From: Gammaproteobacteria bacterium | Lineage (GTDB): Bacteria; Pseudomonadota; Gammaproteobacteria; Arenicellales; Poriferihabitantaceae | Length of the DNA: 42,089 nucleotides | Reading direction: 5' to 3' | Assembly: GCA_011088265.1 (NCBI GenBank) | Contig: JAALKB010000008.1 | Location: 1 to 42,089, forward strand | Part shown: in pieces, positions 1-42,089 of the stretch | Layout of the letters: every line of letters begins with the position of its first letter | Position numbering within the stretch: the first letter of the stretch is position 1 | Position numbers and translations under genes: made by a program | Notes under the pieces: model-generated | Told to the model about the DNA's origin: nothing | The model's input: only the letters and a program-made list of their open reading frames with translations | The model's database searches: none

Positions 1-10
1 CTTCCGATCT
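1..10. other. Likely residual sequencing adapter at contig end
   Basis: The first ten bases, CTTCCGATCT, are identical to the 3' end of the common Illumina adapter. They sit exactly at the edge of the window, where untrimmed adapter would lie. The last three residues of the gene read through here are therefore probably artefactual. A chance match of ten bases is possible, but the position makes an artefact more likely. Confidence 0.75.
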
Positions 11-877
11 GATCACCGGGCCTTCTGCCCGATAATCCGATGTCTGGGATCGATTGTTGAAAACCCAAGGGGTTTCTATCAATGTATTAAACATATCGGG
101 TTGTTCGCGTCGCAGCGTTTCCGCCACATGGAATCCATCGACATAGACACCCTCACCACCAATGGTAGAATTTCTGCGACAAAACAAAAATTGGAGACCG
201 TGGGGACATTCCCGTGTTGGCATATCCATATGTTGCAACAACGCGCCAGAAGTGAAGGCGTTGGAATCTGGGTCTTCCTTAATTTCAAGAACATACTGAG
301 CTCCAAAATTGGATTCCCGGGGCACCCCAATACATCTGACAACCTGTTCGAGTAGTCCGTCCTCATCTGGTAGTCCCCGCATCCTGGCGATGCCATAAGC
401 ACTGAGTGCTTCAAGCCAAAACAAAAGCTCGTCATCATTCCTGATCATTTCCGGGCCATTAAAACTGGGAGGTACGTCTAGCTTATCTGCATCCCACCAA
501 ATGGGCTCAGTGACCGGTGGTAACGTAGACACAGCACTGTCATCCTTGAACCATGCATGTTCCCTCAGCCAGCCTGGGTGAAAATGACTTACCTCTTGAG
601 TTGACCACTCCACAACCAATACCCCATTTCCATCAACATCAACTGATTTCACTTCAAGGTCTGGTGGTAAATCCAATGGCGAGATAAGCATCTCTCTTGA
701 TAGGGGGTGAATGATCTCAGGCTCAGGGCTGTTCTCACGCAGCAAATAAACATCGTATTGGCTGTTCTTTCCATCGGCCCAAATAACTTCTACGAAGGTC
801 CCCTGGGAACTCGCGTGCCTGATTGCGACTTCAGTAGAGTAATAGTCAAAATCCGGTGTCCAGGGAAGTTCACCCAT
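1..877 (-). CDS. Gamma-butyrobetaine hydroxylase-like 2OG-Fe(II) dioxygenase, 3' end cut by contig edge
   Basis: The reading frame is open from an ATG at 877 to the left edge, about 290 residues, so the C-terminus is missing. The first ~115 residues look like the small N-terminal domain of gamma-butyrobetaine and trimethyllysine hydroxylases, with the conserved-type stretch HFHPGWLREHA. A TauD/TfdA-type jelly-roll domain follows. Near residue 215 the stretch LQHMDMPTRECPHGLQFLFC contains the HxD iron-binding pair and the GLQFL strand of the family. The distal iron-binding His and the 2-oxoglutarate-binding Arg would lie beyond the edge. Known relatives hydroxylate gamma-butyrobetaine to carnitine or act on similar quaternary amines; the substrate here is inferred only. 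The gene starts 12 bases after the class II aldolase stop, so the two are probably co-transcribed. Confidence 0.85.
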   Translation of the reverse strand, partial: MGELPWTPDFDYYSTEVAIRHASSQGTFVEVIWADGKNSQYDVYLLRENSPEPEIIHPLSREMLISPLDLPPDLEVKSVDVDGNGVLVVEWSTQEVSHFHPGWLREHAWFKDDSAVSTLPPVTEPIWWDADKLDVPPSFNGPEMIRNDDELLFWLEALSAYGIARMRGLPDEDGLLEQVVRCIGVPRESNFGAQYVLEIKEDPDSNAFTSGALLQHMDMPTRECPHGLQFLFCRRNSTIGGEGVYVDGFHVAETLRREQPDMFNTLIETPWVFNNRSQTSDYRAEGPVIRSE

Positions 878-889
878 GCCTGTAACGTT

Positions 890-1648
890 TTAATTTTTGT
901 ATTCCGGTGCGGTTCTATCCAGCCAACGTATCAATCCCTTCCATTCAGTATCGCCATCATAGTTGTAATCCTCGGAGGTATACATAGCTTCTCGGTATCC
1001 GTCTTTACGCTGATCATTTATTAGCTTTAGCATATCCGAATTATTGTGAGTCATCGACAGGGCTTTGTGTTGCACCGAACAGGCCTGCCTTAGGTAATAA
1101 GAGCGGAAGAATGCTTCCTTTGCTGATCTACCAAAACAATAATACCCATGGTTGTGGCTGATTAGAATGTCATGCTTATCGGCGAGAGACATGAAAGTGT
1201 TTCCGAATACATCATCTTCTTCGAACGCATAATCTATGTAACCGACTAAATGACCGAGGTAAACTGCAGCCTGTGATAACGGTAATAACCCATGTTCGGT
1301 GGCTGAGACTGCCATCACATCTTCACAATGACCGTGTACAAAATAATTGACGACCTTCCTTTGGCCGAAAATCCATCGGGCAAGATTCTGTCCACCATCA
1401 TTTAGCCATGGGCTTGCGTCATCGACAGGCCGTCCTTTTTTATCAATTTTTACCAATGATGACGCTGTAATTTCATCATAGAATAGCCCATAGGCGTGGA
1501 TCAAATATTGATCGGGTTGTGTTCCAATCCGGGCACCTACCTCCTGGTTAGCAAGATCAGACATACCATAGCGGTCAAGTACGCGATACAAGGCAGCGAG
1601 ACTTTGCCGAGCTTGTGTTTCATTTTCAATTGCGGTTTTTTTACCCAT
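890..1648 (-). CDS. Class II aldolase/adducin-family protein
   Basis: About 252 residues from the ATG at 1648 (MGKKTAIE). A GTG eight codons upstream is possible but less likely. The fold is that of class II aldolases and adducin heads. The conserved region has HGHCEDVMAVS around the first metal-binding histidines, then LISHNHGYYCFG and a helix with repeated Tyr and Arg (FFRSYYLRQAC), which is the usual third-His segment. Family members are zinc-dependent aldolases, epimerases or decarboxylases acting on small hydroxy compounds; this member's substrate cannot be read from the sequence. It lies directly upstream of the dioxygenase gene on the same strand and probably shares its transcript, which suggests joint catabolism of a small hydroxylated compound. 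I see no strong Shine-Dalgarno sequence. Confidence 0.8.
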   Translation of the reverse strand: MGKKTAIENETQARQSLAALYRVLDRYGMSDLANQEVGARIGTQPDQYLIHAYGLFYDEITASSLVKIDKKGRPVDDASPWLNDGGQNLARWIFGQRKVVNYFVHGHCEDVMAVSATEHGLLPLSQAAVYLGHLVGYIDYAFEEDDVFGNTFMSLADKHDILISHNHGYYCFGRSAKEAFFRSYYLRQACSVQHKALSMTHNNSDMLKLINDQRKDGYREAMYTSEDYNYDGDTEWKGLIRWLDRTAPEYKN

Positions 1649-2113
1649 GGATAGATATTCGTTGTTGATCACCAGATGGCAGTTTCCAGTACTTCACCTA
1701 AAAGAAGTCGCCACAAACAGGCGTATTCTATACATTGTCAGGCAGAATCTTCAAAAAATATTGATGAAACCATATTCCGAAATCAGCGCGCAGAATACTC
1801 AGACTGGAACTATTATGGTTTTAACTTCCTACGAATATGGTCAGGTATCCGGCACGTCACCAGGAAAAATAAGATAGCTTGACTCGTCCTCTTTCCGGTT
1901 GTGATGACTGCATTATCATTCTACTGACAATAAGAGCGACAGCTAATACAGAACCGGATCCCATGAAAACGCAAATTGCGGGATACCAGATTGAGTCTAA
2001 ATAGGTGCAGATTCACTGCACTGCACTGCACCTGGATTGATCAGAAAATCAATGAGTAATACTGCATGACATTTAGGATGGTTAACTCAGGATAGTTAAC
2101 CTGGAATAGCCAG
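1649..2113. other. Gene-free spacer with short repeats
   Basis: No convincing gene on either strand. It holds a pentamer tract (CACTG, about 3.6 copies, 2014-2031), a 12-bp near-repeat AGGATGGTTAAC / AGGATAGTTAAC (2075-2086 and 2089-2100), and a 9-bp inverted repeat ACCATATTC / GAATATGGT (1769-1777 and 1833-1841). The promoter of the leftward aldolase-dioxygenase pair must lie here, but I cannot assign it to specific hexamers. Confidence 0.6.
2075..2100. repeat. 12-bp near-exact direct repeat
   Basis: AGGATGGTTAAC and AGGATAGTTAAC, 14 bp apart start to start, with one mismatch. They lie just downstream of fpr. One of many similar short duplications in the spacers of this window. Confidence 0.85.
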
Positions 2114-2887
2114 CTATCTTACAACAAACGCCCGTTCTACCACGTACTCATTGAATTCACCCTTTCGGGTTTCCCTGAATCCCATTTTATCCAGCAGTTC
2201 GCTAGTGCTTTTTAGCATGTTTACGCTACCGCATAACATGAAACGATCGTTTTCAATACTAAAGTCCGGCAGACCGATATCATGAGTCATTTTGCCACTT
2301 TCCATTAGTGCGGTGATCCTGCCCTGAGTTTTGAAATCCTCCCGGGTGGTGGCTGGGTAATAGATCAGTTTGCTTCTTACCATTTCGCCGAAATACTCGT
2401 TTTCTCCGAGTTCTTTGGTGATTAGCGCCTGATAGGTTAGTTCTTCTACGCGACGGCAGCCATGAACCAGAATCACTCTTTCAAAATTCTCGTAAACTTC
2501 GGGGTCTTTAATAATTGACAGGAATGGAGCGAGTCCGGTTCCGGTGCCAAGCAGGTACAAATGTTTCCCCGGCTTCATGTGGTCCCACAATAGTGTTCCG
2601 GTGGGTTTCTTGCTCACTAACAGTTCGTCGTCAACCTTGATGTGTTGAAGTTTTGAGGTAAGGGGTCCATCCTGCACCTTGATGCTATAGAACTCAAGAT
2701 GATCTTCATAATTGGAACTCGCGATACTATATGCTCTCAGTAATGGTTTGCCATCTACCTCCATGCCTACCATGGTGAATTCTCCATTCCTGAATCGCAA
2801 ATTAGGATCACGAGTAGTTTTAATGGTGAATAGGGTATTTGACCAGTGATGGACATCAATGACTTTTTCTGTGTGGGTTTGTGCCAT
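2114..2887 (-). CDS. fpr: Ferredoxin/flavodoxin-NADP+ reductase
   Basis: 257 residues, the usual length of bacterial Fpr. The enzyme moves electrons between NADPH and ferredoxin or flavodoxin in the cytoplasm, supporting Fe-S enzyme activation and oxidative-stress defence. The N-terminal FAD domain has the diagnostic RAYSIAS motif (about residues 51-57). The NADP domain has GTGTGLAPF (about 115-123) and CGSVNML near residue 220. The protein ends FVVR, a short tail of the bacterial subclass rather than the terminal Tyr of plastid enzymes. It stands alone, 151 bases downstream of nudC on the same strand. The ATG at 2887 gives the canonical N-terminus. Confidence 0.93.
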   Translation of the reverse strand: MAQTHTEKVIDVHHWSNTLFTIKTTRDPNLRFRNGEFTMVGMEVDGKPLLRAYSIASSNYEDHLEFYSIKVQDGPLTSKLQHIKVDDELLVSKKPTGTLLWDHMKPGKHLYLLGTGTGLAPFLSIIKDPEVYENFERVILVHGCRRVEELTYQALITKELGENEYFGEMVRSKLIYYPATTREDFKTQGRITALMESGKMTHDIGLPDFSIENDRFMLCGSVNMLKSTSELLDKMGFRETRKGEFNEYVVERAFVVR

Positions 2888-3038
2888 TGTTATTTTATGC
2901 TTGTATTATGTGAGTATGACTCGATGCTATATGGAGGTTTGATCTTTAGTTTCAATCGAAATCTTAAGCCAAACCTCGTAATTCTGTCTGCTGAAAGATG
3001 GGTTGAGTTATGATTCCGCAGTAGACTGATACCGAATA

Positions 3039-4040
3039 TCAGGCTTTATCCTGCAACCAGAGTTCTATCAGGTTTCTGGCGATTGAATCTTTACGGGGAA
3101 GCGCCTTTTCAGCGTCGGGGTTGGCGTATTCACCAAATCCACGAATTTGTTCTGCAGTAAACCATTGAGCATCTTCAAGTTCGTCCGGGGCGATAATGAT
3201 ATTTTCCTCCCTGGTTTGGGCGCGAAAACCGATCATTAAGGACGAGGGAAAAGGCCAGGGCTGAGAGGCGATGTATTCGGTATGATGGACGAGTAACCCC
3301 GCCTCTTCCATGACTTCCCGGGCTACCGCTTCGTCCATTGATTCACCATGATCAACGTATCCGGCTAAGGTGGAATAAATACCCCCTGGTAAACTTTTGT
3401 GTCTCCCGAGTAGACACTTTGCAACTCCATCGGTGGGATTAACCAGCTCAACCAGCATGATCACGGCAGGATCAATTCTAGGGTAGGCTTCCTTTGCACA
3501 GCCTTCGCTGTCACATTTTCTCACATGGCCTCCTTTTTTCGATGATGTTGAACTACCACATCTACCACAGAAAAGATGGTTTTGATGCCAAAAGCTTAAA
3601 CCTCGAGCATAGCCTAAAATAGAAGCCTCATCCCCAGGCAGTAAAGAACTGACTGAGCGTAAATCGATAAATTCACAGATCGGGTTTATTTCTTTGAGCC
3701 ATTCACTAATGTATTCCTGTTTTAGTTTTGTGAAATCCACAGCGAATACTGGAGCATCACCCGAGTCCGTTTGAGTCTGCCCCAAATAGATAGATTGGCA
3801 CACCCGATGAAAACTATCGGGTATTTGAGAATGGGTTAGTCGAACTGGCGTAGGTGAGTTTGACGGAATCTGCCAGTTTACAAGATTGGCTTGATTGTTA
3901 AGTGCGAGGAATTGAGCGTTGGGAGATTGGTATTGTTGTGCTATCCACTCGACATTGTCTCGCAGTACCGGATTTCTCTCAAGGGGCATGCCGGTATAGC
4001 TGAGGGCGCTTTGGTTGGATTGGATGGGCTGGTTTTTCAT
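3039..4040 (-). CDS. nudC: NADH pyrophosphatase / RNA deNADding enzyme
   Basis: 333 residues. NudC cleaves NADH to NMNH and AMP and removes NAD caps from RNA. A long N-terminal domain is followed by a zinc ribbon (FCGRCG, then CDSEGC; the second pair is C-x4-C rather than the common C-x2-C) and by the Nudix domain. The Nudix box begins GYVDHGESMDEA and ends REVMEEAG, with all catalytic Glu residues in place. The downstream SQPWPFPSSLM segment is typical of the NudC subgroup and sets it apart from other Nudix enzymes. It is on the same strand as typA, 90 bases downstream, and may be read from the argB-typA transcript. Confidence 0.93.
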   Translation of the reverse strand: MKNQPIQSNQSALSYTGMPLERNPVLRDNVEWIAQQYQSPNAQFLALNNQANLVNWQIPSNSPTPVRLTHSQIPDSFHRVCQSIYLGQTQTDSGDAPVFAVDFTKLKQEYISEWLKEINPICEFIDLRSVSSLLPGDEASILGYARGLSFWHQNHLFCGRCGSSTSSKKGGHVRKCDSEGCAKEAYPRIDPAVIMLVELVNPTDGVAKCLLGRHKSLPGGIYSTLAGYVDHGESMDEAVAREVMEEAGLLVHHTEYIASQPWPFPSSLMIGFRAQTREENIIIAPDELEDAQWFTAEQIRGFGEYANPDAEKALPRKDSIARNLIELWLQDKA

Positions 4041-4130
4041 CCGGATATATGCGCCTTTGTGCTCATTCCAGTCTCTGCTGAAACTGGAGTGGGATAGTCG
4101 TTAGAAAGAGTCTGAGTCTGCGCATAACAA

Positions 4131-5957
4131 TTAAGCAGACTTTTTCAAACGGGATGCCTGCTTTCTTTCATGTTCCTTGAGCAGTTTCTTCCGTATTCGG
4201 ATGCTTTCTGGAGTGATTTCCACCAATTCGTCATCACTAATTACTTCAATGGCAGATTCCAGTGTCAGGCGTATGGGTGGTTCCAACACGATACTATCAT
4301 CTTTGCCAGAGGCCCGAACGTTGGTAAGTTGTTTGCCTTTCAGAGGGTTTACGATTAGGTCATTGTCCCGGGAGTGAAGACCAATGATCTGTCCTTCATA
4401 AACTTCAACGTTAGGGTTTATAAACAGTCTGCCCCTCTCTTGAAGATTGAAGAGTGCGAACCCCAGTGCCTTACCCGTACTGGTTGAGATGAGCGCACCA
4501 TTGTGGCGAACACTCTGGACATTTCCGGCGGTTGGAGCATATTTTTCAAACACATGATAAAGCAGGCCGCTACCTGATGTCAGTGTCATGAATTCGGTTT
4601 GGAAGCCTATCAGTCCTCTGGCGGGAATGGAGTACTCCAATCGCACCCGGCCTTTTCCATCGGGTTGCATGTTCTTGAGTTGGCCGCCACGGGTTCCAAG
4701 AGCTTCCATCACGGCCCCCTGATTTTTGTCTTCTACGTCTACACTCAGTTCTTCCCAGGGCTCACAGACAACGTTATCGATGGTCTGGAAAATAACATGG
4801 GGGCGTGAGACGGCAATTTCATAGCCTTCACGACGCATATTCTCCAGTAAAATGGAAAGATGGAGCTCCCCGCGACCAGAGACTGCAAATATATCTGGGT
4901 CTTCAGTCTCTTCTACCCGTAGGGCCACATTGTGAATCAATTCCCGGCGGAGTCGGTCGCCAATTTGTCGAGAGGTAACGTATTTTCCTTCCTTACCTGC
5001 AAACGGAGAGGTGTTTACCTGAAAATTCATGCTAACAGTGGGTTCGTCCACTGATAGTGAAGGAAGTGCTTCGTGTTTGGCGGGTGAGCATATGGTATCT
5101 GAGATGCCAAGATTCTCGATGCCTGTGAGTGCGATAATGTCTCCCGCTTCAGCACTTTCTATTTCTACCTTTTCCAGACCCCTGAAGCCGAATAGTTGAA
5201 GAACGCGGCCATTACGTGCTTTACCAAAACGGTCTATGGCAACCACGGGGGATTTTTGTGAAATCCTGCCCCGGGTTACTCTGCCTACACCAATAGTACC
5301 AACGTATTTTGAATAATCCAGCGAGGAAATTTGCATTTGGAACTCACCTTCCACGTCGACATTTGGCGGTGAAACCCTGTCCACAATGGTTTGGAAAAGT
5401 GCTGACATATCATCGGTGCGTATGGTGGACTCAAGTGAGGCGAAGCCTTCTATGGCTGAGGCGTAAACAACAGGGAAGTCCAGTTGGTCATCACTTGCTC
5501 CAAGACGATCAAATAGATCGAAGGTCTGATCTAGCACCCATTCTGGGCGCGCGCCATCCCGATCGATTTTATTGATGACAACGATGGGCTTAAGTCCATG
5601 GGAAAATGCTTTTTGAGTTACAAAGCGGGTTTGTGGCATTGGCCCTTCCACTGCGTCTACCAGCAATAAAACCGAATCTACCATGGATAAGACCCTTTCA
5701 ACTTCCCCACCGAAATCGGCGTGTCCGGGAGTGTCTACGATGTTTATTCGATAGTCCTTCCAATTGATGGCGGTGTTTTTGGAAAGAATAGTGATGCCTC
5801 TTTCTTTCTCAATGTCGTTGCTATCCATTACCCGCTCCACTGGGCCAAAGCGGTCTCCCAGGGTTCCCGACTGTTGTAACAAACGGTCTACTAACGTGGT
5901 CTTCCCATGGTCAACATGAGCGATGATGGCGATATTCCGCCTCTTGGAAGTACTCAT
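4131..5957 (-). CDS. typA: Ribosome-associated GTPase TypA/BipA
   Basis: 608 residues, normal length. TypA (BipA) is an EF-G-like translational GTPase that helps 50S assembly and stress or cold adaptation. The G domain shows [10 protein letters not shown] (G1, about residues 13-22), [10 protein letters not shown] (G2), DTPGH (G3) and NKID (G4). Domains II, III and V follow, and the C-terminal BipA domain ends in a Lys/Arg-rich tail ([17 protein letters not shown]). It starts seven bases after the argB stop; its AGGAG ribosome-binding site lies inside the last codons of argB, so the two genes are translationally coupled. No lesion is visible. Confidence 0.96.
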
Positions 5958-5964
5958 TGTTTGC

Positions 5965-6900
<936 letters not shown>

Positions 6901-7135
6901 TTACCCAAAAGTACTGTTAATGAGTGAGAAATATGCGAAATAATTGCTTCCCTGCACCGTTACTGGTTAAGTGCCAAAGCTGTCAGTTTGGAAGTTTTCC
7001 CGCCGTATCGTCTGTTAGAATGATTTATTAGAGAGAAGAAGATCTTCTATTATCTCGAATACGACTTTATCGTGTGGTATGGGATAACAAAACACGACTT
7101 AAGTATTCCAACTATCCTCTTTATGGTATATTCCG

Positions 7136-7167
7136 AAAATCATATAAAGATATCTTTATATGATTTT
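7136..7167. promoter_or_regulatory. Perfect 32-bp palindrome upstream of metK, likely methyl-cycle operator
   Basis: Positions 7136-7151 are the exact reverse complement of 7152-7167. The core reads ATAAAGATATCTTTAT. It lies about 290 bases before the metK start and next to AT-rich promoter-like sequence (TATATT at 7127-7132). From memory, ArsR-family SahR-type regulators of the S-adenosylhomocysteine cycle in Proteobacteria bind palindromes of this form upstream of metK/ahcY genes. That match is recalled, not searched. An AT-rich hairpin followed by T residues could also end transcription, but its weak stem makes an operator likelier. Confidence 0.7.
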
Positions 7168-7236
7168 TTGTGTAGAGTCTTTAAAACGCCTGATCAATAT
7201 CCCTGATCAAATATTAAAGAGCAGTTGCGGTGATGC

Positions 7237-7275
7237 CATCGACGGCTAGCCCATCGGTACGGGTTGGTTTCGATG
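7237..7275 (+). promoter_or_regulatory. Hairpin in the metK 5' leader
   Basis: CATCGA (7237-7242) pairs with TCGATG (7270-7275), and AGCCC (7248-7252) with GGGTT (7261-7265). The segments between add four more pairs with one bulged C, giving about 15 pairs around the loop ATCGGTAC. Four of the pairs are G-U, which would be A-C mismatches in the opposite strand, so the structure favours RNA read in the metK direction. GCAG (7221-7224) can also pair with CTGC (7278-7281) outside it. I do not recognise any known SAM or SAH riboswitch consensus. Confidence 0.45.
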
Positions 7276-7354
7276 TTCTGCGTTGCAATCTGGAAGTAGG
7301 GCTTGTTTGTTAGATCAGAGCGTGAGCCAGTGCAGAGGCGTATTGGTGTATGTC

Positions 7355-7378
7355 AGTGAGTATTTTAGTGAGTATTTT
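7355..7378. repeat. Exact 12-bp tandem duplication in the metK leader
   Basis: AGTGAGTATTTT occurs twice with no gap (7355-7366, 7367-7378), about 80 bases before the metK start. It is a recent-looking duplication; no function is apparent. Confidence 0.95.
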
Positions 7379-7455
7379 TCAGGTACGTTGACGTACTTTC
7401 ATTTTTAATCTGGATTGCCTATTCGCAATCATTGTTATTCGGAGGTTTAACTGTA

Positions 7456-8622
7456 ATGTCAAAGTCGTTTTTATTTACGTCTGAATCTGTGTCAGAGGGG
7501 CATCCTGATAAGGTTGCGGATCAGATTTCCGACGCTGTTCTGGATGCACTTCTAAGCCAGGATCCCAAATCCCGGGTTGCCTGCGAGACCCTGGTTAATA
7601 CGGGCATGGCAGTGATTTCGGGTGAAATAACCACTAATGCGGTTGTTGATTTTCCTGAAGTAGTGCGAAATACGATTCAGGAAATTGGATATAACTCCTC
7701 AGACATGGGATTTGATTCCCAGAGCTGTGCAGTGGTTGTGTCATTGGACAAACAATCTGTGGACATTGCCCAGGGTGTTAACGAGGGGGAAGGCCTGGAC
7801 CTGGATCAGGGCGCTGGCGATCAGGGTTTAATGTTCGGTTATGCCTGTAACGAAACGGATGTATTGATGCCCTTTCCCATTACTTATGCCCATCTTTTGG
7901 TAAAGAAGCAGGCAGAGGTGCGAAAATCCGGCCAACTCGGATGGTTACGCCCGGACGCAAAATCCCAGGTAACGGTGCGTTATGAAGGAAATAAGCCCAC
8001 ATTCGTTGACACCGTGGTTCTTTCTACTCAACACGACGATGACATATCTCACAATGATCTGTCAGAAGCGGTTATCGAAGAGATAATAAAACCGGTTTTA
8101 CCTGCACACATGATTTCATCAGAAACCCGTTTTCTGGTTAACCCCACGGGTCGATTCGTCATCGGTGGTCCAGTGGGTGATTGCGGCCTCACAGGTCGAA
8201 AAATTATTGTAGACACCTATGGTGGATCTGCTCACCACGGTGGAGGGGCGTTCTCTGGAAAAGACCCGTCCAAGGTGGACCGTTCAGCAGCTTATGCCAC
8301 TCGCTATGTGGCCAAGAATGTTGTTGCAGCGGGTTTGGCGGATAAGTGCGAGGTACAGGTTGCTTATGCCATCGGTGTGGCTGAACCGGTTTCAATCATG
8401 GTTGAAACCTTTGGTACTGGAAAAGTCTCCGATGAGCAGATCGAGAAATTGATCAGAGCGCACTTTGATCTACGCCCCAAGGCTATCGTCAGTGGATTGG
8501 ATTTGTTACGACCCATTTATCGAAACTCGGCAGCCTATGGCCACTTTGGTAGTACTGAAACAGAGTTTACCTGGGAAATCACGGATAAAGCAGACGCCTT
8601 GAAAGCTGACGCCGGTCTTTAA
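7456..8622 (+). CDS. metK: S-adenosylmethionine synthase
   Basis: 388 residues from the ATG at 7456, preceded by GGAGG at 7441-7445. An in-frame TTG at 7432 would give a longer product but lacks a ribosome-binding site. The enzyme makes S-adenosylmethionine from methionine and ATP. Visible motifs are [13 protein letters not shown] (about residues 9-21, ATP-binding His and metal ligand), the hexapeptide GAGDQG near 118 and [19 protein letters not shown] near 265 (phosphate-binding loop). It is followed after 37 bases by ahcY, so synthesis of the methyl donor and removal of the by-product are in one operon. The long leader and the upstream palindrome suggest control by methyl-cycle metabolites. 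Confidence 0.97.
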
Positions 8623-8659
8623 GATCGGTCTCTAATTTTTACTATTTTGGAAAATAATC

Positions 8660-10078
8660 ATGTCAACTCAAACTGTTGAAGAATTGCTGCCTGACTATCA
8701 CGTTGCCGATATGGAACTCGCTGAGTGGGGCCATAAAGAAATACGAATAGCAGAAACCGAGATGCCTGGTTTGGTATCTGTTCGTGGAAAATATGCCGAA
8801 GAGCAGCCTTTAAAAGGAACTCGTATCGCCGGTTCGTTACATATGACGATTCAAACGGCTGTTCTGATTGATTCGCTTGTCGCATTGGGTGCTGAGGTAA
8901 GATGGGCATCCTGCAATATTTTTTCCACCCAGGATCACGCAGCGGCGGCCATCGCAGATAAAGGTATTCCGGTATTTGCCTTCAAAGGCGAATCATTGGA
9001 TGAATACTGGGCCTTTACGCACCGAATTATGGAATGGCCAAATAACTCTGGCCCTAACATGATTCTGGACGACGGTGGTGATGCAACGATGTTACTAATT
9101 TTGGGCAGCAAAGCTGAAAAAGACATTAGTGTTCTGGATAATCCGGGTAGCGAAGAGGAAGTGGCGCTTTTTAAATCGATTAAAGCACGACTGCAAAATG
9201 ACAAAACCTGGTATAGCACCCGATTAGCAGAAGTGCAGGGTGTGACCGAAGAAACCACGACGGGTGTTCATCGTTTATACCAAATGGCTGCATCAGGAGA
9301 ATTGCCATTTCCTGCTATTAACGTTAATGATTCAGTTACGAAGTCAAAATTCGATAATCTATACGGTTGCCGAGAATCATTGGTTGATGGCATCAAGCGC
9401 GCCACGGACGTGATGATTGCGGGAAAAATAGCCTTGGTACTCGGGTACGGTGATGTAGGTAAAGGCTGCGCTCAGTCACTTCGTGGATTGGGTGCTACGG
9501 TTTGGGTCACAGAAATTGATCCAATCTGTGCCTTGCAGGCGGCGATGGAAGGTTTTCGGGTTGTCACCATGAATGAGGTTTGTGCGGATGTAGATATTTT
9601 TGTTACCGCGACCGGAAACTACGGTGTCATTACTCACGACCACATGGTTCAGATGAAAAATGAATCCATTGTCTGCAATGTCGGACACTTCGACAATGAA
9701 ATCGATGTTGCCGGCATGAAGCAGTATGAGTGGGAAAATATCAAACCCCAGGTCGACCAGATTATTCTTCCCAATGGTAACCGGGTAACTTTACTCGCCG
9801 AAGGTCGTTTGGTTAATCTCGGTTGCGCAACCGGCCATCCAAGCTTTGTTATGTCTAACAGCTTCACCAACCAGGTATTGGCTCAAATTGAGTTATGGAA
9901 AGACAGCGACAAGTACAACAACGAAGTATACGTACTACCTAAACATTTGGATGAAGAAGTTGCGCGATTACATCTCGACAAAATTGGAGCAAATCTCACC
10001 GAATTGAGTCAGGAACAGGCGGACTATATTAGTGTTCCTGTGAATGGTCCTTATAAGCCAGGACATTATCGCTATTAG
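8660..10078 (+). CDS. ahcY: Adenosylhomocysteinase
   Basis: 472 residues. It hydrolyses S-adenosylhomocysteine to adenosine and homocysteine, relieving product inhibition of methyltransferases. The N-terminal substrate domain starts [13 protein letters not shown]. The segment around residues 140-180 is the insertion found in long bacterial forms. The NAD-binding loop reads [13 protein letters not shown] (about 257-269). [10 protein letters not shown] and the C-terminal [11 protein letters not shown], where the Lys and Tyr reach into the partner subunit's NAD site, are intact. It is the second gene of the metK operon and is followed by a strong terminator. No metF is present downstream, unlike many related operons. 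Confidence 0.97.
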
Positions 10079-10147
10079 AGGTAACAGAGTCAGGATCATT
10101 TCGTTTTCGGAGTGATTATGGCTTGTTGAATAAAAGGCTTCGAAAAT

Positions 10148-10176
10148 AAAAAACCGGGATATGTTCCCGGTTTTTT
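10148..10176 (+). terminator. Rho-independent terminator of metK-ahcY
   Basis: AAAAAACCGGGA (10148-10159), a five-base loop, then the exact complement TCCCGGTTTTTT (10165-10176). It lies about 70 bases after the ahcY stop. The A-run on the left arm means it could also act leftwards. Confidence 0.93.
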
Positions 10177-10543
10177 ATTGTAAAGGTTTGTTGGTTAGTT
10201 GAAATGAACGGCGACCAGTGAATAAAGGGACAGAATATGGAACATTAAAAAACACTCCTCAAAGGAGACTGGGATTCCAAAATAGTGTACCTGATATTTT
10301 TCTCAGGGGTCGGGTACATGTTCTGGTCTGGTCCGTGTTCTGATTCAGATTCTGGTCTCTCGCTGGTCACTGGGAGGGGGACGCCCGCCGTATTCAATAA
10401 ATATTCAATAAGTTTTCAATCAGGCTTTCCCAATAAAAAGAGTCACCTGGTTCCCATTACAGAGAGTCAATACATCTCTATAAGCGTCCTTGGTTTCTCC
10501 CAATATTGTCAGGCTATCCCCTTTTTACGATATTTCTCCTTTG
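10177..10543. other. Gene-free spacer between ahcY and the TRAP operon
   Basis: No convincing gene. The exact decamer TATTCAATAA occurs at 10391-10400 and 10402-10411. GTTCTGGTCTGG-like repeats lie around 10318-10366. Read leftwards, CTCCT/AGGAG (10255-10267) followed by T6 makes a weak candidate terminator for dctM, but its stem is only five pairs. Confidence 0.5.
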
Positions 10544-13203
10544 TTAGAAGCTAAGAGAAATATCCCGATGGACAGAAAGGCAGGAGGCGATATCTTCAGC
10601 ATATTCATCATTGAGTCGTTTTTGCAGCCTTAGACCAATATTCGACTTAATGGTTTGATTATATTCCCTCAGAGAAACCAGTATTGGGCTGGCTGTTTCT
10701 CTCCATTCCACTTCCTGGGCATATAGGTCAAGGGCTTCTTATAGAAATTCAACGAAGCTGTAACATCGGGGGAATTGCCTTTTAGCTTACGTCTTGCTTT
10801 CGATAATTTGGATTTAATGTGACTGACCCCGATGACATCGCTAAAGGTAGACTCCAATTCCTTGATTTTTACCATGGCCTGATCCGGTGGAAGCGATTCG
10901 ATAACCGTACCGATTTCGGATAAACCGAGCTTCAGCGTGGCAAGGGTTGCCCGGCTTTCAATCACATTGACGACCTCAATAATCGGTTCATAGGCAGTGT
11001 CCACATTTCTTCGATAGGCAATGCGTGCTTTATTGTCCTCGGACGCGAGATCGGTATAACCCTTGTTGGCGGATTCCCACTGAGCAGGAATGGCATCTTC
11101 AAGGGTCTTGATTTCCTCTTCCAGAGACGCAATAAGTCGCTCATAGGGGTCCAGTTCGGACTGAGTGGTTTCGTTCTTGCGAACCAACCGATCATATTTG
11201 ACTTTGGTTAACTCCAGCTCCGATTCAACCTTTTTTATATCCTTCTGAATTCGCCTCACCTGGTGATGAAGATCACGGTAACCTGGAATGTATTCATTTA
11301 GCTTTTGCTCTGCGACTCTGGCCTTTGCTACCAGGCTGAAAGTGTTGTCTGCCAGGTCAAAACTTTCCGAGAGTTTGTTGCGATATGCGTCCGGCAACAG
11401 TGACAGATCCATGTTTCTGGCCTGGGCAATACTGCTGCGGATCTGGGTTTCATTATGGATATAATCCTCGAATACCTGCTCCTCCATGCACATCTGCAAT
11501 CGTGGGTTAATAGGTGGAGGCGCTGTTTCAGACGTTAGAAAGGTTTTATTTGGCATGTAGTTCACCATGCCTGGGAAGAAACCCGTAATGACCAAACCGA
11601 ATAATTGTAATGCGATAAATGCTGCAGCTCCTTTATAGATATGTGTGGTTTTCACTTCAGGAGGAGCAACACCCCGAAGATAGAACAAGGCGAAACCAAA
11701 AGGAGGAGTAAGGAATGAGGTTTGGATATTCAGCCCAATCATGACGCCCAGCCAAACCGCAGTGATATTAGCTTGCGGATCAGCAAGAAGAATCGGTGCA
11801 ACGATGGGAACCACCACCACAGCGATCTCAATGAAGTCCAGAAAAAACCCCAAAAGAAAAATGACGATCATCACCACGATGAACTGGGTCCAAAATCAGC
11901 CAGGCAGGCCAGTAAGAAACTCTTTTACCAACTCTTCGCCACCGAATGCGCGAAAAGCAGAAGTTAGCATTGCTCCACCAATAAGTATGATAAAAACCAT
12001 GGAGGTCGTTTTCGCGGTATCTATCATTACTTCGTGGAGAGTATTGTCAATGCGGTAGGCCCTTAAGGCGCTCCAGCCAATGGCAAATATCAGAACGGAA
12101 ACCGTCATTACCGCCAGAAAAATCCCAATAAGGTCACTATTGTTCTTAATGTTCTTGATATTGAGATCAAAGATATTGAGCAGCGCAATGATGGCTATGG
12201 TCGACAACACGGCGAGAATTGCCGGTGTATAGGCGTGTTTCTTGCCTTCCATTAAGCGATAGCCCCCCATGATTAGTGCGCCAATTGCACCAATGGCTCC
12301 TGCCTGATTAACCGTTGCAACCCCAAGAATAATGGAACCCAGTACTACAAAAATCAGAGTCAGGGGAGGAACCAGGGAAAGGAGAATTTTGATAACAAAG
12401 CTCCGATCATACTTACCGTCATAGGGGACTGGCGGAGCAGACTCTGGTTTGATAAGTGCGGAGATAAGTATATAGGCCATGTAAAGGCCAACCAGTACGA
12501 GTCCCGGAATCAACGCGCCCATGAACATGTCTCCCGCACTCGCTGAAGTGATATCTAGCTGGGATGGCATGGAAAATTCCCCGGTAGCTTCTTTGTAATC
12601 TGCCTTTCGCAGGGTGCTGGCCTGATCGGCGGCATTGGAAAGTTGATCCGCCAGGATAATGAGGACGATGGACGGAGGAATGATCTGCCCAAGGGTCCCG
12701 GAAGCGCAGATGGTGCCGGTAGCAAGGGGTTTGGAGTAGTTATTGCGTAACATCGCGGGAAGAGAAATCAGTCCCATGGCAATTACTGTGGCGCCCACAA
12801 TGCCCGTGGTGGCAGCCAGTAGTGCACCAACAAAAACAACAGAAATGCCCAATCCACCGGGAACAGGGCCGAAAAGCTGAGCCATGGCAACCAGTAAATC
12901 CTCGGCGATTCGTGATCTCTGAAGCATAATTCCCATAAAAATAAATAGGGGAATGGCGATTAGGGTATCTCTTTCAACGTCCCAGTAAAGACTCCGAAAA
13001 TTTGTCACCCCTGCACTTAACCATTGAACGGGGCCATCCTGGGCGAAATAGGCGCCCACATCGCCTTCCACCACGTATCCAGAAAACGCAGCCAGAGCAA
13101 TGGAAATAATGGCTGAACCCGGTAAGGCAAAGGCCACGGGGAATCCCGAGGTCAATGCTACGATCATCAAAAGTACAAGAATTGTTAGAAAGACAAGTTC
13201 CAT
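10544..13203 (-). pseudogene. dctM: TRAP transporter large permease DctM with coiled-coil tail, interrupted by a stop and a frameshift
   Basis: The first ~435 residues and the next ~80 form a TRAP large permease with many membrane helices, the channel subunit that moves organic acids with sodium. Codon 436 is TGA (11896-11898). Translation would continue in the same frame as FWTQFIVVMIVIFLLGFFLD, a typical family sequence. Relatives usually have Gly-Gly here (LPGG), so one base change from GGA to TGA explains it. After the last helix comes a ~270-residue charged tail, mostly predicted coiled coil (for example KKVESELELTKVKYDRLVRK). At 10672-10677 the frame shifts: one missing base ends the tail early (QYWFL-stop), while the other frame continues LREYNQTIKSNIGLRLQKRL to a stop at 10544. 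Restored length is about 886 residues. It lies 33 bases after dctQ. Confidence 0.85.
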
Positions 13204-13236
13204 CGCATTAGCTCACGGAATAGATTGAATTAGGGT

Positions 13237-14235
13237 TTAATGGGAGTCAGATTCACTGGCCTTACTTAGGGCAGCAACACCACCGAGAATGGTGCTTACA
13301 AACTGTATTGCCATGGAAACGGCAAACACCACCAGAAATCCAGCCATTAAGTATTTAACATACATGCCAAAGCCACTTTGTGAAATCTCAAAACTCAGTA
13401 AGGGGCTGTTAATGCTGGCCCCTTTACCAGCCATTCCCTGGGTGAGAATCGTCCAGCATAGAGGTAGGCCAAGTAAAAGTGAACCGAAAACGTTAGAGCG
13501 GGCTTTGTTCTTTTCACTGAAGTTAGCGTAAAGCACGTCAACACGAACATGACCTTCAGTCAACAAGGTATAGGAGCTGGCGAAAAGAAATAGCGCTGCG
13601 TACCAGAATCTAACCAGATCTCCCATAAACGCCTGTTCATAGGAAAAGACGAAACGGGTTACCACGATAAGAAATTCCGCAAGTACCACCAAAAACGCAA
13701 GCCACATAAAACCGAGGGTGCGAGAAAAAAAAGCGATAATGATGGAGATGACCATCAGTGGGTAATGAATATAAAGTCCCCGAAAAATGGGGCGTCCAAG
13801 CTGGGTAGTTAAATCCTGTCCCACCACAGATGCCAGCATGTCTTCAACTCTCAAAAAAGAAATAAGGGTATCTGTTAACCCGATTAGTAGCACTGACCAG
13901 AAAGCAGCCCTCACGATAAATGCAGCAAAGCGAGAATAAAAATCGGCATCATTTTCCAGAGTTCGAGAAGGGCGCGCCAGAGTGAATAGGATAACGGCAG
14001 CAATTACGATGACATATGCAAAGAGTAGAATTAGCCCATTGGTGCCTTGTTCATCGCTTAATTTGCTGTTGGATGAGTTATCTAAAAAATGTGCGAAAAC
14101 CTGCCATGTTTCTGGCCACTTTAACCAGAAAACGACGTAGTTATTAAATAAATACAAAACAACCATACAGACCATGACCGCCGAAAAGGCTCGGACTATA
14201 AGGGTCGTTAATCGATTGGAGGTTGAAGTTAACAT
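13237..14235 (-). CDS. dctQ: TRAP transporter small permease DctQ, long form
   Basis: 332 residues, about twice a minimal DctQ, with roughly seven hydrophobic segments. The conserved core is in the second half: FWYAALFLFASSYTLLTEGH followed by VRVDVLYANFS, the family's (L)xxGHVRVDV signature. The long N-terminal part resembles small permeases paired with TakP-type binding proteins. DctQ links the binding protein to the DctM channel in the inner membrane. Its own frame is intact, unlike dctM and dctP on either side, but the transporter cannot work without them. It starts at ATG 14235. The dctP terminator upstream means dctQM is probably read at a lower level than dctP or from its own promoter. 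Confidence 0.85.
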   Translation of the reverse strand: MLTSTSNRLTTLIVRAFSAVMVCMVVLYLFNNYVVFWLKWPETWQVFAHFLDNSSNSKLSDEQGTNGLILLFAYVIVIAAVILFTLARPSRTLENDADFYSRFAAFIVRAAFWSVLLIGLTDTLISFLRVEDMLASVVGQDLTTQLGRPIFRGLYIHYPLMVISIIIAFFSRTLGFMWLAFLVVLAEFLIVVTRFVFSYEQAFMGDLVRFWYAALFLFASSYTLLTEGHVRVDVLYANFSEKNKARSNVFGSLLLGLPLCWTILTQGMAGKGASINSPLLSFEISQSGFGMYVKYLMAGFLVVFAVSMAIQFVSTILGGVAALSKASESDSH

Positions 14236-14474
14236 ATCAATCAGGTTCGGCTTTTAGTTTTAGGTATAAAAAGAGTGCATATTACGGGAGTTAGGATGCT
14301 GCAAAAAATCGCAAAAAAGTAATGATTTCAAAATAGTTGTGTGCCTGGTTGCAAGAGCGGATCAGTATATAGAGGTATTGTGACCTCCCCCCCCCATCGA
14401 TTTTGAAATTATATTATGGTTTCAGTCACACTAGTGGATCCGGGGTGACTGGTAAATCTGTTGTTAGACCATTA

Positions 14475-14498
14475 AGTCGTTCAATGAGTCGTTCGGTG
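14475..14498. repeat. 12-bp tandem repeat, two clear copies
   Basis: AGTCGTTCAATG then AGTCGTTCGGTG with no gap, and a weaker third copy (AATAGTTCAGTA) immediately after. Same size class as other spacer duplications here. Confidence 0.8.
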
Positions 14499-14536
14499 AA
14501 TAGTTCAGTAAGAGCCCAGATCACAAAATATATAGC

Positions 14537-14564
14537 AAAAACGGAGCCATTTGGCTCCGTTTTT
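14537..14564 (-). terminator. Terminator after dctP
   Basis: AAAAACGGAGCCA (14537-14549) and TGGCTCCGTTTTT (14552-14564) are exact complements around a two-base centre. Read leftwards it ends in a T-run about 60 bases after the dctP stop. A terminator between the binding-protein gene and its permeases is a common way to give excess binding protein. Confidence 0.88.
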
Positions 14565-14622
14565 GATACCTGCTAATCCGTTCTTACAAACCGAGTACGC
14601 GGTTTCGCTGGTTAACGTATTC

Positions 14623-15673
14623 CTAGTCAGATATTTTTGCCCAGGCACCAACATTGGTTCTTGAGTTAACAAAACTTTCGTGGATACGTCTTGCCATGTC
14701 GCTGTGCTCAACAACTTCAGCATAGACTTCGTCAGCAGCTTCACCGAAAGAGTCATAGATGTCGTCGTTGAACTTACGGAGCTGGACGCCTTGCTCATTA
14801 ATCAGTTTAGCGAGCGCTTCGCCATTTTTCGCATTATATTCAGCCATCATGACGTCATTTTCCATGGAGGCTGCTGCTTCTACAATCAACTGATCGGACT
14901 TTGAAAGACCATCCCAGAAGGCTTTGTTGATTCCACATGCCAGCATCGCCGCAGGCTCATGCATACCTGGGTAGTAGTAGTATTTGGCTGCTTCATAGAA
15001 TTTCATGAAACTATCGTTCCATGGACCAACCCACTCCGTAGCATCGATGGCGCCTGAAATCAGATTTTCATAAATCTGAGACTGGCAGTGAGACAGGTGA
15101 CGCGCCCAGTTTGGCCAGAACATCACCGCCAAGGCCTGGCATACGCATTTTCAAACCTTTAAAGTCATCAGCTGAATTCATTTCTTTACGGAACCAGCCA
15201 CCCATTTGAACACCAGTGTTACCGCACATCATGTTCTTTAAACCAGCTTCCGCAGCCAGCTCGTCCCACAATTCCTGTCCACCGCCAAAGCGGATCCAGG
15301 CATTGATTTCGGTATAGGTCATACCGAAAGGAACTGCGGTGAAATACGCCCAACCTGGGTGTTTGCCTTTCCAGTAGTAATCAGCTGCGTGGTACATCTG
15401 AGCGTTCCCTGACGCCACTTCGTCAAAGGAGTCAAATGGCTTAACCCTTTCACCGCCAGCATAATATTCAACATGGAATCGGCCATCACTCATATCTGCA
15501 AGGCGCTGGGCAAATCGTTGGGCACCTGTACCCAGCCCAGGGAAGTCCCGTGGCCAAGTGGAAACGATATTAATTTCGATACGTTCTTGAGTAATTGCGG
15601 GTGCAGACAGAGTAGCTGCTCCTGCGGCACCGGCTGCAATGGCGCCAGTCTTTAAAAGTTCACGACGTTTCAT
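14623..15673 (-). pseudogene. dctP: TakP-type TRAP substrate-binding protein, frameshifted
   Basis: The N-terminus MKRRELLKTGAIAAGAAGAA is a Tat-type signal (two Arg followed by Glu-Leu-Leu), as in TakP-like proteins exported folded. The mature part is a DctP-family receptor: ISTWPRD-like start, then NTGVQMGGWFRKE and LKMRMPGLGG, where the Arg binds the substrate carboxylate. After SPVSLP (codon ending at 15083) the frame breaks; the rest, IYENLISGAIDATEWVGPWN through GAWAKISD, lies in another frame. Four bases (15079-15082) separate the two halves. A two-base deletion (family usually has Gly-Gly here) or one extra base explains it. Restored length is about 350 residues. Relatives bind 2-oxo acids such as pyruvate; the substrate here is not known. 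Confidence 0.88.
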
Positions 15674-16072
15674 TTGAATTCAGTTCCTCAACGAAATAGT
15701 TATTATCTAGGGAAGTACAGTCTAACAAACCCATACCAACAAACCCATAAGCAAACAGGCGCAATTCATTCAATGAACCCCCGGGTAGAAAACAATCCGG
15801 AATTCAGAGGCAGTTTGCTAAGAAGACTTGTGTGTTCTCAAGTATTACTCATTTGCCCGGGTGAGTCAAAGTATCGAAGTACCGTCGGGAGATTGCCACT
15901 GATTGAACGACCCACTGGTGGTAAATATTGGTCCTGAATTTCTGTTCTGAACGTTATAAATCTCTGATCAAATCCGTTTTTCCGCTGTTGCGGAAGTGTC
16001 TTTTTGGAAATACGTTCTAGGCTTATATAAGGGTTGGTAAAGGATTGGTAAAGGGTTCGCAAAAAATGCGAA
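15674..16072. other. Gene-free spacer
   Basis: No convincing gene. It contains exact 12-mers AACAAACCCATA at 15724-15735 and 15738-15749, TTGGTAAAGG twice (16034-16043, 16045-16054), and a hairpin TTCCGC-TGTT-GCGGAA (15980-15995) downstream of the phzF-like gene that lacks an adjacent T-run. The dctP promoter should be near 15700. Confidence 0.6.
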
Positions 16073-16918
16073 CTACAAATAAACGTGGCCTTCGACAATA
16101 ATATGGGTATGCCCACCCACCAGAATTTCCCCTAATCGTTTCCGGTGGGGCCGAATGAAGACCCTCCCTGTACGGTTGATCATCGTACCCTGGGCAACCA
16201 GCGTATCGCTATGCAATTTCCCCTCTGCCTGTAACCAGTGAAAAATCGCGGAATTCAGAGAGCCGGTGATGGGGTCCTCGGTCATCCCACTAGAAGGAGC
16301 GAGCATGCGTACTTCATACTGACATTCTGCATCCTGAGGATGGGGTCCAATCAGCCCAACGGGAGTGAAATCTGGCCATCGAACGCCAGACGCATCTGCG
16401 GACAATACGTCTTTGGCGGATGAAAGTGCCAGTACATGCCAGGTTGGTCCATTTTCGAGTACAGCACTGTCCTCGATGCTATTTGGGTCGATTCCAAGGG
16501 CGTGTGCAATGCTGTTTTTATCTGATTCTGGTAGTGCCTTGATTCTCGTCGGCGGCGCGATAAATGCAGGGACATTGCCCGTCAGATCAATCTCAACGAT
16601 TCCAACACCGCATTCCTGTCTCACCACACCATCGTGTTTTGGCACACCGCCTGTATGTAACCATGCAGAGCAGCTCCCAAGGGTGGGGTGACCCGCAAAC
16701 AGCATCTCTCTTGTTGGGGTAAATATTCTTAATTTGTAATCCGCTTCATCAATGCTAGGAGGAAAAATGAAAGTTGTTTCTGCCAGGTTGGTCCAGGCAG
16801 CAAAAGTTCTCATCTGCTCGTCGGTCAGCCCTGAGCCGTCTAACACCACAGCTAATGCATTTCCCTTGGTAGGAATGGGGCTGAACACATCGCATTGGAT
16901 GAACTTTCTTCTTTTCAT
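16073..16918 (-). CDS. PhzF-family isomerase
   Basis: 281 residues with the diaminopimelate-epimerase-like fold of the PhzF family. The catalytic Glu is in NLAETTF (about residue 47). The active-site Gly/His segment is GHPTLGS near 76. The Asp of EDPITGS near 220 is also present. True PhzF isomerises a phenazine precursor, but no other phenazine gene is here, so the substrate is unknown. It begins 79 bases after the methyltransferase-like gene on the same strand and may be co-transcribed with it. Its start region is duplicated: ATGAAAAGAAG also occurs 14 bases upstream, giving a five-codon frame whose TGA overlaps the true ATG. The real start was chosen because the downstream ATG keeps the family N-terminus (MKRRKFIQCDVF). 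Confidence 0.87.
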   Translation of the reverse strand: MKRRKFIQCDVFSPIPTKGNALAVVLDGSGLTDEQMRTFAAWTNLAETTFIFPPSIDEADYKLRIFTPTREMLFAGHPTLGSCSAWLHTGGVPKHDGVVRQECGVGIVEIDLTGNVPAFIAPPTRIKALPESDKNSIAHALGIDPNSIEDSAVLENGPTWHVLALSSAKDVLSADASGVRWPDFTPVGLIGPHPQDAECQYEVRMLAPSSGMTEDPITGSLNSAIFHWLQAEGKLHSDTLVAQGTMINRTGRVFIRPHRKRLGEILVGGHTHIIVEGHVYL

Positions 16919-16934
16919 AGGCTTCTTTTCATGG
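16908..16934. repeat. 13-bp duplication over the phzF-like start codon
   Basis: CTTCTTTTCATAG (16908-16920) and CTTCTTTTCATGG (16922-16934) differ at one position. On the minus strand each copy carries ATGAAAAGAAG, so the start codon and first codons are duplicated out of frame. Confidence 0.85.
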
Positions 16935-16996
16935 ATGAAGATTGGCGAATCGGGTTTGGTGAATATTAGAGAGATTGGTTCTATCGACGCAATATT

Positions 16997-18127
16997 CTAG
17001 ATTTTGTATATTGATTTATAGGCATGCACATAGCCCATGCCGTGTTCATCAGGGTTTGCAAGAACCTGTTGACGGTAGGTGTTGTAATAATCCTCAATGA
17101 TTTTCTTGCGTTCCTGAAGTAGTCGAGACTCATCAAGTCCAGCCAAAAAGATACTCTCATTCCAGCTTCGAATAGTGGGAATGAGTCCATCAGCGAATTT
17201 TTCTACGTCCTTATGTTGTTTGAACTCTTCGGCAAATGGACAAGGCACAACCCGGGTTTCAATGTTCTCCATTCGTAAGCCTGCCTGATAACATTCGCTA
17301 GAACTGGAGGTGAGTGGATCGCTGAACTCCTCAACAGTATTATAGTATTGCGGTAGCGTCATATTCTCGTATTCAGCGGTGGTAATAATTCCTTCGCCAA
17401 GAAAATTCTGCCAGTTTCTATTGAAGTTATCAAACATGTTTACGCCACCGGTATTACCGAGATATTGCCCTTTTTCATCCCGGCAAAAATTTATCAGAAC
17501 CAGCCGGCCACCACTCACCAATTCTCTGGCACGACATGCCAAAATGGTTTCCCAGTCTTTTTTAGCCTAGCTTGAAAATGCTCTTAGTTCTTCTCCGCTA
17601 GCACCAACCATATGGACATGATCTGAGATATTCATTGGCTTACTGCTTAACCAGTGCATTGCTGTGGCGGAAAAACCAAGATGCAACGTGTTATTGGGAA
17701 CAGCCTGGAGATAAAAAGAAGAACCAGAAAAAAGAGGATAAACTTCATCGATCCGCTTTAAGTAACTGTCAAAATCCGTGAGATCATGAACAATACTTAC
17801 CAGCGCATTGAAATCGTTCCGTGGCTGGTCCGAATACACTACGCTGATGCTAGCCTCATTTGCGTGCTTTCTCACCTGGTTAAGAGCGGCTTCTATCATG
17901 GACAGCGAAGTGCCACCATCTGCGCAACCCATATCGCTCATTCTGAATTCTCTAAGATTGGGGTTGAGTTTCAGGGCGTCAATGGCATCAATCACCAGCG
18001 GAGTTCCATGGTCAATGACATCTTTGGCTCCCTTGGTTGCCAATGAATAAAGCCCTCCACCAGACATGGTGATATCGTCTGCCTGAGCATTTGAGCCAGA
18101 TAATTGGATTTGGTTGCTATGGGTCAT
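16997..18127 (-). pseudogene. SABATH-type carboxyl methyltransferase with internal amber codon
   Basis: The two halves together make 376 residues, the usual length of SAM-dependent carboxyl methyltransferases (Methyltransf_7 / SABATH). These methylate carboxyl groups of small acids and are best known from plants. Motifs in order: MSGGGLYSLATKGAKDVID, the SAM-binding MGCADGGTSL (near 67), YSDQPRNDFNALV, GSSFYLQAVPNNTLHLGFSA and MHWLSSKP, matching the plant SFYxxLFPxxSLHxxHSS...LHWLS block. Codon 187 is TAG (17567-17569); the same frame then continues AKKDWETILACRARELVSGG. Relatives have Gln here as far as I recall, so a CAG to TAG change explains it. It may be dead, read through, or a sequence error. 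No nearby gene names its substrate; the PhzF-like gene follows. Confidence 0.83.
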
Positions 18128-18289
18128 TTTTCTAATTTGGAGGTGATTCCTGGGAACAGGGTCGATTGAAACGGGCGTGGCGGATTTCAGAGAATTTCTT
18201 CAGGTGTGAAAATAGGCATTTGGAGTCAATTTTGACATCGATAAACAATGGAGGAATAGCCTTTCCTAACCAATAGCCTGGCGAACACC

Positions 18290-18472
18290 CTAACGAACAC
18301 TGGCTATTAGAAAGAAAATGAATAGAACGACACCCGCGATAGGGATCAGTAGCCCTTTCCAGTCTTTTTCCGCTTTTTCTGACTTTTCCATCGCGGGCCT
18401 TATGCCTGGAAATACCCAGAAGATAATTAGTAATGCGATGGCGCCTAATGCAAGTGATTCCCAGGTTCCCAT
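18290..18472 (-). CDS. Small two-helix membrane protein, function unknown
   Basis: 60 residues: MGTWESLALGAIALLIIFWV, a charged loop (MEKSEKAEKDWKG), then a second hydrophobic stretch (LLIPIAGVVLFIFFLIASVR). This resembles short conserved hypothetical proteins I recall from gammaproteobacteria; no function is known. It stands alone between the methyltransferase-like gene and ydbL on the same strand. Confidence 0.6.
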   Translation of the reverse strand: MGTWESLALGAIALLIIFWVFPGIRPAMEKSEKAEKDWKGLLIPIAGVVLFIFFLIASVR

Positions 18473-18525
18473 ATTATTAATGTCTTTAGTGGTTAATTAG
18501 TGTAATCGCTGTTTGTCTGACCCCG

Positions 18526-18573
18526 CGTCGTTTTCACCGTCATTTTCACCGTCGTTTTCACCTTCATTTTTAC
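18526..18573. repeat. Four-copy 12-bp tandem repeat downstream of ydbL
   Basis: Units CGTCGTTTTCAC, CGTCATTTTCAC, CGTCGTTTTCAC and CTTCATTTTTAC abut each other. The array begins six bases beyond the ydbL stop and is not translated. Copies 1 and 3 are identical. Confidence 0.95.
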
Positions 18574-18579
18574 CAATGG

Positions 18580-18903
18580 TTACTTCTTTTTCCATTGCCC
18601 ATTGACCTGTATAAAATTGCCAGCAAGTGTTTTTTTCGTTGCAGTTTCGCCGGCGACTTTTTCAATGGCTTCTAAAGAAGTGCCATTTTCATTGGCTATT
18701 TTTTGGTAGTGGGATTTGCGTTTGCTGTTTATGTCTGCAATTAACGACTTGATTTCTGCGCTTGGCGTGGTTACCGCTGCAAGATATCCAGTTGGGGTTT
18801 CACCGACCAATCCCTGGGTTTTTGCATCCCCAAGGTCAATGCCCCAGGCGCTTTTAGCAAAAACCAAACAAAGTAAATAAAAGGAAAGGATGACTTTTTT
18901 CAT
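18580..18903 (-). CDS. ydbL: YdbL-family periplasmic protein
   Basis: 107 residues from the ATG at 18903; an upstream ATG gives six more residues but would spoil the signal peptide. MKKVILSFYLLCLVFAKSAWG is a signal peptide. The mature part is a DUF1318/YdbL domain: DLGDAKTQGLVGETPTGYLA, then IADINSKRKSHYQKIAN and a C-terminal QVNGQWKKK typical of the family. In E. coli, YdbL modulates the YdbH-YnbE bridge that carries phospholipid to the outer membrane. Here it is the last gene of the ydbH-ynbE-ydbL order, 57 bases after ynbE. Confidence 0.88.
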   Translation of the reverse strand: MKKVILSFYLLCLVFAKSAWGIDLGDAKTQGLVGETPTGYLAAVTTPSAEIKSLIADINSKRKSHYQKIANENGTSLEAIEKVAGETATKKTLAGNFIQVNGQWKKK

Positions 18904-18960
18904 GGTTTTCTCATTCGTCAAGTTGATTGTATTTCCGTTCTGAATCGACTGTGGGGTTCC

Positions 18961-19197
18961 CTAGAATAGCCCACTGTCTTCGCTGAGCACATCTTCGAGT
19001 TCTTTTTCAACCTTAACGCGAATTTCATGCTCAATTTTGACGTTTAGGTTAATGGTAATCGGTTTATCTGATGCGCTTACCTCGACCTTGGGTGTGCAGC
19101 CGATGGTTAAAAAGCAGAGGAGTAGGTAGGTGAAAATCGCTGGCCTGACCAGAGATTGTCGGGCTATTTGCTGGGAAATAATGCCGTTTATTTTCAT
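18961..19197 (-). CDS. ynbE: YnbE-family outer-membrane lipoprotein
   Basis: 78 residues from the ATG at 19197, chosen because it puts a normal signal ahead of the lipobox LTIGC. After the lipidated Cys comes the family sequence TPKVEVSASDKPITINLNVK followed by IEHEIRVKVEKEL. In E. coli, YnbE oligomerises and docks to YdbH to complete a tunnel for phospholipids between the two membranes. It sits between ydbH and ydbL, as expected. A 246-base gap separates it from ydbH, larger than usual; I see no gene in that gap. Confidence 0.88.
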   Translation of the reverse strand: MKINGIISQQIARQSLVRPAIFTYLLLCFLTIGCTPKVEVSASDKPITINLNVKIEHEIRVKVEKELEDVLSEDSGLF

Positions 19198-19442
19198 GGA
19201 GTCATTCAATTGCCAGGTTAATCGTCGCATTAGTACTGAAAGTCGGTCAAATTCAGATCGTTTGTTTTATCAGATGTCCGTATGTCTGGGTCACCGTATG
19301 AGCCTACATATGGCCCATATCCAAAAATCAGTATACACGGGTTCCATTCATATGGAGTACACAATCATGTGGGCCGTTCAATGGACTGACCGAGAGTGTA
19401 GACTGGCTCCAGACTGTTTCAGGAAAACGCTTGCCTTGATCA

Positions 19443-22265
19443 TCAGTGTTGATCGTTAAACTGCTGCTCTACCGAGTTGCCCAATCGATTGGCGTATTGC
19501 AGACTTTGCAGTAAAGATAACACATTTTGTTCGCTATTCACGTTGAAATGTACTGGCCTGCTGGTGGACAAACGAGGGCTTTTTCCTTCAATGTGAAAAT
19601 TAATGCCTAATTGTCCGTCGGGCTGATAATCCACCTCGGCATTCATAATACTATAGTGAAATTCTTCCAGAGCCTTGATCACTGTCTGACTAAGTGCATC
19701 GGCGAGCCCGGGGTTATCCGAATCGATATGGTATTGAATTAGTCCCCCCTCATCCTCTGGATTTTCAAAGTACCCCCTTGTAATATGTACCCCCTTCTTA
19801 TCAATAATGATGGGTAATACCCCACCAAGTTTTCCGGTAACGACCAGACCTTCGATGCTTTGCAGTTCAAGAATTTCCGGGATGTCCAGACCCGATGCCC
19901 GAAGTGAAATTTCATTTCTTTTTCCCAGGGGATCATAGATGAAAGGGAGAGTTGAAAAATCACCGCCAAGGACTTTTCCCGATAAGTCTTCTACCTCGAT
20001 CTTCGGTAACATTATCCCATCGCTGAAAGTGTTTTCTGAGGGGTTGTCGTTCTGTTGCAATGCTGATGGTCGAAGTCGAATCCGGGATCTAACGTCGCTT
20101 AGCGTAATTCCGGTTTCGAGCTGATCCAGGTGAGCGCCAATGGCATCTGGTTCGTCTGTGAATGGATACGACACATCACCTTCCACATTGAGTCCCTTAA
20201 ACGCCATTTTATTATGCTGCCCATCAATATCCCTGAGTTTTCCGATAATGCGAAATTGATGTTTATTGAATTCATCCCAGCTACCTGATGCTTTTAAATT
20301 GATAGATCCTTTCGTCAATTTAAAAGCATCGGCGTTGAAAAGTTCCAACCATTTATTGAGCCCATTGGTATTTTCTTCGATACCTATTTCATCCTTGCTG
20401 GTAATGCGATATCGAATCTGCCCGGAACGTTGAATGTATCGGGCGTATAGATCGATTCGGTTGGTCAAATCCATGGGTTGTAACGACATCCAGCTGGACG
20501 TTCCGCGGGAATCTATGTTGATCTGGGCGTTAACATAATCCAGATAGTGCAGATTCAGGGAAGATTGACGTGGATGGGGAGTCTCCTGAACCTCTGGGTA
20601 CACGGCATCAGTGTTTATCCCCAGGGTGCCAACCAGAATTCGAAAGTCGGCACTTTGAGGACTTATGTGCTTGATGTTCAAGGTAATCTTTCGCGAATTT
20701 AGTGTTGTCTTAAAACCAGTGTGATTGACGCTGAATGGGCCCATTCTCCATCGGCCATTTTTTAGTTGCCAATTATTCCTGGTATCAAAACTTAGGTCGG
20801 TCGGTTTCAAAATAGTGATTTTCCCTGGAGAAGTCCTAAGAAGGTTAGCTTCGGTGGAGGCCAGCTCGATAGTAAACCCCTGTTTTAGTTTGATTTCAGC
20901 ACCATCGCTATTTTTCTTCAGGGATAAACGTGGAATTATGGATAAATCTGCCAGAGATAAAGTAGGTGTGTTTTCGGTGCGCTGATCGCTGGTAGTTGAA
21001 TTCCCTACGTTTAATGTCGCCATTTTTAGTCGGCTTTTTTGGTTTAGGTTGAGAGCGACTGTGTCGGCAAAAATCGAAATATCCCCTTGAGGCAGCAGCT
21101 GAAACTGAGTGATGGATGATGAAAGGGTTGTAAGATGATTAAGATTAAAGGTTGTTTTAGGGGTAATCGTAATAGCATAGGGCTTGCTTGACGGTACCTC
21201 GTCAGGTAATTCCAAATGAAAAGTGGATGCTGTCATGGATCCGGATAAGTCTTGATAGATAAAGTCTATCCCAGGCAATTTCAAAACTGTTTTCCAGTAT
21301 TTATTCGTTAGTCTCGAATTTAGCTCTACCACTATTTGTTCGGAGATTGGTTCAGGAGTGATGACGTTATTAGTAGAGGTCTGGAAAAGGGATAGCAATC
21401 TGCCAATATCCTGAGAGTAGTTTGCTACCCAGTGGTTACTCCGGGGCAGTTGCATCGTTAGAATGGCATCCAGCGACTGTTCGGTCAGTGAAGCCTGAAG
21501 GGCTAAGAAGAGTTTTCGGGCTTGTTTGCTAACAGAAGCGTCGTATATGTCAGACCGGTCAGCTTCGACCAGGCTCAGGGTGAGTTTTTTGCTCATTCTC
21601 CCGATTTGTATTTCTTCAGGCCGTTTTCTCTCAGGTGTTTTCCCCTCGGGCCCAACTCTTATTTCTGCCAGGGTGTGTTCATCCATCAGTCTAATGATGG
21701 ATGATTGTTTTGTTTGTTTAGCGATAAGGTGGATAGGGGAGGGTATAACCTGAGTACTAGCATGATCTGCCCAATTTTGGGCATGGTAGGTGAATGCTTT
21801 AACCTCAAAAGAATTGATGGACATCGGTATCTCAGAAGCAGCGGTCATTGTCGCAAGTAGATGATGAATGAAAGCACTTTGTTCATCACCTGAAGCCATG
21901 GGCGATAGTTTGTTTTGTGGCCTTAGCTGAATGGAATCAACGGTTATATTGTTAAGCACAACACCCTGACCCGGTGAGATAGAATATGAAAGGATTGCCC
22001 TATCCAGGGAGATGAAATGGCGGCTTGATGTAAGTGTTTCTTCCGCTTGGATCGATTTTATTCTTGTTTCGGAAAACCCGAATCCATCCAATTCCAGATG
22101 AACGATCTTGAGGCCCGCGTTTTCCGCGAAATGAATAATGGTGTGGGTGGCGAGTGAGATACGAGCTTGCCATAATATAATTAGCAATATTGCCAGGCCA
22201 CTGAACCAGAACAGGAGTTTCCCAAAAAAAAACGACCAGAAAGAAAGCCGACTGATGTTTTTCAT
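19443..22265 (-). CDS. ydbH: YdbH-type AsmA-like intermembrane lipid transport protein
   Basis: 940 residues with one N-terminal membrane anchor (LLFWFSGLAILLIILWQARI) and then a long beta-rich periplasmic domain. This is the layout of YdbH, which with TamB and YhdP supports transfer of phospholipids to the outer membrane. The C-terminal part (VVTGKLGGVLPIIIDKKGVH, then YQPDGQLGINFHIEGKSP) matches the conserved YdbH end that meets YnbE. It reads as one intact frame, in contrast to several broken accessory genes nearby, which suggests it is under selection. It is the first gene of the ydbH-ynbE-ydbL set. Confidence 0.88.
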   Translation of the reverse strand: MKNISRLSFWSFFFGKLLFWFSGLAILLIILWQARISLATHTIIHFAENAGLKIVHLELDGFGFSETRIKSIQAEETLTSSRHFISLDRAILSYSISPGQGVVLNNITVDSIQLRPQNKLSPMASGDEQSAFIHHLLATMTAASEIPMSINSFEVKAFTYHAQNWADHASTQVIPSPIHLIAKQTKQSSIIRLMDEHTLAEIRVGPEGKTPERKRPEEIQIGRMSKKLTLSLVEADRSDIYDASVSKQARKLFLALQASLTEQSLDAILTMQLPRSNHWVANYSQDIGRLLSLFQTSTNNVITPEPISEQIVVELNSRLTNKYWKTVLKLPGIDFIYQDLSGSMTASTFHLELPDEVPSSKPYAITITPKTTFNLNHLTTLSSSITQFQLLPQGDISIFADTVALNLNQKSRLKMATLNVGNSTTSDQRTENTPTLSLADLSIIPRLSLKKNSDGAEIKLKQGFTIELASTEANLLRTSPGKITILKPTDLSFDTRNNWQLKNGRWRMGPFSVNHTGFKTTLNSRKITLNIKHISPQSADFRILVGTLGINTDAVYPEVQETPHPRQSSLNLHYLDYVNAQINIDSRGTSSWMSLQPMDLTNRIDLYARYIQRSGQIRYRITSKDEIGIEENTNGLNKWLELFNADAFKLTKGSINLKASGSWDEFNKHQFRIIGKLRDIDGQHNKMAFKGLNVEGDVSYPFTDEPDAIGAHLDQLETGITLSDVRSRIRLRPSALQQNDNPSENTFSDGIMLPKIEVEDLSGKVLGGDFSTLPFIYDPLGKRNEISLRASGLDIPEILELQSIEGLVVTGKLGGVLPIIIDKKGVHITRGYFENPEDEGGLIQYHIDSDNPGLADALSQTVIKALEEFHYSIMNAEVDYQPDGQLGINFHIEGKSPRLSTSRPVHFNVNSEQNVLSLLQSLQYANRLGNSVEQQFNDQH

Positions 22266-22349
22266 GTAAGGGAGAGAGGAATGGAGATCCGTTTTGGAAT
22301 ATTAACTGGTGAGTCCGTTGGCATCATTAATAAAGATTAACAATAAAGA

Positions 22350-23174
22350 TCAACCAGTGGGTTGGTATCGAATCTGGTTGAGGTTAATACCCAGTTCGAT
22401 ATCCCGTTTTAGCGTAAATAAGCGTTGTGCAAGCAGGGCGTCTTCTTTTCCGCTATACAGCTTGCTACCCAGTTTTCCCGGGATGTTTTCAGATGCTGCC
22501 AATATTTCTTCCAGCGAGTTATAGTCATTTAGAAGCTTGGCTGCTGTTCGTTTGCCGACTGATTTAATGCCAGGAATTGAGAGTCCAGTGTCCCCGGCAA
22601 GTGCGAGTAGATCAGGTAATTGGTGGGGAGAAATCTGGAAGCGGTCGTAAATCATTTTGGCATCCAGAAAACGTTGACCAAAATGGTCATATACCTGAAT
22701 GTACTGATTCAGTAGTTGGCAATAGTTTCGATCCGTGGACAAAATAGTAACCTGCCCTTTATGTTGGGAGATTTTGCTTGCCATGGTTGCGATAACGTCA
22801 TCGGCTTCATAGCCCATCATGGCAAAGCTGGTGACACCGATATTGAGCAGGGCCTTTTCGAATCGGGCTAGAAGAGTTTGTAATTCCGTGGGAACGGGGG
22901 GGCGCTTTTTTTTGTAGTCAGGAAACAGGCGATGTCTCCAGTTTTTACCATTGTGCTCGAATACCACCAGGCAGTGACTGGGGGAATGTCGTTTCAGCGC
23001 CCTTTGTAAGGATCCACTGATGGACCTTACCATGCGGTCTATTTCCGCTGAATCATGGGTCGGACCAGTTTCTCCGTCGCCATCAGGAAGAACGGGACCA
23101 GATTCGTCCTTTTTGGGAACAGCGGCATGAATTCGCCGAACCAAATTTAAACCGTCTACCAGTAACGCTTTCAT
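22350..23174 (-). CDS. xni: Flap endonuclease-like 5'-3' exonuclease (ExoIX type)
   Basis: 274 residues. It starts MKALLVDGLNLVRRIHA, the xni version of the N-terminal metal-binding strand. YEADDVIATMA (near 122) supplies the acidic cluster. LALAGDTGLSIPGIKSVGKR (near 185) is the helix-hairpin-helix that binds DNA; here Thr replaces the Ser of the usual GDSSD-like motif. There is no polymerase domain, so it is not the PolI N-terminus. Xni binds branched DNA and has weak or no nuclease activity in E. coli. A Lys-rich stretch (YKKKRPPVP) forms part of the arch. It lies 33 bases after folE, probably in the same transcript. Confidence 0.87.
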   Translation of the reverse strand: MKALLVDGLNLVRRIHAAVPKKDESGPVLPDGDGETGPTHDSAEIDRMVRSISGSLQRALKRHSPSHCLVVFEHNGKNWRHRLFPDYKKKRPPVPTELQTLLARFEKALLNIGVTSFAMMGYEADDVIATMASKISQHKGQVTILSTDRNYCQLLNQYIQVYDHFGQRFLDAKMIYDRFQISPHQLPDLLALAGDTGLSIPGIKSVGKRTAAKLLNDYNSLEEILAASENIPGKLGSKLYSGKEDALLAQRLFTLKRDIELGINLNQIRYQPTG

Positions 23175-23207
23175 GAATTGCGCCCCCGGTTCATGGTAAG
23201 CCCTGTC

Positions 23208-23786
23208 CTAGCTCCCCGCCAGAGTCAGAAACTCGGTACGGGCTCGATGATCGGTTCGAAAGTTCCGAAGCATCATTGAAATTTTCATAATGGAGTTTTG
23301 CTTTTCCACACCTCGCATCATCATACAGAAGAGCTTTGCCTCTGCAATCACTTCAACCACTCCACCCCTCCTTGCCCCAGTTACCGTTTCGATGGCATTG
23401 GCAATCTGAGCGGTGAGGTCCTCCTGGATTCGGAGCCGTCTGGCATACCTGTCAGTAATTCGCGCAAGCTTGGACAAACCGATTCCCTTTTTCTCCGATA
23501 GATAGGCAATGTGGGACTTTCCGACAAACGGAAGCATGTGGTGCTCACGCATGGAGTAAAGTTCTATGTCTTTCACAATACCCATCTGATCATTACTCGA
23601 TTCGAAAATCGCTCCATTAACGATACTTTCTCCAGTATACCTCCTGGTTAGGTATCCAGGGGCTTTGGCTGCTCGTTTTGGCGTATCTGGCAACCCATCG
23701 CGCCTGGTATCTTCTCCGACCAATTCCAAAATGGATTGATAGTGGTCGGAGATTGTACTGGTATCTAGTGGATTGCTGTCTGGCAT
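23208..23786 (-). CDS. folE: GTP cyclohydrolase I-like protein lacking key zinc/catalytic residues
   Basis: 192 residues with the FolE fold. GTP cyclohydrolase I makes dihydroneopterin triphosphate, the first step of folate synthesis. Conserved segments are present: [28 protein letters not shown] and [10 protein letters not shown]. However, the zinc-binding motif that should read Cys-Glu-His-His is REHHMLPF: the first Cys is Arg (codon CGT, one transition from TGT). The later EAxHxC motif reads EAKLFC, so the expected catalytic His is Leu, and the stretch before it ([14 protein letters not shown]) looks about three residues long. The second Cys is kept. It could be an inactive or repurposed paralogue, or a decaying gene with the real enzyme elsewhere. 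Confidence 0.85.
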
Positions 23787-23900
23787 CAGATTATTGATAT
23801 CGTTGACTTGTTTGGTTAAAACCTGATTTTATATTGTATCATTGCTCCCATCAGATAGGCGATCACCAGATGCGATGCTTTAGGAGTTTTGTTGCTTCAC

Positions 23901-23926
23901 TTTGTAGCTCTATTTTGTAGCTCTAT
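23901..23926. repeat. Exact 13-bp tandem duplication
   Basis: TTTGTAGCTCTAT occurs twice with no gap, in the divergent promoter region between folE and the YjgR-like gene. Confidence 0.95.
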
Positions 23927-23989
23927 AGTGAGATGGAAATTGCGACCGTAACTGGTTATTCAATATAACGAGATTGATTGAAGTTTAGT

Positions 23990-25495
23990 ATGACACAACC
24001 TAAAACGCTGCTCCTGGGCGGCCAAAATAAAACTCAGATTCGAATGGATGCCAGTATGGCGAACCGACACGGCATGATTGCTGGAGCCACCGGGACTGGC
24101 AAAACAATCACGATGCAAATTCTGGCAGAAGAATTCTCACGAATCGGAGTTCCGGTGTTAATGGCGGATGTGAAGGGTGATGTTTCCGGATTGGCTCGTG
24201 AGGCAACACCCCATCCAAAAATTGACGAACGTATTGCTGCAATCGGTATCGAAGGTTATCAGATGAAAGGTAACCCGGTCGTCTTTTGGGATCTTTATGG
24301 GAAACTTGGACATCCAGTGAGAGCGAGCGTGGGTGAAATTGGCCCACTACTATTGTCAAATCTCATGGGTTTAAACGATACCCAGGAAGGGGTCTTATAC
24401 GCTGCCTTTAAAATTGCTGATGATAATGGGTTATTACTGCTGGATTTGGAGGACTTACAATCGCTGCTGGGTTGGATGTCTGATAATGCCAGGGAACTCA
24501 AAGGTGAGTATGGCAATTTTACTTCTGCCAGTATCGGTGCAATCCAGCGGGATTTACTGGTGCTTGAAGAGCAGGACGCAGAGATCTTTCTTGGTGAACC
24601 TGTGCTGGACCTGGATGATCTAATGCGATTGGACTTTTCTGGGCAAGGCATCATTAATATTCTTGATGTGACCACGGTGATTTCCCGGGGACCGAGAATG
24701 TATGCGACGTTTTTGCTTTGGCTGATGTCAGAACTATTTGAGAATCTACCCGAGGTCGGGGATGCGGATAAGCCAAAGTTTGTGATGTTTTTTGATGAGG
24801 CGCCTTTGCTCTTCGACGATGCGCCTAAAGCCCTTGTTGATAAAATTGAACAGGTAGTGCGTTTGATTCGTTCCAAAGGAGTTGGTATCTATTTCGTTAG
24901 TCAAAGCCCACTTGATCTACCCGAAGATGTTTTGGGTCAGCTCGGTCTCAAGATTCAGCATGCTTTGCGGGCTTTTACGCCGAAAGAGAAAAGGGCGGTA
25001 GATATTGTGGCAGAGAATTTCAGACAAAACCCGTCCATTAATACTCAGGAGGTAATTACCGAACTTGACATCGGTGAAGCGTTGGTATCGACGCTGGATG
25101 CAGAAGGAGCCCCCACTCAGGTAGAAAGAGTATTAATTCGACCGCCCCAATCCAGGATTGGCCCGATTGGTGAAGAAGAGCGAAAAGACCAAATGAAACG
25201 CTCTCCCATTGGATCCAAATACGACGAAGGAGAAAACCGGGAGTCCGCCATGGAAAGCCTAAAGAAAAGAGCAGAAAAAAAGCTTCAATGGGAAACAGCA
25301 GAAGCAGAGCGGGAAACAGCTGAGAAGCTTGCGGAAAAAGAAGCTAAACAGGCTGCACGATCGAATCAGCGAAGTGGCCGTGGAAGGGAAACTGCAAGTC
25401 AGGCGCTGATAAAAAGTCTCGCCCGATCAGTAGGTAGCCAAATCGGAAGACGTGTGATTCGCGGCGTCATGGGTTCGCTATTCGGTGGCCGTTAA
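23990..25495 (+). CDS. YjgR-family HerA-like ATPase (DUF853)
   Basis: 501 residues from the ATG at 23990; a TTG four codons earlier is possible. It has one RecA-type ATPase domain: Walker A GATGTGKT at residues 32-39, then VLMADVKGDVSGLA, and a Walker B strand KFVMFFDEAPLLFDD near 262. It is followed by GIYFVSQSPLDLPEDVL, an HerA/VirB4-type sensor region. The C-terminal ~100 residues are charged and coiled (EKKLQWETAEAERETAEKLA) and end in a Gly/Arg-rich tail (RRVIRGVMGSLFGGR). YjgR proteins are widespread but their role is unsettled; a DNA-related motor is assumed from the fold. It is divergent from folE and followed by the DUF2797 gene after 107 bases. Confidence 0.88.
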   Translation: MTQPKTLLLGGQNKTQIRMDASMANRHGMIAGATGTGKTITMQILAEEFSRIGVPVLMADVKGDVSGLAREATPHPKIDERIAAIGIEGYQMKGNPVVFWDLYGKLGHPVRASVGEIGPLLLSNLMGLNDTQEGVLYAAFKIADDNGLLLLDLEDLQSLLGWMSDNARELKGEYGNFTSASIGAIQRDLLVLEEQDAEIFLGEPVLDLDDLMRLDFSGQGIINILDVTTVISRGPRMYATFLLWLMSELFENLPEVGDADKPKFVMFFDEAPLLFDDAPKALVDKIEQVVRLIRSKGVGIYFVSQSPLDLPEDVLGQLGLKIQHALRAFTPKEKRAVDIVAENFRQNPSINTQEVITELDIGEALVSTLDAEGAPTQVERVLIRPPQSRIGPIGEEERKDQMKRSPIGSKYDEGENRESAMESLKKRAEKKLQWETAEAERETAEKLAEKEAKQAARSNQRSGRGRETASQALIKSLARSVGSQIGRRVIRGVMGSLFGGR

Positions 25496-25602
25496 TCGGT
25501 TCGAATACTGAGAAGATGCTTTGGAGTTCCAATGGAGAGGTCCAGTGGAATTGATAATTGTACCCGGATTGGAAAAGCTGGGTCACCAAAGGTAATTAGA
25601 TA

Positions 25603-26430
25603 ATGCAGAAAAAACTCACTGGGGTCATTCGTAAGATGCGGGTAACCCCTACGAAACCCGTTACCTATGAGTTGCCCGTAGGAGATGAGCTATTTCAAAT
25701 TGATGATTATATTGGCGGATCGTTAGTGCTGACCCACACTGGGGGGATTTTTTGTCTTTCCTGTGGTCGTAAAACCAAAAAGAGTTTTTCTCAAGGGTAC
25801 TGTTTTCCCTGTTTTAAGAGTCTTCCAGAATGTGATATGTGCATTATGAAGCCAGAAACCTGTCACTATCACTTAGGCACTTGCCGGGATAATGAATGGG
25901 GAGAAGCGAATTGTATGAGAGACCATTATGTTTATCTGGCAAATTCTTCGGGGCTAAAAGTGGGTATTACCCGGGGTACTCAAATTCCTACCCGATGGAT
26001 TGACCAGGGAGCCACTCAGGCAGTGCCTATTTTTCGTGTTAGGAATCGATTACATTCCGGCTTGATAGAGTCAACCTTGAAGAAACAGCTCAATGATCGA
26101 ACGGACTGGAGAAAGATGCTTAAGGGACAAGCCGAAACCATAGACATGGCCGGGAAAAAAAACGAGATTCTGGATTTGGTCAGGGAGGATCTCACCAGCC
26201 TTGGTGAACACCATCCCGATCTTGACTGGGAAGAGCTCAACGATGAGGTCGTTGAATTAGATTTTCCTGTGGAGGAGTATCCGGCCAAGGTAACCAGTTT
26301 GAGTTTTGATAAGACGCCCAGCCTTTCTGGTTTTCTACAAGGTATCAAGGGTCAGTATCTTATATTCGATACGGGAGTATTGAATATTCGAAAGTTTGGT
26401 GGTTATGAGATCAGCATTGAAACAGGGTAG
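25603..26430 (+). CDS. DUF2797 protein with Cys-rich N-terminus and GIY-YIG-like segment
   Basis: 275 residues, recognised as DUF2797. The N-terminal third has paired cysteines (FCLSCG, YCFPCF, CDMC, then single Cys/His), which could hold one or more zinc ions. HYVYLANSSGLKVGITR near residue 108 followed by RWIDQGA resembles the start of a GIY-YIG fold, though a nuclease function is not established for the family. The C-terminal part ends LIFDTGVLNIRKFGGYEISI, a short beta-rich piece. No function is known. It is on the same strand as the YjgR-like gene and may share its transcript. Confidence 0.8.
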   Translation: MQKKLTGVIRKMRVTPTKPVTYELPVGDELFQIDDYIGGSLVLTHTGGIFCLSCGRKTKKSFSQGYCFPCFKSLPECDMCIMKPETCHYHLGTCRDNEWGEANCMRDHYVYLANSSGLKVGITRGTQIPTRWIDQGATQAVPIFRVRNRLHSGLIESTLKKQLNDRTDWRKMLKGQAETIDMAGKKNEILDLVREDLTSLGEHHPDLDWEELNDEVVELDFPVEEYPAKVTSLSFDKTPSLSGFLQGIKGQYLIFDTGVLNIRKFGGYEISIETG

Positions 26431-26530
26431 AGAGGGTGCGGCTCTTTTAAGGCGGCATTTTCTGGGAAATGAAAGCGTTACCATTTCGCAATAAATTGCT
26501 TTTTCCGAATAATTTCAGCTCAATTTGACG

Positions 26531-28895
26531 ATGTTTGCCATGAATCCATTTCGCTTTTTATTACCGATAGCTGTTTGTTTGACACTGGGTTTATCACAGG
26601 GATTGAGTATGGATGTTCGGGCTCAAACAATGATGCCTGGATCGTCCACGGATGCTGCCGTAAGCATTGATTTGGAGGACCCTGTCAGTAAGGAGGCGGT
26701 GAGGGAGATGGTTTCCCGTTTGAGTGATGGTGAGGTCAGGAGTTTGCTAATTCAGCGATTGGATGCGGTGGCGGAAGCAAAGGAAAAAGAAGCTCTGGAA
26801 AACCGTGGCGCATTCGGCGTTATCCGGGAAGGCTTCGAGCGCTACTGGGAAAACGCTCGTCAATCTATTCTCACCCTCTACCAGGTTCCAGTTGTTATTG
26901 TGGATACCTATACGCGAATCATGCAGGCGGCGGAGCCAGAGGGAATTGGGTTCTGGGTGCTTATCGTTATGGCGGCTATCGCGCTCGGAGCGGTCTCTGA
27001 ACGATTGGTTGCTCTTTTTTTCCGCAAACAGAAACAGAAACAGAAGTTAATTGATTCCTTTTCAACCACGTTGGGGGGAATTCTGAAAATTATCTATACC
27101 CGATTGTCACTGGATGTTTTAGGCGTGCTTGCTTTTTTATGTCTTTAGCTATTTTGTCGTGATATCCGTTTATTCTTTCGACTCACTCATCGCCCTGGCT
27201 GCGGATACGATTCTTTCAACTATTGTAGGAGCATGGATGGGCTATGTAGTGTGCCGGTTTTTCTTCGCTCCCCAAAGGCCAGAACTAAGAATATGTAAGA
27301 CGTCTGATGAAAGAGCGTTAAGGCTTACCATCAGCTTCGCCGTGCTGGCTGGATTCATTGTTTTTATCCATAACGCATTTACTGTTCTCATTCAAATTGG
27401 AATACTGAACGCTGGCGGTTGGGAGTACATGGGACCCATTGCCTTTTTGATGAATATGTCCATGTATGTGTCATCGGTTTGGGTAATTCTATACAACCGA
27501 CAAGCGCTAACCGAAATTCTGGTGGAGAACAAAAAGCGAGTGTCATTGGCCATCGGGGAAGAAGTTCCTGAAGACATAAGCTGGTTTGCTGTCCATTGGC
27601 CAAAAATTGCCGTATTGTTGATCATTGCAAAATACCTTCTGGTTGAAATCGTGGTGAATTCTGCCGGAGCAGGCGTTTATTCAACCAGTGCTGTCTATAT
27701 TACCTTTGTTGTTATTTTTCTGTGGCCTGGGGTCGATGCGAATGTATCGCTATTTGTGGCTAGGGGTATCAAGGTGCCGGAGGATGAAACCGAAGGAGCT
27801 GGCAAGGCGCGCAGAAGTATGCAACAGGGATTGCTGCGAGTGGGTCGGGTGCTTGTGGTGGGAGCCGTTTCCTATGCGCTAGCTTTGCTATGGGGAGTGA
27901 ATCTCCTGGGTGTCGCTCAAGCGGGTTTAGGTGTTCAAGCTGCCGGAAGACTGGTTGAGTTGTTGCTAATTGGCTTGTTCGCCTACATAGTGTGGGAACT
28001 GGTTTCTATTATCATTGGCCGCTGGATGGCGCTTGAGGGTGGTCATCCTGATGACCATGCGCAAGAGGATGCCGGTGGTGGAGACATCGGCGGAGTGGGG
28101 CTTTCGCGGGTAGCAACCTTGTTGCCTATTATAAGAAAATCATCTCAGTTTCTGATTGTGGTGGTGTCTGTCATTATGGTGCTGGATAATTGGGGCGTTA
28201 ATATTGGTCCGATTCTGGCTGGAGCCGGGGTGGTTGGTCTGGCAATCGGTTTTGGCGCTCAGACGCTAGTCAAGGACATCGTTTCGGGCCTTTTTTTCCT
28301 GGCCGACGATGCTTTTCGGGTAGGAGAATACATTGATGTAGGAGGTACCATGGGGAATGTGGAGAAGATTTCTTTACGTTCGTTGAGGCTTCGGCACCAT
28401 CGCGGTTTAGTGCATACTATCCCCTATGGAGAAATACCCAAGCTATCCAACTTCAGTCGGGATTGGGTGATTATGAAGTTGCGCTTTCGGGTTCCTTTTG
28501 ACACGGATGTGAACAAAGTTAAAAAGATTTTCAAAACCATCGGCAAGGAATTGCTTGATGATCCCATTCTTGGTGAGGATTTTCTTCAGCCATTTAAATC
28601 ACAGGGGGTCGCTGAAGTGGATGATAACGGCATTGTGGTTCGTGGAAAATTTATGGCGAAGCCAGGCAAACAGTTCATGATCCGCAAAGAAGTTTATGTC
28701 CGGGTGCAAAAAACCTTTGACGAAGCAGGTATTCCATTCGCTCGTAAGCAGGTTATGGTACACATTCCAGGGCTTGAAAAGGGAGGGGTGCTCAATGACG
28801 AAGACGCACGGGCTATTGGAGCTGCAGCAGCAGAGAGTGTCGACGAGGAACTTGACACGGATCAGGGCGATAAAAAAGAGAAACCCACTCCCTGA
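26531..28895 (+). pseudogene. Large MscS-type mechanosensitive channel, frameshifted
   Basis: An N-terminal signal-like segment (from ATG 26531 or 26540), a periplasmic helix region, several membrane helices and a C-terminal MscS domain. The pore helix reads AGAGVVGLAIGFGAQTLVKD, followed by FFLADDAFRVGEYIDVGG and HTIPYGEIPKLSNFSRDW, hallmarks of large MscS relatives such as YbiO. The frame breaks at a run of six T (27133-27138): frame one ends VLAFLCL-stop, while removing one T gives VLAFYVFSYFVVISVYSFD and reads to the end. Restored length is about 787 residues. The channel would open under hypo-osmotic stress. The lesion is in a homopolymer, so sequencing error, slippage or true inactivation are all possible. 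Confidence 0.87.
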
Positions 28896-28910
28896 TGTTA
28901 ATGATGTTAA
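28893..28910. repeat. Exact 9-bp tandem duplication at the MscS-like stop
   Basis: TGATGTTAA occurs twice with no gap; the first copy carries the TGA stop of the MscS-like frame. Confidence 0.9.
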
Positions 28911-29004
28911 TAATTAAAGCAGCCTCTGGGGACCAGTGAACGCTCCGTGAGATGGGCCCATATGCTGTTTTTTTATTGCCCTGCGAACGATTGTGATTGT
29001 CCCC

Positions 29005-29034
29005 TGAACTATTGTGTTATGAACTATTGCGTTA
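29005..29034. repeat. 15-bp tandem duplication over the histidine kinase 3' end
   Basis: TGAACTATTGTGTTA (29005-29019) and TGAACTATTGCGTTA (29020-29034) differ at one base. The right copy contains the last codons and stop of the kinase gene (minus strand). Confidence 0.92.
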
Positions 29035-30400
29035 GAGGGAATTCGCAAATCACCTGAGTGCCCTGATTTTGCTGGCTTTGTATGGCGAGTCGACCCCCAT
29101 GGGCCTGGACGATCATCCGGCAAAGATAAAGGCCTAGCCCGTATCCCCCTGTTTTACGCTGTCGAGAGGGATCGGCTCGGTAAAAGGGTTCGGTTAGAAA
29201 CGGAATGTGCTCCTGGTTAATACCTTTTCCAAAGTCTTCAACGACGATGCGAAACCCGGGGGGCATGGTTAAAAGTGGCTGATTTTAAATGGATGACAGG
29301 TGCTTGCCGGTCCGGTCCATTGTGTTTAATGGCATTTTGTAGCAGGTTACTGATAAGTAGTTTTAATCTTGCGATATCGACATAAGCTTCAACCCTGTCG
29401 AGTTTGCTGGTGACCCCTGATTGGCTGAAATTTGTTTCTATCCATTCAGAAATCAGGTTCGTTAGATGAGCTTTTTCAGGATTAAGCGCGGCATGCTGGG
29501 AATTTAATCGCTCACTCTCAAGTAACTCCGTGATTAGTTGTTCCATCATTTCAATGTCTCTTGATATTTCCGTGTGAGCTGAAGATTCCGGCATTAACGC
29601 CAGGTTGACCTTACTCCGGGTGAGCGGAGAACGCAGCTCGTGGCTAATACCCAGCAACAGTTGTCTCTTGGCTTCAATCATGTTGTCGATATCCTGTGCC
29701 ATGGTGTTAACGTTATGGGCAAGGGTTCCGAGTTGATCGTTGCGTCGATAAGATATGCGATGTTTAAGATTTCCTTCACCAAATTTCCTAACACCATCAT
29801 TAATATCGTCAATGGGTTTAAATAACCTTCGGGTGGCGTAGTAGATTGTCAGCAAAATGGCGATAATGGTGCAGAGCAGAATGAGACCAAATGGCCCCCC
29901 ATGGCGAATATCCCGTCGATGGTGAAGTTGAAAATAGATGTCGTAGGGTCTTTTTTTGTCTGTAGCAGTAGTTCATCCTCGATGTTTTTCATCCGAAAAC
30001 GTTGAAAGAAACGTGGATGTCTGTCTTTATGGTTTCCGTGAAAATCTTTGGAATGATTCCTGGAATGGTCTTCGGAATGATTCGTGATTTCCCGGGTCAA
30101 TTCATCCAGCCCAAACCGGGTTCCTCCCGTCGACCAATTTTGGTCTGGCCCATATACGTGAATATCAATAGGAATATTTCTGGTAATTCTGCGCGCATGT
30201 TCCAACTTTGGGGGATTGCCCAATTCTTCTTCTAGCAATTGCACATAATGAATCATGAATGGTTGAATACTCTGGCGAAAATGGCGTGAAAACCCTTTCC
30301 CTAAAATACCCACCACTAAAAGAATTAATATCATCCCGGCAATAATGAATAACACCAGTAGTTTGGCGGAGAGAGAATGGGTGATGCGAGAAAAAATCAT
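29024..30400 (-). pseudogene. CpxA/Zra-like sensor histidine kinase with two compensating frameshifts
   Basis: The parts make a 458-residue kinase. An N-terminal helix (LLVLFIIAGMILILLVVGIL) is followed by a periplasmic loop with a histidine-rich tract (NHSEDHSRNHSK, then FHGNHKDRHP), a second helix, HAMP, a phospho-acceptor HisKA box (LLGISHELRSPLTRSKVNL) and an ATPase domain (N box LLQNAIKHNGPD, then VVEDFGKGI and TGGYGLGLYLC). The frame breaks at a run of seven A on the coding strand (29951-29957; an eighth A restores KKRPYDIYFQLHHRRDIRHG into the second helix) and at a run of six C (29258-29263; five restore FNHAPGFRIVVEDFG). The lesions cancel in length, leaving ~230 central codons in another frame. 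The partner regulator lies 171 bases upstream. As read, the kinase is broken. Confidence 0.87.
30050..30085. repeat. In-gene 12-bp triplicate encoding a His-rich tract
   Basis: GGAATGATTCCT, GGAATGGTCTTC and GGAATGATTCGT abut each other. On the coding (minus) strand they give the tetrapeptide repeats NHSE, DHSR, NHSK in the kinase's periplasmic loop. Confidence 0.88.
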
Positions 30401-30571
30401 GGGAGTGGCGGAAAAAAAACGCAGTGGGAGTATTGCTCCGGTTTCAATCTGGAAGCAGTTAAAAAGCCACTAATGTAACGGTATTCGAACCCTTTGTTGG
30501 CACAATATAAACGTAACAGGCGTTTTGTTGTGGAATTTGTTGTGGTTGTGCTCCTCTGCATTATAACGATG

Positions 30572-31255
30572 TCAGATGGAGGGCTCCGGAGCAACAAATC
30601 GGTAGCCAGAACCCCAAACTGTTTTAATGTAATCAGTGGGTTTCAGTTTTTGTCGTAGTCGACTTATCTGGATATCAACAGCACGGGAAAAAAGTTCCGC
30701 ATCTATTCCTTTGAGCTCGTTGAGGATATCGTCCCGACTAAATTTCTTCCCGGGAGATTGGGAAAACAGCACCAGTAGCTGATATTCGTTGCTGGTTAGA
30801 TTCACGGGCTCATCATCAATTTTGACTTGCTCTAACGTTGTATCTATCACCAGTCGTTGAAACTGAATCACATCGGTATCATGTTTTTCCTTCTTGTCAC
30901 TTCGTTTAAGAATATTTTGAATCCTTGCTACCAGCTCTCGGGGTTCAAAGGGTTTGGCCAGATAGTCATCCGCTCCCAGCTCTAATCCAATAACCCTATC
31001 CATAACGTCACCTCTTGCGGTTAACATGATGATTGGTATATCACTGGTTTTTCGAATGGTTTTACAGATCTCGAACCCGTCCTGGTCCGGAAGCATTACG
31101 TCAAGAATAACCAGGTCGTATTCATTTTCTGATAGCAATGAAAAGCCGTCAGCTGGATGGGTTGCATTTGTCAGGGAAAGGCTGAATCGCTCAAAATATT
31201 CTGCCAGAGGGGAAGCCAATCTCTCGTCGTCGTCAATGATGAGAATGTTAGTCAT
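30572..31255 (-). CDS. OmpR/CpxR-family response regulator
   Basis: 227 residues. The receiver domain has the acidic pair DDD (residues 8-10), the phospho-acceptor Asp52 in LVILDVMLPDQDG, and Lys in YLAKPFEP near 102. The C-terminal winged helix is OmpR-type: LTSNEYQLLVLFSQSPGKKF, then RAVDIQISRLRQKLKP and VWGSGYRFV. It resembles CpxR/PfeR-type regulators. The frame is intact although the partner kinase gene next to it is broken. The likely target is the Spy-like gene upstream, which has phased repeats in its promoter. Confidence 0.9.
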   Translation of the reverse strand: MTNILIIDDDERLASPLAEYFERFSLSLTNATHPADGFSLLSENEYDLVILDVMLPDQDGFEICKTIRKTSDIPIIMLTARGDVMDRVIGLELGADDYLAKPFEPRELVARIQNILKRSDKKEKHDTDVIQFQRLVIDTTLEQVKIDDEPVNLTSNEYQLLVLFSQSPGKKFSRDDILNELKGIDAELFSRAVDIQISRLRQKLKPTDYIKTVWGSGYRFVAPEPSI

Positions 31256-31397
31256 AGGAGAACGATAGAATCCAATGTTTTCTAGACATGTCGACTTTTC
31301 GGGTGGTTAACAAGTGATTTAATGATGTTGGTCCAGGCTTTGGTCGAAGTTCTGATTTCACTATTCTCAAACCGCCACTTTACCGTACTTGAAAACA

Positions 31398-31428
31398 CAA
31401 GGCGAACGCAGGGGTTGCGCTCGCCTTG
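31398..31428 (-). terminator. Terminator after the Spy-like gene
   Basis: CAAGGCGAACGCA (31398-31410) and TGCGCTCGCCTTG (31416-31428) pair over 13 positions with one G-U. Read leftwards, TGTTTTC follows the stem. It lies about 35 bases after the Spy-like stop, so that gene is its own transcript, separate from the regulator and kinase. Confidence 0.8.
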
Positions 31429-31461
31429 GCTAACCAAGTTAACCAGGTGGATTGGGACAGA

Positions 31462-31923
31462 CTACTCCGCTTCTTCATGGTCATGATGGTGTCTTCGGTG
31501 TTGCCTGTGATGTTCAGCTCTCTTTTCGGCCATTGATTGCAGCTCTGCTCTTTGTTCATCTGTTAAGCTGTTAGTGAAGCCAGCCGCAGAAGCGATAACC
31601 TTTTGCGCCTGATTCTCAATGGCCGTTAGCTTTTCTCTCACCAGTTCCATCGCTTTTTGTTGGTCCAGTTGTTGGTCTTCCAGCAATAGAATCATCTGAT
31701 TAAAGTCAAAAAACCCATTTTGACGAAATTCATGTTTACTGTCTTTCATTGTAACGATCAGCGACTCAAGAGTAGAGGACTGTTGGGAGTCCAATTCGAG
31801 TTTCTGCGTCAACCTTTCCTTAACATGAAAACCATGATGACCACTTTTGGCATAAGCGACTACCCCGCCGGTTAGGCTAAGTGCAATGACACTGGATAAG
31901 ATGATTTTCGAACGTCTCTTCAT
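31462..31923 (-). CDS. Spy/CpxP/ZraP-like periplasmic protein
   Basis: 153 residues. MKRRSKIILSSVIALSLTGG is a signal peptide, with cleavage near AYA. The mature helical protein has two LTxxQ-type segments (LELDSQQ near 43 and LTDEQRAELQSM near 120), the mark of the Spy/CpxP family of chaperones and stress adaptors. The start of the mature region (SGHHGFH) and the C-terminus (HHRQHRRHHHDHEE) are rich in His, so metal binding as in ZraP or CnrX is plausible. GAGG-type ribosome binding (GAGGACAAAACAAATG) sets the start. It would sense or buffer envelope stress or metal and act on the neighbouring kinase. Confidence 0.85.
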   Translation of the reverse strand: MKRRSKIILSSVIALSLTGGVVAYAKSGHHGFHVKERLTQKLELDSQQSSTLESLIVTMKDSKHEFRQNGFFDFNQMILLLEDQQLDQQKAMELVREKLTAIENQAQKVIASAAGFTNSLTDEQRAELQSMAEKRAEHHRQHRRHHHDHEEAE

Positions 31924-31958
31924 TTGTTTTGTCCTCTAAAGTAGGTATTTTGGAAACC

Positions 31959-32024
31959 AGTATACTACCCAGGGGAATAGGGCGAAGCTTCTCTACTTCG
32001 TAACGGTTTGTATCAATCTGTAAC
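31959..32024 (-). promoter_or_regulatory. Promoter of the Spy-like gene with three 10-bp-phased regulator repeats
   Basis: On the plus strand CGTAAC (31999-32004), TGTATC (32009-32014) and TGTAAC (32019-32024) recur exactly every ten bases. Facing the Spy-like gene, TATACT (minus strand, 31964-31959) makes a good -10 box; the -35 position (31982-31987) is poor, as in activated promoters. Direct repeats at one helical turn upstream of a weak -35 are the usual site of OmpR-family regulators, so the adjacent regulator is the obvious candidate. Confidence 0.6.
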
Positions 32025-32159
32025 AATGGGTCAGACTCAGGCCAGCGTTTGACACCGCCATCCGCCACTGGGCCTGGAATAGGAAATCCGAAACAGAAAA
32101 CCTGGAATAGGGACCCGGAATAGGTATTTGAGGCGGGTATTTGAGATTATGGGAGAACA

Positions 32160-32498
32160 CTAACTGCCCCGATAGGTTGAATAACCAAAAGGATTGAGTA
32201 ACAAAGGAATGTGATAGTGTTCACCACCCTCGGCTACTCTAAAGGCGATCTCTACATAAGGATAGAATGACTCGTTGTTATTCTGATAGTAGCCGTCCAC
32301 GTCAAATCTCAACTTATACATGCCCCCGGCAAGTAGGTGGTCTTCTAATAGTAGGTCACTGACTCTTCCATCCTCGTCGGTCTTCGCTTGACCAAGGGAG
32401 GTCCATTGGTCTGGATGATAATGAAATAATTCAATGAGAACGCCTTTAGCGGGTTTACCCCTGGAGGTATCAAGAATATGTGTTGTGATTTGACTCAT
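32160..32498 (-). CDS. hiuH: 5-hydroxyisourate hydrolase (transthyretin-like)
   Basis: 112 residues, normal length. It opens 5-hydroxyisourate to OHCU in urate breakdown. It starts MSQITTHILDTSRGKPA (with the catalytic His of the THILD motif) and ends FGYSTYRGS, the invariant YRGS tail that builds the active site at the dimer face. HYHIPLLLNP carries another conserved His. There is no signal peptide, so it is cytoplasmic. It lies 74 bases after uraD on the same strand. No urate oxidase gene is in the window. Confidence 0.95.
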   Translation of the reverse strand: MSQITTHILDTSRGKPAKGVLIELFHYHPDQWTSLGQAKTDEDGRVSDLLLEDHLLAGGMYKLRFDVDGYYQNNNESFYPYVEIAFRVAEGGEHYHIPLLLNPFGYSTYRGS

Positions 32499-32572
32499 GA
32501 TATCGGATTATTATTGGCTATTGTATTCGGTTGGATGATCCAGAGTATGATCCAACGAGTCATGATATGACG

Positions 32573-33076
32573 CTATGCAAGCAGTTTTTGAATTCTGATT
32601 AAAAGAATCTTTAGCTGTTCACCCGCCGCAATTTGAATTTCTTGCTCCGGTGGATTATGAAGGCGTGTTTTTACCAGTGCGAGCATTTCCTCCGCGGTTT
32701 TCCCCGTTGCGCAAACAATGAAGATATAACCAAACTTATCCTCATATCGCTGGTTAAAATCAGCCAACTCAACGATGGTCTTATCTGATGCCTGCTCAAC
32801 CAGCGACTGCTCATTCGAGGCCATGCTATGGGTTGCGGCATATTTTGCTTTTAGGGAAGCAGGATCTCCAATTTTCGGATGCCCGTCAAAGGCCTCGAGG
32901 TGGTCTCTTTGTTCCATGACCGACCAGTGCAATCTGGCAGTGTCCTCCAGATGCCTGGTGGACTGAAAAGGGGTGGAAGTTGCCATTAATTTGAACCACC
33001 GACGGGCAGAGCAGCATTGCTCAAATATGTCTACCAGTTCTTTTTCTTCTAGATTGTTAAGTTCGTCGAGATTCAT
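32573..33076 (-). CDS. uraD: OHCU decarboxylase
   Basis: 167 residues. It decarboxylates 2-oxo-4-hydroxy-4-carboxy-5-ureidoimidazoline to (S)-allantoin, the step after hiuH. The catalytic His is in FDGHPKIGDP (about residue 67). FIVCATGKTAEEMLALVKTR and RLHNPPEQEIQIAAGEQLK are typical of the family's C-terminal half. It is first in the leftward pair uraD-hiuH and is divergent from guaD, with which it shares an upstream region. Confidence 0.95.
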   Translation of the reverse strand: MNLDELNNLEEKELVDIFEQCCSARRWFKLMATSTPFQSTRHLEDTARLHWSVMEQRDHLEAFDGHPKIGDPASLKAKYAATHSMASNEQSLVEQASDKTIVELADFNQRYEDKFGYIFIVCATGKTAEEMLALVKTRLHNPPEQEIQIAAGEQLKILLIRIQKLLA

Positions 33077-33104
33077 TTCCGAATTAATGCATGGAGGGGA
33101 TGAA

Positions 33105-33132
33105 ATGGAGGATTACTAATGGAGGATTACTA
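33105..33132. repeat. Exact 14-bp tandem duplication upstream of uraD
   Basis: ATGGAGGATTACTA occurs twice with no gap, 29 bases before the uraD start. Confidence 0.95.
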
Positions 33133-33260
33133 AATGGCTATTGATTCTGACTAGGAAAGAAACATGGAAACGGAGACCCAAAACAGTTCGCAGTTTGCCG
33201 ATAAGTTTGTCTTTCTGTCCTCGCTGGAGGCTCTTGAATATGTTGATATTTTGGTATTAT

Positions 33261-33276
33261 TTGACCATCTGGTCAA
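33261..33276. promoter_or_regulatory. Palindromic operator between uraD and guaD
   Basis: TTGACCATCTGGTCAA: seven-base arms TTGACCA and TGGTCAA are exact complements around a two-base centre. It lies in the shared upstream region of the purine genes, 90 bases before the guaD start. The form suits a dimeric repressor such as a GntR- or TetR-family protein; the protein is not in the window. Confidence 0.6.
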
Positions 33277-33365
33277 GATTTTCTTTGTCTGAAATACTGA
33301 GTTGAATATAATTGTATATTGCCTCAAATTTTTGTGTTTCTTTCAACTTACTTTTTTATTTATTC

Positions 33366-34712
33366 ATGGCATTAACTGCACATCGAGGTGAAATTCTTCA
33401 TTTTTTTTCTGATCCGATGGATGACCTTACGCTGGGAGTCCAGGGGAATATTCAGAGTAATGGACGGGATAGCGAAGGCAATGACTGCTCGGGCTATTAC
33501 GAAGATGGTTTGCTGGTATTAGAAGGAGGATATGTGCGTCAATGTGGTGCTACTGCGGATCTTATTGCTACTTTACCTGATAATACACCGATTATTGAAC
33601 ATCACTATGGGCTGATTGTGCCGGGGTTTGTGGATACTCATGTCCACTATCCCCAGTGTGAAGTGATTGCCGCCTATGGCACTCAGTTGCTCGATTGGCT
33701 GGAAACCCATACTTTTCCGGCGGAATTGCGGTTTAGTGATCAATCGTATGCAGAGGAGATAACAGGTTTTTTTATCGATCAGTTGCTACGCAACGGTACC
33801 ACTACCGCATTGGTATTTGGCTCCGTATATCCGGAGTCTGTGAATGCTTTTTTTACCCAGGCAGAGCAACGAAGGCTCCGAATGATTTGTGGAAAAGTAA
33901 TGATGGATCGACATGCTCCCCAGGCTCTTTGTGACACCCCTGAGTCTTCTTATGAACAAAGTAGAGATTTGATTCTTAAATGGCATGGTCGATCGAGGCT
34001 AAATTATGCCGTCACACCACGGTTTGCGCCAACGTCCTCCCCGGAACAATTGGCAATGGCTGGTCGACTATTGCGAGAATTCCCCGATGTGTATTTGCAA
34101 ACTCATCTCAGTGAGAATCTTAAGGAGTGTGAATGGGTGGCCGAGCTTTTTCCAGATCAAAATGGATATCTTGATGTGTATGATCATCATGGATTACTGG
34201 GAAGGCGCTCGGTTTTTGCCCATGGAATCCATCTTTCAGATTGTGAATGGCAACGATTACACCAGACTGATTCCAGTGTTGCTTTTTGCCCCACTTCTAA
34301 CCTCTTCATTGGCTCTGGACTATTTCGAATGGACAAGGCCGATGAATATGGAGTTTCTGTGGGTTTGGGAACCGACGTTGGAGGGGGGGATAGTTTTTCT
34401 TTGCTAAGAACCATTAACGAAGCATATAAGGTGCAGCAGCTTCAGGGTTTTAGTCTCTCGCCTTTTCGCTCTCTTTATCTCGCAACTCTTGGAGGGGCGA
34501 AGAGTTTACAGCTGGATGGTGTCATTGGAAACTTCAAAACAGGTAAGGAGGCGGACTTCGTTGTACTCGATTATCATGCAACCGGGCTCCTGAATTTCAG
34601 AATCAAGAAATGTAAGACATTGCTGGAAAAGTTATTTGTACTTCAGATGCTGGGGGATGATAGAGCTATCAGGGAAACCTGGGTTATGGGGGAAAAACAG
34701 ACGCTGAATTAA
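33366..34712 (+). CDS. guaD: Guanine deaminase
   Basis: 448 residues from the ATG at 33366; upstream codons are not family-like. It deaminates guanine to xanthine. The metal-dependent amidohydrolase fold shows GFVDTHVHYPQ (zinc-binding HxH), HLSENLKECEWVAE, HGIHLSD (metal His) and GLGTDVGGG (catalytic Asp). FLEAELVFxxxYP-like LETHTFPAE follows the HxH as in true guanine deaminases. It is divergent from uraD-hiuH; together they cover parts of guanine and urate breakdown. Xanthine dehydrogenase and urate oxidase must be elsewhere if the path is complete. Confidence 0.93.
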   Translation: MALTAHRGEILHFFSDPMDDLTLGVQGNIQSNGRDSEGNDCSGYYEDGLLVLEGGYVRQCGATADLIATLPDNTPIIEHHYGLIVPGFVDTHVHYPQCEVIAAYGTQLLDWLETHTFPAELRFSDQSYAEEITGFFIDQLLRNGTTTALVFGSVYPESVNAFFTQAEQRRLRMICGKVMMDRHAPQALCDTPESSYEQSRDLILKWHGRSRLNYAVTPRFAPTSSPEQLAMAGRLLREFPDVYLQTHLSENLKECEWVAELFPDQNGYLDVYDHHGLLGRRSVFAHGIHLSDCEWQRLHQTDSSVAFCPTSNLFIGSGLFRMDKADEYGVSVGLGTDVGGGDSFSLLRTINEAYKVQQLQGFSLSPFRSLYLATLGGAKSLQLDGVIGNFKTGKEADFVVLDYHATGLLNFRIKKCKTLLEKLFVLQMLGDDRAIRETWVMGEKQTLN

Positions 34713-34821
34713 ATTGTTGGTTTTTCCGGGTATTTCTCTTCCTCTATTTTGGGGTATGATTTCTCCTTATTTGAATTATTTCCTCAATCCGTATTTCCGC
34801 TTTTTAAAAACAGAAACTGCC

Positions 34822-35610
34822 ATGTCTGAAACTGAACAGGAACCTATTTTATTGCGATCAGACCAGGATCACATTGCGACCCTTACACTAAATCGTCCAG
34901 CCAAATTTAATGCGCTTTCGGAGTCATTATTGAGCGAACTAAAACGGACGCTGGATGACATTAATCAAGACGAAAATGTACGTGTGGTTATTCTTAAAGG
35001 GAATGGTAAAGCATTTTGCGCTGGCCATGACCTTAGGGAGATGCGGTCAAATGCGGATCAGCAATATATTCGAGCATTGTTCTCGGAATGCAGCGCAGTA
35101 ATGAAAAGAATTGGTCAATTACCCCAGCCCGTTATTGCATCTGTTCATGGAATGGCTACCGCCGCCGGTTGTCAGTTAGTAGGCACCTGTGATCTTGCAG
35201 TGGCTAGTGAGAATGCGACCTTTGCTGTATCTGGAATTAACATTGGGCTGTTTTGTTCAACACCCGCAGTGGCGCTGAGCCGAAATGTTGCGAGAAAGCA
35301 CGCAATGGAAATGCTAATGCTCGGAGATTTTATTGATACGCCCAAAGCGCTAGAAATTGGCCTGATCAATCAGGCAGTATCCGAGGGTGAACTGGACGCC
35401 ACCACTTGGGCTATGGCCGAGAAATTGGCTGGCAAGTTACCATCTGCCTTAAGACTCGGTAAGTCGCTGTTTTATCAGCAGCTAAACATGCCCATCGAGA
35501 AAGCCTATGAGGTTGCGAGCGATGCCATCACCTGTAACTTTCTAAATGAAGACACAATAGAAGGCATTGATGCATTTCTCGAAAAACGCCACCCGTCATG
35601 GAGTCGCTGA
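34822..35610 (+). CDS. Crotonase-fold protein of the ECHDC3 type
   Basis: 262 residues from the ATG at 34822 (MSETEQEP); an upstream frame of 36 codons is not family-like. The crotonase fold is clear: LNRPAKFNALSESLL, AFCAGHDLREM and AAGCQLVGTCDLAVAS (oxyanion hole). The two Glu residues that catalyse hydration in enoyl-CoA hydratase are missing: GCEL is GCQL here, and the PE pair is SG (FAVSGINIGLF). GLFCSTPAVALSR is typical of the ECHDC3 group. It probably binds a CoA ester but may not be a hydratase. The last 13 bases overlap the following thioesterase gene, so the two are coupled. Confidence 0.87.
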   Translation: MSETEQEPILLRSDQDHIATLTLNRPAKFNALSESLLSELKRTLDDINQDENVRVVILKGNGKAFCAGHDLREMRSNADQQYIRALFSECSAVMKRIGQLPQPVIASVHGMATAAGCQLVGTCDLAVASENATFAVSGINIGLFCSTPAVALSRNVARKHAMEMLMLGDFIDTPKALEIGLINQAVSEGELDATTWAMAEKLAGKLPSALRLGKSLFYQQLNMPIEKAYEVASDAITCNFLNEDTIEGIDAFLEKRHPSWSR

Positions 35611-36039
35611 TCGAATATTTGCATACCCATGTTCCGCAAACAAAGAACATGGGGTTTCAGGCTGGTGAATACTCGGATTCAGGTCTAGCCCTCCATGCAC
35701 CTTTGTCGCTAAATCTCAATGATAAGCAAACAGCCTTCGGGGGGACGCTAGCAACGCTTTGTACTATCGCTGGTTGGACCATGGTATCCATGATTTGTCG
35801 CGAAGAAAGCCTGGCCATTGATATCGTGGTTACAGAGAGTCAAATAAAATATCGATCCCCGGTACGTTGTGACCCTATTATTGCCTGGAAGGGAAGAAAC
35901 CCAGTGCCTGATTGCTGGACTTAAAGATAGGGGCTGTGGAGCAATTCAGATCGAAGTTGTTGTGAGTGGAGACAAAGAAAAAGCAGTATTGTTCAAGGGG
36001 GAGTATTACATCAAGGTGTTAGAGCCTGATTCTGCATAA
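35598..36039 (+). pseudogene. YiiD C-terminal-type hotdog thioesterase, frameshifted
   Basis: The first ~100 codons match a YiiD-C thioesterase: FGGTLATLCTIAGWTMVSM, then VVTESQIKYRSPVRCDPIIA. After that the frame ends early (WKGRNPVPDCWT-stop at 35922-35924), while another frame gives CLIAGLKDRGCGAIQIEVVV and KAVLFKGEYYIKVLEPDSA to a stop at 36039. The lost frame is regained by removing one base near 35885-35900. Restored length is about 146 residues, normal for the family. It overlaps the crotonase gene by 13 bases. The thioesterase would hydrolyse acyl-CoA esters. Confidence 0.8.
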
Positions 36040-36239
36040 ATCAATATAGGTAATACGAAACCATCGAAAGCGCCACATCCTAAAACGTTAAATCTGGAAA
36101 ACACTTATCCTAAAGTTACTGTTGATTTTGCGTGGAAGTGCAGAGTCTTAAGCTCTACACATTTACAACTAACAATACGATTAAAGCAACGATTATGGAC
36201 AATCGGAGGCAGGAGAATGGAAACAACAAAGTAGAGGTG

Positions 36240-37130
36240 ATGACGCCTAAAAACAGAATCTGGGGATTTTTTGTTATCTCGGTATTCTTAATGGTGCCAG
36301 GAATTCTCAGCCCGTTGATTCTGGCACAATCATCATCGGGAGCTCCCAAATCAGTTGAATTCTCTAGTCATGTATATACCTATCCCGCTACTCCCTTTGC
36401 AGAGAAACAAGCCAGTAAATCTGGAGTGCAGGTCGAACTAAAAACAGAATCCAGTATTCCTTTAACGGGCTATCTATTCCAACCAAGGGATGAAGGTCCT
36501 CATAGCGCTGTTGTGTTATTGCACACCTGCACGGGAATTACGGAACATGAATTTCATTGGGCCAATATGCTTCTTGAATGGGGGCACGTAGTACTGATGG
36601 TAGATTCCCTGACTCCCCGGAAACAAACGTATATCTGTGATGGACGGCTGGGTTCGGTGGCTCCCTGGAATCGGGCATTAGATGCCTATGGAGCAAAAAA
36701 ATATCTATCAAACCTGTCATTTGTAGATCCTGGGAGAATCTCGGTTATGGGTATGTCCCATGGTGGTATGGCTATGCTGGAAGCCGTTAAAAAGAGTACT
36801 ACGGATAATATTTCCATTGCTCCTTTTAACGCTGCCGTCGCCTACTATCCACTGTGTGGCGAACCCACAGCACTCAATGCCCCTGGTTTAATCCTGATCG
36901 GCGAACTAGACACCTGGACTCCAGCGGAGCAATGTGTTCAGTATGTCGAAAAGCTCGGTCAGCGTGGAGACATGACGCTGAAGGTTTTTCCAAACGGATA
37001 TCATCTTTTTGATCATCCGGGGATCGATCAAAAAGAGCTCGGGAAAGTTCTTCGTTCTGATCCTATTCTAGCCAGCCAGGGGATGAAGATTACCCGGGAC
37101 TTTCTGATTGAACATCTCACACAACCCTAA
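36240..37130 (+). CDS. Exported dienelactone-hydrolase-family protein
   Basis: About 296 residues from the ATG at 36240; an upstream ATG at 36195 is also possible. A hydrophobic signal (IWGFFVISVFLMVPGILSPL) is followed by an alpha/beta hydrolase. The nucleophile is in GMSHGGMA, the acid in GELDTWTP and the His in NGYHLFDHPG, a complete catalytic triad. Dienelactone hydrolases normally use Cys; the Ser here fits a wider esterase role. VVLLHTCTGITEHEFHWANM is the oxyanion region. Its substrate is unknown. It is the last gene before the tungstate transporter, 177 bases away, and probably a separate unit. Confidence 0.85.
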   Translation: MTPKNRIWGFFVISVFLMVPGILSPLILAQSSSGAPKSVEFSSHVYTYPATPFAEKQASKSGVQVELKTESSIPLTGYLFQPRDEGPHSAVVLLHTCTGITEHEFHWANMLLEWGHVVLMVDSLTPRKQTYICDGRLGSVAPWNRALDAYGAKKYLSNLSFVDPGRISVMGMSHGGMAMLEAVKKSTTDNISIAPFNAAVAYYPLCGEPTALNAPGLILIGELDTWTPAEQCVQYVEKLGQRGDMTLKVFPNGYHLFDHPGIDQKELGKVLRSDPILASQGMKITRDFLIEHLTQP

Positions 37131-37280
37131 GTAATACAGCCCATTTTGGTTTTCTGTTTCCAACCTCGCGTACCGCCTGTTAAGTCTTGTTCCTGAAAAC
37201 ATCGGGAAATCCCCGTTACTTAACTATGGGGTCATCGATGATTCTCGCCAGCTTGATGTATAATGATGAGGAAAATAAAC

Positions 37281-37306
37281 ACATAATTCACATAATAAAA
37301 CATAAT
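37281..37306. repeat. Three ACATAAT repeats overlapping the tupB start region
   Basis: ACATAAT at 37281-37287, 37290-37296 and 37300-37306, spaced 9 and 10 bases, directly before the tupB ATG. No Shine-Dalgarno sequence is visible here. Confidence 0.75.
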
Positions 37307-37307
37307 A

Positions 37308-38015
37308 ATGCAGGATATTCTGCAATCCCTATTGCTCGCTGCGAATCTCGTTCTCTCCGGAGATTCGGATCTGTTTGAGATCATTGGGCTTTCCTTGAGA
37401 GTAAGTTTATCCGCGGTTATTTACTCGATATTTCTGGGACTGCCTCTGGGTTCCTTGATCGCGGTGGGGAATTTCAGAGGGCGGCAAGCGTTAATGATTG
37501 TGCTTAATGCGTTAATGGGATTGCCTCCGGTGGTAGTGGGTTTGGTTGTCTATCTCTTCCTTTCCCGGTCAGGACCATTAGGATGGATGGAGCTACTTTA
37601 CACACCCACGGCAATGATTATTGCCCAGGTCATTCTAATTACACCCATTGTTGCGGCGCTATCCCAGGAAATTCTTTCTCAGCTATTTGAGGAGTATGAC
37701 GAGCAATTTCGCTCTCTTAATGTTCCTCGGTGGGTGGCGGTTCGGGCACTGTTGTGGGACGCTCGATTTAATCTGGTCACCGTGGGGTTGGCGGGCTTTG
37801 GGCGGGCTGTGGCTGAAGTCGGGGCTGTCATGATTGTTGGAGGTAATATTGACCATTTGACTCGGGTAATGACCACCGCTATTGCGTTAGAAACTTCAAA
37901 AGGAAATCTCGCATTGGCACTGGCGTTAGGTCTTATTTTAATCACCATTTCCCTGCTCGTGAATGCCGGTCTTTTTCTTGTGAAAACCCGATCACAGAAA
38001 CAGAAGTTCGGTTAA
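37308..38015 (+). CDS. tupB: Tungstate ABC transporter permease
   Basis: 235 residues with about five membrane helices. It is the single permease that forms the inner-membrane channel of a TupABC importer. The EAA loop sequence is LNVPRWVAVRALLWDARFNL, followed by GFGRAVAEVGAVMIVGGNI, which contacts the ATPase. LSAVIYSIFLGLPLGSLIAV and ALMGLPPVVVGLVVYL are typical of TupB. The tungstate rather than molybdate call rests on the TupA partner. The stop overlaps the tupC ATG by one base (TAATG), so the two are coupled. Confidence 0.9.
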   Translation: MQDILQSLLLAANLVLSGDSDLFEIIGLSLRVSLSAVIYSIFLGLPLGSLIAVGNFRGRQALMIVLNALMGLPPVVVGLVVYLFLSRSGPLGWMELLYTPTAMIIAQVILITPIVAALSQEILSQLFEEYDEQFRSLNVPRWVAVRALLWDARFNLVTVGLAGFGRAVAEVGAVMIVGGNIDHLTRVMTTAIALETSKGNLALALALGLILITISLLVNAGLFLVKTRSQKQKFG

Positions 38016-38809
38016 TGGAAAAGGGGATGGGACAAGCTTTGCATCACCCTAACATTGGCCCCTACGATGAGAATTTGCTGCCTTTGGTGATCGAATCCGC
38101 CTGGTACGATGTTGGTGGCCAGAACCTGATCAATGGATTGGACCTCAGAATAGAGAGCCCGGATATAACGGTTATTATGGGCTCCAATGGTGCTGGCAAG
38201 AGTATTCTGTTACGACTGATCCATGGATTGCTGGAGCTAACTTCTGGTGCTATTAAATGGGGAGGAAAAGCCACGGACAATCGCCTTAGACAGCAACAGT
38301 CATTGGTCTTTCAAAAGCCTGTTCTGCTACGTCGCACGGCCTCCCAAAACCTGGATTTTGTATTGAAGCTTCCACAAAATCGCCGATTGAAGAGGGGTCC
38401 AAATAGCTCAACCAGTGCGCAATTATTAAAAATGGTTGGATTGCATGATAAAGCGAATCAACCCGCCCGTTCACTTTCCGGAGGGGAACAGCAACGACTG
38501 GCGCTTGCCAGGGCATTAGCGACCAGACCAAAAGTTCTTTTACTTGACGAGGCAACGGCCAGCTTGGACCCTGCATCCATAAGTATTATTGAAAACATCG
38601 TGTTAGAGCAAAAGGCTTTGGGGGTGAAAGTTATTTTTGTGACCCATGACCTTGCTCAGGCCAAAAGATTAGCAGATGAGGTGGTTTTTATGAGTAGGGG
38701 GAGAGTGCTGGAGCATTCTAAGGCAACGGAGTTTTTTCTGCACCCCAAAACAGAAGTGGCTAATGCTTACCTGTCTGGTACGTTGTCTGTTGAAGAAACC
38801 CATCAATGA
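38015..38809 (+). CDS. tupC: Tungstate ABC transporter ATPase
   Basis: 264 residues. Walker A is MGSNGAGKSILL (near 55-66; an Ile replaces the usual Thr after Ser), the signature is LSGGEQQRLALARAL (near 153), Walker B is LLLDEATASLD, and the switch His is in VTHDLAQA. It powers uptake through TupB. The N-terminus (MEKGMGQALHHPN) is unusual and a second ATG four codons in is possible. It overlaps tupB by one base and is followed by a 136-base spacer before tupA. Confidence 0.93.
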   Translation: MEKGMGQALHHPNIGPYDENLLPLVIESAWYDVGGQNLINGLDLRIESPDITVIMGSNGAGKSILLRLIHGLLELTSGAIKWGGKATDNRLRQQQSLVFQKPVLLRRTASQNLDFVLKLPQNRRLKRGPNSSTSAQLLKMVGLHDKANQPARSLSGGEQQRLALARALATRPKVLLLDEATASLDPASISIIENIVLEQKALGVKVIFVTHDLAQAKRLADEVVFMSRGRVLEHSKATEFFLHPKTEVANAYLSGTLSVEETHQ

Positions 38810-38891
38810 GGAATCTCGAATGATATTGTGTTTTTCCCACTTTCTTTTCCCCCTTTTAGTGGGTTTTAGATACGTCCAATTTGGCTAATTT

Positions 38892-38930
38892 TTCCTATTT
38901 CTCACTTCCCATTTCTCACTTCCTATTTCT
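38892..38930. repeat. 14-bp tandem repeat, nearly three copies, before tupA
   Basis: TTCCTATTTCTCAC (38892-38905), TTCCCATTTCTCAC (38906-38919) and a partial third copy TTCCTATTTCT (38920-38930), ending 15 bases before the tupA ATG. The array lies where the tupA ribosome-binding site would be. Confidence 0.93.
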
Positions 38931-38945
38931 GGTGCCTTGCTTCTG

Positions 38946-39785
38946 ATGAAAAAAGTACTCGCAATTTTATCTTTCCCCTGTATGAAGACGCTTTTTTGCG
39001 TTGTGGTAGTGACCGCCTCTCAGGTTTCTTATGCAAATGATCGATTTATTACCCTTCAGTCTACAACCTCTACGGCGAACTCTGGACTTTATACTGCCAT
39101 TCTGCCCGCCTTTAGGGAGGAGACGGGAATAACCGTTAATGTCGTCCCTGTTGGGACAGGGCAGGCGATTAAGAATGCCGAGAATGGTGATGGAGATGTC
39201 GTGCTGGTTCATGCCCGGGAGGCTGAGGAGAAATTTATTGAAGATGGTTTCGGGGTGGAACGCTTTGATGTGATGTACAACGATTTTATTTTGGTTGGAC
39301 CTGGAAGCGATCCGGCAGGAATTGTTGGGAGTGACTCTGCCTCCATGGCGTTGCACAAAATATCGGTTAGTGGTTCGATTTTTGTTTCTCGTGGTGATGA
39401 CTCCGGAACCCATAAAAAAGAAAAACGATTGTGGGATGACTCGAACATTGATCCAATATCAGACAGTGGGAGATGGTATCGGGAAACTGGTTCCGGCATG
39501 GGAGCCACCCTTAATGCCGCGGTCGGAATGAACGCATATACGTTAACTGACCGAGGCACATGGATCAGCTTTAGTAATAAACAAAATCTGGAATTGCTGT
39601 ATCAGGGGGATGACGCTTTGTTTAATCAATATGGCGTGATTCTCGTCAATCCGGAACGCCATCCCCATGTGAAGCAGCAAGAAGCCCAAATTTTTATTGA
39701 TTGGGTTCTGGGGAAAAACGGCCAGCAGGCAATTAGCAGTTATATGTTAGATGGCCAGCAGTTATTCTTTCCCAATGCAAAATAA
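38946..39785 (+). CDS. tupA: Periplasmic tungstate-binding protein
   Basis: 279 residues from the ATG at 38946. The signal peptide (MKKVLAILSFPCMKTLFCVV) leads to the mature start LQSTTSTANSGLY, the TupA oxyanion-binding motif TTSTxxSGL. Further binding loops are VVPVGTGQAI, FVSRGDDSGTHKKE (with SRGDDSGTH typical of TupA) and TGSGMGATLNAAV. TupA binds tungstate very tightly for import by TupBC. It is the last gene of tupB-tupC-tupA. Confidence 0.93.
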   Translation: MKKVLAILSFPCMKTLFCVVVVTASQVSYANDRFITLQSTTSTANSGLYTAILPAFREETGITVNVVPVGTGQAIKNAENGDGDVVLVHAREAEEKFIEDGFGVERFDVMYNDFILVGPGSDPAGIVGSDSASMALHKISVSGSIFVSRGDDSGTHKKEKRLWDDSNIDPISDSGRWYRETGSGMGATLNAAVGMNAYTLTDRGTWISFSNKQNLELLYQGDDALFNQYGVILVNPERHPHVKQQEAQIFIDWVLGKNGQQAISSYMLDGQQLFFPNAK

Positions 39786-39832
39786 CCACTCCCGTCTTAG
39801 GAATTGTTTCATGATGGTTCTATTCAATGATC

Positions 39833-39888
39833 CATGAGCTATTCTTCATGAGCTATTCTTCAAGAGCCATCTTTCAAGAGCTGTTTTT
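39833..39888. repeat. Four-copy 14-bp tandem repeat between tupA and the regulator
   Basis: CATGAGCTATTCTT twice (39833-39846, 39847-39860), then CAAGAGCCATCTTT (39861-39874) and CAAGAGCTGTTTTT (39875-39888). Identical spacing of 14. It lies between two convergent stops and is not translated. Confidence 0.95.
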
Positions 39889-39965
39889 ATAGGTCGTTAG
39901 TCATTGCATCAATCACTAGTCATCAAACATCGGCTATTAATCCTTCCTAAGTCACAGGCATGTCG

Positions 39966-40853
39966 TTATGGACTATTAAGATGAATGGCGCCGAGCCCGG
40001 TACAATCATAACCAGTCATTTCGGTTGCCCGTTTGTGGAATGCGGGGCTTTTTAAAAACGTTAAAAGGGATTGAAAAGGAGGTTCGAACCAGGCACCACG
40101 ATTAACCAATAAATCAAACCGTTCCTGTGCAATGGGAACAAATCCAAGTTGGTGTTGTTGAGCGACGGATCGAAGCCCAAATGCAACATCTGCCTGATTT
40201 GTGGTGATTGCCTGAGCTGCGTCGGTTTCTGTTCGGGCAACATAGCTGTATTGGATTTTGGATATATCCATGTTTTGTTGTTGACATGCAAATTCCAATA
40301 GGACTTGAGCGCCCGCTCCCGTTTGGCGTCCGGCGACCCGAAGTTTGAATATGTCTTCTAACACTAATGCTTTGGGAGCCTGGTTTTTTCGAGCTATCAA
40401 GCCCCTTTCTCTCCAGCTGAACTCAATCAAGACTGAATTCAGTTGGTTGGAGTATTCTCTGACTTCCTCTGCATTCCATGTCTGAGTGGTTGGATTGATC
40501 AGATGTAACCCCGTGGCAATTCCCTCCCCCATTAAAAACCGCTTCAAGCCATCTCTACTGCCATCATAATAGGTAGCCAATCCGCAATCGGATTCCCGAA
40601 TGGCCCAGTCAAGCAAAGGATCATGGCTACCTAGCAGAATGTTAGGAACGGACTTTGGGTGATCAGAATCAAACCCGAACCCGCGATTCGATACCCAATT
40701 CTGTATTTCTTTTTTAGGGAACAGCAATTTTCCTGTTGCCCGGGAATGAGGGATGTCGCCAGTAGCAACAAGATCGTATACTTTTCGCTCCTTGATCCGC
40801 AGCAAGTTCGCTAGCTCCCTGGTGGTGAGATACGGGTTATTAGAGAGCGTCAT
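39966..40853 (-). CDS. One-component regulator: excisionase-type HTH plus substrate-binding domain
   Basis: 295 residues. Residues 1-55 form an excisionase/MerR-like helix-turn-helix (YLTTRELANLLRIKERKVYD, then GKLLFPKKEIQNW). The rest is a periplasmic-binding-protein-like fold without a signal: HDPLLDWAIRESDCGLATYY, VAGRQTGAGAQVLLEFACQQ, AARTETDAAQ-like, and DVAFGLRSVAQQ. This pairing is known from regulators next to molybdate/tungstate or similar anion transporters, where the domain senses the substrate. It faces tupA across 180 bases. Control of tup by tungstate is inferred from position. Confidence 0.85.
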   Translation of the reverse strand: MTLSNNPYLTTRELANLLRIKERKVYDLVATGDIPHSRATGKLLFPKKEIQNWVSNRGFGFDSDHPKSVPNILLGSHDPLLDWAIRESDCGLATYYDGSRDGLKRFLMGEGIATGLHLINPTTQTWNAEEVREYSNQLNSVLIEFSWRERGLIARKNQAPKALVLEDIFKLRVAGRQTGAGAQVLLEFACQQQNMDISKIQYSYVARTETDAAQAITTNQADVAFGLRSVAQQHQLGFVPIAQERFDLLVNRGAWFEPPFQSLLTFLKSPAFHKRATEMTGYDCTGLGAIHLNSP

Positions 40854-40956
40854 TAAATTCTACTTGCCACTTTATATGAGCCAGGTTCTGAGTGGATGGG
40901 CGTTTACTTTCAGCGAGCCGAAACGCATTACCCAGAATTCCATTGTTTCCCCTTTT

Positions 40957-41544
40957 TTATTCTTTACCAGTGTAGAACTCAGGCCAAATCGCTTTGACAA
41001 CCAACGTGTCGCTCCCAAGAGAGTGACACTGATTCAAAATAGGGGGTATCGATCTGATGGTTGATGCTCCCGTACCCGTTTGGTTTTGTCGTTGTGCGAG
41101 ACGCTCGGCTTTTTCCTCTAAAGCGCGGTGCATGGTTTGATAAGCCGTGGTCGATATAGGCCCCAATAGTTCGATGAGATGGGTACAACTATCGGTAAAA
41201 GGGATGAGCTTTCTAACTTCTCTCATCCATCCTGAGCCAACCCTGAGTCCCTCGATTCTTTTCATGCTTGCGGCGGCATTTGGGCAGATTCTAAATGGAG
41301 TATACGAGACACAGGTTTCCACATGATGAATTTGCATTTCTAAATCCAGAGTAATACGAATTTTCATATCATGAATGGGTTCACCGGCGGGGATATCTCC
41401 ACGATCATGATTCGAGTAAGTGAAACTTTTTGTATCAACCAGTGAGGCTTCAATGTCCCATAAACCGTCATGCCGTTGAAAACCCTCGCAGTGTATTTGT
41501 CGAGTATGAATTCGTTGTCTATCGGTGGGTTTTGATAATGACAT
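40957..41544 (-). CDS. DUF2889 protein
   Basis: 195 residues. It has RRIHTRQI-like N-terminal strands, GLWDIEASLVDTKSF, then HDMKIRITLDLEMQIHHVET and an acidic/His pattern (FTDSCTHLIELLGPISTTAY), the features I recall for DUF2889. The conserved Cys/His (FRICPN, DSCTHL) suggest a metal or substrate site; the function is not known. It lies upstream of the tungstate regulator and 42 bases after the PaaI-like thioesterase on the same strand. DUF2889 is often near CoA or aromatic catabolism genes, which fits the thioesterase. Confidence 0.82.
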   Translation of the reverse strand: MSLSKPTDRQRIHTRQIHCEGFQRHDGLWDIEASLVDTKSFTYSNHDRGDIPAGEPIHDMKIRITLDLEMQIHHVETCVSYTPFRICPNAAASMKRIEGLRVGSGWMREVRKLIPFTDSCTHLIELLGPISTTAYQTMHRALEEKAERLAQRQNQTGTGASTIRSIPPILNQCHSLGSDTLVVKAIWPEFYTGKE

Positions 41545-41586
41545 AGCTAAAATATGACGTTGGGTCTATAAAAATGAAGCCTGCTG

Positions 41587-42021
41587 CTAACTAACGGATG
41601 GCTTGGGATAGAGTATTAGCTGAGTACATCGAAATTCGGCAATTACTTTCCCCTGGGCGGATTTTACTGAGGAATCCCAGACCTGGGTCGTTTTTCCAGC
41701 GTGAATACATTTGGCAATACTGGTCAGTTTCCCTGAACGGGCCGTACCGATTAAATTGGTTTTCAACTCAATTGTCGTAAATCCGTGTGCTCCATGAGGT
41801 AAATTTGCCATACAGCCATATCCTGCGGTTGTGTCAGCAAGGGTGACAATACAACCCGCATGTAAATAGCCGTTGATGGCCAATAAGTCAGGACTGATTT
41901 GCATTTCACAAACCGATTCCATATCGCCGATATGAGTGGATTTTAGACCCAAGCGTCCGGGAAGATTTTCGGCATCCCGCCGGTTCAGATCGTTACTAGT
42001 ATACTGGGATTCGCTTTTCAT
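41587..42021 (-). CDS. PaaI-family hotdog thioesterase
   Basis: 144 residues. The hotdog core reads LAINGYLHAGCIVTLADTTA (HG-type motif here is HAG, followed by TLADTTAGYG), then FTTIELKTNLIGTARSGKL, a usual PaaI strand. It hydrolyses acyl-CoA esters; the substrate is unknown. The reading frame is open on the left of the ATG at 42021 up to the window end, so a longer N-terminus cannot be excluded, but 144 residues is the normal length. Confidence 0.85.
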   Translation of the reverse strand: MKSESQYTSNDLNRRDAENLPGRLGLKSTHIGDMESVCEMQISPDLLAINGYLHAGCIVTLADTTAGYGCMANLPHGAHGFTTIELKTNLIGTARSGKLTSIAKCIHAGKTTQVWDSSVKSAQGKVIAEFRCTQLILYPKPSVS

Positions 42022-42089
42022 CAGGATTCGACCAGGTAGGAAGAAACGAAAAAAAGTGGTTAGTGTCCACGAAGTGAACCACTCAAGCC

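Follow-up and report, generated by a model that had tools for sequence, protein, structure and literature searches.

The window analyzed here is a 42,089-bp stretch of DNA that represents contig C155 of a 4.17-Mb genome (317 contigs; 97% complete) of a gammaproteobacterium of the order Arenicellales. It carries argB and, divergently transcribed from it, metK and ahcY (Table 1); all three names are backed by NCBIfam equivalogs, which are curated models. metK and ahcY are separated by 37 bp and are predicted to belong to the same operon. An earlier note on this DNA had described a perfect 32-bp palindrome ahead of metK-ahcY, with 16-bp arms matching throughout, and a palindrome scan confirmed this feature in the argB-metK intergenic region. 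It reads AAAATCATATAAAGAT to the left of its center and ATCTTTATATGATTTT to the right, with no mismatch and no spacer, and is the only palindrome in the window with arms of at least 8 bp. Its center lies 305 bp from the ATG of metK.

Table 1. Features of the argB/metK-ahcY region, in window coordinates
Feature	Position	Strand	Basis
argB, divergent neighbor	5965..6858	-	TIGR00761
Possible extended -10 element, TGGTATATT	7124..7132	+	Sequence reading; the sister genome has TGCTATATT in this place
Full operator region (predicted), perfect 32-bp palindrome	7136..7167	.	Palindrome scan and sister-genome footprint
Predicted 20-bp SahR operator core, ATATAAAGATATCTTTATAT	7142..7161	.	Exact recurrence in the same genome, conservation in relatives, and like sites outside the order
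metK, methionine adenosyltransferase; predicted regulated gene	7456..8622	+	TIGR01034, 614 bits (cutoff, 309)
ahcY, adenosylhomocysteinase; predicted same operon as metK	8660..10078	+	TIGR00936, 612 bits (cutoff, 498)

The earlier note had read the palindrome as an operator for SahR, an ArsR-type regulator, a reading under which the motif should recur in the genome. The 26-mer of the palindrome was unique within 3 mismatches. The 20-bp core was present in three exact copies, one before metK-ahcY and two at contig ends of a bhmT-like locus, and no further matches were found within 3 mismatches (0 with the reversed control). The two additional copies lie at the end of contig C251 (L012:1485-1536) and at the start of C229 (L011:1-52), within the same perfect 52-bp palindrome, and most simply represent one locus that was broken by the assembler at the palindrome. 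The 52-bp palindrome is either real, with the assembly break falling there, or an assembly artifact. The center of this second operator is 22 bp before the ATG of a 349-aa gene whose product matches NF005718, betaine-homocysteine S-methyltransferase (463 bits; cutoff, 338). The repeat expected from the earlier reading is therefore found at a methionine cycle gene. A looser half-site pattern, ATAAASNNNNSTTTAT, gave six matches in the genome (two with the reversed control); three of the six lay outside the known sites, scored -10.0 to -1.3, and were taken as chance.

No operator-bearing loci beyond these two were found in this genome. The earlier note had pointed to metH, metE, metF, and sahR as other places where the motif might stand. 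In this genome the motif was found before the bhmT-like gene, and the search gave no site by L069 (the weak metF-like gene), L195 (the metE-like fragment), L193 and L194 (the other two genes of the PF02574 homocysteine methyltransferase family), or sahR. No canonical metF was seen in this genome. The sole metF-like gene found (L069:1527-2429, on contig C228) encodes a 300-aa distant MTHFR relative with 37.7 bits in Pfam and a score far below the NCBIfam cutoffs. No full-length MetH with PF02574 was seen, the three PF02574 matches of the genome lying in frames of 330 to 364 aa, and the only match to MetE was fragmentary, in a 220-aa frame.

Five matches to PF01022 (ArsR family) were found in the genome, the best of which is a 314-aa SahR candidate at C120:7138-8082 on the minus strand, adjoining guaB. 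An ArsR-family regulator, as the earlier reading presupposed, is thus present and has the architecture of SahR: an N-terminal ArsR winged helix (HTH_5) and a C-terminal class I methyltransferase domain. The best operator score in its contig (L007) was 0.1. Autoregulation of sahR is usual but not universal, and the lack of an operator beside this sahR is therefore no bar to its membership in a SahR regulon. Inspection of 18 aligned SahR relatives revealed invariant residues both in the winged helix (S40-Q41-P42-R43 and S45-R46-H47) and in the methyltransferase domain (D154, GTGTGR at 156 to 161, and D177). The latter would be consistent with retention of a SAM/SAH pocket, in which SAH would be bound. 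A PDB search with the protein returned separate ArsR or methyltransferase relatives only. Long SahR proteins of the same architecture are documented; the sahR of Ensifer aridi, for example, is 1,023 bp (PMC8877191).

In order to follow the motif through related organisms, 40 genomes, including this one, were compared, with the motif counted within two mismatches. The motif was present in 17 of the 40 and a SahR homologue in 19; both occurred together in 16 genomes and neither in 20, leaving one genome with the motif only and three with SahR only. The association was significant by genome (Fisher P = 3e-7) and by 22 genera (P = 3e-5), values that shared ancestry still inflates. In G017 (88% complete), the single genome with the motif only, loosening the threshold still gave no full-length SahR. 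The three with SahR only (G006, G010, and G026) were scored with a matrix of 26 columns, for which 30 of the 32 motif sites, all from the window's order, served as the training set; a G017 site without an assigned gene (L056) and the second contig end (L012) were left out of the training. Clear sites before sahR were found in G006 and G010 (27.4 and 23.6), and only a weak site was found in G026 (13.7, versus a maximum of 15.5 in 842 kb of shuffled sequence). A site adjacent to sahR also was absent in G001, G002, G007, G021, G027, and G037.

The genes that follow the motif are consistent with a methionine cycle regulon. Of the 32 matches, 30 precede metK (10), sahR itself (8), metF (6), bhmT-like genes (4), or serB-like genes (2), the metK sites standing ahead of metK-ahcY; the remaining two are the other half of the bhmT palindrome described above and the G017 site. 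Two of the six metF sites stand between folD and metF. Six loci have metF after sahR; two of these loci, L043 and L185, are outside the 32 matches. The relatives' MetF proteins score slightly below the curated cutoffs and the SerB-like protein clearly below. Both serB-like genes preceded by the operator belong to relatives of one genus (L052:2001-2020 in G037 and L055:2001-2020 in G027), and serB is not among the SahR targets named in the available text of PMC4239095. The operator is 51 to 186 bp from metK in eight of the nine relatives' sites; in the sister genome the distance is 319 bp, compared with 305 bp here, and the site in the window is unusually far from metK. argB is probably not a target, because metK operators persist in G027, G034, and G037, in which argB was unmatched in the locus read. 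This conservation before the same genes across genomes, together with the frequency expected from base composition for arms of at least 16 bp (about 1e-5 per window and 1e-3 per 4.17-Mb genome), makes it extremely improbable that the palindrome arose by chance or is a structural feature, such as one of replication or recombination, with no regulatory role, even though inverted duplication can yield AT-rich palindromes and the second site of this genome lies within the 52-bp palindrome at the contig ends.

The matrix also was applied outside the order, to regions upstream of sahR taken from the best 80 of 589 confirmed sahR-type matches. Two of the 80 (L104 and L105) correspond to G021 and G027 of the window's order, have no site before sahR, and were dropped. 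The remaining 78 loci are mostly alphaproteobacterial (Azospirillum, Mesorhizobium, Brucella, and Rhizobium), with a few other labels. All 78 regions contained a site scoring at least 12.6, 77 of them at least 17, and 8 contained the exact 20-mer of the window. With 200 column-permuted control matrices, a mean of 1.1 of the 78 regions reached a score of at least 12; one permuted matrix, presumably near-equal to the original, reached 63.

These results bear on whether the palindrome could be the operator of another regulator of this pathway, namely, MetJ, MetR, or one of the four further ArsR-family proteins matched in the genome. We regard this as very unlikely. The motif tracks SahR across the relatives, and it stands immediately ahead of sahR at 8 of the 32 motif matches and in every one of the 78 loci drawn from the best 80. 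MetJ had 0 matches in the genome (97% complete), with a positive E. coli control, and the MetR consensus given in PMC4239095, ATGAA-N5-TTCAT, is not contained in the palindrome.

Comparison with the sister genome (G001), where argB and metK are laid out in the same way, revealed a footprint at the palindrome. Identity between the two upstream regions is 56%, and their longest unbroken match, 28 bp (ATCATATAAAGATATCTTTATATGATTT), falls at the palindrome; both genomes also keep TGNTATATT just upstream of it. Where the earlier note spoke of the 32-bp palindrome as fitting an operator, the functional core is predicted to be the 20 bp rather than the 32 bp. The possible extended -10 element (Table 1) could place the start of transcription at about 7139 to 7140, inside the palindrome, where a bound repressor would block initiation. 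A scan for consensus sigma-70 promoters found no site here. In a few relatives (e.g., metK of G027 and sahR of G013 and G014), TTGAC occurs a few bases before the operator, and with this placement the operator would overlap the spacer and -10 region.

A palindrome in a metK leader of about 300 nt might instead act as RNA, as a hairpin, a terminator or attenuator, or part of a riboswitch. For the sequence in the window, folding does give a stem of 15 bp (-14.3 kcal/mol; z, -6), with a U-rich stretch after it. However, the metK sites of three relatives fold only weakly (-5.5 to -6.6 kcal/mol), and changes in the relatives, such as C against C at -3/+3, break the RNA pairs while keeping the DNA half-sites. 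A terminator would have no obvious use between divergent genes, and the distance of the operator from the gene it precedes (sahR, metF, or another) varies. The Rfam scan gave no match at the gathering score in the window; in the metK leader at E values of up to 1, it gave only a chance microRNA family and no SAM or SAH riboswitch model. An RNA role consequently appears most improbable.

Taken as a whole, the palindrome is very probably a SahR operator before metK-ahcY, with repression and release by SAH (S-adenosylhomocysteine) adopted from the published family. The earlier note's ArsR-type SahR reading is supported by the SahR-type regulator, the recurrence of the motif at the bhmT-like gene, and the sites in relatives; the co-occurrence, the target genes, and the footprint, likewise read from sequence, agree with it. 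By analogy with the family, we infer that a SahR dimer would bind the half-sites ATATAAAG and CTTTATAT and block the start of metK-ahcY transcription. Accumulating SAH would bind the methyltransferase-like domain and SahR would leave the DNA, so that metK-ahcY and the bhmT-like gene with its like operator would be derepressed, SAH would be cleared, and methionine and SAM would be regenerated. SAH is the established effector of Desulfovibrio SahR, as cited in PMC8877191 and PMC4239095.

In order to place the regulator, a SahR tree was built from 46 rows, including 22 of the 80 loci; neither the alignment nor the tree included the partial SahR of G005. The tree is unrooted and leaves open 14 of the 43 inner branches. 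The SahR candidate groups with the alphaproteobacterial loci (Rhizobium, Brucella, and Mesorhizobium records), and a branch with 100/100 support parts it and the alphaproteobacterial proteins from four other gammaproteobacterial homologues. No site of this kind precedes these four. G099, a member of the class that matched the SahR alignment, lacks a site. In a sample of 143 gammaproteobacterial genomes taken across the class, 7, including this one, had a SahR match at an E value of 1e-30. The alpha- and deltaproteobacterial SahR motifs are described as slightly different and the gammaproteobacterial motif as delta-like (PMC4239095). What we see here looks like an alphaproteobacterial-type SahR and operator in a gammaproteobacterium. 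Transfer from alphaproteobacteria is possible, on a tree that is too open to show it.

The closest known system is the SahR regulon of alphaproteobacteria, which likewise combines a 20-bp palindromic operator with a long ArsR-methyltransferase protein (PMC4239095 and PMC8877191). The targets described for it are metK, ahcY, bhmT, metF, and sahR; in the present genome the sites precede metK-ahcY and the bhmT-like gene, and in relatives the others. The operator belongs to the sequence type that precedes sahR in records from Rhizobium, Brucella, Mesorhizobium, and Azospirillum. Unlike in that system, the host is a gammaproteobacterium, sahR stands beside guaB without an operator, and only two operator loci were found. 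The SahR of Desulfovibrio and of Pseudomonas-type gammaproteobacteria belongs, by published description, to the same family and has the same targets. The four gammaproteobacterial homologues in our tree, possibly Pseudomonas-like, form a separate clade (100/100). SamR of Xanthomonadales also has an ArsR-type palindromic operator before metK. Its published motif, however, is 24 bp with ATC-10 nt-GAT, common to gammaproteobacterial SahR (PMC4239095), and the core found here lacks this element; moreover, the SamR regulon contains metK alone among SAM cycle genes, whereas here ahcY follows metK.

We lean slightly toward a broader reading, in which the Arenicellales use an alphaproteobacterial-type SahR circuit, both protein and operator, possibly acquired by transfer, with lineage-specific targets (the serB-like gene and perhaps folD in places where it and metF are divergent) and, for the present genome, with a perfect 52-bp palindrome that encloses an operator immediately ahead of the bhmT-like gene. 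A literature search for Arenicellales together with SahR found none. The mechanism is a known one and not new. For a gammaproteobacterial order that has been little studied, the analysis would supply the methyl cycle with a regulator, an operator, and a small regulon, with an alphaproteobacterial-type operator kept nearly letter for letter across classes, and the perfect 16-bp arms could offer a strong, ready operator for SAH-sensing reporter constructs in laboratory strains.

Further inspection of the window revealed three frame irregularities, all on the minus strand. The adjacent frames 17567-18127 and 16997-17542 look like one gene split by a frame break (16997-18127), which we take to encode a SABATH-like small-molecule carboxyl methyltransferase. 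At 14623-15673, two frames overlap in what is presumably one gene for a TRAP transporter solute-binding protein, which points to a frame break or to an error in the assembly. Lastly, the TRAP large-permease gene (dctM) at 10669-13203 appears split: in frame 10669-11877, residues 1 to 109 match the C-terminal part of dctM and are followed by a coiled-coil-like tail.
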